From positions 1,606,633-1,670,632 of the forward strand of contig NZ_KZ987724.1 of NCBI RefSeq assembly GCF_003614185.1: 64,000 nucleotides of DNA, in the 5' to 3' direction. Under the pieces are notes generated by a model. That model ran no database searches. It was not told where the DNA came from and saw nothing but the letters and a program-made list of their open reading frames with translations. The position numbers and the translations under genes are program-made. Within the stretch, counting starts at the first letter, position 1. Every line of letters begins with the position of its first letter. This DNA comes from Paenibacillus aceti (GTDB lineage: Bacteria > Bacillota > Bacilli > Paenibacillales > Paenibacillaceae). This document shows positions 1-64,000 of this stretch, in pieces.

Positions 1-149
1 TCCCCTTTCATTTGACCATCACGAATGAGGAAGGCAGCTGCGGACAGTGCTGCTAGACCTGAGCCAATCAAATAGGCAGATTTTTGGTCCACACCCTGTG
101 GTTTCTTGGGACGGGCAAAAGCTTCGTAGTTTCCATTGCTGTAATACAT
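1..149 (-). CDS. ohyA: Oleate hydratase, N-terminal fragment (runs off left edge)
   Basis: The 49 visible residues start [17 protein letters not shown] and continue into a Rossmann-type segment ([21 protein letters not shown]) that binds FAD. This is the typical start of the oleate hydratase / myosin-cross-reactive antigen family, which adds water to the double bond of unsaturated fatty acids such as oleate. The ATG at 149 follows a clear GGAGG site with 8 nt spacing. The rest of the roughly 590-residue protein lies beyond the left edge. A TetR regulator lies just upstream on the same strand, a common partner for fatty-acid-responsive genes (inference). Confidence 0.9.
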
Positions 150-255
150 GCTTATAACCTCCAATTAGAATTTCATATTAGCGCAACCTACACATGCTTA
201 TCTTCCCTGCAAATTCACTATACTGCTCCTGTAGAGCGTTTACACTAAACAGTAA

Positions 256-288
256 AAGGGCTATGTATAAAATTTATACATAACCCTT
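256..288 (-). terminator. Palindrome / terminator after the TetR gene
   Basis: Two 16-nt arms (256-271 and 273-288) are complementary with one mismatch around a single central base. Read on the minus strand the hairpin ends in CCCTTTTAC, so it can terminate the TetR transcript before ohyA. The near-perfect symmetry and AT-rich stem also allow an operator role. A smaller dyad, GTTTA-CAC-TAAAC (238-250), lies next to it in the ohyA upstream region. Confidence 0.5.
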
Positions 289-332
289 AAAATGTCTAAA
301 CCTTGGATTCAGCACTTCGGCTGGTCCCACGG

Positions 333-893
333 CTAGCTTATGTTCACATATTTACTGATCGCCTTCTCCACATCCCCTTCAACCAGAATGCTCAAGCGGT
401 CAATAATCAAGCTGGGCTCTTCGCCCATGCCATTACGAATCCATTCCAGCATGATGCCGATGAACGCAAAGGTATAGAAATTGGCGATGAATTTCTTGTC
501 CTCCGCTCGCACCTGTTTGCCGACATCGACCTCCTCAATCACACCCATCAACAGCTCAAACACCGCCTTATGCAGGAAGAGATCAAGATGCTCCCGTCCC
601 ATGGAACGATAGGTGCTTAAGCAGAACTTTTTGTTATCAAGCACATAATGGAATAATTTCAGGAAGCCCTGCTGCCAGGTGTCATAGGTGCGACAGTTGG
701 ATATCGCGTCCAGCGCCTCTGTTCTATAAATCCAGCCCAATAAATCATATATATCTTGAAAATGATAGTAAAACGTCTGCCGATTCACTCCACATTCCGC
801 TACGAGCTCCTTCACCGTTATTTTATCGAGAGAGGATCGCTCCATCATCGCCTTCAGAGTGGTGGCCAAAGCTTTCTTAGTCATCACGGACAT
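333..893 (-). CDS. TetR/AcrR family transcriptional regulator
   Basis: A 186-residue protein with a short N-terminal TetR helix-turn-helix (about residues 8-50). The recognition segment AECGVNRQTFYYHFQDIYDLL is typical of the DhaS-like subgroup. The helical C-terminal half (60-186) would bind a ligand and dimerise. It lies directly upstream of, and co-directional with, oleate hydratase, so control of ohyA by a fatty-acid ligand is a reasonable inference; the ligand cannot be read from sequence. A hairpin between the two genes suggests separate transcription units. Inverted repeats in the upstream gap (911-1000) could be its own operators. Confidence 0.85.
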   Translation of the reverse strand: MSVMTKKALATTLKAMMERSSLDKITVKELVAECGVNRQTFYYHFQDIYDLLGWIYRTEALDAISNCRTYDTWQQGFLKLFHYVLDNKKFCLSTYRSMGREHLDLFLHKAVFELLMGVIEEVDVGKQVRAEDKKFIANFYTFAFIGIMLEWIRNGMGEEPSLIIDRLSILVEGDVEKAISKYVNIS

Positions 894-910
894 TTTCGCA
901 CAGCCCTTTC

Positions 911-1000
911 AATAGAGTTATAACTGTACCTGCCTTCTAAAACCGGATAAATGATAGGCTTATAAAAACTGGTTAAATTAACTTTTATTATAACTCTAAT
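911..1000. promoter_or_regulatory. Nested inverted repeats upstream of the TetR gene
   Basis: AGAGTTATAA (914-923) and its complement TTATAACTCT (988-997) flank a second, looser pair (AACCGG near 941 and CTGGTT near 969). A perfect GTTAA-A-TTAAC dyad lies at 972-982. This is the only control space for the TetR gene, so autoregulatory operators are plausible, but no published operator is matched. Confidence 0.3.
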
Positions 1001-1028
1001 AGACGGTGCGGTAAAATGACCTACCCGT

Positions 1029-2333
1029 TCAACGGCGCTGCGATGCGCTCAAACCGCCCATATCGTACTGCCTTCTCCATAATCGGGCATATAGTCCGTT
1101 TAGCGAGAGCAATTCATCATGAGTCCCTGTTTCCACAACCCGCCCTTGATCCAACACGACAATTCGATCTGCGTTCCGCACTGTCTTAAGACGATGGGCA
1201 ATCACGATGATCGTTCGTCCATGGACGAGCTGGTCGATCGCTTGCTGAATTTCCGCTTCATTCTCGGGGTCGAGGGAAGCTGTCGCTTCATCCAAAAGTA
1301 CGACCGGAGCGTCCTTCAGCATCGCCCTGGCGATGGAAATGCGCTGCTTCTCCCCACCTGACAGGGTGCATCCCCCCTCGCCAACCACCGTATCATAGCC
1401 ATCGGGCAGCTTCGTAATGAAGTCATGGCAGCAAACGAGCCGAGCCGCCTCTTCGATCTCTCGCTGTGTGGACCGTCCCCTGCTCCGGATCGTAAAAGCG
1501 GGCGATCAGTCTGAGCACCATACTCTTCCCACTACCTGAAGGCCCGACGAGCGCGGTGAAAGAACCCGCTGGCATGCTGAGATTCAAATCATGCAGAACC
1601 GGCTTATCCAGATAGCTGAACGTGACCTGCTTGAACTCGATATCATGTCCAGCAGGGGGTCTCCCCTCTCCCTGCATAACTGGCTCCTGCAAGAGCTTAA
1701 CGATGCGTTCGCCGGCCTGCTCATGGTAACGGAATTCTGCATAGCCTATAAGGGCTGTCGTTAACGGGTCGAATATCCGCGTGTCATAGCCTTGGGGAAG
1801 CTGCTTAATAAAGGAATGACACTACGCCGCCTTGGCAGTCGAAGACTCGCTATAAGAGAAGGAGACCTTATCGAAGCTGACGTCAAAGGAACGAGGCTGC
1901 TGCGATGCTCCGGCTCTGGTATGGGCTGCTCTTCGAGAATCCGGTCGATACGCCCCACCCCTTCATGAATATCCTTGAGTGTCGAGGACAAGGACATAAT
2001 CTTGAACATAGGAGCAGAAATGCCCGGCGCCATGATCAGGAAGAACAGCAGGACAGAGGCGAAGGCAACGCCCCCCCGGATCACGGCTTAACAGGAACAC
2101 GCCGACTGGCAGAACAAAGGCAGCGAACGAGCCGAGAATCACCTTGAACAGCAAATATCCGGTCTGAAATTCATCGGTATATTTCACACAGAAATCACGA
2201 TATTGAACCATATCGGCATAGGGACAAGCATACAAACAGCGCTTAACGAAGATAGCAGAGCGGATATTATCATCAAGCCCCGCTTCTCTCCCGCTATTTC
2301 GAGTAACCGGGCCAAGCCCTTTTTTTGTGTCAA
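1029..2333 (-). pseudogene. Decayed siderophore-type ABC exporter(s), remnants of two fused ATPase/permease genes
   Basis: Reading starts at a TTG (2333) preceded by AGGAGG, 16 bp after the MFS gene. Residues MTQKKGLARLLEIAGEKRG and the first membrane helix follow, and then the frame breaks. Later pieces in shifting frames give the end of a membrane domain (VILGSFAAFVLPVGVFLL, APGISAPMFKIMSLSSTL), the start of one ATPase domain ending at a TAG, and then a second membrane-domain end (ALIGYAEFRYHEQAGERIV). A second ATPase follows with Walker A GPSGSGKS, and after another frame change the signature LSGGEKQR and Walker [13 protein letters not shown]. At 1305 bp it is shorter than one intact exporter (~1750 bp). 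It therefore looks like two tandem exporter genes collapsed by deletions and frameshifts, and it is surely non-functional. Confidence 0.85.
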
Positions 2334-2349
2334 TTTATAGACCTCCTCA

Positions 2350-3543
2350 TCATACAGATAGCTCCTCTTCGACGACTTCACTGACCTCCCTCCTTCTGAG
2401 AAGGGATAGACCGGTAATACAGAGCAACAGCGCACAGATAGAGTAAGGAGCCGCGATATGTGCTGTATACAGCGCAGTGCCTGTAACCGGCCCCAGGAAG
2501 GAGCCTCCCCCTTGTAGAGCCGCAATGTAGGAAGCGACTGTTCGCTGCTCATGATCCTGGACAGCCAGGGAAGCGCCAGCGCTATAGCCCAGCAGAGTAA
2601 ATCCGATACCGATCCCCAGCAGCACGAAATCGATATAGGCATATTGAATGAAGGTCACCAGCCCCAGTAAGCCCAATACAACGAATGATAATCCGATGCG
2701 CAGCACCAGGTGCGGCTGCAACTTCAATTTACTGATCACAATTTGCGAAGCTACGACCATAACCCCGGAAATTGCTAAGCCCAGCCCGATCAATTGAGTG
2801 GCTTCCTGAGCCGCATATCCTAACTTGTCTTGAACATAGAAGCCGATCGTTACTTGAACGATATTCATGGCAAAAGAGAGCATCAACCCGATCCAAAGAT
2901 ACAACCGAATCCTGCCATCTAAAGGTGAAAGTGAGACGACTCTTTCGCTCCGCGTTCGCTTCTGCTCGGGTTCATCGGCGATCAATAGCCAGAGCAGGAT
3001 CATTATCAGGAACAGGAGAACCGCGACGGCATACATCGGAGCTGTAAGTCCGATCGCGGCCATGCCTCCGCTCATCGCTGGCCCTAGGACGAATCCGAGA
3101 CCGTTCGCCACACCGAACAGCGCCATACCGCGGGTACGCGTCTCCAGTGTCGTCCAACCCATGACATAGGCTTGCGCTTTGGCTGGAATTCCTCCGAAGA
3201 AGAAGCCCGAGACCGCGCGCAGCAGAAAGAACACCCAGAACAGGCCAGATGAGCCTTGCCAATGTGTGCCCGCATAGTCGGCAAGCAGTGCAAATGCGAT
3301 CAGCGTCACCAGGTAGACATGCATAATGAATGCCAGCATCTTCTTCCGGCTCATGAAGGTCTGCCTCTCCCAGAAATAGCCGCCCAACAGCCAGCAGAGC
3401 CCTGCTACCGATACCAGGCATCCCGATTGAATTTCACTTAAGCCCAAATTACGGGAAAGCGGCCCGATAATCGGATTGAAAGCCGCGATCGATATCATGC
3501 CGCATAATACAATCATGAACATGACCGTAAATCTATATTTCAT
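2350..3543 (-). CDS. MFS transporter, probable siderophore/drug exporter
   Basis: A 397-residue, twelve-helix major facilitator. Helix 1 begins at MKYRFTVMFMIVLCG and the cytoplasmic loop carries GGYFWERQTFMSRKK. I chose the ATG at 3543 because AAGGAG lies 9 nt upstream of it; an earlier ATG (3576) would place that site inside the gene. Its neighbours are the ruined ABC exporter downstream and an AraC regulator upstream, and a Fur-box-like site lies about 45 bp before the start. This setting resembles siderophore export/uptake loci of Paenibacillus and the Yersinia ybt cluster (YbtX-type MFS). Export of an iron chelate or its precursor is an inference; no siderophore synthase is in view. Confidence 0.8.
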   Translation of the reverse strand: MKYRFTVMFMIVLCGMISIAAFNPIIGPLSRNLGLSEIQSGCLVSVAGLCWLLGGYFWERQTFMSRKKMLAFIMHVYLVTLIAFALLADYAGTHWQGSSGLFWVFFLLRAVSGFFFGGIPAKAQAYVMGWTTLETRTRGMALFGVANGLGFVLGPAMSGGMAAIGLTAPMYAVAVLLFLIMILLWLLIADEPEQKRTRSERVVSLSPLDGRIRLYLWIGLMLSFAMNIVQVTIGFYVQDKLGYAAQEATQLIGLGLAISGVMVVASQIVISKLKLQPHLVLRIGLSFVVLGLLGLVTFIQYAYIDFVLLGIGIGFTLLGYSAGASLAVQDHEQRTVASYIAALQGGGSFLGPVTGTALYTAHIAAPYSICALLLCITGLSLLRRREVSEVVEEELSV

Positions 3544-3586
3544 CCCAATCCACTCCTTCTTACTCTCTAGCTTCATCTGATGTAAA

Positions 3587-3601
3587 TGAGTTTCATTATC
3601 A
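3587..3601 (-). promoter_or_regulatory. Fur-box-like site before the MFS gene
   Basis: Against the 7-1-7 Fur consensus TGATAAT-N-ATTATCA, the plus strand reads TGAGTTT-C-ATTATCA: one perfect half and one half with 4 of 7 matches. It lies 44-58 bp upstream of the chosen start, consistent with iron repression of the MFS/ABC unit. Confidence 0.5.
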
Positions 3602-3694
3602 TCTAATCTATCTTACATGGGTCGCTCAGCTGTCCTCCACCACTAGCCGGAGTATTTCAGCGGTTTCAGGGAGCCCGCACACCAAACGTAGAAA

Positions 3695-3738
3695 AGGGAG
3701 TATCTCCAAAGTCGATTTTCCGACTTAGAGACACCCCC
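3695..3738 (-). terminator. Hairpin terminator in the AraC-MFS gap
   Basis: A long stem pairs AGTATCTCCAAAGTCG with CGACTTAGAGACACC, with small bulges. On the minus strand it is followed by CCCTTTTC. It would stop transcripts coming from the AraC gene about 240 bp upstream. The sequence is closely related to the terminator at 22513-22554. Confidence 0.6.
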
Positions 3739-3783
3739 TGAGGTTGTCTTATGCACCCTTCGTGCTAGCTTATTGTGTTAATA

Positions 3784-3962
3784 GTTGCAGAAATGCAATT
3801 ATCCCTATTAAAATGAGCCCATAATCAGAAAATAGATGCGTATATACCACTATTTTCTTGCTTCAGCCTCAATTGTAAGAAAATCCGTCCACATAGGTGC
3901 AGAAATGCAGTTATATCTGCTATGGAAAACATAAACGGCCAATATAGCTGCATATAAGCACT
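3784..3962. repeat. Four-hairpin array D (GGTGCA-like cores)
   Basis: This 438-bp gene-free stretch holds cores GTTGCA-gaaa-TGCAAT (3784-3799), GGTGCA-gaaa-TGCAGT (3896-3911) and GCTGCA-tata-AGCACT (3947-3962). A badly decayed core (GATGCG-tata-TACCAC, 3835-3850) sits where the spacing rule predicts it. Centres are at 3791.5, 3842.5, 3903.5 and 3954.5, giving spacings 51, 61 and 51. This matches the better preserved arrays at 22.3, 35.4 and 43.3 kb. Function unknown. Confidence 0.55.
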
Positions 3963-3981
3963 TATCTTATCATCTGCATAG

Positions 3982-4758
3982 TTAACTAGAAGAACGCCTT
4001 ACCAGACTCCCCGGAAGAACCCCATACTTGCCCCGGAAAGCCTGGGCAAAATGACTCGGGTTAGAGTAACCTACGGCCAACGAGGTCTCATATACATTCA
4101 TATTCCCTTGCTGCAACAGCTGCAGAGCCTTCTCCAATCTTTTCTCCCGCAAATAGCCGAATACAGTTGTACCATACATCTCCTTGAATCCAACCTTTAG
4201 CTTATAGTCGTTCAAGCCGATCATTCGAGACAGCTCGATTAATGTAGGCGGGTTGGACATCCCCTCCAGAATTAGCTCACGGGCTTGGCGTATTTTTTGC
4301 ATCTCATTCTTGGACAAAACAGGTGGCCGGCGTTCCATCAACAAGGACTGAAAAGCTGCTGACAGCAGCTCCAGCACACTGCACTCCAATTCAAGATTTC
4401 TGGTGTCCTGCTTGCTCAGAGAATACATGAGACGATCCATAATTACGGAAGATACCGGGTCGATCGCTTCCTGAAAAACACGATAATTCCGCGCCCCAAG
4501 GAGCATAGAGAAATCTAACAGCTTCGTTCCATCGGCATTCTCTATGAAATGATGGAAGGTTGACACGGGAATTCCGATACTGAGCATATGATACGGCTCA
4601 TCTTCATTGAACTCGAACTGGACTCTGGTCTCCCCGATCAGCTGCAGACTGACCATGCCTGGCGCAAAGCTATATGGCTTCCCGTCCACACTGAACTGCC
4701 GCGACCCTCGCATACAGTAATTTAGCTCAATCATCGGCATACCTACCTCAATTCTCAT
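3982..4758 (-). CDS. AraC family regulator, probable siderophore-locus activator
   Basis: 258 residues. An N-terminal cupin-like sensing half (about 1-150) is followed by a two-motif AraC DNA-binding domain (about 160-255: LIELSRMIGLNDYKLKVGFK and VYETSLAVGYSNPSHFAQAF). The ATG at 4758 has AGGAG 8 nt upstream and an in-frame stop shortly before it. The domain style is that of PchR/YbtA-like activators that respond to a siderophore. A strong Fur-box match 63 bp upstream and the neighbouring exporter genes support an iron role. The targets are probably the MFS/ABC unit downstream on the same strand (inference). Confidence 0.82.
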   Translation of the reverse strand: MRIEVGMPMIELNYCMRGSRQFSVDGKPYSFAPGMVSLQLIGETRVQFEFNEDEPYHMLSIGIPVSTFHHFIENADGTKLLDFSMLLGARNYRVFQEAIDPVSSVIMDRLMYSLSKQDTRNLELECSVLELLSAAFQSLLMERRPPVLSKNEMQKIRQARELILEGMSNPPTLIELSRMIGLNDYKLKVGFKEMYGTTVFGYLREKRLEKALQLLQQGNMNVYETSLAVGYSNPSHFAQAFRGKYGVLPGSLVRRSSS

Positions 4759-4820
4759 TCTATTGATCTCCTGTCAGTACATCCTTAGGAATGCTCAGGA
4801 GTTAATGATATACATGCTAT

Positions 4821-4835
4821 TGAGAATGATTATCA
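4821..4835 (-). promoter_or_regulatory. Fur box upstream of the AraC gene
   Basis: TGAGAAT-G-ATTATCA matches the 7-1-7 Fur consensus at 14 of 15 positions. It lies 63-77 bp before the AraC start, where a Fur repressor would block the promoter. It is the best Fur match in the window. Confidence 0.75.
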
Positions 4836-5029
4836 TCATATGGATTGATTTTATTATGGAAAATAGGATCATGCAACTTTTGATCTTACCCTCCCACGTT
4901 CCGTCGAGTGATAGATGGACTTGCCGTTATTTATGCTGTACATGCAAATTAAACAGGAGTAGACATACACATATATAAGTTAAGTAGAATTTCTTGAAAA
5001 ACGTCATATAAGGAGGCGAAAACGAAAGA

Positions 5030-8000
5030 ATGCCCTTAAATTTACGCTTTGTGGATAATCAGCAAGGAGCGATTACATTTATCGGGAATACGCTTGGACT
5101 GAGCCGGTCTGATACGGTTGGGGTGCCGGGGACAGTTGATTCCATCGGAGCCTTCACGACAGTAAATACATCATTACAATTTGGCAGCTATCCTCCCGGA
5201 ACGACCGATGATTTCAACTTGAACAGTTCCAGTGCCGAACTTCGTATGCCCCCGGGCAGCAATGTGCTATATGCAGAACTAGTATGGAGTGGAGTATATA
5301 CGGATCCCTCCGGCGGTAATGTGAGTGCGTTCATCAATGATCCCATTAATTTTACAACACCGCAAGGTAATACTTTCAGCATTGCCCCTGATTCCTCAAC
5401 CGCAACTAATTTATCACTTGTCACAAATACAAATGTTTATATCCGCTCTGCCGATGTTACCTCGATTGTCCAAAATAGCGGAGCGGGTATCTACATTGCG
5501 GGAGGTGTTCCTGGCCTTATTACATTTACAACAGGAACTTCGAACTATTGTGGCTGGACTCTTTGCGTGGCATACCAGAATTTTGGGCTCCCGTTTCGTA
5601 ACTTATCAATTTATGTGGGCGGCGTTGTTGTAAGTTCAAACAGCACGGTTTCAACTCCTATTAGCGGATTTGGAACACCGATTACTGGCCCAATTTCCGG
5701 AAGGTTAGCGGTAACTGCAGCGGATGGAGATGCTATCGCGGTAGGAGATCAAACGTTATTCGGTCCAACCACCGGCAGCCTGACTGTTTTGAGCGGACCT
5801 AACAACCTGCCGAATAATTTCTTTGCCTCACAAATTAACGATGATAACGGTCTGTTAGATACATCAGGAACCTTCGGCACCCGTAACCAGATTAATGGCA
5901 GCCCAGGAACGAATGTAGTTGGTGGCAGGCAGGGCTGGGATATCACAAATGTCGATATCTCTTCTACGCTGGTCAATAATCAGACCCAGGCAATTGTGCA
6001 ATTTAGAACTTCTAATGATATTTTTGTTGTAACCGACTTCGGCCTGCAGATCGATCTCAACGCCCCGTTAATCAATATCAACAAGGATGTCGATGCACCG
6101 GTAGCGACACTCGGCCAGGTCTTGACCTACAGGATCTTCTTCAGTAATACCGGGACGTCAGCCGCGGATTCAGCAACGCTTACAGACTTTATTCCACAAG
6201 GTATGGATTTTATCCCAGACAGTGTATTTCTGGATGGAGTCCATTTGCCAGGGGTCAATCCTCAGGACGGGATTCCGGTTGGAACTCTGAATATCAATGA
6301 AGGACATGAACTCACCTTCCAGGTAAAAGTAGGCTTTCCTCCTCCAGGCGGTGTGTTCATCAACGAAGCAAGGCTCGATTTCCTGTATCAGATCGTGGCT
6401 GGCGGACCGTTCGAGAGCGGCTCTGTTATTTCTAACCAGGTGATCACTCCCTTCCTCTTTGCAGAGATCCAGCTGACCAAGGAGGTAACTCCCACTTCCG
6501 CTGTTCCTGGCGAGGTCGTTCATTATCGCTTTACGCTATTCAATCCAGGCCCCACTCCTCTGCACAATATCCGCCTAGATGATCCCACCCTGGGCTTCCA
6601 CCAGGATCTCTTCATGCTGGACCCTGGAACAATTGCAGAATACTTCCTGGATTTTGTCATTCCGCCAGGAACGCCAGCCGGAACGCTATTTCATAACTTC
6701 GTCACGGCCATTTCCGATGAGACTCCTCCGGTAACCGCCTTTGCAGATGTGAATATTCTGGCGAGTTATAATTTGCGAATTACGAAGACCCCGGATCGCT
6801 TCGTTGCCAATCCCGGCGAGACGGTGAATTATACGATTCAGGTCGACAATCTGTCCAATGCACCGCTGACCAATATCGTGGTGGAAGACTCACTAACCGG
6901 CTTCTCCATCGTCATCCCGAATCTCGTTATTAATTCAGAGGCCTTCTTCACGCTCCAATTTACGGTCCCACCAGGAGCGCTGGCAGGTAGTGTCATTACC
7001 AACGTAGCGACAGCTACTCCAGCTGAGACCGGACCTGTATCTGCGGAAGCAGCGGTTGTAGTCGGCGAAATCCCGAATCTCTTCGTATTCAAGAGTGTCG
7101 ATCATCCGACAGCGGCCCCGGGAGAAACCGTGAATTATATGATCAGAATCACGAATACGGGCAATTCAGCTTTGACGAATATACACATTACAGACCCCAT
7201 GCTGGGAGTAGACGAAACCTTTGATGCGCTGAATCCGGGTGAGACCCTGCAAGTCGATGCCCCCTTCATCATTCCGCGGACTGCTATGGAGGGCGATATC
7301 ATTCATAACGTGGTCACAGCCGTCTCCGATCAGGCCGGGCCTGTCACCGCCAATGCCGATGTGATCGTCACCGGGAACTCAGCGATTGAGATCACCAAGA
7401 CAGCTAGCCCAACACAGGCCAGTCCGGGCAGTCCCATCATGTATTCCTTCGTCGTGACAAATACGGGAAATACGACGCTCTCTAATGTGCTGTTGACCGA
7501 CTCGACCCTCGGATTAAGCGAAGTGATCGGCACGATGGAGCCCGGAGAGTCGCGAACGATCTCCACTTCTTTTGTCATTCCAGCCGGCGCTCAAACCAAC
7601 TTCACGAATACGGCCACCGTAACCGGGAACTTCGGTGCGATTGAGGTAGTCGATTCGGATGACGCTGTCGTGGAACTGCTGCTGCCTGAATTTACGCTGA
7701 CGAAGAGCGTCCAGCCAGCCGAGGCGCTTCCCGGAGAAGAGGTAGTGTTCTCCTACTTCTTAACCAATACTGGCAATGTACCGTTGACTAATATCGCCCT
7801 GACAGACCCGCTCTTGTCCTTCACCAGCACGGTTGAATCACTGGCCCCGGGAGCGGCTGTCGGCGGATCGATCCCGTTCACGATCCCAGCGGATGCATTG
7901 GAAGGCTCTGCATTCACCAACGTGCTCACCGCAGCGCCGCAGGAAGCGGCCGCTCAGTCGGCATCGGCTACGGTGACCACGCTAGGAGCGCCAGCGATGG

Positions 8001-9913
8001 AGTTGACGAAGAGCGCCGATGTCTCTACAGCGATGCCTGGCGACACCGTCACTTACACCGTGACGGTCACCAATACCGGCAACAGCAATTTGATCAGCGT
8101 TGGAGTCGGAGACGATACGCTTGGACTGGATGCGGTCATTCCGGTGCTGGGCGTCGGGCAATCCGAGACTTTCGTGATCAGCACTGTCATCCCTCTGGGT
8201 ACCCCGGACGGTACGATCCTTACCAATACGAGCACAGCGACCTCCGACCAGACCGAATCGATCGAGGCGATCGCCCGCGTGATCGTGAACGTGCCGCCGT
8301 TTACAATCGATGTGAATAAATCTGTCAGCCCAACTACTGCCTTGCCTGGTCAAACTGTGCAATACACGATTACTGTCACTAATCCAAGTGTCGGAGCGTT
8401 AACCAATGTCGCGCTCAGCGATGATCTGCTCGGTATTACTCAGCCGCTGGGAACACTCGCTCCAGGTGAGACGCGGACGCTCACCTTCAACTTCACGGTT
8501 CCGATCGATGCTCCGGCTGGCTCTGAACTGATCAACACAGCAACAGCCACTTCCGACCAGAGTGATCCCGTAGCTACCTCCACGATTCTGAGCATCGCCG
8601 GGACCGCGAATCTACAGCTAAGTAAAGCGTTCAGCCCGGCTGAAGCGAGGCCCGGCCAGACCGTATCGGTGATCTTAACTTTACACAACACGGGCAATAC
8701 GAATTTGACGAATATTGCCCTGAATGATCCACAGTTAGGCTTTGCCCTGGTCGTTCCTTCGCTAAATGCGGGCGCAACTCAGACCGTGACCTTGCCTTTT
8801 ATCGTCCCTAATCTGCCTGAGGACACCGTTATCGCGGATACCATCGTCGCCACTAGCGATCAGACGGGAGAAACGACGGCTTCCTCTGCGCTCACCGTTC
8901 TGCCACCCTTCCGGGCCAGCCTAACGAAGACGGTGGATCATCCGAACGCTGCTCCCGGGGACACGGTCACCTTCACGATTGAGTTCCGCAATCTGTCGGG
9001 GGCTCCGCTGACGCATCTGGTATGCTCAGATCCACTGCTCGAGTTCATGCATACGATTAATGAGGTGCCCGCTGGGTATTTCACGACCATTACCCGAACC
9101 GTTCAGATCCCGCCCGGCACGCTAGGAGGAACGACGCTACTGAACACTGTCTCCTTCGAATCACCGGAGATCGGCCGACTCGAGGCCGAAGCGGGTGTCA
9201 CCGTAGCCAGCGTTCCTAGCTTGCAGCTAACCAAGAGCGTCTCGCCTGAATCCGCGCTGCCTGGTCAGACCGTATTATTCTCCTTAAGAGGAGTTAATAC
9301 CGGCAATGTGACCCTGCACCAGATCCAGTTCTCCGACCCGCTACTCGGTCTGCAAGGCATCGTCGCCACACAAATACCGGGTGAAGTGCAAAGCGCCTTC
9401 ATTCCGTTCACGATTCCAACTACGGCAGTAGCGGGGGAACGGATTGTGAATACGCTGATCGTCAACGCTCCGGGCTTGCCGCAGCAGACAGCGACAGCGG
9501 TGGTGAACGTAACTGCCTTGCCGCTTACTATAATTAAAGAAGCGAGCGCGAAAGAGGTGTTCGTTGAAGATACGATCCATTTTACGCTCAAGGTGACCCA
9601 TACCGGATCGACTCCGGTGACGAACATCGTGCTTACCGACAAATTACAGGAAGGCATCCGCTTCATCACGGGAAGTGTGAGGATAGACGGAAATCCGCAG
9701 CCTACGAGCAATATGGAAACCGGCATTGCACTGGGGAATCTGACCCCGGGTCAGACCCGGATTGTCACCTTCAAGGTGCAGGCAGTCTGCGTACCGCCGA
9801 AGCGGAAGGTCAGCAACCTGGCTCATGCCACCTTCCAGCCGCAAGGCTCGAACCAATCATTCCAGGTCAGCTCCAATGTCATCGAGATCAAGATCAATGA
9901 GCATGAAGAGTAA
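5030..9913 (+). CDS. Large DUF11-repeat surface-type protein (12 repeats)
   Basis: 1627 residues. An N-terminal domain (1-345, rich in G, N, T and S) is followed by twelve tandem Ig-like DUF11 (conserved repeat) units of about 100 residues. Each unit shows a KSV/KT...PG-(E/Q/D)-V-Y segment, then NTGN...LTNI...D(P/S)LLG, and ends in NT.T..S. The first (from ~346) and last (from ~1497) units are longer, with the classic FI(T/P)(G/D)SV element. There is no signal peptide, no membrane helix and no LPXTG or SLH anchor. AAGGAGGC lies 12 nt upstream of the ATG. Related leaderless DUF11 proteins occur in spore-formers and some have been linked to spore surfaces; that role here is inference. It is monocistronic with its own strong terminator. 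Confidence 0.85.
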   Translation: MPLNLRFVDNQQGAITFIGNTLGLSRSDTVGVPGTVDSIGAFTTVNTSLQFGSYPPGTTDDFNLNSSSAELRMPPGSNVLYAELVWSGVYTDPSGGNVSAFINDPINFTTPQGNTFSIAPDSSTATNLSLVTNTNVYIRSADVTSIVQNSGAGIYIAGGVPGLITFTTGTSNYCGWTLCVAYQNFGLPFRNLSIYVGGVVVSSNSTVSTPISGFGTPITGPISGRLAVTAADGDAIAVGDQTLFGPTTGSLTVLSGPNNLPNNFFASQINDDNGLLDTSGTFGTRNQINGSPGTNVVGGRQGWDITNVDISSTLVNNQTQAIVQFRTSNDIFVVTDFGLQIDLNAPLININKDVDAPVATLGQVLTYRIFFSNTGTSAADSATLTDFIPQGMDFIPDSVFLDGVHLPGVNPQDGIPVGTLNINEGHELTFQVKVGFPPPGGVFINEARLDFLYQIVAGGPFESGSVISNQVITPFLFAEIQLTKEVTPTSAVPGEVVHYRFTLFNPGPTPLHNIRLDDPTLGFHQDLFMLDPGTIAEYFLDFVIPPGTPAGTLFHNFVTAISDETPPVTAFADVNILASYNLRITKTPDRFVANPGETVNYTIQVDNLSNAPLTNIVVEDSLTGFSIVIPNLVINSEAFFTLQFTVPPGALAGSVITNVATATPAETGPVSAEAAVVVGEIPNLFVFKSVDHPTAAPGETVNYMIRITNTGNSALTNIHITDPMLGVDETFDALNPGETLQVDAPFIIPRTAMEGDIIHNVVTAVSDQAGPVTANADVIVTGNSAIEITKTASPTQASPGSPIMYSFVVTNTGNTTLSNVLLTDSTLGLSEVIGTMEPGESRTISTSFVIPAGAQTNFTNTATVTGNFGAIEVVDSDDAVVELLLPEFTLTKSVQPAEALPGEEVVFSYFLTNTGNVPLTNIALTDPLLSFTSTVESLAPGAAVGGSIPFTIPADALEGSAFTNVLTAAPQEAAAQSASATVTTLGAPAMELTKSADVSTAMPGDTVTYTVTVTNTGNSNLISVGVGDDTLGLDAVIPVLGVGQSETFVISTVIPLGTPDGTILTNTSTATSDQTESIEAIARVIVNVPPFTIDVNKSVSPTTALPGQTVQYTITVTNPSVGALTNVALSDDLLGITQPLGTLAPGETRTLTFNFTVPIDAPAGSELINTATATSDQSDPVATSTILSIAGTANLQLSKAFSPAEARPGQTVSVILTLHNTGNTNLTNIALNDPQLGFALVVPSLNAGATQTVTLPFIVPNLPEDTVIADTIVATSDQTGETTASSALTVLPPFRASLTKTVDHPNAAPGDTVTFTIEFRNLSGAPLTHLVCSDPLLEFMHTINEVPAGYFTTITRTVQIPPGTLGGTTLLNTVSFESPEIGRLEAEAGVTVASVPSLQLTKSVSPESALPGQTVLFSLRGVNTGNVTLHQIQFSDPLLGLQGIVATQIPGEVQSAFIPFTIPTTAVAGERIVNTLIVNAPGLPQQTATAVVNVTALPLTIIKEASAKEVFVEDTIHFTLKVTHTGSTPVTNIVLTDKLQEGIRFITGSVRIDGNPQPTSNMETGIALGNLTPGQTRIVTFKVQAVCVPPKRKVSNLAHATFQPQGSNQSFQVSSNVIEIKINEHEE

Positions 9914-9951
9914 ATCCCTTACTGGCGCCAATCCCTTCGCATAGAATCACA

Positions 9952-9994
9952 AAAGTCCACTTCCGGAATCGTAAATATTCCGAAAGTGGACTTT
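9952..9994 (+). terminator. Terminator of the DUF11 gene
   Basis: AAAGTCCACTT pairs with AAGTGGACTTT through an inner CCGGAAT/ATTCCG stem, 38 bp after the stop codon. An AT-rich tail (TTTAAATTTTAT) follows. Confidence 0.8.
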
Positions 9995-10109
9995 AAATTT
10001 TATCGAAATGCTCTACCACAACTTCAACCGCAACTTGAGAGCAATAGCGATGTATCTCGGCGGAAATAGCACAAGGCCAACCTATACCGGCTCCGTAAAC
10101 ATAATAAGC

Positions 10110-10634
10110 TTACAACTCTGTCTCCAGCAGCGAGTATAAGTAGGAATCATGCCATTTTCCCTGATGCCATAGATGTTCCCGCAGATGTCCCTCATAGACC
10201 ATCCCGTTCTTCTGCATCACTCTGGCCGATCCGATATTATCAGGCCTGCAGGTAGCATATATCCGGTGTAGCCCGAGCTGATGGAAGCCGAAGTCTAGCA
10301 GTCTGCCCGTTGCCTCGGTGGCGTACCCCCGTCCCCAGAACAACGGGTTGAAGCAGTATCCAACCTCTCCCTGTCTCGATCCGCTGATATGAAGTCCACA
10401 GCCCCCTATTAACTCTCCCGTTTCTTTCAACACTACAGCGAATTCGAACTCCTGACGCACCACTTGCTGCTGCTGTTCGATAGCAAGCTTAATATATCTG
10501 CTCGTCTCTTCCTTCGTATTGGGACCCCAGACCATATATTTCGTCACGAGCGGATCTGAAGCGTATTTATGTACATCCTCTACGTCTTCCATCTCGAACT
10601 CTCTGATCAATAACCGCCTGGTTTCAAGCTGCAA
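10110..10634 (-). CDS. GNAT N-acetyltransferase (RimJ/RimL-like)
   Basis: 174 residues, a typical single-domain GNAT. It opens LETRRLLIREFEMEDVEDV, has the acetyl-CoA loop region (FWGRGYATEATGRLLDFGF, about 90-115) and the C-terminal YATCRPDNIGSARVMQKNGM motif. The start is a TTG with GGGAG 9 nt upstream; no ATG or GTG exists earlier in the open frame. The substrate is unknown; the family acetylates ribosomal-protein N-termini, antibiotics or small amines. The frame stays open for another ~150 bp upstream without a start codon. Confidence 0.85.
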   Translation of the reverse strand: MQLETRRLLIREFEMEDVEDVHKYASDPLVTKYMVWGPNTKEETSRYIKLAIEQQQQVVRQEFEFAVVLKETGELIGGCGLHISGSRQGEVGYCFNPLFWGRGYATEATGRLLDFGFHQLGLHRIYATCRPDNIGSARVMQKNGMVYEGHLREHLWHQGKWHDSYLYSLLETEL

Positions 10635-10982
10635 GTCTTCCCACTCCCTTCCGCACAGCCTCTTTGCTCGAAGCAGATATTTCTCCCTCTTGTTCCTGAT
10701 ATATACGCAGCCATCCCCATTTAGTTTCTTAACATTTGAAGTGAGGGCCCACCTTAACGCGAATAATCCTTCATCTTGACTCCCCCTTCCTCCCTATGTT
10801 AATGTAATTCGCAGTATCACAAAATCAGGCTAGACCCTCCTACACTTTACATAAGAAAGGAATCTGAACGAAATGATGATATACGGCCGTATCGCCATCA
10901 TGATGCCCCCGTTTCCCTAGCTAGGCTCATATTCTTGTTGTAGTTCATAGACAGAATATTAGCTTGTAGGAGGGCTAAATAC
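10635..10982. other. 348-bp intergenic region with a palindrome and a six-codon ORF
   Basis: The region separates two divergent genes. It holds a perfect ATACGGCCGTAT palindrome (10881-10892) extended by GATG/CATC arms, a CCTAGCTAGG palindrome (10916-10925) and, on the minus strand, a six-codon ORF (10754-10774, MKDYSR). That ORF has a strong AGGGGGAG site 6 nt before its ATG. No larger gene is evident. Confidence 0.5.
10875..10903. promoter_or_regulatory. Palindromic operator candidate before the Bcr-type efflux gene
   Basis: GATGAT-ATACGGCCGTAT-CGCCATC has a perfect 12-bp centre with extended imperfect symmetry, about 85 bp upstream of the MFS start. Its position suits an operator for a drug- or ligand-responsive repressor, but no regulator gene is adjacent. 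Confidence 0.3.
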
Positions 10983-12164
10983 ATGAAGAAATATGCAGTT
11001 CCATCTCTATTGTTAATGATTGTCCTTGTGGCTTTTCCACAGATTAGCGAGACAATTTACACACCGTCCCTGCCGGATATCTCGGCGTCGCTCGGTGTCT
11101 CCAATAGTTCCGTACAATTAACATTAAGCATTTATTTTATCGGCTTTGCCATCGGCGTCTTCTGCTGGGGCTGGCTCTCTGATCTGATCGGCCGCAGGCC
11201 CGCTATGCTGGGCGGACTGCTCGTATATGGGGCAGGGAGTCTGATGTGTTACTACTCCGGCTCGATCGAACTGCTACTTGTGAGCCGTTTCATCCAGGCC
11301 TTCGGTGCGGCAACCGGATCGGTCATTACCCAGACGATGCTGCGTGAGAGCTTATCAGGAGATAAGCGTCATGCCATGTTCGCACAAATATCGGCGGTTA
11401 TCGCCTTCACCCCTGCGGTCGGGCCACTGATCGGCGGCTGGGTGGACCAATTTCTCGGCTTTCGGGCGGTATTCTTCACCCTCGTCGTGATGAGTGTGCT
11501 GCTGTTCCTGTACGCTTTCGTGAAATTGCCGGAGACAACCGACGTATCTACCAGAACGAAGGTTGCCATTATGCCGGTCATACAGAGAATGCTGAGATCA
11601 CCACGGGTGCTGGTATTCGGGCTGCTCATCGGTGGCATCAATGGAGTTCTGTTCAGCTATTATGCGGAAGCTCCTTTCCTGTTCATTGAATATTTTCAGA
11701 TGTCACCAGGGGTTTACGGCTTCTTAGGCATTATCGTCGCTTTGGCTTCGGTCATCGGCGCTATGATCTCCAAGAGATTATTAACCAAGTATGCACCGGA
11801 GAGAATTATACATCTGGGCTGCTTAGTCATGACTGTCGGGGCTCTTCTCTTAACGGGCGCTAGCAGCTTGTCCATGCTACCTGATATCATAATGCTGCTG
11901 TGTGTTCTAATCGCCCTGTTTGTCATGCTGCTCGGGTCCGGTATTGCGCTGCCTAACTGCCTGAGCCTCGCTCTGGTCAGTTTCCATGATGTCATCGGCA
12001 CCGCAGGTGCGGTATTCAGCCTGGGCTACTACCTGCTAGTCAGCTTAGCGACTTGGGGAATGAGCCTACTGCATAATGGTTCCCTACTGACGATGCCACT
12101 CTACTTTCTGGGAATCAGCGGTGTCATGTGGCTGCTAGGCCGAAGATATATTACTGTAAAATAA
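10983..12164 (+). CDS. Bcr/CflA-type MFS drug efflux transporter
   Basis: 393 residues with twelve predicted helices. It shows the family N-terminus (ISETIYTPSLPDISASLGVS), the MFS motif A loop GWLSDLIGRRP (about 73-83) and the antiporter motif in helix 5 (FTPAVGPLIGGWV, about 141-153). These features define the 12-TM drug:H+ antiporter family that includes Bcr (bicyclomycin, sulfonamides) and chloramphenicol exporters. The ATG follows GGAGGG at 8 nt spacing. The gene stands alone. The actual substrate cannot be told. Confidence 0.87.
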   Translation: MKKYAVPSLLLMIVLVAFPQISETIYTPSLPDISASLGVSNSSVQLTLSIYFIGFAIGVFCWGWLSDLIGRRPAMLGGLLVYGAGSLMCYYSGSIELLLVSRFIQAFGAATGSVITQTMLRESLSGDKRHAMFAQISAVIAFTPAVGPLIGGWVDQFLGFRAVFFTLVVMSVLLFLYAFVKLPETTDVSTRTKVAIMPVIQRMLRSPRVLVFGLLIGGINGVLFSYYAEAPFLFIEYFQMSPGVYGFLGIIVALASVIGAMISKRLLTKYAPERIIHLGCLVMTVGALLLTGASSLSMLPDIIMLLCVLIALFVMLLGSGIALPNCLSLALVSFHDVIGTAGAVFSLGYYLLVSLATWGMSLLHNGSLLTMPLYFLGISGVMWLLGRRYITVK

Positions 12165-12229
12165 TACGATAGACGCTAGATCGCTTCATTAAATAATAAG
12201 GAGTGTTACTCCGGGGCAAATCTATTAAA

Positions 12230-12262
12230 AAGGGCAGTCCTGCATTTAACAGGGCTGCCCTT
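12230..12262 (-). terminator. Terminator shared by the convergent MFS and HAD genes
   Basis: AAGGGCAGTCCTG (12230-12242) pairs with CAGGGCTGCCCTT (12250-12262). The T-run lies on the minus-strand side (CCCTTTTTAA), so it chiefly serves the HAD gene. It may also stop the convergent MFS transcript. Confidence 0.75.
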
Positions 12263-12281
12263 ACCTATTCTAATGATTCGT

Positions 12282-13031
12282 TTATACGCTCCATATAAAC
12301 TCCTCTATTCTCTGAATCACTCGCTCTTCTTCCGCCAGGATCTGCTCACTTGCAACTTTCAATAGATCCGCGTGATCCCCAACGCAGACGGAATACTGCG
12401 CTTGCTCGAACATCGAGATGTCATTGGCATCGTTGCCGAATGCGATGAACTCCCGGGGATTGAGTCCCAGCCCCTGAAGTCCAGCCCATTTGCTCACACC
12501 TGTCGGACTAATATCGAGGATATTCTCAGATCCATGCCTATGAATCACGACCGGCAGCTGCCGCAGCTCATCCAGCAGCTGTTCTGGCTCCTCGCTATGC
12601 AGAATTACCGCCTTCACCAGTTCATTCAATTGCTCTAGCGGCTTATTCTGCGCCCGCTGCTCAGGGTCCAGATTACGCCGGATCGGATGCTGCTCATCCC
12701 CGGAATACGCATAATCCCATGCACTGTCGATGAGATAGCCCGCCTTATATTTGTCGATCAACCGGATCATGCTCTCCTTGGTCCCGTCATCGAAATGAAT
12801 CGTCGAGAGAATCCTGCCATGATTCGCCACGAAGGCCCCATTTCCTCCAACCAGCGGATAAGAATGCATATGAGCAGGTAGCACCGGCAGTAGATCGCGA
12901 ATCGGCCTAGCCGAAGCGAAGATCAATTCATGCCCTTTGGCTGTCAATTGATCTAGAACCTGGGTCATAGAGACACTTAGAGGCTTACCAGAGAAAATAA
13001 TCGTTCCATCCAAATCAAACACAAACTTCAT
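12282..13031 (-). CDS. Cof-type HAD family phosphatase
   Basis: 249 residues. HAD motif I is DLDGTI (residues 6-11), motif II the Ser/Ala segment FASARP (~39-44), motif III the Lys in GVSKWAGL and motif IV GNDANDISMF (~199-208). The large type IIB cap inserted between motifs II and III places it with Cof/YwtE-like phosphatases acting on sugar phosphates or flavin precursors. GGNGA after the first domain is characteristic of this subfamily. It stands alone, and the specific substrate is not predictable. Confidence 0.87.
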   Translation of the reverse strand: MKFVFDLDGTIIFSGKPLSVSMTQVLDQLTAKGHELIFASARPIRDLLPVLPAHMHSYPLVGGNGAFVANHGRILSTIHFDDGTKESMIRLIDKYKAGYLIDSAWDYAYSGDEQHPIRRNLDPEQRAQNKPLEQLNELVKAVILHSEEPEQLLDELRQLPVVIHRHGSENILDISPTGVSKWAGLQGLGLNPREFIAFGNDANDISMFEQAQYSVCVGDHADLLKVASEQILAEEERVIQRIEEFIWSV

Positions 13032-13153
13032 AGTCGAACTCCTTCTTTTCGATTCATGCGCATGTTCACCTCTTCATCATAGCAATTATCTCCGCCATGA
13101 AAAGGACATATGTCCGAAAAGGAGTCCGACGACTAAGGAATCACCTGATCCTG

Positions 13154-14932
13154 TTAATCTTTACTTCTGCCCAGCAGCTTCCGCCGCCTCGCTGGTATGC
13201 ATACCTGCACCGAAGTTCCGATGCCGACCCGGCTATAGATAGATACGCCATACTCACTACCATAATGCAGCTTCACTCGTTGATCGATATTTCGAATGCC
13301 GCAGCCCATATGACTATCATCTTGAAGATCGAATATTTCCTTGATCCGCTCTGGCTTCATCCCCAGACCATCATCGATAACCCGATATACGATCATGTCT
13401 CCTTCCTTCTTGACACAGATCCGGAGATGGATCCGATCCCCGCTCCAGGCATGCTTCAGTACATTTTCGATAAAAGGCTGCAAAATCATCTTCACCGTCT
13501 CATAAGGCCATATATTCGTATCGATATCGAAGATCACTTCCATGCGCTGGCCATATTTCACCTTCTGGATGTCCACGTAGGCCCTCGCCTGATCGATCTC
13601 GGCCGCAATCGGAATCATCGTTCGTCCAGAATTCAAGGTAAGCCGATAGAACTGCGCCAACTGCACGACCATGTTCTGAAGCTTCTCTGTCTCCCCAAAT
13701 TTCGCTAGTTGATTAATGGATGACAACGTATTGTAGAGGAAATGCGGGTTAATCTGCGATTGCAGCATTTCAAGCTCTGCTTCCTTCTTCTGCAGTTGGG
13801 TCAGATACACCTTATTGATTAAAGCTTCGATCTCCTCCCCCATGGCGTTCAAGGCGTCAGCGATCTGAGCGAACTCTCCCTTGCCGCGATACCGAATTCG
13901 CCTATGCAAATCCCCTTCCCGAAAGAAATTAAGTACCGAGACAATCTTCATAATTCGCTTGGAGAAAGACTGGGAGACCAAGAAGCCCGCACATGCGAAG
14001 AGGATGACGCAGAGAATACATATGGCGATAAAAACAGTCCGAACCCGCTTCGCTTCCTGCTCGATAATGTTCAACGGAACCTGGGCCACGATCTTCCAGT
14101 TCTGCTGAGGCAAATTCTCTTCAATCGTCAAATAATTCTGTTTATTGTTTAAGGCCATCTCTCCTGAAGTAAACACAATGTTGCCATAAGGGTCAATCAC
14201 CGATAGCATGCTGCCTTCCCCAAGCTTGGTATAGTCAACGCTTTCAAACAGCTCCGATATACGGACACTGAATCGCATGATCCCGACTTCCTCGATCTTC
14301 AGCGGATTCTTCATATCTACGATCCGGCGGATCATCGAGATCCGACCATCTCTCTCATCTTCTTCAACCTGTTTCCATACCAATGTCTCATTAAATCTTT
14401 CGGCGGGCAGCGTAAAATACCAGAACTTATTGCTGATCCGTTTGATATGATAAGTATCGATCGTCTGCTCATTATAATCCATATTGTTCACGGTATCCCA
14501 TTTCTGGTATCTTTCGCTGATCGTCTCATTGTGGAAATAGACGGACAGTCTTAAATTTAAGCCTACTGCCTTGGAGGCGCTTTCCAGCTTCGGTCTAACG
14601 ACCTTCGTCATGCGGTAATACTCGCTGAAGCCCGTCTCCTTGCGGCGAATGCTCTGAATGAAGGTACGATCATCATAGATCGTAGAAGAGGTCTGCACAA
14701 TATCATCCACTTTATAGGCGACATTATCCCGGATTTGCATCAAGGTTCCTTGAATGTTCATACGGGTTTGCTTGCGCATAGTGGCGTCATACATCGAGTG
14801 TGAGATATAGAAGTTCACCGCGACGAGCAATAAGATGAATATTAAAAAAGTAAGCATCAGCTTGTATCCGATCGGTATGTATTTCAGCCTTTTATTATCG
14901 TCCTTGAAGGACGTGTTCCAAATTACTTTCAT
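13154..14932 (-). CDS. YesM-type sensor histidine kinase
   Basis: 592 residues. TM helix 1 lies at ~23-43, an extracellular sensing domain at ~44-298 and TM2 at ~299-319. A HAMP domain follows, then a His-kinase segment with QINPHFLYNTL (His397) and a HATPase_c domain with N- and G-boxes (FIENVLKHA, DDGLGM, GCGIRNI). This layout defines the LytS/YesM class that works with AraC-type response regulators on carbohydrate operons. It overlaps the preceding regulator gene by 4 bp (ATGA), so translation is coupled. It probably senses the sugar, or the sugar-loaded binding protein, of the ABC genes just upstream (inference). Confidence 0.9.
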   Translation of the reverse strand: MKVIWNTSFKDDNKRLKYIPIGYKLMLTFLIFILLLVAVNFYISHSMYDATMRKQTRMNIQGTLMQIRDNVAYKVDDIVQTSSTIYDDRTFIQSIRRKETGFSEYYRMTKVVRPKLESASKAVGLNLRLSVYFHNETISERYQKWDTVNNMDYNEQTIDTYHIKRISNKFWYFTLPAERFNETLVWKQVEEDERDGRISMIRRIVDMKNPLKIEEVGIMRFSVRISELFESVDYTKLGEGSMLSVIDPYGNIVFTSGEMALNNKQNYLTIEENLPQQNWKIVAQVPLNIIEQEAKRVRTVFIAICILCVILFACAGFLVSQSFSKRIMKIVSVLNFFREGDLHRRIRYRGKGEFAQIADALNAMGEEIEALINKVYLTQLQKKEAELEMLQSQINPHFLYNTLSSINQLAKFGETEKLQNMVVQLAQFYRLTLNSGRTMIPIAAEIDQARAYVDIQKVKYGQRMEVIFDIDTNIWPYETVKMILQPFIENVLKHAWSGDRIHLRICVKKEGDMIVYRVIDDGLGMKPERIKEIFDLQDDSHMGCGIRNIDQRVKLHYGSEYGVSIYSRVGIGTSVQVCIPARRRKLLGRSKD

Positions 14933-16506
14933 TCAGTCTCTCTCTTTCGATATTCCAGCGGGGTCATACCGAATCTTTCTTTAAATTGTCTGCTGAAATA
15001 AGGAAGATAGCGGTATCCTACCTGATCGGCTACTTCATAGATTTTCACACCTGGCTGCTTCAGCAGCTCGCATGCCTTTTCCATGCGGAGCTGCACAAGC
15101 AGTTCATTAAAGGTGCTTCCTGACTTCTCTTTGATCAAGAACCCGATATGGCTTGGTGAAAAAGAAAAATGCTGGGCAATATCTTTAATCGTGATATTCT
15201 CGCTCATTCGCTCCTTCATGATACTGATGACACTGCGGATGAATTTGCTGTCCTTTGAATTGTTCTTCTCATATAATCGCTCGGAAATCTCAAACATCCG
15301 CTGTCTGAACCATGAACGTATATCACTGACCGTCTCGAATTGCATCAGAATATCCAGATGATGAATTTCCATGCCCAGCAGTTCGAATAAATCCTCATTC
15401 TTACTGCTCAGATACTGATCCAGCTTCCATATAATATAGTTGGACATATTATGAACGGTGAATCGGGAGCGCAAGCTCGTAATCGTGCCGAACAAGTTCT
15501 CTAGTTCATCACAGATTTGCACAAGCTCGTACTCCTCCATCGCCTTCAACAGAGTGGCCATCCGTTCCTCCAGCATACGTGCATCAAGCATCCCCGGTTC
15601 TGCACTTACATCTTCATACTTGATCACGTTCCCCTTGCCGAGGAACATCTTGCCTTCAACAGCCTCAACAGCCTGTCGATAAGACATTTGCAGCTGATCT
15701 ATCCCGTACACAGGTTTCCCAATTCCAGTTGTAACCGATGAATCCATATGCTGCTGAATTCTCTCCGTCAGATTGCTCACCACTTGATGGACCGAGCCAT
15801 CCTCCAGCAATAACGCAATCCGTTGCGAAGACAGCTTGCAGTAAGAAGTGATGCCGAGCGCGGTCATACTCTCCTGAATCTGCTGCAGGAAGATCCTCGA
15901 CATCTTCCGCTGCGAAGCAAAGTCTCCAGCTTCACGCCAATTTAAATTATCCAGCTCTATAACAGCTACGCGAATCGGCCAGTTCATCTGATCGAACCCA
16001 TAGGACTTCATCATATGGGATAGTGATTCCTCAGATTCTTCTTCCCTTTCGAGCAACCGAATGAGAATATCGCTCTTGACGATAGGAATCGCTTCACGAT
16101 AGGCCATCTCCACCTCGCGCTGCTTGATCTCCTCGTCCAGGTCCCGCTTGACCTTCAATAACGAGGCGATTAATTCGCTATCATTCATCGGTTTCAGCAC
16201 ATAGCTATAAGCCTTCAGAGACAACGCCTGCTGCACATAACTGAACTCCTGATACCCGCTGACGAATATAATCCGTACATTCGGTTTACGTTCAAGCGCG
16301 ACCCGCGCCAGCTCCAGTCCAGACATGTAAGGCATATTGACGTCGCTCACTAGAATGTCAATCGCTTCTTGCTCAATAATCTCACAGGCCGAGAGCGCAT
16401 TGTTCACGCTCCCACTCACTTCCATGCCCAGATCGGACCAAGGAATGAATCTCTTCATGCCTTCCAAGTCAAGCTCTTCATCATCTACCAACAATACCTT
16501 GTACAT
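14929..16506 (-). CDS. YesN-type response regulator (REC + AraC HTH)
   Basis: 525 residues. The receiver domain spans ~1-120 with phospho-acceptor Asp55 (ILVSDVNMP) and a conserved Lys in YVLKPM. A long linker region follows, and an AraC DNA-binding domain closes the protein (IKDIAQHFSFSPSHIGFLIK and IYEVADQVGYRYLPYFSRQF). I start it at the ATG at 16506 because GAGGGGG lies 7 nt upstream and the receiver fold begins there (MYKVLLVDDEE); an earlier in-frame ATG only adds a non-conserved tail. It is the partner of the overlapping YesM-type kinase and the likely activator of the ABC operon at 16.7-20.3 kb. Confidence 0.9.
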   Translation of the reverse strand: MYKVLLVDDEELDLEGMKRFIPWSDLGMEVSGSVNNALSACEIIEQEAIDILVSDVNMPYMSGLELARVALERKPNVRIIFVSGYQEFSYVQQALSLKAYSYVLKPMNDSELIASLLKVKRDLDEEIKQREVEMAYREAIPIVKSDILIRLLEREEESEESLSHMMKSYGFDQMNWPIRVAVIELDNLNWREAGDFASQRKMSRIFLQQIQESMTALGITSYCKLSSQRIALLLEDGSVHQVVSNLTERIQQHMDSSVTTGIGKPVYGIDQLQMSYRQAVEAVEGKMFLGKGNVIKYEDVSAEPGMLDARMLEERMATLLKAMEEYELVQICDELENLFGTITSLRSRFTVHNMSNYIIWKLDQYLSSKNEDLFELLGMEIHHLDILMQFETVSDIRSWFRQRMFEISERLYEKNNSKDSKFIRSVISIMKERMSENITIKDIAQHFSFSPSHIGFLIKEKSGSTFNELLVQLRMEKACELLKQPGVKIYEVADQVGYRYLPYFSRQFKERFGMTPLEYRKRETE

Positions 16507-16625
16507 GGAATCCCCCTCTAGATCATCGTCAGAACTTATCCCATCAATCCGCAATTATATCACTATCATACTTGATAAGCCGTCTGCGAGGAACCTAAAA
16601 ACAAGAAATATTGGAGAAAAATGAA

Positions 16626-16663
16626 GGTATCCCAAAGAACCTGAGCGATTCTTTGGGACATCC
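16626..16663 (-). terminator. Hairpin between the binding-protein gene and the YesN gene
   Basis: ATCCCAAAGAA pairs with TTCTTTGGGA around a loop, followed on the minus strand by a T-rich tail (TTCATTTTTC). It probably terminates most transcripts from the transporter operon, leaving low read-through into the regulator pair. Confidence 0.7.
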
Positions 16664-16687
16664 TTTACTAGCTTATACTTGATTCTT

Positions 16688-18367
16688 TTACTTATTGTTC
16701 TTCATTTTTTCCAGGTTCTCCTGCCATTTAGCAGTACGCCATTCGAGAAGCCTGTCGTAACCGAGGGACATGAGATCCTTTTCGCCTTGGTCGAGAACCT
16801 TGTCAACTTCTGCGTCGCTTCCTGCCATAACGGATTTAGCGTAAATCTCCAGGAACAATTCATCGATAGATGCCTGAATAATTCCTTCCTCTGAATCCGC
16901 CGGAGGGTTAAGTCCCGTAAACTCAGTTACGTTGTATTGAGTAGGCCAGGTAATCGTCTGTTGATAACGAGTTCTCCAATCCTGCTGTTCGAATGGAAGC
17001 TGTGCCATGTATTTGTACTTCGCAGGGTCGATGTAGCTCGTATTACCTACGAACATAACCGGCGTATTCTCGGATTGAATCTTAGCCACTTCTTCTGGAT
17101 CGTAATTCTCAGTGAAGTTCGGTTTGCCTTCCTCGTCGAATCCCTTCCAGTTCTTTCCTTCCGGACCGAAGTATTGAACGTTCATTCCTTCAGGACCTGT
17201 ATACCAGTCAAGGAAAGCGAAGATGGCTTCAGGGTCTTTGGCCGCTGTGGTAATGTAAGCTGCGTTCCAGCCAAAGCTCGTGTAAGTACCTGGGTAAATC
17301 TTGTTCTTATCCAGACCTGGCTTATGGATTGGCCAGATCATGAAATATCCGCCATCTGGGTCCTGCTTAATCAATTCCGCATGCGCTTCGCCAGCGAAGT
17401 CTGTCGGGCTCGCGCCAGCAAATACGGCTACCCGGCCAGTCATTACTTTTTCTTGAACTTGGTCTTCCGTTTGGTTAAAGGCATCCTGAGAGATCAGCTT
17501 CTCTCTGTACAGCTTCGCAATATATTTCTGAGCCTCACGGAATACCGGGTCAGTCATAAGAGACGTCAGCTTGCCGTCTTTCGGTACTGCACGCAAGCCA
17601 CTGTTCAGATGCGTGTACAACGCACCTTCACCGAAGGCGGTATACAGAACACCGAGTCCCTGCATATCCTGAGCACGATGCGGTTCAAAAGGAACGACGC
17701 TATCGCCGTACTTCTCTTTTACCTTCACCAGATAGTCGTACAAGTCATCCGTGGTCTCGAGCTTAGGCTTGCCAAGCTCGTCATAGATCTTCTTATTAAC
17801 GACATAGCCTGCGTTACCATAAGGGTTCGATGAATACCAGTTCGGGAATCTGTACAGCTTGCCATCTTCATGACGAAGCAGGTTAAGATCGCCCATCCAT
17901 GTCTTCAGGTTGGTGTACTTATCGAGATAATCGTCAAATGGTACAAGCTTGCCTGCCTGATACAGTCTATCTACGTCTGGATGGTTACGGTCCGTCCAGA
18001 TCATATCCGGCAGGTCATCCGATGCCATCATCGCACTAAGCTTCTGCGTATGGGCACCTGCGGCAGCGATCATATTGATCTTGACTTGTTTCTCTTCGCT
18101 AAGCCATTTACCAATCGGAGTGCTTTCCCATTTCGGGAAGTCCATGTTTTGGTAGTGAGCATAAGCTGAGAACTCTAGAGGCTTCTCTCCGAGTACCCAT
18201 TTGTCGCTTGAGGTCTCGGCTGGTTCCTTGTTGTCCTTCTGCTCTTGGGAAGTGTTCTCAGGTGCCGGCTTGTTGCCATTGTCTGACTTGCCGCAGCCTG
18301 CTAGTGCAGTTACCAATACTAGGAACAATGATAATGTGACTAGCAGCGGCTTCTTCAACCTTCTCAT
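16688..18367 (-). CDS. Extracellular sugar-binding lipoprotein (LplA-like, family 1)
   Basis: 559 residues. A lipoprotein signal ends in the lipobox LAGC (residues 22-25), followed by a low-complexity Asn/Pro/Glu linker and a large periplasmic-binding-protein fold of about 500 residues. This is the size and style of the LplA/YtcQ family, which delivers oligosaccharides or uronides to LplB/YtcP permeases. GAGGGG precedes the ATG. It is the third gene of the operon (permease, permease, binding protein). No ATPase gene is present; such transporters normally share an MsmX-type ATPase encoded elsewhere. Confidence 0.9.
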   Translation of the reverse strand: MRRLKKPLLVTLSLFLVLVTALAGCGKSDNGNKPAPENTSQEQKDNKEPAETSSDKWVLGEKPLEFSAYAHYQNMDFPKWESTPIGKWLSEEKQVKINMIAAAGAHTQKLSAMMASDDLPDMIWTDRNHPDVDRLYQAGKLVPFDDYLDKYTNLKTWMGDLNLLRHEDGKLYRFPNWYSSNPYGNAGYVVNKKIYDELGKPKLETTDDLYDYLVKVKEKYGDSVVPFEPHRAQDMQGLGVLYTAFGEGALYTHLNSGLRAVPKDGKLTSLMTDPVFREAQKYIAKLYREKLISQDAFNQTEDQVQEKVMTGRVAVFAGASPTDFAGEAHAELIKQDPDGGYFMIWPIHKPGLDKNKIYPGTYTSFGWNAAYITTAAKDPEAIFAFLDWYTGPEGMNVQYFGPEGKNWKGFDEEGKPNFTENYDPEEVAKIQSENTPVMFVGNTSYIDPAKYKYMAQLPFEQQDWRTRYQQTITWPTQYNVTEFTGLNPPADSEEGIIQASIDELFLEIYAKSVMAGSDAEVDKVLDQGEKDLMSLGYDRLLEWRTAKWQENLEKMKNNK

Positions 18368-18430
18368 TCACTAAACCCCTCTCGTCTTAAATATATGTTC
18401 AAAGCTATTCGCCTTAAACCGTAGTTAATC

Positions 18431-19330
18431 CTACTCTTTCAGGGAGCCTACTAATACGCCCTTGACAAAGTATTTCTGTAGGAAAGGATATACTGAGATA
18501 ATCGGCAACGTGACCACGATCATCATCGCCATCGTCAGCGATTTCGAAGTAACCTTTTTGGTCTGTTGCATAAGGGCAACAGAGGCACTATCCAATACCG
18601 AACTCTGACCAGATACAATGTTACTATTCAAGGTTTGACGCAGAATCGTCTGAATCGGTAACAGCTTGTCGTTAGTGATATAGATACTCGGCATAAACCA
18701 GTCATTCCAGTGCCCGACCGCTGTGAACAGGGCCAAGGTCGCGATCACCGGTCCGGACAGCGGGAGAATAATCTTGAAGAATATCCCCCAAGTGCTGCAG
18801 CCGTCAATACTCGCTGATTCTTCCAATCCAACAGGAAGCCCCTTGAAGAACGTCCGGAAGATAATCATATTCCATACACTAATCAAGGACGGAATAATAA
18901 ATACGGCGAACGTATCCATCATACCGAGCGAACGGATCAAAAGATAAGTTGGAATCAAGCCCCCGCCGAAGTACATCGTGAACACAAAGAATATCATGTA
19001 AAATTTGCGTCCGATCAAATCTGCACGGGTCATTCCGAATGCCAAGAGTGCAGTCATAAAGATGGAGCTTACGGTACCGATGACGACCCGGGCTATCGAT
19101 ATGAGGAAGCCGTTGATTAATCGATCGTCTTTTAATATGACTTGATAATTTTCCAGTGTGAACTCTCTTGGCCAGAAAGTAATTCCGCCTTTGGCGGTAT
19201 CTACACCGACGTTAAAGGATACGACGAGCGCATTCCAGAACGGATATAACGCCGAGAAGGCGAGTAAAGTAAGCATGGTATATATGACGACAAGCATAAC
19301 CTTGTCGGAAAAGCTAATTCTCTTTAACAT
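18431..19330 (-). CDS. Sugar ABC permease (YtcP/LplC-like)
   Basis: 299 residues with six predicted helices. The MalG-type EAA motif is ESASIDGCSTWGIFFKIILP (~184-203). The C-terminus VKGVLVGSLKE is typical of YtcP proteins. AGGAGG precedes the ATG. It pairs with the permease encoded 28 bp upstream and with the lipoprotein downstream. The cargo is probably an oligosaccharide from plant or microbial polysaccharide (family-level inference). Confidence 0.9.
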   Translation of the reverse strand: MLKRISFSDKVMLVVIYTMLTLLAFSALYPFWNALVVSFNVGVDTAKGGITFWPREFTLENYQVILKDDRLINGFLISIARVVIGTVSSIFMTALLAFGMTRADLIGRKFYMIFFVFTMYFGGGLIPTYLLIRSLGMMDTFAVFIIPSLISVWNMIIFRTFFKGLPVGLEESASIDGCSTWGIFFKIILPLSGPVIATLALFTAVGHWNDWFMPSIYITNDKLLPIQTILRQTLNSNIVSGQSSVLDSASVALMQQTKKVTSKSLTMAMMIVVTLPIISVYPFLQKYFVKGVLVGSLKE

Positions 19331-19358
19331 GTCACACCTCCTACGGACAGACTAGACT

Positions 19359-20336
19359 TTACCATAAGCTGTTGCCAGATCTACGGGCCAGCAGATTCGC
19401 CATCGATAGCATTCCGATGCTGATAACCGCCTTGAATAGACCGATAGCAACTGCGTAGGAATACCTGTGGGTTCCGAGACCGACTCGATATACATAAGTA
19501 TCTATAACGTCCGATACGGATCTCAGTACAGGGTTAGTTGCCAAGAGCAGGATGTCTTCAAAGCCTGCATTAAGCAGATTGCCGATGGCAAGAATCATGA
19601 AGATAACGACGACTGGAATGATGGACGGCAATGTAATCAGATAGATCTGCTTGAACTTGCTTGCCCCGTCAATGTCCGCAGCTTCATATAAGTGAGGATC
19701 AACGCTGGCGATCGCCGCCAAGTATACGATGGAGTTAAATCCGATTTCTTTCCATACATTGACCGAAATCAGGATCGGCCAGAAATATTCCTTCATAGAC
19801 AGGAAGTTAATCGGTTCATCTATCGCTCCTACTTGCTGCAAAATCATGTTTACGCTTCCATTCTCTGTCGAAAGCATAGCCATAGCAAGACCTGCCACGA
19901 TAACCCATGAGAGGAAATGGGGCAGATAAGTGATCGTCTGAATGGTTCGCTTGAAAAACATATGGCGGACTTCATTCAGCAATAACGCGAGTATAATAGG
20001 TGCTGGAAATCCGATGAAAAACTTCAATAAACTAATGACGACGGTATTGCGGATGAGCCTTCCAAATTCCGGCGCGTGAAAAAAGGCTTCAAAATGCTTA
20101 AATCCTACCCAGGGGTTCTCCCAGATATGCGCGCCTGTGAACAGATTGTAATCCATGAATCCGGTTAATATCCCGTACATTGGCAGATAGGAAAATATGA
20201 AAACTAAAATTATTCCCGGAATGACCATAAGCTGGATATCCCACTGCCTAAAGAACCTAGCTATGGGGCTCTTGCTGCGAGGTTTAGGCGGCGGAGGCAC
20301 CGGTAGAAGCTGCTGTTCAGTTGTCGCTTGCGGCAT
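19359..20336 (-). CDS. Sugar ABC permease (LplB/YteP-like)
   Basis: 325 residues. A Pro-rich cytoplasmic N-terminus (VPPPPKPRSKSP) precedes six helices and the EAA loop YEAADIDGASKFKQIYLITLP. It is the first gene of the operon, with GGGAGG 7 nt before the ATG. The 454 bp upstream hold a candidate cre site and an unexplained terminator. It forms a heterodimer with the next gene product. Confidence 0.9.
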   Translation of the reverse strand: MPQATTEQQLLPVPPPPKPRSKSPIARFFRQWDIQLMVIPGIILVFIFSYLPMYGILTGFMDYNLFTGAHIWENPWVGFKHFEAFFHAPEFGRLIRNTVVISLLKFFIGFPAPIILALLLNEVRHMFFKRTIQTITYLPHFLSWVIVAGLAMAMLSTENGSVNMILQQVGAIDEPINFLSMKEYFWPILISVNVWKEIGFNSIVYLAAIASVDPHLYEAADIDGASKFKQIYLITLPSIIPVVVIFMILAIGNLLNAGFEDILLLATNPVLRSVSDVIDTYVYRVGLGTHRYSYAVAIGLFKAVISIGMLSMANLLARRSGNSLW

Positions 20337-20408
20337 GTTCTTCCTCCCGTGTTCAATTGATATAGATCCATGCGGATACTACAGAATAATGACTCCATCT
20401 ATTTACAA

Positions 20409-20422
20409 CGTAACCGCTTGCA
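20409..20422 (-). promoter_or_regulatory. Candidate catabolite-responsive element (cre)
   Basis: On the minus strand TGCAAGCGGTTACG fits the CcpA consensus TGWAANCGNTNWCA at all but two constrained positions. It lies 73-86 bp before the first permease gene, a usual place for glucose repression of a sugar operon. Confidence 0.4.
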
Positions 20423-20537
20423 TTGGATTTACCAATATTCTAACCTTGGGAAATGATTAAAACTATATAATAAAACCCCGATTTTTTATACTTCTACGGG
20501 ATTTGTTAAATCGGCTCAAGCGAAAAAGTATAAAAAA

Positions 20538-20573
20538 ACTGCCCTTAGGTCAAATCAGACCATAAAGGACAGT
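20538..20573 (-). terminator. Orphan intrinsic terminator in the sugar-operon leader
   Basis: ACTGCCCTTAGGTC pairs with GACCATAAAGGACAGT, and on the minus strand it ends in GGGCAGTTTTTTTATA, a textbook terminator. No minus-strand gene lies within 200 bp on its upstream side; the Crp-like gene there runs the other way. It is therefore either an attenuator in the leader of the permease operon or the end of a small RNA. Confidence 0.65.
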
Positions 20574-20790
20574 CTTCATTTAATTTATTGTGATTAAACG
20601 CACTATTAACTCCTATTAACATCTAATGAACATCCCATGGAGCAACCGCAGGATCATAAGTGCAAATCTGCAACTATTTATTGCTGATACGCTCCATTGT
20701 GGAGTACAGTAATATCAGGTTACATTAGGCTATATTAAGTTACGAATCCATATGGAGATTTATGCGCGATAATTACACTAGGAGGATACG

Positions 20791-21480
20791 ATGAAAACCG
20801 AGCTGGATCATACACGAATACAATACTATATTCTGAAATATCAACTTAATCCCATACTGCCACAGATGGATAACCTTCCTCTACAGCTTCGTACCTATGA
20901 GCGTAATGAGATCATCCTGCGCGAGGGCGCGGAGCTCGACGGGATCTATTTTCAAGTTGAAGGTAGAACCCGGGTGTCCTCCAGTGTCGAGACTGGCAAA
21001 TCACTGCTGCTGCGCTTCTGTCACCCGCTATCTGTATTTGGCGATATCGAGCTGATTCAGAAGGTTGCGATCCAGTCCCAGGTCGAAGCAGTCCAGCGCA
21101 CTACCTTCTTATATGTAAATAAACATGCGGTTGAAACCGTGCTTATGAAAGACCTCAGCTTCCTGCAGGAGTTGCTAAAACAGTTGTCTTATAAGCTACA
21201 GACCTGCACGACAGCTTCCCGGGTCAATCTCCTCGCTTCAGTAGAGGAACGCTTCGCCGCTTACCTGTTAACGACCCGACAGCAAAATGAGTTTGGCAAA
21301 GAAATCATGACCTCGCATAATTCTGAAATCGCTTCGTTAATCGGCACCACCCCGCGGCATCTCAATCGCGTCATTCAGAAGCTGATAGACAAGGGGGTTC
21401 TCCGTAAAGAGAAGAAGCAAATGACGATTCTCGACTGGACGCAAGTGGATGAAATCTCGAATGGAATTCGATATGAATAA
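20791..21480 (+). CDS. Crp/Fnr family regulator (YeiL-like)
   Basis: 229 residues. A cyclic-nucleotide-binding-type beta-barrel (~25-140, ILREGAELDGIYFQVEGRTRVSS without the Arg-Ser pair needed for cAMP) is followed by a long dimer helix and a winged-helix Crp DNA-binding domain (~150-220, SHNSEIASLIGTTPRHLNRVIQKL). No Cys cluster for an FeS centre of the Fnr type is present. The ATG follows AGGAGG. It resembles the YeiL subgroup, whose signal is not known. It is divergent from the sugar operon, which could be a target. Confidence 0.85.
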   Translation: MKTELDHTRIQYYILKYQLNPILPQMDNLPLQLRTYERNEIILREGAELDGIYFQVEGRTRVSSSVETGKSLLLRFCHPLSVFGDIELIQKVAIQSQVEAVQRTTFLYVNKHAVETVLMKDLSFLQELLKQLSYKLQTCTTASRVNLLASVEERFAAYLLTTRQQNEFGKEIMTSHNSEIASLIGTTPRHLNRVIQKLIDKGVLRKEKKQMTILDWTQVDEISNGIRYE

Positions 21481-21547
21481 TAGCTGCAACTGGCCGCAAG
21501 GGGCGGACTGGTAGACTGCTCTATCTCGCCGCTCCTACCTTCCACTT

Positions 21548-22102
21548 CTACCTTCGCTGCTCCCGGTACTGCTCCTTCAGCAAAGCGAATAATACCGCAT
21601 CGACGAACTGGTGCTTCTCGTAGAAGCATTGCTTCAGATAGCCTTCCTCATGAAAGCCTATCTTCTCCAGCAGGTATCTGGACCTGATATTGTCAGGATC
21701 AATATAAGCTTCGATCCGGTTCAATCCGAGATCCTCGAAGCCGAAGCGCATTACCTCCTGCAGCACCTCAGACATGACACCTTGTCCCCAATAGATCGGG
21801 TTCAGCTCGAAGGTGATCTCCGCTTTATAATGATCGTTGATCAAATTGCGGTAGCCACAGGTACCGATGACTTTACTGCCTGACTTCTCCGTGATGGCCC
21901 AGCGGAACCCCATCTTCTTCAAATACCGGGTGTTCCAGGATTGAATCAAGTCCTGAGCCTGCTTGAGCTCTACGAAGCTCTCAACCTCATAATACTTGGT
22001 CACCTCGTCATTGGAGAAATAATGGAATAAATCGCTGGCATCTGCCGCCGTCAATTTACGTAGAATAAATCTTTCCGTCTCTAACTGGGGGAACAGCTTC
22101 AT
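21548..22102 (-). CDS. GNAT N-acetyltransferase
   Basis: 184 residues with RimJ/RimL-type GNAT motifs: LETERFILRKLTAADASDLF at the start, ITFELNPIYWGQGVMSEVLQEV in the acetyl-CoA-binding half and YIDPDNIRSRYLLEKIGF near the end. The ATG at 22102 is chosen because the family fold starts there; the upstream open frame adds a basic, non-conserved stretch. The upstream Shine-Dalgarno site is modest (AAGGGCGG). It is convergent with the Crp-like gene. Substrate unknown. Confidence 0.85.
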   Translation of the reverse strand: MKLFPQLETERFILRKLTAADASDLFHYFSNDEVTKYYEVESFVELKQAQDLIQSWNTRYLKKMGFRWAITEKSGSKVIGTCGYRNLINDHYKAEITFELNPIYWGQGVMSEVLQEVMRFGFEDLGLNRIEAYIDPDNIRSRYLLEKIGFHEEGYLKQCFYEKHQFVDAVLFALLKEQYREQRR

Positions 22103-22210
22103 GATCGACCGCCCTTTCTCGCTAGAACTTCTCTTCCTACACTTCTCTTCCATGATTATACATCTAAACATGACGAGCGAGAAGGGTATCTTTAATGACT
22201 AGAGCGCCGC

Positions 22211-22281
22211 TAACGAAACACCATATCGCTATTTCCGCAAAAATGAGGGACTTTCGAATCTAACGAAACACTGCTGATCTA
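22211..22281. repeat. Pair of TAACGA-N9-TCGCTA palindromes, 50 bp apart
   Basis: TAACGA-N9-TCGCTA (22211-22231, centre 22221) and a decayed second copy TAACGA-N9-GATCTA (22261-22281, centre 22271) lie exactly 50 bp apart. The reverse complement (TAGCGA-N9-TCGTTA) occurs as another 50-bp pair at 61260-61330. They sit immediately before hairpin array C. Confidence 0.55.
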
Positions 22282-22282
22282 G

Positions 22283-22458
22283 CGGTCATAAATGTCCGTT
22301 AGAGCCTGAAAACGACAACTACCCGCCTCTAACGGACACTTTTGACCCTTAGAAGCACAAAATGCCATTTTTCACGATAATTTCCCTTGTAATGGACATT
22401 ATTGTCCGTTACAAGGACGGGATGCCACAGAATCAACGCTAACGGACATTTATGTCCG
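22283..22458. repeat. Four-hairpin array C (CGGACA-N4-TGTCCG cores)
   Basis: Cores: CGGTCA-taaa-TGTCCG (22283), CGGACA-cttt-TGACCC (22333), TGGACA-ttat-TGTCCG (22393) and CGGACA-ttta-TGTCCG (22443). Centres are 22290.5, 22340.5, 22400.5 and 22450.5, so the spacings are 50, 60 and 50. Flanking TAA/TTA bases extend the stems, and copy 3 reaches a 32-nt palindrome from CCTTGTAA to TTACAAGG. The array lies in a 463-bp gap between GNAT and glycosidase genes. Function unknown. Confidence 0.75.
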
Positions 22459-22512
22459 TGTCCGAGTGATCTGACCAGAACAGGGGATGTTGACATCTTT
22501 GGGCACGCAAAA

Positions 22513-22554
22513 GAGGCGTCTTTCAAGTCGGAAGATCGACTTTTGAGACAGCCC
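22513..22554 (-). terminator. Terminator of the sugar/debranching operon
   Basis: GGCGTCTTTCAAGTCG pairs with CGACTTTTGAGACAGCC, with a minus-strand tail CCTCTTTTGC. It lies 12 bp past the stop of the debranching-enzyme gene. It shares the GTCTC/AAGTCG stem with the hairpin at 3695-3738. Confidence 0.75.
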
Positions 22555-22565
22555 CTATCTTCTAG

Positions 22566-24797
22566 TTACAGCTTAATTACCGGATGATGATCCAGACTTA
22601 ATGGCGCTGCGAAGCTTACATCCTGGAGCTGTTCATTATTCTGCGTCATCCAGGCTGCGCGAGCGGCAGATTCGGCTGCATCGAGCTCCTTAAGCGTAGC
22701 CCCCGCTCCATCTTGAAGGCGAATACGCAGACGATCAGCGGTATGCTCTATGATCAGTTCCGAATCCGGCTGCACCTCCAGTTTGGCGAGTTCATATGGA
22801 GCGATGTCGATGACCGCATCGATCCCCAGCTTCTTGAAGGCGTAGCGGTAAGTCCGACGACCTTCCTCCCTCTTATAGCTCGCCTCAAGCTGTCCCTCGC
22901 CGATCTTCACCGAGTAATTCAGCGAATGTATTTCCTCTGGAATTCTAGGTGCGATCGTCAAGTTATGATTAATCAGATCAGGACGGAGGCCGAGGAAATA
23001 TTGGTACCATACTCGCAGATGCTCGGCATTGGACCAAGCCTGCAGATAAGCGCCGGTCAGTTTGGCCCAGCTTTGACCTTCCTCGGGGTACGCGTCCATA
23101 TTTTCTGCTAATCCGCCGACGACTCCGAGATTCAGAGCTTGCCAGTTCATATTCTTGAACAGCTTATATGCCGTCTCCTCCTGGCCCAGCTCGATCATCC
23201 GCTGCATAGCGATTCCGTTCAACCACAGCCATACCGCTCCGTTATGATAAGCGGCATCCTTATGATAATGTGCTGTCAGATGGAAAGGATGGAACAACGG
23301 ATGATGGCGTTCGAGCGAAGCGACGCCCCATGGATAGACCAGCTCTTCCCAAGCAGTACGCGTGGCCTGGGCCTTGAAGCTAGGGTCCTCAAACATGTCG
23401 AAGGCGAATAATTGGTTCGGCCGCAGGGAGAACTCCGCCTGATCCTGAGCATCCAGGAGATCCGCCAAATAAGGATGCGCCTCATCGCGGTAATCCTGCT
23501 CGAAATGCTGCTGCAGCTTCTCGGCAATGCCGCCCCATTTGCTAACCTTCTCGGAATCCTGCATATATTCCGCGAAGTATACCCCAGCCCGCAGCTGGTT
23601 GTACCATAGGGCTTGAATATCATTGGCACGGGTATCACGCGGAGAATATGAATTCAGATTCTCATCCCGGGCGTCCATCCAGGTCTCATTATCGGCATGC
23701 ATCAGATAGCCTTTCTCATCAACCCAGTACTGAATAGCGCCTTCGATGCTATTGCATACCGCCGGATATAGCTCCTTAATAATAGCCGTGTCCCCGGAAT
23801 ATTTCACATAATCCTGCAATTGGATAATGAAGCGCGGCGTACCATCTGTCGTATGGTAATCGATATTCTCCGGAGCGAGAATATTAGGTACTCTGCCGAA
23901 GAAGACCGACTCTTCATCCGTATTCTGGAACTCGGCAAAGGACAGCAGTATATTCCTGGCCGTCTCGAATTGTCCGGTCACCAGACAGGCTCCAGGCAGG
24001 GAAATGAATTGGTCGCGACCCCAATATTCATTGAACCAAGGCAGACCTGCATAGATGCCATCCCCCTGCTGTCTTGTGACCAATTGATCCATCGTAATCT
24101 GAATCCAGTCAAGCGCCAGGGTAAGCTCCTTGTTATCGCTATCCAGATGGACGTTCTGCTCCAGGAACTGTTCCATACGCTTAATACGTTCATGCTTGAG
24201 CCGGTGGCTATCGCTTCTCGTGCCTGCAATCAAGGCCTGGGCCTCATCCGCTGTCTTAGCTACGGAGATATAGAATCCACCTGCACTGGCCGCGGTCAAT
24301 AGCGTATTCTGCTCCAGCTGAATATCTTGTCCGTCTTTGGCGCTGACAGCGATCATCCAGTCGCCTTCCATCGACTTGAAGCAGACCGCCTCCGCCTGCT
24401 GGCTCACCAGCTCCAGTTGCTCCCCCTTTAATTCGATTCCGATCGTATTAACCGCTCCGCTAACTTGAATCTCCAGAATATTTTTATAATCGAACATCCA
24501 CAGTTCTTCAGCAATCCCGCCTTCATAGCTGCGCTCCAGCTTATAAGGCGATACCCACACCTCGGAATTACGGTTGTCCAGCCGCTTACCGTCAGCAGTC
24601 AGCACATAACCGCTGAAGATGCGGTTCTTGGCAATATTCATGCCCGCGAAGTAAGCATGCTCAACATGATTCGTATCATGGGATTGTGTAAAATAAAATG
24701 CCGCCTCTTTATTCGTAAATGAGATGGCCCGGTTCGCTTCCGCAGGGACGCATAGTCGCATCGCATCCAGAACCTTGCTCTTTAATGGCTGATTCAT
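22566..24797 (-). CDS. Glycogen-debranching-type glycosidase (amylo-alpha-1,6-glucosidase family)
   Basis: 743 residues. A beta-rich N-terminal domain (~1-210) precedes an (alpha/alpha)6 catalytic domain with WFNEYWGRDQFISLPG (~254-269), the hallmark ETWMDARDEN (~371-380, acidic catalytic region) and YHNGAVWLWLNG (~517-528). These motifs fit GH133-like debranching enzymes that cut alpha-1,6 branches. There is no signal peptide, so it acts on imported oligosaccharide in the cytoplasm. The ATG at 24797 has AGGAGG 6 nt upstream. It is the last gene of the operon SBP, permease, permease, glycosidase, which suggests a branched alpha-glucan fragment or related oligosaccharide as cargo (inference). 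Confidence 0.82.
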   Translation of the reverse strand: MNQPLKSKVLDAMRLCVPAEANRAISFTNKEAAFYFTQSHDTNHVEHAYFAGMNIAKNRIFSGYVLTADGKRLDNRNSEVWVSPYKLERSYEGGIAEELWMFDYKNILEIQVSGAVNTIGIELKGEQLELVSQQAEAVCFKSMEGDWMIAVSAKDGQDIQLEQNTLLTAASAGGFYISVAKTADEAQALIAGTRSDSHRLKHERIKRMEQFLEQNVHLDSDNKELTLALDWIQITMDQLVTRQQGDGIYAGLPWFNEYWGRDQFISLPGACLVTGQFETARNILLSFAEFQNTDEESVFFGRVPNILAPENIDYHTTDGTPRFIIQLQDYVKYSGDTAIIKELYPAVCNSIEGAIQYWVDEKGYLMHADNETWMDARDENLNSYSPRDTRANDIQALWYNQLRAGVYFAEYMQDSEKVSKWGGIAEKLQQHFEQDYRDEAHPYLADLLDAQDQAEFSLRPNQLFAFDMFEDPSFKAQATRTAWEELVYPWGVASLERHHPLFHPFHLTAHYHKDAAYHNGAVWLWLNGIAMQRMIELGQEETAYKLFKNMNWQALNLGVVGGLAENMDAYPEEGQSWAKLTGAYLQAWSNAEHLRVWYQYFLGLRPDLINHNLTIAPRIPEEIHSLNYSVKIGEGQLEASYKREEGRRTYRYAFKKLGIDAVIDIAPYELAKLEVQPDSELIIEHTADRLRIRLQDGAGATLKELDAAESAARAAWMTQNNEQLQDVSFAAPLSLDHHPVIKL

Positions 24798-24876
24798 CAC
24801 TGGCCTCCTAAATATGAGGCCGCCATGAAAGATCACAGCGGCCCTTTTTGAACTATTTGGTTAATGTGCAGCAGGC

Positions 24877-25761
24877 TTATTCTTTAACAGAGCCTACTAC
24901 GATCCCTGAAACGAAATATTTCTGCATGAAAGGATAGATCATCAGCAGCGGCAAGGTCGATACTACGATCTTGGCTGCATTCAGGGTCCGGTCGGAAATC
25001 TTCGCAAGCTCCATCAGTTTCTCCGGATCCGTAATGTTCTGAACCTCTACACTAAGCTGCTGAATATACGTTTGCAGAGGATAATTTGACGTTTTATTAA
25101 TGTACACCAATGCGCCGAAGTAATCATTCCAGTGCCCTACGATGGTGAACAGCATAACCGTCGCCAAGGTAGGCAGTACCACGGGCAAGAAAATGCGCAC
25201 GAGAATTCTCCACTGTGATGCTCCATCAATCGTCGCTGCTTCCTCCAGGGATTTCGGCACCCCGCGGAAGGCATTCATCAGCAGGATGACGTTACCGATC
25301 GGTACTGCCCCCGGTAAGATCAGGGACCAGATGGAATCGAGCAAATGAAGCTGCTTAACGACCATAAATGTAGGAATCAAGCCGCCAGAGAATAACATAG
25401 CAAAAATAACGATATTCATATAAACCTTCTGACCGCGGAACTGCCTAGGACTCTTCGATAAAGGATAGGCGGTCAGAATCATTAACGTCATATTGACGAG
25501 CAAACCTAGTACGACCCGCTCGACGGAGATCATGAACGAACGCCAGAACTGGGAGTCCGAGAGCAATTTCTCATATGAGCTTAATGTCGGATTAACCGGG
25601 AATATACTTACCAGGTTCGCAGAAGCTGCTGCGTTATCACTGAAGGATATGGCTACCAGGTTGAGCAAAGGAACGAGACAAGACAAGGTCAACGCCAGCA
25701 GCAATATCCATATAATAATATCTGCAATGCGGCTTTTTATAGACTGAGCGATGGGAGCCAC
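24877..25761 (-). CDS. Sugar ABC permease (YtcP/LplC-like)
   Basis: 294 residues and six helices, with EAA motif EEAATIDGASQWRILVRIFLP (~177-197) and the family C-terminus VSGIVVGSVKE. The start is a GTG at 25761, 8 bp after the stop of the partner permease. AAAAGGGG sits almost against it, so translation is probably coupled to the upstream gene. It feeds the cytoplasmic debranching enzyme encoded next. Confidence 0.88.
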   Translation of the reverse strand: MAPIAQSIKSRIADIIIWILLLALTLSCLVPLLNLVAISFSDNAAASANLVSIFPVNPTLSSYEKLLSDSQFWRSFMISVERVVLGLLVNMTLMILTAYPLSKSPRQFRGQKVYMNIVIFAMLFSGGLIPTFMVVKQLHLLDSIWSLILPGAVPIGNVILLMNAFRGVPKSLEEAATIDGASQWRILVRIFLPVVLPTLATVMLFTIVGHWNDYFGALVYINKTSNYPLQTYIQQLSVEVQNITDPEKLMELAKISDRTLNAAKIVVSTLPLLMIYPFMQKYFVSGIVVGSVKE

Positions 25762-25769
25762 CCCCTTTT

Positions 25770-26660
25770 CTAGAAAATACGATAGTCCGTAAGTTTTTGA
25801 GCCAGCTTGTTCGCGGACAGAATCAGAATAATACCGACTACCGACCGCAGTAGGCCTACGGCTGTCCCCAAGCTATATTGTCTCTCTACAAGACCTACTC
25901 GATATACATAAGTATCGATAATATCCGCCGTTTGGTAGACCAGAGGATTATACAGGTTAAAGATCTGGTCAAAACCGGCATTCAGAACGTTAGGCAGATT
26001 CAGCGTCGTAACGAGTATAATCGTTGGCAGCATGCCCGGAAGCGTGATATACCATAGCTGCTTCCAGCGGTTAGCTCCATCGATAGAGGCCGCCTCATAC
26101 TGCCCCGGGTCGATCGACGTCAATGACGCCAGATAGATGATCGAGCCATATCCGAAGCCCTTCCAGACATCCGTCATGACAAGCATCGGCCGGAACCAGT
26201 CATTGCTGGCCATGAACAGGATCGGATCGATCCCGAACCAGCCCAGGAAGGCATTGATCGGACCTTCGTAAGAGAATATATTCATGACTACAGTGGCCAG
26301 AATCGCCCAGGACAGGAAGTTCGGCAAGTAGACAACCGTTTGCATAAAACGCTTGGCAAAGCGCACACGAACCTCATTCAGCAGCAGGGCGAAAATGATC
26401 GATACCAAGGTTCCGACAATGATCTTCCAGATGGCGATGATGATCGTATTGGCGAAGATCTGCTTACTGTCTGGAATCTGCAGCATAAACTTGAAGTTAT
26501 CCAGCCCTACCCACGCCGAGCCGCTGATCCCTTTGGCCGGAATATAGTTCTGAAACGCCATGACAATCCCAAACATCGGAATAAAGGAGAAAATAATCAG
26601 AAAAATCATGCCAGGTAGCATCATGAAGTGAAAAGCTGCCTGATCTTTTTTATTCTTCAT
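25770..26660 (-). CDS. Sugar ABC permease (LplB-like)
   Basis: 296 residues, six helices and EAA motif YEAASIDGANRWKQLWYITLP. It is the heterodimer partner of the next permease. The Shine-Dalgarno site is weak (GAAAGAG, ~12 nt from the ATG). The gene lies 21 bp after the binding-protein gene. No ATPase gene is in the operon, as is usual for this class. Confidence 0.9.
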   Translation of the reverse strand: MKNKKDQAAFHFMMLPGMIFLIIFSFIPMFGIVMAFQNYIPAKGISGSAWVGLDNFKFMLQIPDSKQIFANTIIIAIWKIIVGTLVSIIFALLLNEVRVRFAKRFMQTVVYLPNFLSWAILATVVMNIFSYEGPINAFLGWFGIDPILFMASNDWFRPMLVMTDVWKGFGYGSIIYLASLTSIDPGQYEAASIDGANRWKQLWYITLPGMLPTIILVTTLNLPNVLNAGFDQIFNLYNPLVYQTADIIDTYVYRVGLVERQYSLGTAVGLLRSVVGIILILSANKLAQKLTDYRIF

Positions 26661-26681
26661 TAAGGATCAACTCTTTCAACT

Positions 26682-28394
26682 TCAATTGGAAGCAATCGCT
26701 TCGTTAACTTCCTTCGTGATGATATCCCCACCTGTCTTCTTCCAGCTATCGACAAATTTATCGAAGGAATCCGGGGATTGATCGCCAGTAATAATCTTCA
26801 AGTACATTTCAAGCTCCATCTTGGACAGAGTTGGCCATTTCAGCGACATGGACGATGTGGTTCCGAAGAATACAGGGTTAACTTCCTTGATATTCGCGTT
26901 CTTCACCATGCTTGCTGTAGTAATACTGGAAGCATATCCAGCCCATGATACCGAGTCCGGCTTGTCTCCGTTCTTCTCGCTATCCAGATATTTCTTGTAA
27001 GAATTGTAGTTGCTAATATCCATATTACTTACCAATTTGCTAGTATCGCCTGTCTCGAGCGCTTCCTTCATAATGTCAACATTGCGATAGAAAGCGTCAT
27101 AGTAGTCGATATTGACGATAATCGGTGAACCGGATACATTCAGCTGGCTATAGTCAGCGAATTGCTTCAGTACCTCTTCGTCTTTTTCTTGGTAGCGTTG
27201 GTAGTCATATTGCAGGCTGACCATCTTCACAGCTAATTCCGGATGCTCGAAGCCTTTACGTACTACAAGATAACTGCTTGAAGGGTTGCCAGTGAACATC
27301 GTGAGCGAACCGTCTTCCGCTTGTGGAGCAATATAAGATACCCATTCCGCGTCCGGGTTCAATTTAAGCGTATCGGCTACTGTCCAGCTTCCCCACCAGT
27401 TATCGAGGAAGGAACCGCTCTTGCCACCGGTGAGCAGCGCTTTGCGGTCATCGCCTGTACGTACCGCGAACTGACGGTCAACGAGGCCCTTCTTGTACAT
27501 CTCAGAGATTTTGGTAAGAGCCGTCTTCATCTCAGGCTGGATCGAACCATATACCGCATTGCCATTACCGTCATCAATCCATTGCTTCGGATAAGCGCCG
27601 TACAGGGAGAAGATATTGTTCAAAGAATATTGACCGCCGGATACACCAGCTACATTCTCATTGTCCACAACAAGACCTACGGTCTTGCCAGCCCCGTTAC
27701 CGCCTGGGTCTTTCTCGATGAATTGGGTGATAATGTTCTCGACATCTTCCAGTGTCTTAGGCTCTTGCAGTCCTAATTTATCCATCCAGTCCTTGCGCAA
27801 CCAGAGGATGCCAGGGCCGTGTGAAATTTCTGTCGTCGGAATGGCCATCAATTTACCATCGAATTTTGCGTTATCGAGTACGCGACCGCCGTAAGAATCA
27901 TAGATCTCCTTGATCCGGTCACTTGCTGTATTGTTATATGCATCTGTCAGATCGGCGATCAAATCGTTATCATGCAGCTGCTGCAAGGTCGAATAATCGG
28001 GAACGACCATGATATCGGGAATATCGCCGCTGACGATGGCCATCGATACTTTTTGGCTATAGTCAGTACCGTCATTAGCTTCGAATTTCGTCGTGTTCTG
28101 TACGTTGAGCTTGTCCTTGAAATATCGGGTCCAGACATTATCCGTAGCGTTATCCTTCTCATAAGCAGTTCCGTTCAGCGAAGAATAGTTCGTCGCCATT
28201 TGACCTACTGTGTAAGTTACGGTCTCCGGATACTTGCCAAATGGAGTAGTCATGGCTTCCTTCCAAGCAGGATCATTCAATTTATCGGATGCTGCACTGC
28301 TATTCGCATTGTCGGAGCTTCCACAGCCGGCCAGGGATACCGCTAACACAGCTGCTAGTGCAACAGAGCAAATACGCTTTGTTCTTGATAACAT
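26682..28394 (-). CDS. Extracellular sugar-binding lipoprotein (LplA-like)
   Basis: 570 residues. The lipoprotein signal ends in LAGC (residues 21-24), followed by a Ser/Asn linker and a two-lobed binding protein. GGGAGG precedes the ATG. It is the first gene of its operon and faces a divergently transcribed YesN/YesM pair across a 267-bp control region. By analogy with YesN-type systems, that regulator should activate this promoter when sugar is bound (inference). Confidence 0.9.
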   Translation of the reverse strand: MLSRTKRICSVALAAVLAVSLAGCGSSDNANSSAASDKLNDPAWKEAMTTPFGKYPETVTYTVGQMATNYSSLNGTAYEKDNATDNVWTRYFKDKLNVQNTTKFEANDGTDYSQKVSMAIVSGDIPDIMVVPDYSTLQQLHDNDLIADLTDAYNNTASDRIKEIYDSYGGRVLDNAKFDGKLMAIPTTEISHGPGILWLRKDWMDKLGLQEPKTLEDVENIITQFIEKDPGGNGAGKTVGLVVDNENVAGVSGGQYSLNNIFSLYGAYPKQWIDDGNGNAVYGSIQPEMKTALTKISEMYKKGLVDRQFAVRTGDDRKALLTGGKSGSFLDNWWGSWTVADTLKLNPDAEWVSYIAPQAEDGSLTMFTGNPSSSYLVVRKGFEHPELAVKMVSLQYDYQRYQEKDEEVLKQFADYSQLNVSGSPIIVNIDYYDAFYRNVDIMKEALETGDTSKLVSNMDISNYNSYKKYLDSEKNGDKPDSVSWAGYASSITTASMVKNANIKEVNPVFFGTTSSMSLKWPTLSKMELEMYLKIITGDQSPDSFDKFVDSWKKTGGDIITKEVNEAIASN

Positions 28395-28621
28395 AAGTAG
28401 ACCTCCCTATTTTTATCTGACTCATGATCTGACTCAAATGAATTATTATGGTTCATAAACTCGTAAATAATACGGTTTCAAAGCGCCGGCTTGCTTCAAA
28501 CCTGCATTCATAAATATAACTCTATTCTAAGATTGTTGCCCAAGACTCGTAAACGCAAAAAAATTACGTTTTATATCAAAAAATACTCTCTTTCTCCTTC
28601 TCAAATTGCCCCCATTAGGAG

Positions 28622-28630
28622 TGATATAAT
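28622..28630 (+). promoter_or_regulatory. Extended -10 promoter of the YesN/YesM operon
   Basis: TG-A-TATAAT is a perfect extended -10 box, 32 bp before the regulator ATG. No good -35 box sits at normal spacing, as expected for extended -10 promoters. Confidence 0.6.
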
Positions 28631-28661
28631 AAAATCATTAAAAAAGTACGGGAGGATACGG

Positions 28662-30212
28662 ATGTTAACTATTTTGGTAGTAGATGATCATAAGGATGAG
28701 CGTGAAGGGATCGCCTTCCTGATCGAAGAGCTGGGTCTTCCCCTTCATCTGGAGACAGCCGATAATGGCCGCAAGGCCCTGGATTATTTGAAACAACACA
28801 CTGTTGATATATTATTTACCGATGTCAGAATGCCGCAAATGGACGGCCTGCAGCTAACGAGGCAAGCGCTTGAGCTTCATCCGCAGCTTAAGGTGATCCT
28901 GTTCAGCGGTTTCGCTGAATTCGAATATGCCAAGACGGCCATTGCGCTAGGCGTCTCCGATTATCTGCTGAAACCGGTCAATGTCGATGCGTTCCAAGCG
29001 ACGATGACGAAGGTGATCGGGGAATTAACAGATCGTCAGCAGCAGGACGAAGCCTCGCAAATGAAACAGATCTATGTCAAGAAGCATATTCTCTTCACCC
29101 TCGTGAACGGGATCGGAGAACCACCTTCCATGCAAGGCTTGTGGCATGACTTTCCAACCTATTATCAAGGGATACTTCTGCTTGAATTCGAGAAGGATTT
29201 CTTCGAGAACACCGATGAGGTGGAATTCGAGGAATTTCTGCATTCCATACTGGGAACGCCTGCCGACTATTTGAATTTGAATGGCTGCCAGAGCATGCTG
29301 CTCTTCCCGGAGCAACAGGGAGTTCATTCCAGTATCTCTTATCAGGATTTGGCTGTACAGATTCACGACAGCATCCTGCTGACATATAAAGTAAATTGCT
29401 ATATCGGCATAAAAAAAGGACTGACAGCGATTCAAGATCTGGCCGAGGTGCTACCGGAACTGGAGCAATTGATGGAATACCGCTTCTTCCTGCCGGACTC
29501 CTTCGTATTCGACGCCAAGAACGAAATGCTGTTCTCCGAGCAGATCTTTCCCGACCTGACAGATAGCCAGATGCTTGAACAGATTCGCAGCAATATCAAA
29601 GAAAGGGATATGTTCAGCTTGAAGGCTAATACAGAACTGCTCTATCAGAAGTATGTAAGACAGGTCCAGTTCTCGCAATTGTATGTCAAACATATTTTCT
29701 CTACGGTTTATCAGAGCATCATGTCATCGATCAATGGACCTGAGCGGGAGATCAATTCAGGGATTGAGGCCATATATAAGGCGGATGATCTCAGGGATAT
29801 CCGTAGAATACTGCTGAAAGGAATTTCAGGATTTGAGCAAAAATTCACAAATACAGAACCCGCTCAAAACCGTGATATCATGGCGATTAAACAATATATT
29901 GAAGAGAACTACGCCGAGGATCTAAGTCTGGAGCATCTGGCGGCCAGAGTGTATTTGTCCCCCCATTATTTAAGCTCGATGTTCAAGAAGACGACCGGCT
30001 GCGGGATTAATAAATACATCAAAAATGTACGCATGCAAAAAGCCAAGGAAATGCTGACGAATACGCATCTGAAAATAGCGGATGTATCCAGCGCTGTCGG
30101 ATACCGCAATCTCTCTTATTTTTGCCAAAATTTCCGTGATTTCTATGGGCATACCCCCGAGAAATTCAGACAGCATAATCAAAGATTATATGAGGCCGTG
30201 GAGGAGTCATGA
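28662..30212 (+). CDS. YesN-type response regulator (REC + AraC HTH)
   Basis: 516 residues. The receiver domain spans ~1-120 with phospho-acceptor Asp54 (ILFTDVRMPQMDG) and the conserved Lys in YLLKPV. A middle region follows, then a C-terminal AraC domain (LEHLAARVYLSPHYLSSMFK and IADVSSAVGYRNLSYFCQNF). The ATG at 28662 follows GGGAGG and begins the receiver fold (MLTILVVDDHKDE). The open frame reaches further upstream but crosses the promoter. The divergent binding-protein operon is its likely target. The stop codon overlaps the kinase start (ATGA). Confidence 0.9.
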   Translation: MLTILVVDDHKDEREGIAFLIEELGLPLHLETADNGRKALDYLKQHTVDILFTDVRMPQMDGLQLTRQALELHPQLKVILFSGFAEFEYAKTAIALGVSDYLLKPVNVDAFQATMTKVIGELTDRQQQDEASQMKQIYVKKHILFTLVNGIGEPPSMQGLWHDFPTYYQGILLLEFEKDFFENTDEVEFEEFLHSILGTPADYLNLNGCQSMLLFPEQQGVHSSISYQDLAVQIHDSILLTYKVNCYIGIKKGLTAIQDLAEVLPELEQLMEYRFFLPDSFVFDAKNEMLFSEQIFPDLTDSQMLEQIRSNIKERDMFSLKANTELLYQKYVRQVQFSQLYVKHIFSTVYQSIMSSINGPEREINSGIEAIYKADDLRDIRRILLKGISGFEQKFTNTEPAQNRDIMAIKQYIEENYAEDLSLEHLAARVYLSPHYLSSMFKKTTGCGINKYIKNVRMQKAKEMLTNTHLKIADVSSAVGYRNLSYFCQNFRDFYGHTPEKFRQHNQRLYEAVEES

Positions 30213-31912
30213 GGCAAAGCTGGCATTCGCTCAAGAAATATATCCATGATTTGAATTTTCAGACAAAAATCAAATTGGCTTTTTTGCTGATCAGCATGAT
30301 CCCTGTCATTGTCTTGGGAAGCTTCTGCTTCTCGGAAACCCGCTCGCTGCTGATCAATCAGTCCAAATCCGATTTGAACGCGGCGCTGAACCAGAGCGCC
30401 TTAACCCTGGACAGTCAGCTGGAGGCGTACAATAAAATCGTAAATTTCCTGAGCTTCAACCAGGAGATCGTCAATGCGGCTAATCATACGTATACCAGCA
30501 CCTTTGAGATGTATGACCAGATCGTGAATGTCATCGATCAGAATTTCTATACTGCCCGGAACTTAAATGCAAGCATAGAGCAGCTTACCCTCTATACGGG
30601 CACCAATCTGCACCAGCATGGGCAGACCGTGCGGCCTTTGGATGAAATCAAGAAGATGAACTGGTATCCGCATGTGATGGATTCGACCAATGTATTGTGG
30701 TTCTCCGAGCAACAGAGAATCTTCAGCGTACGCCGTGTACTTAATACGAAGATTAAAAATCCGAAGGACAATATTCTATATGCCAAGATCAATTATGAGA
30801 GTCTCTTGAAGCCCTTTGAATCCTTGGAGAGTCAGGGCGGCCATCTGCTCATTCTGGATACTCGCGGACAGCTTGTCTATACCTCGGAACCAAGCGGAGT
30901 CTATCCAACTTCGCTCTACTCCGATCCGTCTGTAGAGGAGATGCACTGGAATGGTCAGAAATATACGGTACTGCATTCGGAAATCCCTACCTCGGGCTGG
31001 ACGGTGTTCCTGTATAAGCCGACGAATCTGATCACCGAGAAGGCATGGCAAATCGTCTCGACGGTTTTGTTCATCATCGTAGGCTGTATCGCGGCTGTAG
31101 CTATAGCCGGTACCTTGTTCTCACGCAAGTTCATCTCGAGAATCGAGCAGCTGCGCAGCAATATGAAGACCGTCGAGGAAGGCTCGCTTGAAGTGACAGT
31201 TCATAGCGATTCCAAGGATGAAATCGGGGATTTGATCCGCGGCTTCGGTAATATGGTCGTAAAAACGGAAGGGCTGATCAATAAAGTATATCGCGAGGAA
31301 ATCGCCCGCAAGGAATATGAGATGAAGGCGCTACAGGCACAGATTAACCCGCATTTTCTCTATAACTCCCTCTCGCTGATCAATTGGCGGGCACTGCGAA
31401 TTCACGCGACTGATATTAGTGAGATGGCCCAGCTATTATCGACCTTCTATCGTACAACGCTCAATAAGGGCGACAATATGATCCTAGTATCCGATGAGAT
31501 CCTGAACGTGCAATCCTATATGAAAATCCAGCTGATTATGCATAGCAACAGCTTCGATGTGGAGTATCAGATCGATGAAGCCATTCTGGCCTATCATATG
31601 CCGAATCTGATGCTGCAGCCGCTGATGGAGAATGCGATTATCCATGGGATCGAGAACAGGGATGAAGGCGGAAAGATCAAGCTGTCCGGCAAATTGGAGG
31701 ATGGCTGCATCGTGTTTCGGGTGGAGGACAACGGAATCGGCATTGAACCGGAACGACTCACTTCCCTGCTGGAATCCAAACCGACCGGCTATGGCCTGAA
31801 AAATGTACATGACCGGGCCAAGGTAATGTACGGCTCGGAGTACGGTCTGACGATCGAAAGTGAAGTGAACCGGGGTACACGGGTAATTCTGCGGTTTCCC
31901 GCAAATGAATAA
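30209..31912 (+). CDS. YesM-type sensor histidine kinase
   Basis: 567 residues. TM1 lies at ~22-42, an extracellular Cache-like sensor at ~43-280 and TM2 at ~281-303. A HAMP segment follows, then the His_kinase box QAQINPHFLYNSL with His382, and HATPase_c motifs (PLMENAIIHGIE, EDNGIGI, GYGLKNV). It is translationally coupled to the YesN regulator. The external sensor probably reads the sugar or the loaded lipoprotein of the divergent operon (inference). Confidence 0.9.
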   Translation: MRQSWHSLKKYIHDLNFQTKIKLAFLLISMIPVIVLGSFCFSETRSLLINQSKSDLNAALNQSALTLDSQLEAYNKIVNFLSFNQEIVNAANHTYTSTFEMYDQIVNVIDQNFYTARNLNASIEQLTLYTGTNLHQHGQTVRPLDEIKKMNWYPHVMDSTNVLWFSEQQRIFSVRRVLNTKIKNPKDNILYAKINYESLLKPFESLESQGGHLLILDTRGQLVYTSEPSGVYPTSLYSDPSVEEMHWNGQKYTVLHSEIPTSGWTVFLYKPTNLITEKAWQIVSTVLFIIVGCIAAVAIAGTLFSRKFISRIEQLRSNMKTVEEGSLEVTVHSDSKDEIGDLIRGFGNMVVKTEGLINKVYREEIARKEYEMKALQAQINPHFLYNSLSLINWRALRIHATDISEMAQLLSTFYRTTLNKGDNMILVSDEILNVQSYMKIQLIMHSNSFDVEYQIDEAILAYHMPNLMLQPLMENAIIHGIENRDEGGKIKLSGKLEDGCIVFRVEDNGIGIEPERLTSLLESKPTGYGLKNVHDRAKVMYGSEYGLTIESEVNRGTRVILRFPANE

Positions 31913-32046
31913 ATGCTAAAAAACACTTATTCTCGAGAATCAGCTTGAGATTCTGGAAATAGATGTATTTGTACAACTATTTCCTGATAGAAGCCCGGAT
32001 CGAGGTAGAAATCCGCCGGGGCTGAACTCCTTCTAGACATTAAAAA
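31913..32046. other. Hairpin-rich gap after the kinase gene
   Basis: It holds ATTCTCGAGAAT (31929-31940), a stem GGAAATAG...CTATTTCC with an inner TGTA/TACA stem (31955-31984) and a GCCCGG/CCGGGGC hairpin near 31992-32023. None carries a clear plus-strand T-run. One may still end the kinase transcript. Confidence 0.4.
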
Positions 32047-32108
32047 AGCTCCCATTATTGTAGAGTATAGAAATTTTTGTTTTCTACTGTCTACTATGAT
32101 GGGAGCTT
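32047..32108 (-). terminator. 60-bp palindromic element, copy 1 (also terminator of the lipoprotein gene)
   Basis: AAGCTCCCAT at the left pairs with ATGGGAGCTT at the right, with partly paired GTAGA/TCTAC segments inside. On the minus strand it ends GGGAGCTTTTTTAA, a good terminator for the lipoprotein gene. A near-identical copy in the opposite orientation lies at 34432-34490. Confidence 0.7.
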
Positions 32109-32142
32109 ATCAGACTGAGCACTCAGCCTGATTATTAGCCGT

Positions 32143-32709
32143 CTATTTTATGTGCTTTTTCATAGAATAGTAAAAATCTATCTTCCATACCTGATCTTCT
32201 TTTTGTAACATTAATGCTACAGACTTTGGTAGCCCTGTATCATCCGTAATTATGACCGTTACACTTTTCCCATTAAAAGATCGTTCATCGATTTGTATTG
32301 CATTATAATAAAAGGAGTGAATTGCAATTACAGTTTCATAATTCATCACATATTTCACATAATCATGTTTGAATTTATCTTTGTCAGGTAACTGATCATC
32401 ATTTAAGGTTATTTCATATAGCGAATCCGCATCATCTATAGATAGACAGTAAAGATAAACGAGCATCATTTCCTCCGGAGTAAAACTGTATAACTCACTG
32501 AGGTTTTTTTCATCTTTAAATCGAACAACTGAATTCTGCTTATCTATAGGGAGTCGTTTTATATAAGGCGACTCCTTAACATTATTATCCCCATCTTTCA
32601 CCTGTCTTGATATCGCATCGTTTTCAACCTCAAGTGGATTATTACTGCTGCAGCTAGACACTAAGAACAATGAAGTAATCACTAATATAATGAATATTCC
32701 TTGTTTCAT
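32143..32709 (-). CDS. Hypothetical lipoprotein
   Basis: 188 residues. A signal peptide ends in the lipobox VSSC (~17-20), followed by a polar Asn/Asp/Glu-rich linker. The C-terminal domain (~75-185, with EEMMLVYLYCLSIDDADSLY and a closing VWKIDFYYSMKK strand) resembles the small alpha/beta folds of secreted DUF proteins that monitor the envelope. I do not recognise the family. The gene is visibly more AT-rich than its neighbours and has a weak start region. It stands alone and lies inside the segment bracketed by the two inverted 60-bp elements, which may hint at acquisition. Confidence 0.7.
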   Translation of the reverse strand: MKQGIFIILVITSLFLVSSCSSNNPLEVENDAISRQVKDGDNNVKESPYIKRLPIDKQNSVVRFKDEKNLSELYSFTPEEMMLVYLYCLSIDDADSLYEITLNDDQLPDKDKFKHDYVKYVMNYETVIAIHSFYYNAIQIDERSFNGKSVTVIITDDTGLPKSVALMLQKEDQVWKIDFYYSMKKHIK

Positions 32710-32793
32710 ACGATCTTCTCCCCCCTTCTTTCATGATACCTTTCGCGCTATATCAACACCATACACAATGATTTCAGGCTTACACGACTCTGA

Positions 32794-33243
32794 ATACTTA
32801 TAACGCAGACGGATTTGCTCGTCGTCACGCATTCGATCGACAATGCAATTTCCGTCTCCACTCAACAACAAGGCAACAAAGTGTATTTGCTAGGCGGTTA
32901 TTTCAACCCCGATTCCCATGTTTTACACGGTTCTTCGATTGGGGAGCAGCTGCAGCAGTTTTATTTTGACTTTGCGTTTATCGGCGCTTCAGGCATCACC
33001 GCGGACGGGTTATTCTATTCAGAGTTGGAAGATATTCAAGTGAAGAAATCGATTCTGCAAAATTCCAAAAAGGTCTGCCTCATGGTGGATGCGTCGAAAG
33101 TGAATCAGACATCTTCTTTTAAAATGAGTTTTGATGGAATCGATCTCTTATTTACCAATCGGCGCCTGCCTGCAGCGATCCAAGAGAAACTAGACTTGTA
33201 CGGTATTGAAGTCATATTAGCCTCAGAGGGGGAGAACCTGTGA
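32794..33243 (+). pseudogene. Truncated DeoR-family regulator (C-terminal sensor part only)
   Basis: The open frame encodes the phospho-sugar-binding DeoRC half: LLVVTHSIDNAISV, VYLLGGYFNPDSHVLHG, DFAFIGASGITADGL and CLMVDASKV. The N-terminal helix-turn-helix (~100 residues) is missing. Just upstream another frame reads a TTLN element typical of the preceding DeoR segment, so a frameshift as well as a deletion is likely. The stop overlaps the nagA GTG (GTGA), so the remnant may still be translated ahead of nagA, possibly from the TTG at 32815. It is a relic of a NagR/AgaR-like repressor and is unlikely to bind DNA. Confidence 0.75.
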
Positions 33244-34397
33244 AGACGATAATTTCCAACATTATGATGATTCAGAACGGAGCGCTTACACCTGCCAGCG
33301 TCTGGATTGAAGATCACATGATTAAATCTATACTTCCTCCGAATCCGTCACTGGAAGATGTTCAAGATGCGGATCGCATCCTGGACGGACAACGTCACTT
33401 GCTGATTCCTGGTATGATTGACGTCCATATCCATGGCGCGGACAATCATGACATGATGGAAGGAACGACGGCAAGCATCCAAGCAGTATCCAGAGCCTGT
33501 GCCGCGACGGGATGCACCGGATTCCTGGCTACATCCGTAAGCTCTACACTAGACGACCTAATCGCCATGATTCGGAGCGTCAAACAAGTCATCGGCCATG
33601 AAGAAGGCGCCAAAATCGTCGGAATCCACTTGGAAGGCCCTTATTTGAACGTAGCGCGCAAAGGCATGCAAAACCCCAAATATTTGAGACATCCTGATCT
33701 TGATGAGATGGAGCTTATTTTCCGCGAAGCCGGAAATCTGATCAAGATGGTCACGATCGCTCCCGAATTGCCCGGCGGTATCGAACTTATTCATTATTTG
33801 ACAAGTAAAAATGTCGTAGTCGCAATAGCACATTCCAACGCTACGTATGAGGAAGCCCAATTGGCTTTCCAAGAAGGAGCCACGCATATCACCCATTGTT
33901 TCAATGCAATGCCAAGCATCCATCATCGCTCGCCTGGGCTTGTGACAGCCGCATTAGAGAACGATCAAGTGAGCGTTCAAGCGATAGTCGACGGCGTCCA
34001 TCTGCACCCCGGAATAATTCGCCTCATGCATAAAATCAAAGGGCCGGACCGCATGGTATTAACGACCGACGCGCTGCAAGCTATGGGTGTCGGCGATGGC
34101 GAATATCTCTTCGGCGGCCATCACGTGACGGTCAAGGACGGCATTGCGAGACTGCATGACGGCACACTAGCATCCAGTACAATAACGATGAACCGTTCCC
34201 TGAAGCTTAGTACAAAGTTCGGCATTTCACTGGAAGACAGCGTCAAGATGACTTCCACCACACCGGCGTCGATTCTTCAGTTGAACCAAACCGGACGCAT
34301 TGAAGCTGGTTACGACGCGGATCTCGTCCTGCTCGATGAGAATTTCGAAGTGATTGAAACGTTCATAAAAGGCGTTTCGTATCACGCTTCAATATAA
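33240..34397 (+). CDS. nagA: N-acetylglucosamine-6-phosphate deacetylase
   Basis: 385 residues of the amidohydrolase superfamily. Metal and catalytic motifs are DVHIHG (61-66), HLEGPY with Glu132, AHSNA (His198), THCFNAM (His219), VDGVHLHP (250-257) and the catalytic Asp277 in TTDAL. The enzyme removes acetate from GlcNAc-6-P (or GalNAc-6-P for AgaA) in the cytoplasm. The start is a GTG overlapping the stop of the DeoR remnant. No nagB deaminase or PTS gene is adjacent, so this is an orphaned piece of an amino-sugar operon, apparently intact. Confidence 0.92.
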   Translation: MKTIISNIMMIQNGALTPASVWIEDHMIKSILPPNPSLEDVQDADRILDGQRHLLIPGMIDVHIHGADNHDMMEGTTASIQAVSRACAATGCTGFLATSVSSTLDDLIAMIRSVKQVIGHEEGAKIVGIHLEGPYLNVARKGMQNPKYLRHPDLDEMELIFREAGNLIKMVTIAPELPGGIELIHYLTSKNVVVAIAHSNATYEEAQLAFQEGATHITHCFNAMPSIHHRSPGLVTAALENDQVSVQAIVDGVHLHPGIIRLMHKIKGPDRMVLTTDALQAMGVGDGEYLFGGHHVTVKDGIARLHDGTLASSTITMNRSLKLSTKFGISLEDSVKMTSTTPASILQLNQTGRIEAGYDADLVLLDENFEVIETFIKGVSYHASI

Positions 34398-34431
34398 AGG
34401 AAAAAGCTGAAATCCCTTGAGAGAATAAATC

Positions 34432-34490
34432 GCTCCCATCATAGTAGACAGTAGAAAAAACAAAAACTTCTACTCTACAATGATGGGAGT
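34432..34490. repeat. 60-bp palindromic element, copy 2 (inverted)
   Basis: The reverse complement matches 32047-32108 over about 59 bp with a handful of differences. Both contain GTAGAGTA, TTTTTGTTTT and CTACTGTCTACTATGATGGG. Together the copies bracket the lipoprotein, DeoR remnant and nagA. It lies between the convergent ends of nagA and the YHYH gene and could also act as a weak terminator; T-runs are poor on both sides. Confidence 0.65.
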
Positions 34491-34514
34491 ATTAGAGTTA
34501 GTATGATAGCTACG

Positions 34515-35207
34515 TTATTCGTAGGTGATTTCTAATGAGTTCGTAATTTCATTGTATACGACTCCAGCCCCTAGACCGCGCACGAAGACTTGAGCCGGAA
34601 CATAGGTGACGCCATTTATCACCTTCGGTGCCGCGCTCGCTGTTTCCGCCTTTCCGTTGTAATACACCGTCTTGCTTCCCAGCGTCAAGGTCATCGCCCA
34701 TTCCGCCCTCTCTACCAGGATTGTTCCGGTCTCCTTGCTCCAGGTCACCGTCGCTCCCATCCCTTCAGCAATTTCCCGCAGAGGCAGCAGATTCGTATTC
34801 TCATAGATCAGCGGATCGCTGTCAAAGGCCAGCTCGTTCCCGTTAACATACACGACTAATCCGGATTTCTTATAGGTCGGTGCGGATGGCTTGGACTTGC
34901 TTTGAGTAGTGGTCGTACTTTTACTTTTCGTAGTCGTTGTCTTACTCTTGGTGGTTGTCTTGCTCTTCGTCGTTGACTTGGTCTTGCTCTTCTTGCTTGA
35001 AGAGTTGGACTTAGACTTCGTTGAGCCTCCACCGTTATGATAGTGATACTCCCCGTACTCCAATCCCCACTTCTCGCAATTCGTGCGACAGGTATGCCCG
35101 CCCTTGGAATCCGTTCTTCCCGGATGGGCCGACACCGCAGCCATAGAGCCTGTGAAAATCAGAACTACCGATAATACACCTGCACAAAGACTTTTTCTCA
35201 TTCCCAT
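34515..35207 (-). CDS. Secreted YHYH-domain / copper-amine-oxidase-N-like protein
   Basis: About 230 residues. A signal peptide (MRKSLCAGVLSVVLIFTG...VSA) precedes a compact YHYH domain starting HPGRTDSKGGHTCRTNCEK and ending YGEYHYHNGG, with two Cys and several His. A roughly 45-residue Ser/Thr/Lys linker follows. A stalk domain of the Cu_amine_oxidN1 type closes the protein (LVVYVNGNELAFDSDPLI, NTNLLPLREIAEGMGATVTW, GVTYVPAQVFVRGLGA). I use the ATG at 35207 because AAGGAG touches the earlier ATG at 35219. It is probably cell-wall associated through the cationic linker; metal binding by the YHYH domain is inference. Confidence 0.82.
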   Translation of the reverse strand: MGMRKSLCAGVLSVVLIFTGSMAAVSAHPGRTDSKGGHTCRTNCEKWGLEYGEYHYHNGGGSTKSKSNSSSKKSKTKSTTKSKTTTKSKTTTTKSKSTTTTQSKSKPSAPTYKKSGLVVYVNGNELAFDSDPLIYENTNLLPLREIAEGMGATVTWSKETGTILVERAEWAMTLTLGSKTVYYNGKAETASAAPKVINGVTYVPAQVFVRGLGAGVVYNEITNSLEITYE

Positions 35208-35382
35208 AATGACATGCATCTCCTTAATATGTAGTAGGATACACCCATTTATGGCTTATACTAGCATAAGTGTACAGTAAGGTGAAGCTGTTATGTAAAA
35301 TTTATCCTGGCCCGGGCTGTACGTTTTTTCTAGTTCGCTTTCAAGTCCTTAGGATCTGCTTTACTTCAGGCAAAATAAAAAA

Positions 35383-35560
35383 ACTGCAAATCTGCAGGCT
35401 TTTGTGCTCCAAACAACCTGTTTATAAGGAATTCCTGCAAAAATGCAGGCTTTCGTGCCGAATTTTCCAAAATCGGGCTAGTACCGGGCAAAAACCTGCA
35501 TAATCGCAGGTATTTACAGGCTGAGCCTGGTTTCATGAGCAAAAACTGCATTTTTGCAGG
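35383..35560. repeat. Four-hairpin array A (CCTGCA-N4-TGCAGG cores)
   Basis: Cores: ACTGCA-aatc-TGCAGG (35383), CCTGCA-aaaa-TGCAGG (35434), CCTGCA-taat-CGCAGG (35495) and ACTGCA-tttt-TGCAGG (35545). Centres are 35390.5, 35441.5, 35502.5 and 35552.5, so the spacings are 51, 61 and 50. Array B at 43.3 kb has exactly the same spacings. Stems are conserved while the 4-nt loops vary freely. The array fills most of the 438-bp gap between the YHYH and PAP2 genes. Function unknown. Confidence 0.8.
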
Positions 35561-35645
35561 AATTGTGGATGAGCCACAAAAAATCCCGCCCCCTCAAATG
35601 TAAGATGCATTATACAATGCTCGTCCTATGATGTCACGATCTTGA

Positions 35646-36311
35646 TCATGGCCGCGCATAGCCTCTCTTCTTCTCATACGCCGCTTCCAGATACCCTTGA
35701 TACAGCCAGATTGAAGCTGTCAGCCAGCAGGCGCTGATAAGATATCCGCCGAGCACATCGCTCGGATAGTGCACGCCGAGATAAATGCGGCTCACCCCGA
35801 TCGTCAGGATCAGGCAGGCCCCGATCACAATGACAGCGATTCTGCCTAATAAGTAGGGGATATGCTTCCAGATTAAGAAGACAATCGCCCCATAGAGACT
35901 AAAGGCCGCCATCGAGTGACCACTAGGGAAGCTAAAGCCGGTCTCTTCGATAAGTCTGTGCAGAGATGGACGATTACGCCGGAAGAGCTCCTTAAGCAAT
36001 AGGTTGAGCAACGCCGATCCGCCTACTACCACAAGGAGAAACACAAGCTCGCTGCGATGATGCAGCACGAAGTACAGAAATAGGAGCGTCGCCAGCAAAA
36101 TAACCATCACCGGCAGCTGACTGCCAATCCAGGTGAACAGCTTCATGAACCTTGTCCAGGAATCGGATTCAAGCCCCTGCACATAGGCGATGATCTGATT
36201 ATCGAAGGTATGAATTCGCGCTGCCCCGATCCAGTAAGCAATAAGTCCGAACCCGATCAAGCATAGCAAACTGATTAGAAATGTGTATGAAAATTTTACT
36301 TTAATACTCAT
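35646..36311 (-). CDS. PAP2 family membrane phosphatase
   Basis: About 221 residues with five to six helices and the three PAP2 phosphatase motifs: KELFRRNRP, the catalytic PSGHSMA and SRIYLGVHYPSDVLGG. Such proteins dephosphorylate lipid phosphates such as undecaprenyl-pyrophosphate or phosphatidylglycerol phosphate at the outer membrane face. I start at the ATG at 36311 (MSIKVKFSY); an ATG 27 bp earlier with GAGGG 8 nt upstream is equally possible. It is monocistronic. The substrate is not determined by sequence; a role in bacitracin tolerance is known for BcrC-like members. Confidence 0.85.
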   Translation of the reverse strand: MSIKVKFSYTFLISLLCLIGFGLIAYWIGAARIHTFDNQIIAYVQGLESDSWTRFMKLFTWIGSQLPVMVILLATLLFLYFVLHHRSELVFLLVVVGGSALLNLLLKELFRRNRPSLHRLIEETGFSFPSGHSMAAFSLYGAIVFLIWKHIPYLLGRIAVIVIGACLILTIGVSRIYLGVHYPSDVLGGYLISACWLTASIWLYQGYLEAAYEKKRGYARP

Positions 36312-36399
36312 AGCTGTCGCACCACCTGTCCCATCCACGATACCCTCAAGTATCGGCTAACTGGAATCTTCTATTCCACAACTCGCCCTCATAAACAAA

Positions 36400-36422
36400 A
36401 AATCCTTATCGAATAAGGATTT
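36400..36422 (-). terminator. Terminator after yebC
   Basis: AAATCCTTAT and ATAAGGATTT form a perfect 10-bp stem with a 3-nt loop, and the minus-strand tail is TTTTTGTTTA. It lies about 40 bp past the yebC stop. Confidence 0.8.
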
Positions 36423-36464
36423 CTTGTTTATACTATTTTATTTCAAGAGCCGTCTCGCTCTATC

Positions 36465-37184
36465 TTAGTCCTCAAGCTCGACATTATGATACACCTGCTG
36501 CACATCCTCCAGGTCCTCCAGCGCATCGACCAGCTTCTCGAACTGAGCCTGCGCATCCTCTGGAAGAGTTACATAGTTCTGAGCGATCATACTCAATTCA
36601 GCAATCGTAAACTCCGTAACCCCAGCTGCGTTGAACGCATCCTGAACCGCCTGATATTGATCCGGCTCCGCATAGACGATGACCGACTCGTCTTCTTCCA
36701 GAATGTCACGAACGTCAACATCCGCTTCCATCAGCAATTCGAGCACTTCGTCAGAAGTCTTGCCTTCAACCCCGAATACAGCTGTGGCATCGAACATATA
36801 AGCGACAGAACCGCTTACGCCCATATTACCGCCATTCTTATTAAATGCTGCCCGGACAGCAGAAGCAGTACGATTCACATTATTCGTCAGCGCATCCACG
36901 ATAATCATCGCGCCGTTCGGCCCAAAGCCCTCATAGCGAAGCTCGTCATAAATTTCATCCGCGCTGCCCTTGGCTTTTTCCAGTGCGCGATCAATGATCG
37001 CTTTTGGCACATTATATGTCTTGGCCCGCTCCAGTACGACCTTCAGTGCACGGTTCGATTCCGGATCCGGTTCGCCCTTCTTGGCAGCCACATAAATTTC
37101 TACGCCAAATTTCGCGTAAACCCGGCTTGTATTTGCATCCTTTGAAGCTTTTTTCTCTTTAATATTATTCCACTTACGTCCCAT
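36465..37184 (-). CDS. yebC: YebC/PmpR family translation/transcription regulator
   Basis: 239 residues matching the YebC family: N-terminal [20 protein letters not shown], then [48 protein letters not shown] and the C-terminal alpha/beta domain. The ATG at 37184 follows AGGTG; a GTG 9 bp upstream is less likely. YebC proteins were described as DNA-binding regulators, and some members relieve ribosome stalling (TACO1-like). The MGRKWNNIK start is typical of the YeeN-like Bacillus subgroup. It is monocistronic. Confidence 0.9.
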
Positions 37185-37365
37185 CTTGTTCACACCTCAT
37201 TATGATTTATGTTTAATTCATCCAGAACAAAGGGTGGGTGGTGACGATTTATTGAGTATCAGATCCATATATTCAACCCCAGAAGCATGATGTATACCCA
37301 GTTTATTATATATCGTACAGCGGCACGAAAACAAGCCGTCCTTCGTTCTGAACCCTTTTTACGAG

Positions 37366-39324
37366 CTACAACTGCACATGCATATGCCGATCCGCTTCAT
37401 CCCATGGAACACTGTATCCTTGACCCTTCGCACAAAAAATCGAGGCGGAGGTGTACTCCGGATCTGCGTTTTTATCGTAATTTCGGCTCTCAATGACCAC
37501 CTTCGATTGATGGCAGGGCTGATACCCGCCAATTTGCAGCGACAGTGCCCCCCTCCCCTTCGAGAAGGAAGCCAGCTCCGCACTATAATTCATAAAGGTT
37601 GCCACCGGTACCGTACCGCTAATCATCGCCTGATCTCCACTTGTCTCTGGGGGATTGAATGAGCCGTGAGCTTGCCGGATATCCGACATCACGCGACCGA
37701 TCAGCTCTAAATCAACCTTGATTTTGAACATATAATAAGGCTCCAGCAGTATATTCTCCGCCTTCTCCAGCCCCTGCCTCAGCGCCCGATGCGTAGCCTC
37801 CCGGAAATCTCCGCCGCTCGTATGCTTGTTATGGGCTCGTCCGTTCAGCAGCGTAACAATAACGTCCGTCAGCGGAGACCCGGTTAATAACCCGGGATGC
37901 TCCTGCTCCAGCACATGCTGGCCGACCAGATTCTGATAGCCAGAACTTAGATGATCAGGATGACATTCATTTCTGAAAATAACCCCGCTATCCCTCGGCC
38001 CAGGCTCAAGCTTCAAATGCACCTCCGCATAATGGCCGAGCGGCTCAAAATGCCCGCAGCCATACACTTCGCCTGCAATCGTCTCTTTATATAATATTTC
38101 CGGAGTGCCGAAGGCTACCTGCAGCTTGAAGCGATCCAACACAACCTGCTCCAGCACTTCAAGCTGTATCGCTCCCATAACATGGATATACAGCTCCTGC
38201 AGCACCTCATCCCAGGTAACATTCAGCGAGGGGTCCTCCGCATCTAGCATCTGGAAGTATCGCTGTACCTCTCTTACAGACAGCTTCGGATCGAACAGAA
38301 CCCTGGATTTGAGCGCGGGCACCAGTTCATACCGGGCACGATGCCGCAGTTCTCCCAAGCCATCGCCTACAGCAGCCTCCGCCAGGCCGGTCACTGCAAT
38401 AAGCTGCCCCGCTTCGGCCTCTTCAATAAGAGTATATTTCTCGCCATTATACGAACGAAGGGAGGTTACTTTTTCCTGAATCCTCTCTCCACTATGGTCC
38501 ATATACTGAACCTCATCCCGAACTCTCAGTCTGCCGGCAGTGATCTTCAGAAAGGTTAAGCGGGTTCCCTGACTCTCATGGCGGACCTTATAGACCCGGG
38601 CGGCAAAAGGCGCTTCCCTATCATACTCGATATGGGATAACCGCTCCAGGTGACGAAGGAATCGATCGATCCCCTCATCCATCAATGCTGACCCATACAT
38701 TACTGGAAAAACAGCACTATCTTTTACCAATCTAGCCATAGTATTCAGGACTATCTCTGTATCATAGCTACCCTCCAGATAGCTCTCCAGCAACTGTTCA
38801 TCATGCTCAGCGATCGAGGCGACCAATCCCTCCTCCAGCTCATTAGCGTATAGTTCACCGTGAACCATCACTGCGTGCGGAGTAAGCTGCTGATGAATCT
38901 GTTCCAATACAGCCTGAAGATCAGCACCGGTACGATCCATTTTATTAACGAAAAATAGGGTTGGGATGCTATGCTTGCGCAGAAGCTGCCACACCGTCTC
39001 CGTATGACCCTGAACTCCCTCTACCGCACTCAGAATCACAACAGCATAATCCATCACTTGCAGAGAACGCTCCATCTCTGCTGAGAAATCGACATGTCCC
39101 GGTGTATCGATGAGATAATAGGTTGAGCCTTGATAATTCATCATCGCCTGATCGGCAAATATCGTGATTCCGCGTGACTTCTCCAATTCATGTGTATCCA
39201 GAAAAGAGTCCTGATGATCCACTCTCCCCTTGCTGCGGATACTGTTCGTATGATAGAGCAGTTGCTCGGCAAATGTCGTCTTCCCCGCATCGACATGCGC
39301 TAGCAGCCCGATGGTCTTATTCAT
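37366..39324 (-). CDS. TetM/TetO-like ribosomal protection GTPase
   Basis: About 652 residues with EF-G-like architecture. The GTPase domain shows G1 AHVDAGKT (9-16), G2 RGIT, G3 DTPGHVD, G4 NKMD and G5 GSA. Beta-barrel, EF-G III/IV-like and C-terminal domains follow, ending VPWDEADRHMHVQL. The ribosomal-protection family ejects tetracycline from the ribosome. Divergent chromosomal members in Bacillus and Paenibacillus carry the same domains, and whether this one confers resistance is unknown. I use the ATG at 39324; a TTG 12 bp upstream is an alternative. It is the last gene of a five-gene same-strand run, with no leader-peptide attenuator of the tet(M) kind visible in the 36-bp gap. Confidence 0.85.
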   Translation of the reverse strand: MNKTIGLLAHVDAGKTTFAEQLLYHTNSIRSKGRVDHQDSFLDTHELEKSRGITIFADQAMMNYQGSTYYLIDTPGHVDFSAEMERSLQVMDYAVVILSAVEGVQGHTETVWQLLRKHSIPTLFFVNKMDRTGADLQAVLEQIHQQLTPHAVMVHGELYANELEEGLVASIAEHDEQLLESYLEGSYDTEIVLNTMARLVKDSAVFPVMYGSALMDEGIDRFLRHLERLSHIEYDREAPFAARVYKVRHESQGTRLTFLKITAGRLRVRDEVQYMDHSGERIQEKVTSLRSYNGEKYTLIEEAEAGQLIAVTGLAEAAVGDGLGELRHRARYELVPALKSRVLFDPKLSVREVQRYFQMLDAEDPSLNVTWDEVLQELYIHVMGAIQLEVLEQVVLDRFKLQVAFGTPEILYKETIAGEVYGCGHFEPLGHYAEVHLKLEPGPRDSGVIFRNECHPDHLSSGYQNLVGQHVLEQEHPGLLTGSPLTDVIVTLLNGRAHNKHTSGGDFREATHRALRQGLEKAENILLEPYYMFKIKVDLELIGRVMSDIRQAHGSFNPPETSGDQAMISGTVPVATFMNYSAELASFSKGRGALSLQIGGYQPCHQSKVVIESRNYDKNADPEYTSASIFCAKGQGYSVPWDEADRHMHVQL

Positions 39325-39360
39325 TCCTCTATTCAATCCTGATCACTTCCCGTTTGCTTA

Positions 39361-39867
39361 TCACCTGTTGTCTCTGTTGTCTCGATCCGCCACCATACAC
39401 AGAAACTCAACATCTTCCCCGTTGACTGCGGATAATACAGTACCTATTGGCGTGAATCCATTCTCTTCATATACCCGCTTCGCCCGTTCATTGAAGGTGG
39501 CTACGACGAGTCTGAATCTGGTTCGCCCAAGCTGCTGCTGCAGATAACTCATGCCTTCTTGTACAAATGTACGCCCTAGCCCTTGTCCCGTTAGGGAAGG
39601 TTTCATGGCAAGACCGATATCCAGCCGCTCGCGATCCTCATAGAATCCAGCGCGATACCCACCTGAAACTCTGGCCGATAATCCATGGCAGAAAAATCCG
39701 GCAATATTACCAGCCTCATCTGTCGCAGAGTAATAGTCTCCGTTTAACAGATCGGCAAGTCCTTCCTCACTCGGGTCCATATTATAGAAGTTATAGGGCG
39801 GCGGATACTCCCATTTGGAAATAACAATCGCCGCTTCTCTGGTGATTTTGTTAAAACTATAGCGCAT
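39361..39867 (-). CDS. GNAT N-acetyltransferase
   Basis: 168 residues, a single GNAT domain: IGLAMKPSLTGQGLGRTFVQEGM is the acetyl-CoA loop and VATFNERAKRVYEENGFTPIG the last strand-helix. The ATG lies 3 bp after the stop of the histidine phosphatase gene, so translation is coupled. Thirty-six bp separate it from the TetM-like gene downstream. Substrate unknown. Confidence 0.85.
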   Translation of the reverse strand: MRYSFNKITREAAIVISKWEYPPPYNFYNMDPSEEGLADLLNGDYYSATDEAGNIAGFFCHGLSARVSGGYRAGFYEDRERLDIGLAMKPSLTGQGLGRTFVQEGMSYLQQQLGRTRFRLVVATFNERAKRVYEENGFTPIGTVLSAVNGEDVEFLCMVADRDNRDNR

Positions 39868-39870
39868 CTG

Positions 39871-40509
39871 TTAAAACTCCCCCGTAGCTTCTTTATAGTG
39901 GCTTATATCGGCATGAAGTAAGATTTCCTTCGTGTCGCCATCCAGCGAAACCTGGCAGAGGCAGGCGGGGTGGATATAAGGAAGCTCCCATAACTGCGGC
40001 AGCGGCCGCTCCTCGAAGTAAGACATCAGCAGCTTGACGGCGACTGTATGCGTAGTGACCAGAATCGACTTCCCTTCATGCTCACGCGCGATTTCAAGCA
40101 GCTTCTTCCGGACTCGGTCATATACCTGCTGGTAGCTCTCGCTTCCCTCTACAGCGAATTTCTCAGGATTTTTCCAGAAACTATGCAACTGTTCCGAGTA
40201 TAATCGCTCAATTTCATCCTGCGTCATTCCCTCCCAGACGCCCAGATTAATCTCTCGGAAATCATCGGTTTCAACAATATCTATCTGCTTATGATTACTA
40301 TAATCTCTAATTAGCTCCGCTGTCCTTCTTGCCCTTGGGCTTGAACTGGAATAGATAATATCGATCGGCTTATCCTGTAATGCCTCACCGAGCCATGTCG
40401 CCTGCTGAACACCTAACTCTGTCAATGGGGAATCCTGATGTCCCTGCATTCGACCCAATACATTCCATTCCGTCTGTCCATGCCTGACGATGTAGATATT
40501 GGTTTTCAT
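39871..40509 (-). CDS. Histidine phosphatase family protein (PhoE/GpmB-like)
   Basis: 212 residues. The catalytic RHG motif is IVRHGQTEWN (residues 6-15), the partner Glu lies in the GVWEGMTQDEIE region (~83-94) and the second His in TTHTVAVK (~148-155). The enzyme forms a phosphohistidine intermediate; members act as phosphoglycerate mutases, alpha-ribazole phosphatases or broad phosphatases. The ATG at 40509 follows GGGAG; an open frame upstream overlaps the TPR gene but has no conserved residues. It is the middle gene of the 41.7-37.4 kb run. Confidence 0.88.
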   Translation of the reverse strand: MKTNIYIVRHGQTEWNVLGRMQGHQDSPLTELGVQQATWLGEALQDKPIDIIYSSSSPRARRTAELIRDYSNHKQIDIVETDDFREINLGVWEGMTQDEIERLYSEQLHSFWKNPEKFAVEGSESYQQVYDRVRKKLLEIAREHEGKSILVTTHTVAVKLLMSYFEERPLPQLWELPYIHPACLCQVSLDGDTKEILLHADISHYKEATGEF

Positions 40510-40576
40510 TAAGCTCACTCCCGTTTCGTTACAATTTTCCGAGCCCTTTGGGGCGCGCTTGAAGAGCGTAAAAGCA

Positions 40577-41059
40577 TCAAAATATCTCGTCCAGTCTGCC
40601 TGCATAGAAGCGAATCGCTCTTCTATAATCCTGAATCCCCTGATCCTGGCTCGTCTCGGCCAGCTCGATCAACAATAGCTTCATCGCAGTCTCATACTGC
40701 TGCAGATTATACAAGGTCATGGCATAGAACACCTTGAATTCTCTGGCTTCTGGAAATTCAGCGATCGCAGCGGCAAATATTTCGCCGGATTCCCGGTACA
40801 TCCCTAATGTTCGATAAGTGCTACCCAGACCGAGCAGCGCCCGTCTCCGCGCTTCACCCGCAAGCCCTAAGGACAATGCCCGTTCATAATAGGGAATAGC
40901 CTCCCGTTCCAGCCCCATAACATCATGAACCCATGCCAGCTGGAAGAGAAGCCGCGGATCTTGCGGTGATGATTCTTCGAGCTTCAAGAGAAGCTCCCTG
41001 GCCTCTGCGTGCTTGCCTGCTTCTCGTAAAGAGATCGCAGCCTGTAATGATGTATCCAT
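40577..41059 (-). CDS. Tetratricopeptide repeat protein
   Basis: 160 residues built of about four TPR helix pairs (for example RLLFQLAWVHDVMGLEREAI, ALLGLGSTYRTLGMYRESGE and VFYAMTLYNLQQYETAMKLL). There is no signal peptide, so it is a cytoplasmic protein-interaction scaffold. GGAGGG precedes the ATG. Similar small TPR proteins are common in Bacillus and Paenibacillus with no assigned role. It lies between the nucleotidyltransferase-like and phosphatase genes on the same strand. Confidence 0.85.
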   Translation of the reverse strand: MDTSLQAAISLREAGKHAEARELLLKLEESSPQDPRLLFQLAWVHDVMGLEREAIPYYERALSLGLAGEARRRALLGLGSTYRTLGMYRESGEIFAAAIAEFPEAREFKVFYAMTLYNLQQYETAMKLLLIELAETSQDQGIQDYRRAIRFYAGRLDEIF

Positions 41060-41109
41060 CGCGATCCTCCCTCCACTTGTTCATATATGTAATCCCTTAC
41101 ACCTTACCA

Positions 41110-41661
41110 TTACTCTTCATCGAAAGTAAGCAGCGACCATAAAAGATGCCACTCTTTTTGCCTGACACGCTCTAAATAATATTCGCGATCCTCGAAGTAT
41201 GGGCTCCTTGTAACGATCATATTGAATAAGTCATCCAGTCCGTGCGGGGCAAGGATGACGATCTGATCCTCCGGATCAAGCATCGCCCCGACAGCCGTCG
41301 CCGTCTCAGGCCAGCGCCTGACCGCATCCAGCGTGGAAAGATAAGGCTCCGCTCCATTACGGATATGCATTCTGGCCTGATTCTTCACCGACCACTTATC
41401 ATTCCCGGCGCTGCTCCTTAATTCGTTCTCCAGTTGCCAATCGCGCTCCTCCGAGATATTCTGCGGGTCGTAATAGATCACATCTATGTCGCTATAGGTG
41501 CCGCGATTTTCATATCCGTGTAGACGATCCCATACATAATTTCTAATGTATCCCGCAGCGACATAACACTGAGGCAGGCCCAATTGCCGAACAAGCTGTA
41601 AATCATGAATGATCTGCTCATCCTGGCTTAAATACTGGACCAGTCTAGTCTCCAGCTTCAT
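41110..41661 (-). CDS. Nucleotidyltransferase-like protein (NTP_transf_6 / DUF925 type)
   Basis: 183 residues. A GYIRN segment (~37-41) is followed by YSDIDVIYYD (~56-65), the paired-Asp signature of pol-beta-like nucleotidyltransferases in the DUF925 family. A later block, LSTLDAVRRWPETATAVG, is strongly conserved there too. The substrate is unknown. It is the first gene of the five-gene minus-strand run ending in the TetM-like GTPase. The Shine-Dalgarno site is GGAGGG-like, upstream of the ATG at 41661. Confidence 0.82.
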   Translation of the reverse strand: MKLETRLVQYLSQDEQIIHDLQLVRQLGLPQCYVAAGYIRNYVWDRLHGYENRGTYSDIDVIYYDPQNISEERDWQLENELRSSAGNDKWSVKNQARMHIRNGAEPYLSTLDAVRRWPETATAVGAMLDPEDQIVILAPHGLDDLFNMIVTRSPYFEDREYYLERVRQKEWHLLWSLLTFDEE

Positions 41662-41786
41662 TTAAGATTACCCTCCTTACAAAACCGAGTTAAAGACGCT
41701 CTAGTCTTTATTTCCGATTCTACCGATTAACTGATAGCTTTGGCAATCTCTCATTGTGCATTTTTTACTTTTCCGGCAAAAAAGAA

Positions 41787-41813
41787 CGGGCATCTTATTC
41801 GCTAAGACACCCG
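41787..41813 (-). terminator. Terminator of the GH88 gene
   Basis: CGGG-ca-TCTTA pairs with TAAGA-ca-CCCG around a TTCGC loop. The minus-strand tail is GTTCTTTTTTG. It shares the 15-nt core TCTTATTCGCTAAGA with the terminator at 48833-48863. Confidence 0.75.
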
Positions 41814-41842
41814 CTCCTGCTCTATATTGTGACTATTCTACT

Positions 41843-42964
41843 CTATTCATACCAATATCCCTTAATACCCTTGTCTATGCGTACCAACGCCTCCAAGTAG
41901 TAGTAATCTCCCCAGATCATATAATCATCCGGCGCACGATTTCCTCTTACATGATAGGAGCCATGCTTCAGTAGACCCTCCGCCTCGGCAAGATCCGTGC
42001 TCGCATACTTCTCGACCAATCCGGTCATCGTGCGGTTCAGCCCATCTTCGAGCAAATCGCGGTCAGGATCATTGTCCCCTAGCCATTCCAGCAGCTCCAA
42101 CATACCGCAGGCGGCGATTGCCGATGCGGAGCTGTCACGCGGTGTTCCCTCTTCCACCGGGACGTCAAAATCCCAATATACCACGCCATCCTCAGGAATG
42201 CGCTCAATAAAATATCTCGCCAGACGCTTGGAGGTATCCAAAAAGGTCTCATGCTTCGTATAACGATAAGCCAGAGCGAAGCCGTATATTCCCCAAGCCT
42301 GGCCCCGTGTCCACGTCGAGCCATCCTCATAGCCTTGATGCGTACCGCCGCGAATCGCATTTCCGTTCTCTGTATTGAAGTAGAAAGTATGATACGAGGA
42401 GCCGTCGCCGCGAACGAGAAATTTCTGGCTGATCAAGGCATGGCGCATGGCGATGTCATGATACTTCCGATCCTGCGTCTGCTCATACGCCCAGAACAGC
42501 AGCGGAAGATTGAGCAGGCAATCGATGATGATCCGGCCGCCATTCTCCGGATCTTCTTCCTTCCCCCAGGCTTGAATAATCCCGATCCGAGGCCGCCAGC
42601 GCTTTGATAATTTATCCGCCGCTTGAAGCGCAACCTCGCGCGCCTCCTCACTTCCCGTAACACGCCACTGCGCTACCGCTGACAATGAATAGAGGAAGCC
42701 GATATCATGATGATCCAGAGCAACATGGCGCTCCAGACGATCGCGGAAATTGGCCAGATACGACTCCGCCGCATCTTTATAGAAGGCATCTTGTCCATAT
42801 TCATAGGCAAGCCACATCATGCCGGTATGGAATCCCTCGATCCAGTCGTCATTGCCTCCCCATTCATAACGCTGACCCTCCGTAATATGAGGCAGCTTGC
42901 CCGGATGTTTAACAATATTACTCTTGATCTTCGTCAGTGCATCATGAATTGCCGCATTCCACAT
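41843..42964 (-). CDS. GH88-type unsaturated glucuronyl hydrolase
   Basis: 373 residues of (alpha/alpha)6 fold. It carries the N-terminal WIEGFHTGMMWLAYE, the HHDIGFLYS block with the first catalytic-site Asp, IIDCLLNLPLL with the second Asp, and TWTRGQAWGIYGFALAYR. The family removes the 4,5-unsaturated uronic residue left on oligosaccharides by polysaccharide lyases. There is no signal peptide, so it is cytoplasmic. The gene is alone: no lyase, transporter or kduI/kduD gene is nearby, so it relies on uptake encoded elsewhere. GAGG lies close to the ATG. Confidence 0.9.
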   Translation of the reverse strand: MWNAAIHDALTKIKSNIVKHPGKLPHITEGQRYEWGGNDDWIEGFHTGMMWLAYEYGQDAFYKDAAESYLANFRDRLERHVALDHHDIGFLYSLSAVAQWRVTGSEEAREVALQAADKLSKRWRPRIGIIQAWGKEEDPENGGRIIIDCLLNLPLLFWAYEQTQDRKYHDIAMRHALISQKFLVRGDGSSYHTFYFNTENGNAIRGGTHQGYEDGSTWTRGQAWGIYGFALAYRYTKHETFLDTSKRLARYFIERIPEDGVVYWDFDVPVEEGTPRDSSASAIAACGMLELLEWLGDNDPDRDLLEDGLNRTMTGLVEKYASTDLAEAEGLLKHGSYHVRGNRAPDDYMIWGDYYYLEALVRIDKGIKGYWYE

Positions 42965-43291
42965 TATTCCTCATCTCCCATGTCATGTATAGTATCTGAT
43001 ATAATGCTTAGCTCTGATCTAGCGTAGAATCATATTAGGCACTGTGCGCGCGAATCACAAACACTATGTAATAGTCCCGCCTCTGGACAACCTGCCACAT
43101 TATCCCCCTTCGTTCGAATTATAAGGTGCAAATGCTCCAACCCATCAATGATGGCGCTTTCAATATAGTGCTTGATTATGAATCCTTGCACTAGGGCTTA
43201 TAAGGATTATAATCGCTATAGGATAATTGGGTACAGGTAAAATCATACTTTCTTAGAATCGTAACATATAGAGTGTCATCTACCCGAAAAA

Positions 43292-43469
43292 CCTGCAATT
43301 ATGCAGGAATTTTGCCATTTCCCCTAGCTGAGAGAGTAAATTCCTGCGAAAATGCATCTTTTTTCTCCGGATAAGCCTGATTTCGCAGAAAATAGTGGGA
43401 AAGCCTGCATATTTGCAGGAATTTCCTAGAAACGAGCGATTTGGGACGAAAAGCCTGCACTTTTGCAGG
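43292..43469. repeat. Four-hairpin array B (CCTGCA-N4-TGCAGG cores)
   Basis: Cores: CCTGCA-atta-TGCAGG (43292), CCTGCG-aaaa-TGCATC (43343), CCTGCA-tatt-TGCAGG (43404) and CCTGCA-cttt-TGCAGG (43454). Centres are 43299.5, 43350.5, 43411.5 and 43461.5; spacings 51, 61 and 50 are identical to array A, 8 kb away. The sequence between cores is not alike. It lies in an 824-bp gap between GH88 and a response regulator; the first 320 bp of that gap show nothing else. Confidence 0.8.
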
Positions 43470-43530
43470 CTTTTTAATTTATAGGCTTTTCAAGTCAAGT
43501 TTGCGTATTGCATAGGCAGTGCGTAGAGAG

Positions 43531-43680
43531 TTAAGCCCGATCATGCCCTGCAAAATACCGTGCGACGACCTGCTCGATTTCCGTCTTCATAAAGCCGGCA
43601 AACTCAAGCAATAGCTCAGGCTCTAACTCATCAAACTGCGCGAGCTGCGCGTCGTCAGAACCGTGATAAGCCGCAGACAT
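43531..43680 (-). CDS. Small ORF, possible gene remnant (49 residues)
   Basis: ATG to TAA encodes 49 residues (MSAAYHGSDDAQLAQFDELE...FMKTEIEQVVARYFAGHDRA) with GGGGA 7 nt upstream. The QFDELEPELLLEFAGF stretch faintly recalls the start of carboxymuconolactone-decarboxylase-like proteins, but everything after it is missing. It may be a short unknown protein or the remains of a larger gene. No terminator or partner gene supports it. Confidence 0.35.
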   Translation of the reverse strand: MSAAYHGSDDAQLAQFDELEPELLLEFAGFMKTEIEQVVARYFAGHDRA

Positions 43681-43788
43681 TTACGAATTCCCCACTACTT
43701 CCTAACTTATATATTTCCGTCAAAAGAAATAAAGAAATATAATAGAGCTACGATACAGAAGCAGTACAGTAAAGGATGATGAAAATAA

Positions 43789-44475
43789 ATGAAACGGATA
43801 TTTTTGGTTGAGGACGATAAGACAATCGCGAAAAACCTTATGCTATTGCTGCGCTCGGAGGGATTTACAGTCACTCACGCCCCTACGCGAAGTGAAGCCC
43901 TTGCCACGCTTGACGGGAATAAATTTGATTTGGCCTTGATTGATATTTCTTTGCCTGACGGAAATGGCTTTACGGTTTGCACGGAAATCAAAGAAATGCA
44001 GGACATTCCCGTTATCTTTCTGACAGCTTCTGGCGATGAGGCGAGTGTTGTTACCGGGCTGAATATGGGCGCGGACGACTATGTCACCAAGCCTTTTCGT
44101 CCGCGTGAATTGATTGCGCGAATTGGAACCGCCTTGCGGAAAAGCGGACGTTCCGGGTCGGATTTTGAAATCCGCGGGCTTCATGTCGATACGGCCAGCG
44201 GCATTGTGAAAAAAAACGGCAACGAGGTTTTTCTTTCGGCATTAGAATACCGCTTGTTACTGGTATTTATTAGCAACCCCAAAAGTATTATCACGAGGGG
44301 CAAGCTCCTAGACGAATTGTGGGACGCGGCGGGCGAGTTTGTCAATGACAATACACTGACCGTGTACATTAAACGTTTGCGGGAGAAGATCGAGAACGAC
44401 CCGGCCAACCCGCAGATTATTCTGACTGTTCGCGGGACGGGGTATAGACTGGGGGGCGAGTATGCTTCGGAATAG
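43789..44475 (+). CDS. OmpR-type response regulator of an ABC detox module
   Basis: 228 residues. The receiver has phospho-acceptor Asp52 (LALIDISLPDGNG) and the conserved Lys in YVTKPF. A winged-helix Trans_reg_C domain (~130-225, ALEYRLLLVFISNPKSIITR, VYIKRLREKIENDP and VRGTGYRLGG) follows. It overlaps the kinase gene by 14 bp. A TATAAT (43738-43743) lies about 45 bp upstream, with a poor -35. The four genes RR, HK, ATPase and permease form one operon (43.8-48.8 kb). The expected role is to raise the transporter when a membrane-active peptide is sensed (inference from such modules). Confidence 0.9.
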   Translation: MKRIFLVEDDKTIAKNLMLLLRSEGFTVTHAPTRSEALATLDGNKFDLALIDISLPDGNGFTVCTEIKEMQDIPVIFLTASGDEASVVTGLNMGADDYVTKPFRPRELIARIGTALRKSGRSGSDFEIRGLHVDTASGIVKKNGNEVFLSALEYRLLLVFISNPKSIITRGKLLDELWDAAGEFVNDNTLTVYIKRLREKIENDPANPQIILTVRGTGYRLGGEYASE

Positions 44476-45451
44476 AGAGTTTCGGCAGTTTGCCACGTTC
44501 TTCTCCTTAATGACCGCCGTCGCTGTAGTGCTGGGGTTTGCCATCAATACAGCGGCAGGAATCCTTGCCCTTGCTTCTGCCGTCGCCTTTGGCACGGCGT
44601 TTTTCGCGTTTACCAAAGCCCGATATAAAAGGATTGCACAGATTTCAAATCAAATCGACCTTGTGCTTCATAATGCTGACCATCTGTATATCGGTGAATC
44701 GGACGAGGGCGAACTTTCCATTCTGCACAGCGAGATAACCAAAATGATGCTGCGGATTCGAGAGCAAAACGACGCGCTGAAAAAAGAAAAAGAGCATCTT
44801 GCCGATTCGCTGGCCGATATCGCCCACCAACTCCGAACTCCGCTCACATCCGCGAACCTCATTCTGTCATTGTTAGCGAATAACCCTGATGAAAATGAGC
44901 GGAAGGCATTTGTGCGGGAAACCGAGGAATTGCTGGTGCGGATGGATTGGCTGATCACTTCCCTATTGAAATTATCCCGCTTGGACGCGGGCATTGTGGT
45001 GTTCCAAAGCGAGCTAATTGATGTAAACGATCTTGTATGCGCCGCGCTTCGCCCGTTCCTAATCCCGATGGAACTGCATGATATTGATGTGCAGATAGAC
45101 GTACCGAAAGGGATGATGATTCAGGGCGATTCGGGCTGGCTCTCGGAAGCCATTCAAAATATCCTCAAAAACTGTCTGGAAAGCGCAGGTGAGAACGGGA
45201 AGATTGAGATGGTCTGCACGGACAATCCCCTGTTTACTGAGATTGCCATCCACGACAGCGGCGCAGGCTTTGAGAAAGAAGATTTACCCTGCCTGTTTGA
45301 CCGATTTTATCGTGGAAAAAGCGCAGACGCTACAGGATACGGGATTGGACTTTCTCTCTGCAAGCTGATTATAACACGGCATGGAGGGACAATTATTGCA
45401 AAAAATCACCCGCAGGGCGGCGCGATATTTGCCATTCGTTTCCCAAAGTGA
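44462..45451 (+). CDS. Sensor histidine kinase with intramembrane-type sensor
   Basis: 329 residues. Two close N-terminal helices (~12-29 and ~31-50) have almost no external loop. A HAMP-like segment follows, then a DHp domain with DIAHQLRTPLTSAN (His122) and HATPase_c motifs (QNILKNCLESA, HDSGAGF, GYGIGLSLCK). A kinase with no extracellular domain usually depends on its partner ABC transporter to sense the stimulus, as in Bce-type systems. The partner permease here is encoded two genes downstream. The short GGGGGGCGAG site lies inside the end of the regulator gene. Confidence 0.9.
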   Translation: MLRNREFRQFATFFSLMTAVAVVLGFAINTAAGILALASAVAFGTAFFAFTKARYKRIAQISNQIDLVLHNADHLYIGESDEGELSILHSEITKMMLRIREQNDALKKEKEHLADSLADIAHQLRTPLTSANLILSLLANNPDENERKAFVRETEELLVRMDWLITSLLKLSRLDAGIVVFQSELIDVNDLVCAALRPFLIPMELHDIDVQIDVPKGMMIQGDSGWLSEAIQNILKNCLESAGENGKIEMVCTDNPLFTEIAIHDSGAGFEKEDLPCLFDRFYRGKSADATGYGIGLSLCKLIITRHGGTIIAKNHPQGGAIFAIRFPK

Positions 45452-45533
45452 CGAATCTCTCACCTGAAAGTCACAGAGATGTAAGTTGAAGATTCTATGA
45501 TATGGGTAAGCCATGAGAAAGGAGACTTACATA

Positions 45534-46217
45534 ATGGAGTTCTTAAAAATTGAAAATCTATGCAAGGTCTACGGCAAGGGCGAAAACCAAGTTACCGCGC
45601 TCGACCATGTTTCGCTTACCATCGAAAAGGGGGAGTTTACTGCCATCATCGGCTCCTCCGGCTCCGGCAAATCCACATTACTTCATATCATCGGTGGCGT
45701 CGACGTGCCGACAAGCGGAAAAGTGTATTTGAACGGGCAGGATGTATATGCCCAAAACAATGAAAAACTCGCCATCTTCCGCAGGCGGCAGGTCGGACTG
45801 ATTTACCAGTTTCACAACCTCATTCCCACGCTGAATGTGGTGGAAAACATCACTTTACCTATCCTGATGGACAAGCGCAAGGTCAACGAGGAACGGCTGA
45901 ATGACCTGCTCGAAATGCTGGGGTTACAAGACCGCAAAACGCATTTACCTAATCAGCTTTCGGGGGGTCAGCAACAACGCGTATCCATAGGACGCGCTTT
46001 GATGAACGCCCCGGCGGTCATGCTCGCCGATGAGCCTACGGGCAGTTTGGACAGCCGGAATGGGCATGAAATCATCAAACTGTTGAAAGAAAGCAATAAA
46101 AAATATGGGCAGACCCTGCTCCTCGTCACTCATGACGAAAATATCGCCCTGCAGGCAGACCGCATTATCGGCATATCCGACGGCAAAGTAGTGAGAGATG
46201 AGATGGTGCGGCCATGA
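45534..46217 (+). CDS. ABC transporter ATP-binding protein (LolD/MacB-type)
   Basis: 227 residues. Walker A GSSGSGKST (40-48), Q-loop in VGLIYQFHNLIPTLNVVEN, signature LSGGQQQRVSIGRAL, Walker B VMLADEPTG and the switch His in LLVTHDENIA. The ATG at 45534 follows AAAGGAG. An upstream in-frame ATG would overlap that site. The stop overlaps the permease ATG (ATGA). It powers the mechanotransmission-type FtsX permease encoded next. Confidence 0.92.
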   Translation: MEFLKIENLCKVYGKGENQVTALDHVSLTIEKGEFTAIIGSSGSGKSTLLHIIGGVDVPTSGKVYLNGQDVYAQNNEKLAIFRRRQVGLIYQFHNLIPTLNVVENITLPILMDKRKVNEERLNDLLEMLGLQDRKTHLPNQLSGGQQQRVSIGRALMNAPAVMLADEPTGSLDSRNGHEIIKLLKESNKKYGQTLLLVTHDENIALQADRIIGISDGKVVRDEMVRP

Positions 46218-48802
46218 ATATTTTTAACAAAGTCACTCTGCAAAGCATGAAAAAAAGCCGTACCCGAACGATTGTCACGATCATCGGAGTGGTCTTGTCC
46301 GCTGCCATGATTACGGGAGTCGCTACCTTTGGCGTTTCCCTGCTGAACTATATGACCAACGGCGCGATCCAGAAATACGGCGATTGGCATGTTGAGTTTT
46401 TGGATGTCCCCTCTTCCTTCATACAGGAAAGAACTCACGACGAGGGAATCGCTAACATCGCAGCATTTGAAAATATCGGCTACGCAACGCTTGACGGCGG
46501 TAAAAACCCAAACAAGCCTTATCTCTTTATAGCCGGATTTAGCAAGGAATCATTTAATACTTTGCCCATCAACCTGATGTCCGGCAGGCTGCCTGAAAAC
46601 AGCGGAGAGATTCTTGTCTCGGGGAGCATCGCAGCAAACGGCGGCGTTAAATTCGCAGTGGGCGACACGCTTTCACTTGCTGTCGGAAGCCGTATGGACG
46701 GAAACAAAAATCTAAGTCAACACGTCCCTTACATTCCCGAGAAAGAAACGCTAGTGCCAAAAGCCGAGAAAACTTACACGGTTGTCGGTATTTACCAAAG
46801 ACCGGGCTTTGAGGAATCTGCCGCGCCGGGATACACCTTGATAACCAAAGCGGATGCACAGGACAAAGTGGACAACCTCAGCCTGTTTGTCACGCTGAAA
46901 AATCCGCGCCAGGTTCACACTTACGCAAACAGCATAGCCGGAACCGGGGCTTACGTCTTTAATGATAATGTGCTGCGCTTCATGGGTCTTTCGGATGATA
47001 ATTTGTTCAACACGCTTCTGTACGCAGTTGGCGGCATTGTGGTCGTCATCATCATGGTAGGTTCGATTTTTCTGATTTATAACGCATTCACCATCTCGCT
47101 GAATGAACGCACACGCCAGTTCGGGATTCTCTCGTCGGTGGGAGCCACGGCAAGGCAGCTGCGTAATTCGGTGCTGTTTGAGGGGCTATGTATCGGTGCA
47201 GTCGGCATACCGATTGGCGTCATCGTTGGCATCGGCAGCATCGGGCTTGTGATTTCCATTGTCGCCAATAATTTCGGGAACATTCTCTACACCAACGTCC
47301 CTTTTACCTTGACGGTGTCCATCCCCGCAATTGTCGTTGCGGTGACGGTCAGCATGGTTACGATTCTGATTTCGGCCTATATTCCGGCGCGAAAGGCTGC
47401 AAACACTCCGGTGATGGAGAGTATCCGCCAGACGAACGAGGTCAAAGTTGAATCCAAAGCCGTGGAAACTTCAAAGCTTGCGGAGCGTATTTTCGGCTTG
47501 GAAGGAACTCTTGCGTTAAAGAATTATAAAAGAAACAAGAAACGCTATCGCAGCATTGTACTATCCCTTGTTTTAAGCATCGTGCTGTTTGTATCGGCCA
47601 GTGCTTTTGTCATGGATATGAAACAGGCGTCGGAGCGGGCGGTAGAGTTTACTACTTATGACATCGGTTTTGCCACACAGGACATGGATGATAATGAAAT
47701 GTTATCCCTTTACGACAAACTAAAAACCGCCGACGGTGTTTATGAAAGCTCGTATCAAACGCTTATGAAGTATTCCTGCGCTGTCGAAGCAAGCGAACTT
47801 TCAGACGATTACTGGGAATACGCGGGTTCACATTCGCCGGACGAAACAGTTCATCTGCCAATAGAGCTCCAGTATCTTGATGACAACGCCTATTTGAAGA
47901 TGATCAAAGACTTGGGCTTGCCTGCAGAGGAATATACCGGGCAAACTGCAAAAATGATCGCGGTTGCCAAAATGCAAGGCAGCAGCAATCGGCTGAAGGA
48001 GGTTGACCAGTTTAATGATATGTTCATGAGTTCTTCCATGAATTTTACCATCGCTCCCGAAATGAATGGCGAGCCGAAGACGGAACAGGGGCAAAACGTA
48101 AGCATTACACTTGTCGAGACCGTGCCGCCTGATACACTCCCGATCATGGGAAACTCCGAGCAGAAGCCATACTTTTTTAGGGTGATGGCCCCCTATTCAC
48201 TCAAGGAGAAGCTTGAAGCCTCCGATACTCATGTAGCTCATGTGGCTGTTAAGGGCATGACCTTTCGCTCAAAGAATCCCTCACAGTCGGCAGAAGAAAT
48301 GAAAACGATGATTCAAGGGGCCGGGGTTCAAGCCACATACAACCTGTACAATAGCTATGACATGATGGATGAAAATCGCAATTACATCTTCATTGCCAAC
48401 GTGTTCGCATATACTTTTATCATTATGATTTCACTGATTGCGGTAGCCAATGTGTTCAACACGATTTCCACGAATATCAAGCTGCGCCGGCGGGAGCTTG
48501 CCATGCTCCGCTCAGTGGGGATGTCTGAACGCGATTTCCAAAAGATGATGAATTTCGAGTGTGCCTTTTATGGTATGAGGGCGTTGCTCTTCGGGCTGCC
48601 GATAGCGGCAATCTCTGCTTGGCTCATTTACAAAGGGATGTTTGTCGGCGGAGCGGACAATATCGATTTTGTGTTCCCCTGGGGCAGTATGGCAATCAGC
48701 GTGTTCAGCGTGCTCTTTGTGGTGTTCATTACGATGCTGTATGCCATTGGCAAGATAAAAAGTGAAAATATTATTGACGCGCTCCGGGATGATATGACTT
48801 GA
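46214..48802 (+). CDS. FtsX-type ABC permease, large (862 residues)
   Basis: An N-terminal helix (~20-42) is followed by a MacB-like extracellular domain (~45-250). A helix block with the FtsX motif (TISLNERTRQFGILSSVGATA, ~288-308) comes next, then a second unit that repeats this plan: helix ~445-465, a large external domain ~470-720, and FtsX motif NIKLRRRELAMLRSVGMSERD (~755-775). Two tandem FtsX units make it a full-length permease. It is not the BceB layout (10 helices with one large loop) seen at 50.6 kb, so the two modules are distinct. A role in expulsion of antimicrobial peptides or release of lipopeptides is inferred from operon context. Confidence 0.88.
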   Translation: MNIFNKVTLQSMKKSRTRTIVTIIGVVLSAAMITGVATFGVSLLNYMTNGAIQKYGDWHVEFLDVPSSFIQERTHDEGIANIAAFENIGYATLDGGKNPNKPYLFIAGFSKESFNTLPINLMSGRLPENSGEILVSGSIAANGGVKFAVGDTLSLAVGSRMDGNKNLSQHVPYIPEKETLVPKAEKTYTVVGIYQRPGFEESAAPGYTLITKADAQDKVDNLSLFVTLKNPRQVHTYANSIAGTGAYVFNDNVLRFMGLSDDNLFNTLLYAVGGIVVVIIMVGSIFLIYNAFTISLNERTRQFGILSSVGATARQLRNSVLFEGLCIGAVGIPIGVIVGIGSIGLVISIVANNFGNILYTNVPFTLTVSIPAIVVAVTVSMVTILISAYIPARKAANTPVMESIRQTNEVKVESKAVETSKLAERIFGLEGTLALKNYKRNKKRYRSIVLSLVLSIVLFVSASAFVMDMKQASERAVEFTTYDIGFATQDMDDNEMLSLYDKLKTADGVYESSYQTLMKYSCAVEASELSDDYWEYAGSHSPDETVHLPIELQYLDDNAYLKMIKDLGLPAEEYTGQTAKMIAVAKMQGSSNRLKEVDQFNDMFMSSSMNFTIAPEMNGEPKTEQGQNVSITLVETVPPDTLPIMGNSEQKPYFFRVMAPYSLKEKLEASDTHVAHVAVKGMTFRSKNPSQSAEEMKTMIQGAGVQATYNLYNSYDMMDENRNYIFIANVFAYTFIIMISLIAVANVFNTISTNIKLRRRELAMLRSVGMSERDFQKMMNFECAFYGMRALLFGLPIAAISAWLIYKGMFVGGADNIDFVFPWGSMAISVFSVLFVVFITMLYAIGKIKSENIIDALRDDMT

Positions 48803-48832
48803 TAATATGTCCATCGGAGGAGAGTATAAGAA

Positions 48833-48863
48833 AGAGGGGATCTTATTCGCTAAGATCCCCTCT
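48833..48863 (+). terminator. Terminator between convergent FtsX and YwnB-like genes
   Basis: AGAGGGGATCTTA and TAAGATCCCCTCT pair perfectly over 13 bp around TTCGC, 30 bp after the permease stop. Tails on both strands are T-rich but short, so it may be bidirectional. The core TCTTATTCGCTAAGA recurs at 41.8 kb. Confidence 0.8.
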
Positions 48864-48915
48864 GTTCCTCTGTCTATCACGTTTCTTACTACCAGGACAC
48901 CCTAAGGCACCTTAA

Positions 48916-49554
48916 TTAAGCCTCGGATACAACGGTGAAGCGCTCGTTGATATGAGCTGGATTCTCGATCTCATCGACTACAGCGACCGCGAAATCCTCG
49001 TAGCTAACATAGCTGTCACCCTTGGAATTCATCAGCAAATTGTCCTTGCCTGTCTGATAAGACCCCGTCCGTCTGCCCAGCGCGAAGTTAGCGGAAGGGC
49101 TAATGAAGGTCCATTTGATCGAATCGGTGGCTTGCAGAATTTCCAGGTTCTTGCCTTGATTCGATGCGGTCGGCAAGAAGATCGCCGGAAATCCTGGTGT
49201 ATCCATCACCCGGGTCGTCTTCGCTTCATCGACATACAGGCTGCCTGCCCCGCCGACAACGATCAATCTCGTATTCGGTGCTCCCTTCATCGCTTCGATC
49301 AGCACATTGCCAGCGTCCACATGCTGATGCTCTTGACCCCCGGGCGCGCCGAAGGCGTTCACCACGATATCGAAGCCTTGCAGATCCCCCGCCTTCAGAT
49401 CGAACACATCTTTCTCCAGCACAGGCACTGTTTTATTATCCAATTTGGATGCATCGCGTACGATCGCGGTAACTTCATGTCCCCGATCCAGCGCTTCCTT
49501 CATAATACGGCTGCCTGCCTTGCCTGTTGCTCCTACGATTCCGATCTTTGCCAT
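48916..49554 (-). CDS. NAD(P)-binding NmrA/YwnB-like protein
   Basis: 212 residues. The Rossmann fold starts MAKIGIVGATGKAGSRIM (GxxGxxG, residues 7-13). The later segment IVVNAFGAPGG and the loop LIVVGGAGSLYVDE match the YwnB family of atypical short-chain dehydrogenase-like proteins. The ATG at 49554 follows GGAGG. The exact reaction is unknown; YwnB-like proteins are linked to oxidative or electrophile stress. It lies 67 bp behind the catE-like gene on the same strand and probably shares its promoter, which carries the Rrf2-type operator. In Bacillus subtilis ywnB neighbours an Rrf2-type gene (ywnA), which fits the regulator at 55.2 kb. Confidence 0.85.
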   Translation of the reverse strand: MAKIGIVGATGKAGSRIMKEALDRGHEVTAIVRDASKLDNKTVPVLEKDVFDLKAGDLQGFDIVVNAFGAPGGQEHQHVDAGNVLIEAMKGAPNTRLIVVGGAGSLYVDEAKTTRVMDTPGFPAIFLPTASNQGKNLEILQATDSIKWTFISPSANFALGRRTGSYQTGKDNLLMNSKGDSYVSYEDFAVAVVDEIENPAHINERFTVVSEA

Positions 49555-49621
49555 TGTAATTACCTCCAAATAATATAATGATATCTATCCATGAACATCC
49601 ATCATGCGTGATGAGATGATA

Positions 49622-50482
49622 TTAAGGATTAACGACCAGACGAATACCGATGCCAAAAGGATCAGTCACTGAGATCAATCCAGCTTCTTGCTCATACACA
49701 GCACCCGCTTGCTGTAGGCGGCTCCCAACCTCTTGAAGCGCTTCTTGGTCAGGTAATGTAATCGTGAAATACCGCAGTCCGACAGCATCCTCCGGATTCG
49801 GCGGCGCTCCGGTGCCCGCCCATATATTCAGACCAATATGGTGATGATAGCCCCCAGCCGAGATGAACAGCGCATCCCGTCCATAATGAGATACGATATC
49901 GAAACCCAGAACCTCAGTATAGAATTGCTTGGCCCGGTTCAGATCACCAACATGGAAATGGACATGCCCTATTTTGGTCCCTGCGGGCAATCCTCGCCAT
50001 TCCGCTTGCTCCGAAATATTCAATAAGCCTTCGATATCGACAGGATCCGTAGTCATCTTATACTCGCCTTGTTCGTCCTTCTGCCAAGTATCGCGCGGCC
50101 GGTCTGCATAGATTTCAATGCCATTCCGATCCGGATCATTCAGATACAGCGCCTCGCTCACGAGATGATCCCCTTGCCCCACCGGAATCTGATGCTTGAT
50201 CAAATTTCGCAGGGCCAGTCCCAGCGACACCCGGTCAGGAACTAGAATTGCAAAATGGTACAGGCCGGATACATTGCGTCCAGGCAGCATACGGAATGCC
50301 TCATTCTCCTCCAACACAAGCAGTACATGCTCCCCGTCCGCCGTCAGCTCAGCCACATGGCCCTCCTGCTTCAGCACTTGAAGACCTATTACCTCTTGAT
50401 AGAAACGGAGCGAACGGTCCAAATTTTTGATCTTCAACCGTACGATCCCAATCTCTGCCTTAGGATGAATCGATGCCTTCAT
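49622..50482 (-). CDS. VOC family protein, CatE-like catechol 2,3-dioxygenase
   Basis: 286 residues with two VOC (glyoxalase/extradiol dioxygenase) modules. Module 1 (~8-115) opens IGIVRLKIKNLDRSLRFYQE. Module 2 (~165-286) opens IGHVHFHVGDLNRAKQFYTE and carries the metal-ligand candidates His in VHFHV, His in YHHHIGLN and the closing Glu/Asp strand. This two-module length and N-terminus are those of B. subtilis CatE, which cleaves catechol and protects against quinones. It is first in an operon with the YwnB-like gene. The upstream promoter is consensus-like with an overlapping 19-bp dyad. Confidence 0.85.
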   Translation of the reverse strand: MKASIHPKAEIGIVRLKIKNLDRSLRFYQEVIGLQVLKQEGHVAELTADGEHVLLVLEENEAFRMLPGRNVSGLYHFAILVPDRVSLGLALRNLIKHQIPVGQGDHLVSEALYLNDPDRNGIEIYADRPRDTWQKDEQGEYKMTTDPVDIEGLLNISEQAEWRGLPAGTKIGHVHFHVGDLNRAKQFYTEVLGFDIVSHYGRDALFISAGGYHHHIGLNIWAGTGAPPNPEDAVGLRYFTITLPDQEALQEVGSRLQQAGAVYEQEAGLISVTDPFGIGIRLVVNP

Positions 50483-50537
50483 TTCTATCCCTCCCTTTCT
50501 CTATATCATCTATTGTAATCAAATCAGTTACAAGACC

Positions 50538-50573
50538 TGTAATCATTATAGTTACAACGCATTTTATTGTCAA
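50538..50573 (-). promoter_or_regulatory. Sigma-A promoter with overlapping Rrf2-type operator (catE-like operon)
   Basis: On the minus strand TTGACA (50573-50568), a 17-bp spacer and TATAAT (50550-50545) make a perfect consensus promoter. A dyad TGTAATCATTATAGTTACA (50538-50556, plus strand) covers the -10 box. The same dyad with 16 of 19 identities, also on a -10 box, precedes the Rrf2 gene at 55.7 kb. A repressor bound here would block RNA polymerase. Confidence 0.75.
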
Positions 50574-50586
50574 TCACTATTTTCAG

Positions 50587-52611
50587 CTATGAATCATATA
50601 TATTTCTCAAAAAACCTACATAGGTCACGATGAAATAAACCAGATATATTACTGCAAAGACGAGCACGGCCAAAAGATAGTATTGGAAGATCCCTGCCTG
50701 AATCCCCGTGTAATAAACAAACCGTTCGCTGGCAAACAAGCCGATGAACATACTGAGCACAATGGATATGACAAAAGGACACATATAATAAACTCCCAAT
50801 TGCTTCAGAACAACCCGGTTCGTCTCTCTTCTGCTCAGTCCCAGCTGCTTCAGTATGGAGTAGCGGAATTTATACTTAGAGGAATCACTTAACTGCTGAA
50901 CCGCAAGGATCGTCAGCGCCGCGCAGAGAAACACAATCCCGATATAAGCCAGTACGAATGCCATAGATATCAGGGCCAATCCTACTTCCACGATACTGTT
51001 ATCCCTTACCAGCACAATTCCCGAATAGCTGATAATATTGCTGCTCCCATATCCATATTGCATCTTCAAATGATAGTCTCCATTGCCATCATAGGAAGGC
51101 TGAATAGCTGCGAGACGTTCGCTCAAATCAGAGGGAGCTTTGCCCTCTAAACTCACGGCCAACAGGGAGTAATAAGGGTGCATCGTCTTCATATATGAAT
51201 CCGGAACGACAATTAGATAATCCGCTCCGTTCATCCCTTTTTGTGACAGCGGCTCAGTGTACATCCCTTTGTAAATCAGATCCTTATCCTGTTGTTCCTC
51301 GTCCATTATCGAGCCATTTCGGGCCAACTGCTCCAAGTAAGGCTGTACTCGCTCTACGCAATGAATCAAATAACCGTTACTCCCGATCTCTACCGGACTA
51401 TAGCCCAGCATGGAGCGAATATAATTATAGTCGCTGATGCCGATGTAAGTATCATAGGTAAAATAGGAGCTGCCTTCTCTCCCTTCGCCCTGCCAGGTCC
51501 CCTCCACATGGTCGTAGAGATACTGGTTAATGTGATCTGTATCTTTTTCGTATATGTTGTAAATATGCTGATCTTTGATCGTTGAAGCTTCTGATATGAG
51601 GCTTAATTCATGCTTGAAGTCAAATTTCGTGTCCTCGTTGAAGACTTGCACATCAAAGGGCAAGTTTCTGGCCAGCTCTTTATTCTGATAATCGGCGAAC
51701 ATCATGACGACCATCCAGGCTAGCAGCGCCGTTGTAAACAGAATCGTGAGCGTGCCCATCGTGAAGCGCATCGTTTTGATTTTTGAGGACAGCTGCCTAA
51801 GCACGAATATATTCGCCTCTTTGTATATGCCCTTACGCTGTTTTTTGATGTAACTGATAAAGAACGAAGACAGCCCTATATACAGGAGATAGATCGCGGC
51901 AAGCAAGCCGGCAATATATAACCACACCGACCCCATGCTCATATTCGAGTTCAGGACAAGCACATTAAATATAATGATATAAGCTACGGAAATGAACACA
52001 AGTAGCTTTTTCCACGTTTTTTTCTCATTTTTGACGAGCTCATTCTGTCTATCCAGGTATATCAAGCTGTTGATCGTCATCTTCTTGAATTTACGCTTGA
52101 CCCGAAATAAGGCCAATATATAAGCGAATAAGAACAAACCAAAGGTCAGCAGCAGATTCCAGGGACTGAAATCAGGAGAAATATGATACTCCACATCTAC
52201 TATAGAATAGAAAATATTAGTAAAAGAAATCTGAAAGAACATCCCCGGAATAGTCCCCACGAGCAGGGAAATCAAGCCAAGAAGGATATTCTCCCTGCGG
52301 AAGATAGCGGCGATCTGCTTCTTCCTCATGCCCAGCAGCAGGTAAGTCCCGAACTCGCGACTGCGCTTTTCCATCATAAAATTAATCATGTAGTGAACGA
52401 GCCAGATAACGATCATAATGATGAAAAAAGAAGCCATAGCGACAAAGGCGATAAAGATAGCGAATTCCCGATAAAGCTCCTTCATGTCTCTGGAGAACAT
52501 CATGCCATTAAAGGCAAACATCAGCGAAGCCACTACCGCCATGGTCACGATGTAAATCATATAATCCTTGGAGGATCGTCTCACGTTGCGAAGCGTCAGC
52601 TTACCTAGCAT
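50587..52611 (-). CDS. BceB-type ABC permease
   Basis: About 674 residues with ten predicted helices: a first group at ~20-290, then a large extracellular domain (~310-530) between helices 7 and 8, and a C-terminal group of three. This is the BceB plan. FtsX-like motifs appear at RSREFGTYLLLGMRKKQI and KYKFRYSILKQLGLSRRE. The ATG at 52611 sits 9-11 nt after AGGAGG and overlaps the end of the ATPase gene by 11 bp. An ATG next to that site is less likely. The permease binds peptide-lipid II or undecaprenyl-PP complexes in known members and signals to the paired kinase. The exact antibiotic is unknown. Confidence 0.9.
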   Translation of the reverse strand: MLGKLTLRNVRRSSKDYMIYIVTMAVVASLMFAFNGMMFSRDMKELYREFAIFIAFVAMASFFIIMIVIWLVHYMINFMMEKRSREFGTYLLLGMRKKQIAAIFRRENILLGLISLLVGTIPGMFFQISFTNIFYSIVDVEYHISPDFSPWNLLLTFGLFLFAYILALFRVKRKFKKMTINSLIYLDRQNELVKNEKKTWKKLLVFISVAYIIIFNVLVLNSNMSMGSVWLYIAGLLAAIYLLYIGLSSFFISYIKKQRKGIYKEANIFVLRQLSSKIKTMRFTMGTLTILFTTALLAWMVVMMFADYQNKELARNLPFDVQVFNEDTKFDFKHELSLISEASTIKDQHIYNIYEKDTDHINQYLYDHVEGTWQGEGREGSSYFTYDTYIGISDYNYIRSMLGYSPVEIGSNGYLIHCVERVQPYLEQLARNGSIMDEEQQDKDLIYKGMYTEPLSQKGMNGADYLIVVPDSYMKTMHPYYSLLAVSLEGKAPSDLSERLAAIQPSYDGNGDYHLKMQYGYGSSNIISYSGIVLVRDNSIVEVGLALISMAFVLAYIGIVFLCAALTILAVQQLSDSSKYKFRYSILKQLGLSRRETNRVVLKQLGVYYMCPFVISIVLSMFIGLFASERFVYYTGIQAGIFQYYLLAVLVFAVIYLVYFIVTYVGFLRNIYDS

Positions 52612-53368
52612 CTGCAACATCACCTCCTGTGAGGGAGAGGACATCCAAGATTTCGTTCAGAAACTCACGCCTTGTCCCGTTCCCCCTCACCAGCTCATGG
52701 AATATTTCACCATCCTTGAGGAATAAAATACGTCTGCAATAGCTGGCGGAGAATGAATCATGCGTCACCATCAGAATCGTGGCTCCCAGCTTCTCATTCA
52801 TCGCGGTGAAGGTGTCAAGCAGCGCCGTTGCCGATTTGGAATCCAGCGCTCCTGTCGGCTCATCCGCCAGAATCAGCTTCGGCTCATTCACCAGAGCTCT
52901 GGCGCAGGCGCAGCGCTGCTTCTGCCCTCCGGATACCTCATACGGAAATTTATCCTTGATCTGCGCGATCCCCAGCTGCTCCATCGTTTGCTTGCATTTG
53001 GCATGGATTTCTTGTTTTCGCTTGCCTTGTAATGTCATGGCCAACATAATATTCTCTTCAATCGTCAGCGTGTCGAGTAGATTAAAATCCTGAAACACAA
53101 ACCCAAGATTAGCTTTGCGGAACAGCGCCAGCTTCTCCTCGTTCAATGTGGTAATGTCCTGATGTTCAAAATAAATATGACCGGAGGTCACCGTGTCAAT
53201 CGTGGACAGCATATTGAGCAGCGTCGTCTTCCCCGAGCCGGACGCCCCCATAATGCCGATGAACTCGCCGGAATTTATTTCAAAGCTGACCCGATTCAGC
53301 GCTTTTGTAATATTCGACTGGGTTCCGTAATACTTCTCCACATCGCAAACTCTAATCAAACCACTCAT
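52601..53368 (-). CDS. BceA-type ABC ATP-binding protein
   Basis: 255 residues. Walker A GASGSGKTT (41-49), signature VSGGQKQRCACARAL, Walker B LILADEPTGALD and the switch His in MVTHDSFSASYC, all of MacB/BceA type. The ATG follows AGGAAAGGA. A 73-bp gap to the upstream kinase gene leaves room for a separate, BceR-controlled promoter; a direct repeat ATCTTTCA-tga-ATCTTTCA straddles the end of the kinase gene there. It drives the BceB-type permease encoded next. Confidence 0.92.
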   Translation of the reverse strand: MSGLIRVCDVEKYYGTQSNITKALNRVSFEINSGEFIGIMGASGSGKTTLLNMLSTIDTVTSGHIYFEHQDITTLNEEKLALFRKANLGFVFQDFNLLDTLTIEENIMLAMTLQGKRKQEIHAKCKQTMEQLGIAQIKDKFPYEVSGGQKQRCACARALVNEPKLILADEPTGALDSKSATALLDTFTAMNEKLGATILMVTHDSFSASYCRRILFLKDGEIFHELVRGNGTRREFLNEILDVLSLTGGDVADAR

Positions 53369-53441
53369 GGTGCTTCATTCCTTTCCTAACTGATAACATA
53401 AATATAGACCCTATTGTGCCTAGGTTGTATGTAGTTATCTT

Positions 53442-54470
53442 TCATGAATCTTTCAGTTTTGAAAGGAAAGGATGCTTGGGAAAGAGCAGCGTGATCTCTG
53501 TATACTCTCCTTCCCGTGATTGAACGCCGATCTCAAGCCCCAGCTTGTTGCACAGTTTCCGGCAAAGGTACAGACCGATCCCTGTGGACTTCCCCCTGCT
53601 CCGGCCGTTGGAGCCTGTAAAGCCCTTGTCAAAAATACGGCTCTGATCCGGAGCGGCTATGCCCATTCCGTCATCCCGAATCATCAGCTTAACTCCGCTT
53701 GCCGTCGGCTCAGCCCGGAACGAGATCATCCCTCTGCCTTCTTGCTCCCGCTTGTATTTCACAGCATTCAGCAGAATCTGCCCTACGATAAACTCCAGCC
53801 ATTTTCCATCACAAAATACCGTGATCCCATCGCATTCCACCTCAGCGCTCATCTGATGATGTATCATTACATATTTGTTCTTCTTCAATACATTCAGTAA
53901 GACGGCCTTTAATTCCGTCTCCTTGATGATGTAATCCTGATAGACCTGATCAGACCGGGCATAGAATAGGGCCTGCTCCACATCATGATCCAGCTCGGTC
54001 AGATATCTCTCGATGCGCCTGTTATTCCCTTGCTCCTGATTATGGCAAGCCAGGCGAATGCCGGTGATGGGAAGCTTGACCTCATGAATCCAGCCTTCAA
54101 TAAATTCACGATACTCCTTCTGTTCGTTCTCCAACTGATAGATACGCTCGACCACCGCTTTGTTGGATCGTCTGAGGATTTCCCGATACAGCTGATCCTC
54201 CAGCCGCCAGGAGTTCTCCATAAATTCCTGCACTAGATAAGGCTGATCAAGCTTGGACATTAATCGGTTGATATTGTCAAAATAGCGCTTCCGCCCCCGA
54301 TAGTTGACCGCAGCCCAGCTCAGAAATGCTATGATCCATGTTGCGGCGATAAGGCTCACCGTGACCCGGCTATTCCCAACCGCCAGCAGATAGAGAGAGA
54401 GGAGGAACACACCGATTCCGTTCATAAGGATCAGTATGATTTTATCCTGTACATATTTGCCCAAGCTCAT
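53442..54470 (-). CDS. BceS-type intramembrane-sensing histidine kinase
   Basis: 342 residues. Two N-terminal helices (~12-31 and ~36-55) have a tiny loop and no sensor domain. The DHp box EGWIHEVKLPITGIRL with His129 is diagnostic of BceS kinases. HATPase_c motifs (GQILLNAVKY, RDDGMGI, STGIGLYLCRKL) follow. Stimulus detection should come from the BceAB-type transporter. It overlaps the regulator gene by 4 bp. Confidence 0.93.
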   Translation of the reverse strand: MSLGKYVQDKIILILMNGIGVFLLSLYLLAVGNSRVTVSLIAATWIIAFLSWAAVNYRGRKRYFDNINRLMSKLDQPYLVQEFMENSWRLEDQLYREILRRSNKAVVERIYQLENEQKEYREFIEGWIHEVKLPITGIRLACHNQEQGNNRRIERYLTELDHDVEQALFYARSDQVYQDYIIKETELKAVLLNVLKKNKYVMIHHQMSAEVECDGITVFCDGKWLEFIVGQILLNAVKYKREQEGRGMISFRAEPTASGVKLMIRDDGMGIAAPDQSRIFDKGFTGSNGRSRGKSTGIGLYLCRKLCNKLGLEIGVQSREGEYTEITLLFPKHPFLSKLKDS

Positions 54471-55138
54471 ATCTGGTACCCTACCCCTCTCTTGGTTCTG
54501 ATCAAATCCGTCACCCCCAGCTGCTCCAGCTTGCTTCTGAGTCGGGTCATATTGACACTAAGGGCATTATCATCGATAAATACATCCTGATCCCACAGGT
54601 ACTCGATGATATCCAATCTGGGAACAACCTCGCCTCTGCGCTGGAACAGGTAATGCAGCAGCTTGAATTCGTTCTTGGATAATTCCTCCTCGCTGGCGCC
54701 ATATCTGATCTTGTAGGAGCGAAGATCGAGGGTAAGCCCCTTATATTCGAGCATTTGCTCTTCGTCTCGCCCCTGACCCCGGGTCCGCTTCAATACAGCG
54801 GATATTCTGGCTAACAGCACGGAAGGGTGATACGGCTTGGATATATAGTCATCGCCCCCGAGAGTAAATGCCTGCAATTCGTCAATCGATGTATTTCTCC
54901 CGGTTATAAAAATGATAGGGACCTTGGAAAACTTGCGGATGCTGGTGCAAATGGAGAAGCCGCTGTATTCCTGGAGATGAATATCGAGCAATACCAGATC
55001 AGGATTGTTATCCTTCACCTCGTCCTCTGCCGTCAGAAAGTTGTCGGTACAGATCGGCTCATAGCCTGCATTTCGCAACAGAATTTCCAGCTCTTCTCTA
55101 ATGAATGGTTCGTCCTCTATTATTAAAATCTTCAACAT
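54467..55138 (-). CDS. BceR-type OmpR family response regulator
   Basis: 223 residues. The receiver has Asp52 (LVLLDIHLQEYSG) and Lys in YISKPY. The winged-helix domain (~125-223) contains ELSKNEFKLLHYLFQRR, NALSVNMTRLRSKLEQL and KRGVGYQI. AAGGAG lies 10 nt before the ATG. It is first in the module RR, HK, ATPase, permease (55.1-50.6 kb). Only a ~100-bp gap, mostly filled by the Rrf2 gene's terminator, lies upstream, so basal transcription may come from read-through. Confidence 0.92.
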   Translation of the reverse strand: MLKILIIEDEPFIREELEILLRNAGYEPICTDNFLTAEDEVKDNNPDLVLLDIHLQEYSGFSICTSIRKFSKVPIIFITGRNTSIDELQAFTLGGDDYISKPYHPSVLLARISAVLKRTRGQGRDEEQMLEYKGLTLDLRSYKIRYGASEEELSKNEFKLLHYLFQRRGEVVPRLDIIEYLWDQDVFIDDNALSVNMTRLRSKLEQLGVTDLIRTKRGVGYQI

Positions 55139-55172
55139 AGAATCTCGGCTCCTTCGATCACAGAAAAGATAG

Positions 55173-55206
55173 AATAACCGGCGCAGCCTACGCCACCCCG
55201 GTTATT
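55173..55206 (-). terminator. Terminator of the Rrf2 gene
   Basis: AATAACCGG and CCGGTTATT pair perfectly around a GC-rich loop that can itself pair (GGCG/CGCC). The minus-strand tail is TATTCTATCTTTTC. It separates the Rrf2 gene from the bceR-like gene. Confidence 0.75.
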
Positions 55207-55243
55207 TGAAGTATGTCCTTAACGCTTCTGCTCTATCATTCTA

Positions 55244-55684
55244 TCATTCACAGCTTTTAGCTTCCTGCTCCCCGATATCCTCTACGATATCCTGTAACGT
55301 GATCTTCGCCAGAGTATCCTCCATCGCCTTCTGCGCTGCCGAGAAGATCGGTTCAATCGCAGCCTGAATATTCCGCCCCACCGGACATTCCGGATTAGGC
55401 TTCTCATGCATGGAGAACAGGCCATCCTCTTCGACTACATGCACTGCCCGGTATACATCAAGCAAGGTGATCTCCGACATCTCGCGAGCTAATTTGGCTC
55501 CGGCTACGCCTGGGCGCACATGGGTCAGTCCTGCCTTGTTCAGCATACTCATAATCCGGCGAATAACAACTGGATTCGTGTTGACACTTCCAGAAATGTA
55601 TTCCGAAGTAGAGACGCCATCTTTGTTCAGTTCCAGCAGCGACAATATATGAATAGCCACGGCGAATCTTGAACTGATCGTCAT
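55244..55684 (-). CDS. Rrf2 family transcriptional regulator (YwnA-like)
   Basis: 146 residues. The winged-helix Rrf2 domain (~1-85) includes the N-terminal MTISSRFAVAIHILSLLELN and the recognition region EYISGSVNTNPVVIRRIMSMLNKAG. It has Cys in NPECPVG and a C-terminal Cys (KSCE), so thiol-based sensing is possible. It lacks the three-Cys cluster of IscR/NsrR iron-sulfur members. It resembles B. subtilis YwnA, whose neighbour there is ywnB. Its own promoter carries the 19-bp dyad seen at the catE/ywnB-like promoter, which predicts autoregulation and control of that operon. Confidence 0.88.
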   Translation of the reverse strand: MTISSRFAVAIHILSLLELNKDGVSTSEYISGSVNTNPVVIRRIMSMLNKAGLTHVRPGVAGAKLAREMSEITLLDVYRAVHVVEEDGLFSMHEKPNPECPVGRNIQAAIEPIFSAAQKAMEDTLAKITLQDIVEDIGEQEAKSCE

Positions 55685-55710
55685 GAGTATCTCCCCCTTT
55701 CGCTATCCAT

Positions 55711-55747
55711 TGTAACAATGATAGTTACACTAGTGTGGAAATGTCAA
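55711..55747 (-). promoter_or_regulatory. Sigma-A promoter with overlapping operator (Rrf2 gene)
   Basis: On the minus strand TTGACA (55747-55742), an 18-bp spacer and TATCAT (55723-55718). The dyad TGTAACAATGATAGTTACA (55711-55729, plus strand) covers the -10, 27-45 bp before the Rrf2 start. The TGTAAC/GTTACA half-sites are perfect. Confidence 0.75.
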
Positions 55748-55758
55748 TAGGATATATT

Positions 55759-56262
55759 TTAGAGCCGGTCCAGCAGAATCATCATATGCTCCAGCAACGA
55801 GTCAAAATCATCGACAATCTCCTCACCAAACTTGCGGTGAAATTGCAGCGACAGCTTCAGCAGATGCGGTGCTTCCTTGTTGCCGTAGACTGTCCTGATC
55901 TCCAGTAAGGGTTCATAGCGAGCGCCCCATATTTCCTCGGCGTAGCGGACAATACGCGGACACTCCTCTTCCGGATGTCGGACCGGGATATAGAATACCG
56001 GCTGCATGGAACAGCCCGGCTTATGCTGACTCAGCTCCATAATTTCCGCGGCCAGATCGGCTGTATCCGCCCAGAGACGAAGCTCGGCGTGAATCTGCTT
56101 TTTCTCCGGCAGGCAGAAACGAAGCGCATAATAGCGAGACATCGTGGATAATTCGACGCGATCCTGACGCCCAACAACATGGAGCTGTCCTCTCAGATCG
56201 AGATCATACACGGTGCCCTCGAGTACAACCTTTAGGTTTTCAAATATGGTCGGGTCAAACAT
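55759..56262 (-). CDS. Hypothetical protein (167 residues)
   Basis: I do not recognise the family. The ATG at 56262 follows GAGGGAG and begins MFDPTIFENLKVVLEGTVYDLDL. A beta-rich N-terminal half is followed by a mixed segment (CSMQPVFYIPVRHPEEECPRI) and a helical C-terminus (DDFDSLLEHMMILLDRL). There is no signal peptide or membrane helix, so it is a soluble protein. An open frame extends 24 codons upstream without support. It sits just upstream of the Rrf2 gene on the same strand, but the intervening consensus promoter makes co-transcription unnecessary. Confidence 0.7.
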   Translation of the reverse strand: MFDPTIFENLKVVLEGTVYDLDLRGQLHVVGRQDRVELSTMSRYYALRFCLPEKKQIHAELRLWADTADLAAEIMELSQHKPGCSMQPVFYIPVRHPEEECPRIVRYAEEIWGARYEPLLEIRTVYGNKEAPHLLKLSLQFHRKFGEEIVDDFDSLLEHMMILLDRL

Positions 56263-56390
56263 GTGTATACTCCCTCTCTGATCCAGATGCAGGTGATCCT
56301 GCTTATTTTGAGAAAAAAAGAGCACTTTCCGCACTAAAAGGCAGAAGCACTCCCCATCCGATCTATAACATAAAGCACTGATTACTGCTC

Positions 56391-56858
56391 TTATTCATAC
56401 ACGATCATATCACGGATTTGCTTGGCTAACTCAATATACGGACCCTCGGATAAATTGTCAAACCCAAGGTGGTTCGCCCGCATGCTAAGCAGCTGATCCC
56501 CAGGACACACTCCAAATTGCTGCCAGGTCTCCTCCGGCAGTTGAATATACCTGTCCTTGTCCAGATACGCCCAACAGAAGAGACGTTGCTTGAAGGCGAT
56601 CGCTTCCCCCGCCGGAATCGAAAAATTCTGAACCTCTGGTACATTATTAAAAATGGAAGCAAGCGGAGAATTAGAGATTAATTCTTTACAGAGAACGCTA
56701 AACCCCTTCAACGTATTCCGGCCTGACATCAGAATCACATTGGATTCTGGCGAAATGAAATATTCCTTCAGGGCTTGATCCGACAGGCAGAAGGAGCCGT
56801 CAGGGAGTATTTTGCTCCAGGCGTAGAAGTACTTCCCAGCTTTGGCGGTTACCGCCAT
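56391..56858 (-). CDS. Hypothetical protein with AbrB-like C-terminal strand motif
   Basis: 155 residues. The N-terminal part (AKAGKYFYAWSKILPDGSFCL) and the later stretch LPEETWQQFGVCPGDQLLSM (~107-126) follow the pattern of a SpoVT/AbrB swapped-hairpin (LP.E....GV..GD.L). It may be a divergent DNA-binding or adaptor protein, but the match is only a pattern. GGGGGA lies 8 nt before the ATG at 56858. It is separated by 128 bp from the unknown gene downstream on the same strand. Confidence 0.65.
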   Translation of the reverse strand: MAVTAKAGKYFYAWSKILPDGSFCLSDQALKEYFISPESNVILMSGRNTLKGFSVLCKELISNSPLASIFNNVPEVQNFSIPAGEAIAFKQRLFCWAYLDKDRYIQLPEETWQQFGVCPGDQLLSMRANHLGFDNLSEGPYIELAKQIRDMIVYE

Positions 56859-57023
56859 AAATATCATCCCCCGAGAGTATAATTTCTATTTTAAGGATCG
56901 TTCAAAAAGTCCATTTCCGGATTTTTTGAACTCATACTATATTAGTAAATTAATCATCTCTTATGATGCAGGATGGAGATATGATATTGATCACGGTTAC
57001 ATGATAAAAATCTCACACCGGAT

Positions 57024-58091
57024 TTACGTTTTCTGGGTTCTGAACATTTTAATGGCACGGATGGCAGCGATTTTAAGCATCATATACACGGGAATCGCTA
57101 GCAACATCCCTAATATCCCGGCGAAATCCCCGGCAATCAGCAGCAGCACGATCGTCGTGAGCGGATGAATATTAATCGTCTTACCGTAAATATAAGGCGA
57201 GATCAGATTGGCCTCTATTTGATGAGATACGACTACAACGACTATCACCCAGATCACCATAGCCGGAGAAATCGTGAAGGCGACGATGACACAGGGGATA
57301 GACCCCAGCAGCGAACCGAAATAAGGGATAAAGCTGAATAGAGCCATGATTAACGAGAGCATTAATGGATATGGCAGCCCGATAATCCAAAATCCGATCA
57401 GTGTCATTACAGCAAGGACGACAGCACCGATCATCCGCCCCGCGATAAATCCTCGAAGCATATTATCGATTTCCTGCAGCACCTGATCCCCGTCCTCACG
57501 GTAACGGTCAGGAAGCGCGCTGACCAGCATCGGCCGAACCCGATGGTCATCCTTCAGCATGTAATACAGCATAATCGGCACGGTACCGACGACGATGACG
57601 AAATCATTCAGGAAGCTGAATATATGCGATATATATCCACTCGCCGCTTGAATCGCTGAATTGGCATATTCCATCAGCTTGTTCGTAATCGGCAGGTCTG
57701 AGCTGTTGACCATGGAGAAGTACCGGTTCTCACGGATCTCGTTCATTTGGCTCTGCAAGCCGTAGACTAGCTTCGGCACATTATTGATGAACTCCGTAAT
57801 CTGATACTGCAGCGGCGGCCAGACAACGACCAGGAAGATCGTGATCACGCCTGCGAACATGAGATAGATCAGCAGAATGGACAAGATCCGGTTCATCCGC
57901 CTCTCTTCCAAATAAATGACGATCGGACGAAGCAGATAATATAAGAAGGCAGAGATGGTCAGCGGCACGATCAGAATCTGAACCATCGTCACAAGTGGAT
58001 TAAATATAAACCGGACCTTGGATAATAAATAGATGATCGTTAGCGCCATAATAATACCGAGGCTTCTCCGGTAATAGGGTCTATCCATCAT
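57024..58091 (-). CDS. AI-2E family transporter (YdbI/PerM-like)
   Basis: 355 residues with about eight helices. It has the family's charged pre-pore stretch (RPIVIYLEERRMNRILSILL, ~71-90), a long amphipathic middle region (~115-175) and the conserved LPYPLMLSLIMALFSFIPYFGSLLGSIP block (~239-266). Members export autoinducer-2 or act as sodium-proton antiporters; which applies here is open. AGGTGG precedes the ATG. It is monocistronic, and a second ATG follows immediately. Confidence 0.87.
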   Translation of the reverse strand: MMDRPYYRRSLGIIMALTIIYLLSKVRFIFNPLVTMVQILIVPLTISAFLYYLLRPIVIYLEERRMNRILSILLIYLMFAGVITIFLVVVWPPLQYQITEFINNVPKLVYGLQSQMNEIRENRYFSMVNSSDLPITNKLMEYANSAIQAASGYISHIFSFLNDFVIVVGTVPIMLYYMLKDDHRVRPMLVSALPDRYREDGDQVLQEIDNMLRGFIAGRMIGAVVLAVMTLIGFWIIGLPYPLMLSLIMALFSFIPYFGSLLGSIPCVIVAFTISPAMVIWVIVVVVVSHQIEANLISPYIYGKTINIHPLTTIVLLLIAGDFAGILGMLLAIPVYMMLKIAAIRAIKMFRTQKT

Positions 58092-58142
58092 AATAGGCGG
58101 TCACCACCTTTAGTCCATGATAATTAGATATCTATGATTATT

Positions 58143-58412
58143 CTAGGCTTCAGAATATGTATTCCAGGCAGCATCAAGCAAAGCATCGAACCATTCGTCG
58201 TCCTGTTCAATCCGTTCGTCAACGGCCAAAAGTTCTTCTTCGATTCCCGGTTCCTTCGCGTAATGCAGGCTGTAATCCCAGTCCCAGCGGTGCTTGCTGA
58301 AGAAGGTGATTTCATAATCCGCCTTATGCGATTCAATCTGAAACACCGTCTTGCCCAGATAGCTCCCGTCTTCTTCTTTATGCATTTCAGCCTGTAAGAT
58401 CTTCATATTCAT
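58143..58412 (-). CDS. Small acidic hypothetical protein (89 residues)
   Basis: MNMKILQAEMHKEEDGSYLG is followed by a beta-rich middle with VFQIESHKADYEITFFSKHRWDWDYSLHYA and a very acidic helical tail (EEELLAVDERIEQDDEWFD). AAGGAG lies 9 nt before the ATG. It is well formed for a short gene and looks like a conserved cytoplasmic protein of Paenibacillus/Bacillus with no known role. It is 51 bp upstream of the AI-2E gene on the same strand. Confidence 0.72.
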   Translation of the reverse strand: MNMKILQAEMHKEEDGSYLGKTVFQIESHKADYEITFFSKHRWDWDYSLHYAKEPGIEEELLAVDERIEQDDEWFDALLDAAWNTYSEA

Positions 58413-58456
58413 GCTGGGTAGCTCCTTTGTCAGTTAATTATGGGGAGTGAAAATGA

Positions 58457-58486
58457 TTCGATATTTCCGCATTTTTCAATTATAAT
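58457..58486 (+). promoter_or_regulatory. Promoter of the potassium-transport gene
   Basis: TTCGAT (58457-58462), an 18-bp spacer and a perfect TATAAT (58481-58486), 90 bp before the TTG start. The leader that follows is about 80 bp. I saw no clear ydaO (c-di-AMP) riboswitch in it. Confidence 0.5.
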
Positions 58487-58576
58487 CGTAATTCGAGGCA
58501 GAAGCACCTCCTCATTGCAATATCGTACCATTTTTTTGCTCAATAGCAATAACTAGAATTATGAGGTGAACATCCG

Positions 58577-59929
58577 TTGTCCAAGCAAAAAAAGAAGCCG
58601 CGCTCTCTTACACCGGCTGAGATTCTATCCTACGGTTTCGGTATTATTATCATTATCGGAGCTTTTCTATTGTACATGCCCATTTCTTCTGTTAACGGGC
58701 GTCGTTTAGATATAGTGAATGCCTTCTTCACCGCTACCTCGGCTACCTGTGTAACCGGACTGGCTGTCGTGGATACAGGTACTCATTTTACCCTATTCGG
58801 TCAGATTGTAATATTGTCGCTCACCCAGTTGGGCGGACTCGGGTTCATGACCTTCGGCACGCTCATCGCCCTGGCTCTGAATCGGCGAATTACGCTGAAG
58901 GACCGACTCGTGCTGCAAGAAGCGATCAATTACAATTCCATGGACGGCCTGTTGATGCTGATCCGCCGCGTCGTCCTCTATACGGTAACGATCGAAGGCA
59001 TAGGAGCTCTGCTGCTCTCGGCCAGATGGGCCATGGAAATGCCGCTCGGCAAGGCGATATATTTCGGGATCTTTCATAGTATATCCGTATTCAACAACGG
59101 CGGATTTGACCTGTTCGGCTCGCATTACGACGCAAGCGGGTTCAGTAACTTCCGCAATGATCCCTTTATTAATATCGTGATTATGCTGCTGATTTTCCTG
59201 GGTGGGATCGGCTTTATCGTCATTCATGATCTGCTGCAATTCCCCAAGTCCAAGAAATTATCGCTGCATTCGAAGATCGTGTTGACCATGTCCGCTTGCC
59301 TGATCGCTATCGGGGCGCTGGTTATTTTCGTCATCGAGATCTTCAATCCGGCTACGCTCGGGGAGCTGCCGCTCGGCAAGCAAATAACCGCCTCCTTCTT
59401 CCACTCCATCAGTTCAAGATCTGGAGGGGTTAGTACAGTGGATGTCAGTGCCATGCAGCATTCTACTCAATTCTTCCTCGTGCTGCTGATGTTCATCGGT
59501 GCGGCGCCTGGTTCTACGGGAGGCGGGATCAAGGTCACTGTATTCGCCATTTTACTCGGCGCAGTGTATTCCATGATCCGAGGCAAGCAGGATATCGTCT
59601 TCTTCAAGAAGCGGCTGCCTCAGGAATCCATCCTTCGCGCGATTACGCAGACCCTGATGTCTCTATTCCTGGTCATTTCTGCAGCAATGGCCCTATCGGC
59701 GCTCGAAGACAGGGAGTTTCTTCCCCTTCTATTCGAGACGACCTCCGCCTTTGCTACGACGGGCTTGAGTCTGGATCTGACGCCAAGGCTTACAACAATT
59801 AGCAAAATCATCCTATGCTTCGTCATGTTCATCGGGCGGATCGGACCGCTGACACTCGCCTATGCTATTAGGCCTAAGCCTAAGAAAGATCTGATTCGCT
59901 ATCCGGAAGGAAAAATTACCATCGGTTGA
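58577..59929 (+). CDS. ktrB: KtrB/TrkH-type potassium uptake protein
   Basis: 450 residues with four repeated M1-P-M2 units. Selectivity-filter glycines appear in TSATCVTGLAVVD, FNNGGFDLFG, SISSRSGGVSTVD and TSAFATTGLSLD. The conserved GAAPGSTGGGIKVT lies between units 3 and 4, and the C-terminus carries the FIGRIGPLTL motif. It forms the membrane channel of the Ktr Na+-dependent K+ system and needs a cytosolic KtrA/KtrC ring, not encoded here, so it could equally be the KtrD paralogue. The start is a TTG with GAGGTG 8 nt upstream. Confidence 0.9.
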   Translation: MSKQKKKPRSLTPAEILSYGFGIIIIIGAFLLYMPISSVNGRRLDIVNAFFTATSATCVTGLAVVDTGTHFTLFGQIVILSLTQLGGLGFMTFGTLIALALNRRITLKDRLVLQEAINYNSMDGLLMLIRRVVLYTVTIEGIGALLLSARWAMEMPLGKAIYFGIFHSISVFNNGGFDLFGSHYDASGFSNFRNDPFINIVIMLLIFLGGIGFIVIHDLLQFPKSKKLSLHSKIVLTMSACLIAIGALVIFVIEIFNPATLGELPLGKQITASFFHSISSRSGGVSTVDVSAMQHSTQFFLVLLMFIGAAPGSTGGGIKVTVFAILLGAVYSMIRGKQDIVFFKKRLPQESILRAITQTLMSLFLVISAAMALSALEDREFLPLLFETTSAFATTGLSLDLTPRLTTISKIILCFVMFIGRIGPLTLAYAIRPKPKKDLIRYPEGKITIG

Positions 59930-59947
59930 TTAAACCAAGTTCTTTTA

Positions 59948-59977
59948 TTGGATAGTAACGGTAAATCGTAGTATGAT
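59948..59977 (+). promoter_or_regulatory. Promoter of the aminopeptidase gene
   Basis: TTGGAT (59948-59953), an 18-bp spacer and TATGAT (59972-59977), 34 bp before the aminopeptidase ATG. Confidence 0.55.
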
Positions 59978-60010
59978 AACAGAATAACCCTTTTTATTGG
60001 AGGAGTAACT

Positions 60011-61249
60011 ATGGCTATTGAAAATTTTCAAGAGAAGCTGCAGAAGTATGCCGAGCTTGCGGTCAAGATTGGTGTAAATGTGCAGAAAGGCCAAACCTTG
60101 GTCGTCAATGCTTCCGTTGATTCTGCAGAACTTGTGCGTTTGATCGTGAAAAAAGCCTATGAGGCAGGCGCAAGAACAGTTAAGGTGAATTGGAGCGACG
60201 ATACCGTCACCCGTCTTCGTTACGACATGGCTGCTGAAGAATCATTCCTGGACGAGCCTAAATGGTATGCCGGTGAGATGCTAGAGCTGGTCGAGAACGG
60301 CGCTGCCATACTCCATGTCATCTCCTCTGATCCGGATCTTCTTAATGGCGTATCGACAACGCGAATTACGAACCATCAGAAAACCTATGGAGCGGCAATG
60401 AGCAAGTACCGTGCGCTGCAAATGGCGGACAAATTCAGCTGGTCGATCGTCGCTGTGCCGTCCCAAGCCTGGGCTGCCAAGGTCTTCCCGGACTTGCCGC
60501 AGGATAAGCAGGTTGAAGCCCTGTGGGAAGCGATCTTCCGTACAGTTCGCCTCGATCAGCCTGACCCGGTTGCCGCATGGCGCGAGCATATCAAGAACCT
60601 GTCGGAGAAAGCGGACTATCTGAATAGCAAGAGGTATAAGAAGCTGCACTACATCGCACCCGGTACCGATTTGAGCATCGAGCTGCCTGCAGGACATATC
60701 TGGGTGGCAGCCGAGAGCATCAACGCGAAAGGCAACACCTTCCTGGCCAATATGCCGACGGAGGAAGTGTTCACCGCACCGCTCAAGACCGGTGTGAACG
60801 GTACAGTATCTAGCACGAAGCCGCTGAGCTACAACGGTAACATCATCGACCGTTTCAAATTAACGTTTGAAAATGGCCGTATTATCGATAGCTCGGCAGA
60901 AGTCGGCGAATCCGTGCTTAAGCATTTAATCGAGCTGGACGAAGGCTCCCATTATCTTGGGGAAGTAGCGCTCGTACCGCATGGCTCACCTATTTCCCAA
61001 TCTGGCATTCTATTCTACAACACGCTGTTCGATGAGAATGCCTCCAATCACCTGGCCATCGGTAATGCCTATGCCTTCAACCTGGAAGGTGGCAAAGCGA
61101 TGAGCAAAGAGGAGCTTAACGCAGCCGGATTGAACTCCAGCTTCGCCCATGAAGATTTCATGGTCGGCTCTGGAGAAATGGATATCTTCGGTGTGACAGA
61201 GGATGGTTCAGAGGAACCGATCTTCAAGCAAGGCGCTTGGGCGTTCTAA
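60011..61249 (+). CDS. ampS: M29 family metallo-aminopeptidase (AmpS/PepS-like)
   Basis: 412 residues of M29 type. The N-terminal domain MAIENFQEKLQKYAELAVKIGVNVQKGQTL is family-typical. The C-terminal catalytic domain has metal-ligand motifs NMPTEEVFTAP (Glu), EGSHYLGEVAL (Glu), SNHLAIGNAYAF (His) and SFAHEDFMVGSGEMDIFG (His/Asp). It removes N-terminal residues from peptides in the cytoplasm. GGAGGAG precedes the ATG. The convergent peptide ABC transporter next door suggests a peptide-use neighbourhood, though not an operon. Confidence 0.92.
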   Translation: MAIENFQEKLQKYAELAVKIGVNVQKGQTLVVNASVDSAELVRLIVKKAYEAGARTVKVNWSDDTVTRLRYDMAAEESFLDEPKWYAGEMLELVENGAAILHVISSDPDLLNGVSTTRITNHQKTYGAAMSKYRALQMADKFSWSIVAVPSQAWAAKVFPDLPQDKQVEALWEAIFRTVRLDQPDPVAAWREHIKNLSEKADYLNSKRYKKLHYIAPGTDLSIELPAGHIWVAAESINAKGNTFLANMPTEEVFTAPLKTGVNGTVSSTKPLSYNGNIIDRFKLTFENGRIIDSSAEVGESVLKHLIELDEGSHYLGEVALVPHGSPISQSGILFYNTLFDENASNHLAIGNAYAFNLEGGKAMSKEELNAAGLNSSFAHEDFMVGSGEMDIFGVTEDGSEEPIFKQGAWAF

Positions 61250-61259
61250 TTAGCCCCAA

Positions 61260-61330
61260 TAGCGATGCCACGTTTCGTTAGATTTGGAAAACGCCTCTTT
61301 TGACGCAATTAGCGATACCCTGTTTCGTTA
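61260..61330. repeat. Pair of TAGCGA-N9-TCGTTA palindromes, 50 bp apart
   Basis: TAGCGA-N9-TCGTTA at 61260-61280 (centre 61270) and 61310-61330 (centre 61320). A CCTGCA-aagt-CGCAGG core follows at centre 61370.5, again ~50 bp on, nested in the terminator. The inverted form of the same palindrome pair occurs at 22211-22281. Confidence 0.6.
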
Positions 61331-61347
61331 TAAACTAGATAACGCGA

Positions 61348-61393
61348 AAAATCCCGGGAAGGCCTGCAAAGTCGCAGGCTTTTCCGGGATTTT
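61348..61393. terminator. Nested bidirectional terminator between ampS and the peptide ABC operon
   Basis: The outer stem AAAATCCCGG/CCGGGATTTT (61348-61357, 61384-61393) encloses an inner CCTGC/GCAGG stem. A-rich and T-rich flanks on both sides allow it to end both convergent transcripts. Confidence 0.8.
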
Positions 61394-61419
61394 CGAGGTA
61401 GGATATGGTCGCCGCTGCT

Positions 61420-62385
61420 TCAAACCAAATGGCAAGCGACATAATGCTCGCTGCCCATATGGCGAAATTCCGGTACTTCGGATTTGCAGCGTTCTACCGC
61501 AAACGGACAGCGTGTATGGAACTTGCAGCCGGAGGGCGGATTGGCCGGGCTCGGAATATCGCCCTTCAGCACGATTCTATCCCGCTTCAGCTTCGGAATC
61601 GGGATCGGGACCGCGGATAACAGCGCCTTCGTATAGGGATGAAGCGGATTCTTGAACAGTTCATCCCGCGGCGCCGTCTCCATCATCGTGCCGAGATACA
61701 TCACCCCGATCCGCGTACACAGATGCTCTACTACGCTCAGATCATGCGAGATAAAGAGATAGGTCAGGCCGCGCGTCTCCTGCAAATGACGGAATAGATT
61801 AATAATCTGGGCCTGAATGGACACATCCAGCGCCGAAACCGGCTCATCCGCGATGATCAGATCCGGATTCAGCACCAGCGCGCGGGCGATTCCGATCCGC
61901 TGCCGCTGTCCGCCGGAGAATTCATGCGGGAAGCGGTCGATATGATAGGAAGATAGACCGCAGGAGGCCAATACCTCCTCGACCCGCTCCCTCACCTCTC
62001 CCGCCGGAACAAGGCCATGGTCAATCAGCGCTTCGCCGATCGCATCCCCGACCCTGACCCGCGGATTGAGCGAGCCGTACGGGTCCTGGAAGATCAGCTG
62101 GAGCTGCGGACGAATTTTGCGCATTTCCTGAGGGGATAAGGTATATAAGTCCTGCCCCTTAAAGATAATGTCCCCGGCTGTCTTCTCCGTCAGACGCACG
62201 ATGCTTTTCCCAACTGTACTTTTCCCGCTGCCGGATTCCCCGACGAGTCCGAAGGTCTCCCCGGGCTGGATAGCAATACTAATATCATCTACTGCGCGCA
62301 CATGACCGACCGTGCGATTCAACAGACCTGCCTTGATCGGAAAATACTTCTTCAAATGATTGACTTCCAACAATGGCTCAGACAC
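61420..62385 (-). CDS. Peptide ABC transporter ATPase (OppF/DppF-like)
   Basis: 321 residues. Walker A GESGSGKST, signature FSGGQRQRIGIARAL, Walker B LIIADEPVSALD, and the C-terminal oligopeptide-transporter domain (HPYTKALLSAVPIP, GCKFHTRCPFAVERC with the FeS-like Cys motif). I use the GTG at 62385, which has AAGGAGG 9 nt upstream and overlaps the stop of the OppD-like gene. It pairs with that ATPase to drive di- or oligopeptide import. Confidence 0.92.
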   Translation of the reverse strand: MSEPLLEVNHLKKYFPIKAGLLNRTVGHVRAVDDISIAIQPGETFGLVGESGSGKSTVGKSIVRLTEKTAGDIIFKGQDLYTLSPQEMRKIRPQLQLIFQDPYGSLNPRVRVGDAIGEALIDHGLVPAGEVRERVEEVLASCGLSSYHIDRFPHEFSGGQRQRIGIARALVLNPDLIIADEPVSALDVSIQAQIINLFRHLQETRGLTYLFISHDLSVVEHLCTRIGVMYLGTMMETAPRDELFKNPLHPYTKALLSAVPIPIPKLKRDRIVLKGDIPSPANPPSGCKFHTRCPFAVERCKSEVPEFRHMGSEHYVACHLV

Positions 62386-63367
62386 GAGCAGTCGCCTCCT
62401 TCTCATACAGCCAGCAAGCGACCTTCTGCTCCGTGCCTAACTCCTGCAGCTCAGGGGCTTGTACTTTGCAGATCTCCAGGCAATGCTCACAGCGATCATG
62501 GAAATAGCAGGATTCCGTCAGATCTAACGGATTAGGCACTTGCCCCGGTATGGAATACAGCTCATCCTGACGCTGATTCAGAATCGGCTTCGCCTTCAGC
62601 AAGCCTTGGGTATAGGGATGCCGCGGATTCGCGAACAATTCCGTCACTTCGCCCTCCTCGACCACCTTACCGGAATACATGACGATCACATAATCGGCCA
62701 TCTCGGCCACGACTCCCAGATCATGCGTAATCAGCAGAATCGACATGCCTGTCTCTTCACGGAAATTACGCAGGATGTCGAGAATTTGCGCCTGAATCGT
62801 CACATCCAGCGCCGTGGTCGGCTCATCGGCAATCAACAGCTTCGGCTCACAAGAGATGGCGATCGCGATCATAATCCGCTGCAGCATGCCCCCGCTAAGC
62901 TCATGCGGATAGGAATTGGCGATTTGCTCCGCCCGCGAAATGCCGACCTGCTCAATCAATTCAATCGCCCGTTTACGGGCTTCCTTCTTGCTCATTCGCA
63001 AATGCTCGATCAACGGCTCCATAATCTGCTGCCCGATCGTCAGCACCGGATTCAGCGAAGACATCGGCTCCTGGAAGATCATCCCGATCTCCTTGCCGCG
63101 GATGACCCGACGCTCATTCCTGTTCAGCTTGAGCAGATCTGTTCCCTCTAGATCTATTTTGCCGCTGACTACCTTACCCGAAGGGCCTTGAATCAGACCC
63201 ATCACCGACATCGCAGTGATGCTCTTCCCGCAGCCGGATTCACCTACGATGCAGACCGTCTCTCCCTTGCGTACCTGCAGGCTGACATCGTCGACCGCCT
63301 TCACAGTCCCTTCCTCTGTATAGAAATAAGTGCTTAAATGCTCAATATCAAGCAAATGACTTGCCAT
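62378..63367 (-). CDS. Peptide ABC transporter ATPase (OppD/DppD-like)
   Basis: About 329 residues. Walker A GESGCGKS, Q-loop IFQEPMSSLNPV, signature LSGGMLQRIMIAIAI, Walker B LLIADEPTTALD, switch His in LITHDLGVVAEM, and the C-terminal SCYFHDRCEHCLEIC Cys cluster typical of peptide transporters. The ATG at 63367 follows AGGTGG; a GTG 12 bp earlier is the alternative. It lies 12 bp behind the permease gene in one operon. Nickel or alpha-galactoside import is a rarer alternative for this family. Confidence 0.92.
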   Translation of the reverse strand: MASHLLDIEHLSTYFYTEEGTVKAVDDVSLQVRKGETVCIVGESGCGKSITAMSVMGLIQGPSGKVVSGKIDLEGTDLLKLNRNERRVIRGKEIGMIFQEPMSSLNPVLTIGQQIMEPLIEHLRMSKKEARKRAIELIEQVGISRAEQIANSYPHELSGGMLQRIMIAIAISCEPKLLIADEPTTALDVTIQAQILDILRNFREETGMSILLITHDLGVVAEMADYVIVMYSGKVVEEGEVTELFANPRHPYTQGLLKAKPILNQRQDELYSIPGQVPNPLDLTESCYFHDRCEHCLEICKVQAPELQELGTEQKVACWLYEKEATARV

Positions 63368-63379
63368 TATCACTGCCAC

Positions 63380-64000
63380 CTACCTTTTATGTTTGGGATC
63401 CAGCACATCTCTCAGCCCGTCGCCAAAAATATTGATCGCGATGACTGTGATGAAAATACATAGCCCCGGCGGAACCCATAGCCATGGTCTCTCCTGGAAG
63501 TCGATCAGGTTGTTAGCCGCATCGATCATATTCCCCCAGGTCGGGGTCGGCTGAATGACGCCGAGCCCGAAGAAGCTCAGCACCGATTCCATCAGGATCG
63601 AGCCGCCGATATTCAATGTGGCGATAACGATCAAGAGCGGCGTAATATTCGGCAGCAAATGATGGAACAGCTTACGGCGATCCCGCAGCCCGAGCACAAT
63701 CGTCGCCTGCATATATTCGCGCTCCCGTAGACTGAGCATCTCGCCTCTGACCAGCCGCGCCAGTCCCGGCCAGCCGACGACGCTGAGCATCAGCATGACG
63801 ATATACATCCGGTAATCCGTCGGAACCTTCCATGCCGACAGCATCGCCCCGGCGATGAACAGCAGCGGCAGACTGGGAATCGTCAACAGCAGATCCGCGA
63901 TCCTCATAATGATCTGATCCACAACGCCGCGATAATAACCGGCAATCGCGCCCAGCAAGGAACCGATGAATACCGATAGAACCATCGACGCGAAGCCGAC
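63380..64000 (-). CDS. Peptide ABC permease (DppC/OppC-like), N-terminus beyond right edge
   Basis: The visible 206 residues cover the last four to five helices, with the BPD-type EAA loop YMQATIVLGLRDRRKLFHHLLPNI. The C-terminus VIAINIFGDGLRDVLDPKHKR is the DppC hallmark. The frame is open to the edge, so the start and the first helix, and probably DppB and the binding protein upstream, lie outside the window. It is the membrane partner of the OppD/OppF-like ATPases. Confidence 0.9.
   Translation of the reverse strand, partial: VGFASMVLSVFIGSLLGAIAGYYRGVVDQIIMRIADLLLTIPSLPLLFIAGAMLSAWKVPTDYRMYIVMLMLSVVGWPGLARLVRGEMLSLREREYMQATIVLGLRDRRKLFHHLLPNITPLLIVIATLNIGGSILMESVLSFFGLGVIQPTPTWGNMIDAANNLIDFQERPWLWVPPGLCIFITVIAINIFGDGLRDVLDPKHKR

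Follow-up and report, generated by a model that had tools for sequence, protein, structure and literature searches.

Arrays A and B of the Paenibacillus aceti chromosome are two oppositely oriented copies of one dispersed element, a repeat of ~180 bases that carries four palindromes and occurs in about eighty copies (77 mapped by a model search). The palindromes and spacers follow the helical repeat of the DNA and not an RNA fold, so the element is likely a DNA-wrapping site for a putative protein. We tentatively read the arrays, at chances just short of even, as elements of double-stranded DNA, each likely wrapped with protein into a single particle. Where transcription units end, this particle is predicted to take up or contain the supercoils that transcription drives. 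Its four dyads share one helix face, and such a site probably manages supercoils in the manner of BIME-2 or strong gyrase sites.

In the proposed mechanism, a dimeric, sequence-specific protein would occupy each dyad, phased A/T and G/C tracts would allow a stretch of 180-300 bp to curve round the complex, and the particle would affect DNA topology in the way of E. coli BIME-2 and of strong gyrase sites. Candidate binders are gyrase itself, a Lrp/AsnC- or RemA-like wrapper, or another factor. A stronger form of this reading, possible and on balance doubtful, envisages some eighty built-in nucleosome-like sites per chromosome in bacteria of this order: a dedicated four-dimer protein would wrap ~200-300 bp in a fixed 5-6-5-turn frame, cap rRNA operons and other transcription units, and have co-evolved with its recognition word by lineage while the frame was kept.

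Literature searches, in which PMC3733652, PMC6379681, PMC2817692 and PMC8481266 were consulted, listed no publication describing an element of this kind in Paenibacillus or related bacteria. If the reading is right, a common bacterial order has a chromosomal element whose sites and spacers alike are locked to the DNA helix, and specific nucleosome-like DNA wrapping in bacteria gains direct sequence evidence. The 180-bp array is a ready bait for finding the protein, and the role of dispersed intergenic palindromes at transcription-unit ends, an old question, becomes testable.

Array architecture and the spacing rule

The window, the whole stretch of 64,000 nt that was analysed, corresponds to positions 1,606,633 to 1,670,632 of the forward strand of contig NZ_KZ987724.1 (P. 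aceti assembly GCF_003614185.1). Array A (35383..35560) is reversed in the element's frame, the model match covering 35373-35566 on the reverse strand. Its dyads, all on that strand, are H4 (35383..35398, reading ACTGCAAATCTGCAGG on the forward strand, one mismatch to CCTGCA-N4-TGCAGG), H3 (35434..35449, an exact core), H2 (35495..35510, one mismatch, carrying the G-T position typical of the H2 consensus) and H1 (35545..35560, one mismatch). A reverse-strand ORF (35646..36338), which from its motif we take to be a PAP2-type phosphatase, ends 85 bp from the array, and another (34515..35219, also reverse) starts 163 bp from it. Array B (43292..43469) lies in the forward orientation and gives the best model match (E 5.6e-44); its forward-strand dyads H1 (43292..43307), H3 (43404..43419) and H4 (43454..43469) are exact cores, and H2 (43343..43358, CCTGCGAAAATGCATC) has three mismatches and follows the H2 consensus. 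Two reverse-strand ORFs adjoin array B, one of 373 aa (41843..42964) starting 327 bp away and a small one (43531..43680) ending 61 bp away.

The core centres, at 35390.5/35441.5/35502.5/35552.5 in array A and 43299.5/43350.5/43411.5/43461.5 in array B, are separated by 51, 61 and 50 bp in both, as the sequence-only reading claimed. Its core formula, CCTGCA-N4-TGCAGG throughout, is exact for one of the four cores in A and three of the four in B, three A cores being off by one base and the second B core by three. The identical geometry that it described holds as read on the forward strand; because the arrays are oppositely oriented, the spacings in the element's frame are 50-61-51 in A and 51-61-50 in B. 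The exact A/B match is partly luck, and the true rule is 50/51-61-50/51.

The pattern is far beyond what chance would give. In the P. aceti genome, CCTGCA-N4-TGCAGG occurs at 181 places versus 1 for the reversed control, and two CTGCA-N4-TGCAG cores lie between 45 and 74 bp apart at 65 places versus 0 for the control; random spacings, which would have refuted the earlier reading, did not occur in this genome-wide scan. Among the 50 of these 65 places that were listed, 46 have a spacing of 50 or 51, 3 of 61 and 1 of 62. The middle spacing is 61 in 70/70 P. aceti copies, and both outer spacings are 50 or 51 in 64/70. Outer spacings in GTDB loci, which the search did not impose, are 51 (87) and 50 (33) versus 4 at 49/52/53. 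With a helical turn of about 10.15 bp, the array spacings amount to 5, 6 and 5 turns.

A model from 13 P. aceti arrays served to find the P. aceti copies and most of the relatives. It undercounts lineages that have other cores, and the geometry of the hits is not wholly independent; the core-pair scan, the GTDB-locus outer spacings and the spacing in genome G028 are the less biased checks. With this model, relatives appear in 59 of 198 order-level genomes (a tally that includes P. aceti itself), named carriers including Paenibacillus, Fontibacillus and Cohnella, and many genomes of the genus Paenibacillus are without detectable arrays. The 198-genome tally and a 299-genome tally used stricter filters, with few candidates scored per genome and P. 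aceti counted in. Between species the frame is common and the spacers are replaced. Genome G028 has a different core and a middle gap reduced by one helical turn, the frame being kept modulo one turn.

Helical rhythm of the spacers

The DNA between cores had been called unrelated, and the loops variable. The spacers are instead diverged, with 47% mean pairwise identity among 62 P. aceti copies versus 25% expected, and the loops, rich in A/T, follow a consensus specific to each position. The GC content of the spacers rises and falls with a period of ~10.1 bp (10.05-10.2 bp), in phase with the palindromes. In the masked spacers, 0 of 5000 permutations give as strong a rhythm, which lies 1 degree off the site phase; the permutation, made by column, does not allow for correlation among adjacent columns. 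This phase is followed by 202/204 arrays, comprising 78/78 in P. aceti and 124/126 others, which include species with different spacers and 25 near-copies from Fontibacillus. The rhythm runs through the array centre; outside the array it is weak for some 60 bp and fades at 60-90 bp.

The GC rhythm is also present in four genomes with other cores (G026, G022, G011, G028); the search there allowed spacings of 50-52 with a middle of 60-63 or 50-53, making the GC result, not the geometry, the test. In P. sambharensis (3 arrays, p 0.17) and among the 25 near-copies of Fontibacillus (p 0.25), the rhythm does not reach significance, and for the P. timonensis group the phase test failed. From 112 loci, six were left out of the GC-phase and neighbour-gene tests: L183 and L189 as tandem repeats, and L168, L196, L200 and L205 as two-core MAGs labelled Moraxellaceae, Gammaproteobacteria, Aminicenantes and Lachnospiraceae.

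At four orthologous array pairs, 166/192 core letters are kept and 156/336 spacer letters, the spacers and most flanks having diverged. The equal phase of the spacer rhythm and the 5-6-5-turn spacing at ~10.15 bp per turn bear out the earlier placement of the four sites on the same DNA face; with the orthologous cores, they also uphold the proposed selection on palindrome position. Helical spacing, in-phase GC and core retention likewise speak, at the level of sequence, for the ordered protein-DNA assembly that had been suggested.

Genomic position and competing readings

In P. aceti, 69/70 copies lie outside called ORFs, the calls being made by a simple codon-score script that left 5/70 loci without a called neighbour on one side. 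The arrays are closer to 3' ends (median 152 bp) than to 5' ends (319 bp) and occupy 18 convergent and 6 divergent gaps, the controls giving 8 and 13 (p 0.017); 47/65 arrays are not in convergent gaps. Arrays follow 3/7 rRNA operons in P. aceti, 3/3 in G016 and 1/8 in G008 (7/8 without an array nearby), counts that concern rRNA operons only; the P. aceti association has p 2.7e-4, computed from 90 arrays and a post hoc distance limit of 1250 bp. Along the chromosome, the distances of the 77 copies from dnaA show no gradient (KS p 0.56), leaving the partition-type role raised earlier, in the sense of a link to origin or terminus, unsupported by position, and 36/77 are co-oriented with the replication fork (p 0.65). 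With both axis and fork-strand bias absent, origin/terminus-linked sites of the Noc, SlmA, parS or KOPS type are not supported, and an apparent sparse zone at ~1.9-3.4 Mb is not an origin-terminus effect once dnaA is placed.

A rival that we consider somewhat unlikely makes the arrays binding platforms for a dedicated nucleoid protein. Several of its dimers, with Lrp/AsnC- or RemA-like logic, would wrap DNA to fold the chromosome or silence genes without a special link to supercoil relief. This leaves unexplained the excess in convergent gaps and the arrays at some rRNA-operon ends. For an Lrp octamer one would expect contacts some 3 turns apart, not the 5-6 turns of the arrays. Neighbour-gene clustering for a binding protein gave mostly large generic families or shared synteny (an rRNA-ctsR gap, era/recO, cinA/recA; one Fontibacillus array, L231, lies near era), with neither a candidate regulator nor a candidate gene recurring beside the arrays. 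Such platforms would draw on the same structural evidence as supercoil management, namely the spacing rule, the GC rhythm and the absent pairing signal. The strict half-sites suggest a specific protein, and RemA and LrpC of Firmicutes are proposed to wrap DNA in a nucleosome-like manner (PMC8481266).

Less probable still is a non-autonomous mobile element, in which the palindromes and their spacing would be sites of a putative recombinase and serve only spread. It is consistent with the high copy number, with subfamilies within species, and with repeats that have terminal inverted repeats and carry the arrays as cargo in Fontibacillus (both ends in 10/14 aligned copies) and P. alba/ferrarius (4/4). 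Also in its favour, the place of array A is not conserved, its PAP2 locus being empty in relatives as judged by a CCTGCA-type detector, blind to other cores. Against mobility, terminal inverted repeats are absent from the P. aceti array, since conservation ends about 14 bp outside it; no two of the 62 copies compared (from 70) exceed 81% identity; cores are kept at orthologous places with saturated flanks; and the helical rhythm extends beyond the array. A RAYT/REPIN system is rejected, a Y1_Tnp match being absent in 6/11 genomes with core pairs (G003, G007, G008, G013, G015, G022) and the palindromes lacking complementary changes; P. aceti has 14 Y1_Tnp copies, which we take to resemble ordinary IS200.

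Core pairing in 60 aligned copies (of those 62) is 80.0% versus 80.5% in partner shuffles, 489/500 of which are at least as high. The half-sites are of the type TGCAGG-NN-TTT, and within each palindrome the two halves change independently of one another, so that no hairpin is maintained. In most copies the bases immediately flanking the core do not pair, the second dyad often makes a poor stem, and stems across spacers pair no better than shuffled (pair counts, 60 copies); an all-against-all pair scan of the central block in 64 of 70 copies yields scattered pairs only (best z 3.2 and 3.0). Rfam has 0 matches in the 64-kb window and 3 in eight relative loci, all rRNA, and orientation to transcription is without strand bias (19 same, 22 opposite). 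The four RNA stem-loops offered in the sequence-only reading, or other RNA or single-strand hairpins such as four bidirectional terminators or a structured RNA, are very improbable despite the AAAA-stem-TTTT form that resembles a bidirectional terminator and the proximity to 3' ends, the pair counts rejecting core and cross-spacer hairpins alike and the helical rhythm being left unexplained. Plain MITE and terminator readings are disfavoured.

Comparison with known systems

The arrays resemble the gyrase-binding BIME-2/REP elements of enterobacteria as multi-copy intergenic palindromes, often at 3' transcription-unit ends, with a predicted topological role, and they share the high copy number and extragenic location by which REP/BIME are recognized. 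In REP, complementary changes preserve the stems, and RAYT transposases are associated with the elements (PMC2817692); unlike REP, the arrays keep no pairing, have no matching transposase pattern and hold four dyads in a fixed helical frame.

The E. coli gyrase motif is 130 bp long and degenerate, with a GC period of 10.75 bp, a non-periodic centre and a symmetric layout, and is overrepresented both in BIME-2 and behind rRNA operons (PMC6379681). The arrays share with this motif and with strong gyrase sites a helix-phased GC content, here over 100 bp or more, as well as the symmetric layout; some of them also lie downstream of rRNA operons. They differ in spanning ~180 bp plus flanks, in a period of 10.05-10.2 bp and not 10.75, and in a rhythm that continues through the centre. 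The TGCAGG-type half-sites are far stricter than the degenerate motif, which, with the differences in period and length, counts against the proposed reading.

Nucleosome-positioning DNA has the same A/T-G/C alternation every ~10.1-10.2 bp over 180 bp or more; the arrays, unlike it, are bacterial and have four sequence-specific dyads, and a histone is not implied. MITEs, ERIC, BOX and bcr1 are likewise short, non-coding and multi-copy, whereas the arrays are without terminal inverted repeats in P. aceti and combine a frame common across species with replaced spacers. RemA is proposed to wrap DNA in a nucleosome-like manner in Firmicutes at sites repeated each ~10 bp (PMC8481266), and the phased array layout would be compatible with wrapping of the kind proposed for RemA and Lrp/AsnC regions. 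Those regions are few and promoter-linked, RemA's being poorly conserved, whereas the arrays are strict palindromes in some eighty copies.

Geometry and spread of the element

Arrays A (35383-35560) and B (43292-43469), reversed in orientation relative to each other in the set of 13 aligned copies, each hold four palindromic cores, and a direct check confirms their positions and the spacings of 51, 61 and 50 bp. Across the P. aceti genome (main contig 5.57 Mb), the exact word CCTGCA-N4-TGCAGG occurs 181 times, against once for the reversed word used as chance baseline, and pairs of CTGCA-N4-TGCAG at any spacing of 45-74 bp occupy 65 places, against none for the control. Among the 50 of these 65 places listed, the spacing is 50 or 51 bp in 46, 61 bp in three and 62 bp in one. 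The spacing that the sequence-only reading had noticed in A and B is therefore a genome-wide rule, not a coincidence of two arrays.

A sequence-only model built from the 13 aligned copies gives 156 matches in this genome, most elements being matched on both strands because the element itself is nearly symmetric. The mapped element positions number 77; ten additional listed positions represent shorter fragments. All 70 fetched copies have a middle spacing of 61 bp, where 57-65 bp was permitted, and in 64 of them each outer spacing is 50 or 51 bp. Among 62 copies compared, identity is 92% in the core arms and 47% in the spacers (25% expected by chance), and no pair exceeds 81% over the whole element. 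In this genome, conservation reaches no farther than ~14 bp beyond the outermost palindromes.

Counting P. aceti itself each time, the model has matches in 22 of the 39 genomes that make up the first set of relatives, in 59 of 198 sampled across the order (16 of 43 genera; families f1, f4, f6 and f7) and in three of 299 sampled across the class, all three from its own family. Named carriers include Paenibacillus species, Fontibacillus panacisegetis and Cohnella. The frame of 50/51-61/62-50/51 is kept across species although the spacers differ, and the core word changes in other lineages: AACTGCA-type in genome G022, TGCA with other flanks in G011, and TTGCA with a five-base centre in G028. The G028 copies seen are spaced 51/52-52-52, with the middle shorter by one helical turn; a pattern search there allowing gaps of 6-36 returns gaps of 26-27 only (five and three places, against none for controls), and this pattern type is found in one of 20 genomes of its family. 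The initial observation holds and extends further than first reported, to a family of helically phased, four-dyad DNA elements spread across the order. No description of such elements was listed in the literature searched.

Helical phase and the hairpin alternative

At ~10.15 bp per helical turn, the three spacings amount to 5, 6 and 5 turns. Once every site is masked, spacer GC content (85 columns) still oscillates with a period of 10.05-10.2 bp. No column permutation out of 5000 reached this strength, and the rhythm lies 1 degree from the site phase. This site phase is followed by spacer GC in 78 of 78 own arrays and 124 of 126 others. By group, the rhythm is significant in P. aceti, P. alba/ferrarius, the relative G008, MAGs, P. 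faecis, Cohnella, P. apiarius, P. eucommiae, J2TS4 and D2_2, and falls short of significance in Fontibacillus (p 0.25) and P. sambharensis (p 0.17). Genomes G026, G022, G011 and G028 show the rhythm as well. Outside the array it is weak for ~60 bp and near zero past 90 bp. Since the spacers of different species are unlike in sequence yet share a common rhythm, the pattern points to selection on the bending of double-stranded DNA.

Four stem-loops in an RNA, the alternative initially offered, find no support: pairing does not exceed shuffles, and left and right palindrome halves vary independently. Core stems are paired in 80.0% of cells over 60 aligned copies, against 80.5% with shuffled partners (489 of 500 shuffles at or above the observed value), and alternative stems that span the spacers likewise fail to exceed shuffles (86.5% against 86.7%). 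At one position of the first dyad, H1, variation even runs against pairing (13 of 64, 22.5 expected). No orientation bias is seen relative to co-directional transcription (19 same, 22 opposite) or to the replication fork (36 of 77). The conserved part consists of eight half-sites, TGCAGG-NN-TTT, with A/T-rich centres.

Genomic position, turnover and associated repeats

Overlap with a called ORF is absent in 69 of 70 own copies. For the 65 copies with both neighbours, array gaps are co-directional in 41 cases, convergent in 18 and divergent in 6; the corresponding counts for the remaining gaps of 100 bp or more at these loci are 30, 8 and 13 (convergent versus divergent, p 0.017). Median distances from the array are 152 bp to 3' ends and 319 bp to 5' ends, and the mapped own arrays show no origin-to-terminus gradient. 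Three of the seven own rRNA operons are followed by an array within ~1.1 kb, one of them partial (p 2.7e-4 for 90 arrays, with the distance window chosen afterwards). An array follows one of eight operons in G008 and all three complete 5S matches in G016, a genome of the same genus, in which three further copies lie at contig starts behind 5S ends. Five genomes carry an array in the interval that separates an rRNA operon from a ctsR-like gene.

When the 16 G008 arrays are compared with 77 own loci, four share their location with an own array and match it in both flanks, and a fifth is matched only on its rRNA side. Agreement in the four pairs is 166/192 for core letters, 54/64 for NN positions, 76/96 for AAA/TTT and 156/336 for spacers; seven of the eight outer flanks are mostly unalignable, and the eighth agrees in 56 of 83 columns. 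Array A has a PAP2 phosphatase gene as neighbour; at 29 of 29 other loci with a homologue of this gene, including two whose proteins are 81-82% identical, the array is absent. Together, the kept arrays and the absence of array A indicate an element that persists for long times at some loci, with gain or loss at others.

In Fontibacillus, the array lies inside a ~440-bp repeat with terminal inverted repeats (both ends in 10 of 14 aligned copies), and in P. alba/ferrarius inside a ~600-bp repeat, likewise with terminal inverted repeats (4 of 4). Their ends are GGGGCTGTCCCAAAAG and GGGGCTGTCCCATAAG (presumably IS1182-like), as seen in F. panacisegetis (e.g. L154, L157 and L224) and P. alba/ferrarius (L125, L166, L197 and L226). 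Because the internal sequences of the two repeats differ, each may have captured arrays separately. At P. apiarius loci L152 and L192, a 1592-bp segment, 98.6% identical between the two, starts or ends within ~40 bp of a pair of array cores, an arrangement that resembles an insertion sequence integrated into, or next to, the array. A terminal repeat start, GGGGCTGTCTCAAAAGTC, stands ~30 bp beyond the right side of the array at own locus L086. Three P. eucommiae arrays (L174, L201, L187) lie within a longer repeated stretch, which in L174 and L201 also holds another large inverted repeat upstream.

A second dispersed repeat (TCTAACGAAACTCCATATCGTTAT / GCGATACCACGTTTCGTTAGAG), at 61250-61345 of the window, also lies within ~60 bp of an array at eleven own loci (L033, L050, L060, L065, L076, L081, L084, L085, L088, L092 and L095). 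A long inverted repeat resembling a terminator, at 61343-61396, contains one CCTGCAAAGTCGCAGG core in its middle, and comparable hairpins with single cores occur elsewhere, e.g. L027. The own genome contains fourteen copies, equal in score, of a 157-aa Y1 transposase, as of a recently active element, presumably IS200-type; one copy is ~1 kb from the array at 4284940.

Putative mechanism and known systems

Layout, phasing, absent pairing, constraint and position are observed properties of the elements. A protein dimer would occupy each dyad, and the DNA of the element would wrap. RemA or LrpC, which PMC8481266 presents as known or proposed Firmicutes DNA wrappers, are alternatives to gyrase. 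REP/BIME biology, the enterobacterial comparison, is drawn from PMC2817692 and PMC3733652, the main text of the latter lacking the words Paenibacillus and Firmicutes. A topological role is predicted from likeness to E. coli gyrase sites. The gyrase motif described in PMC6379681 spans ~130 bp with GC varying every 10.75 bp in its flanks and is likened to nucleosomes by its authors; gyrase sites are enriched there in BIME-2 and downstream of rRNA operons. Should gyrase prove to be the sole binder, the arrays would count as a form of strong gyrase site.
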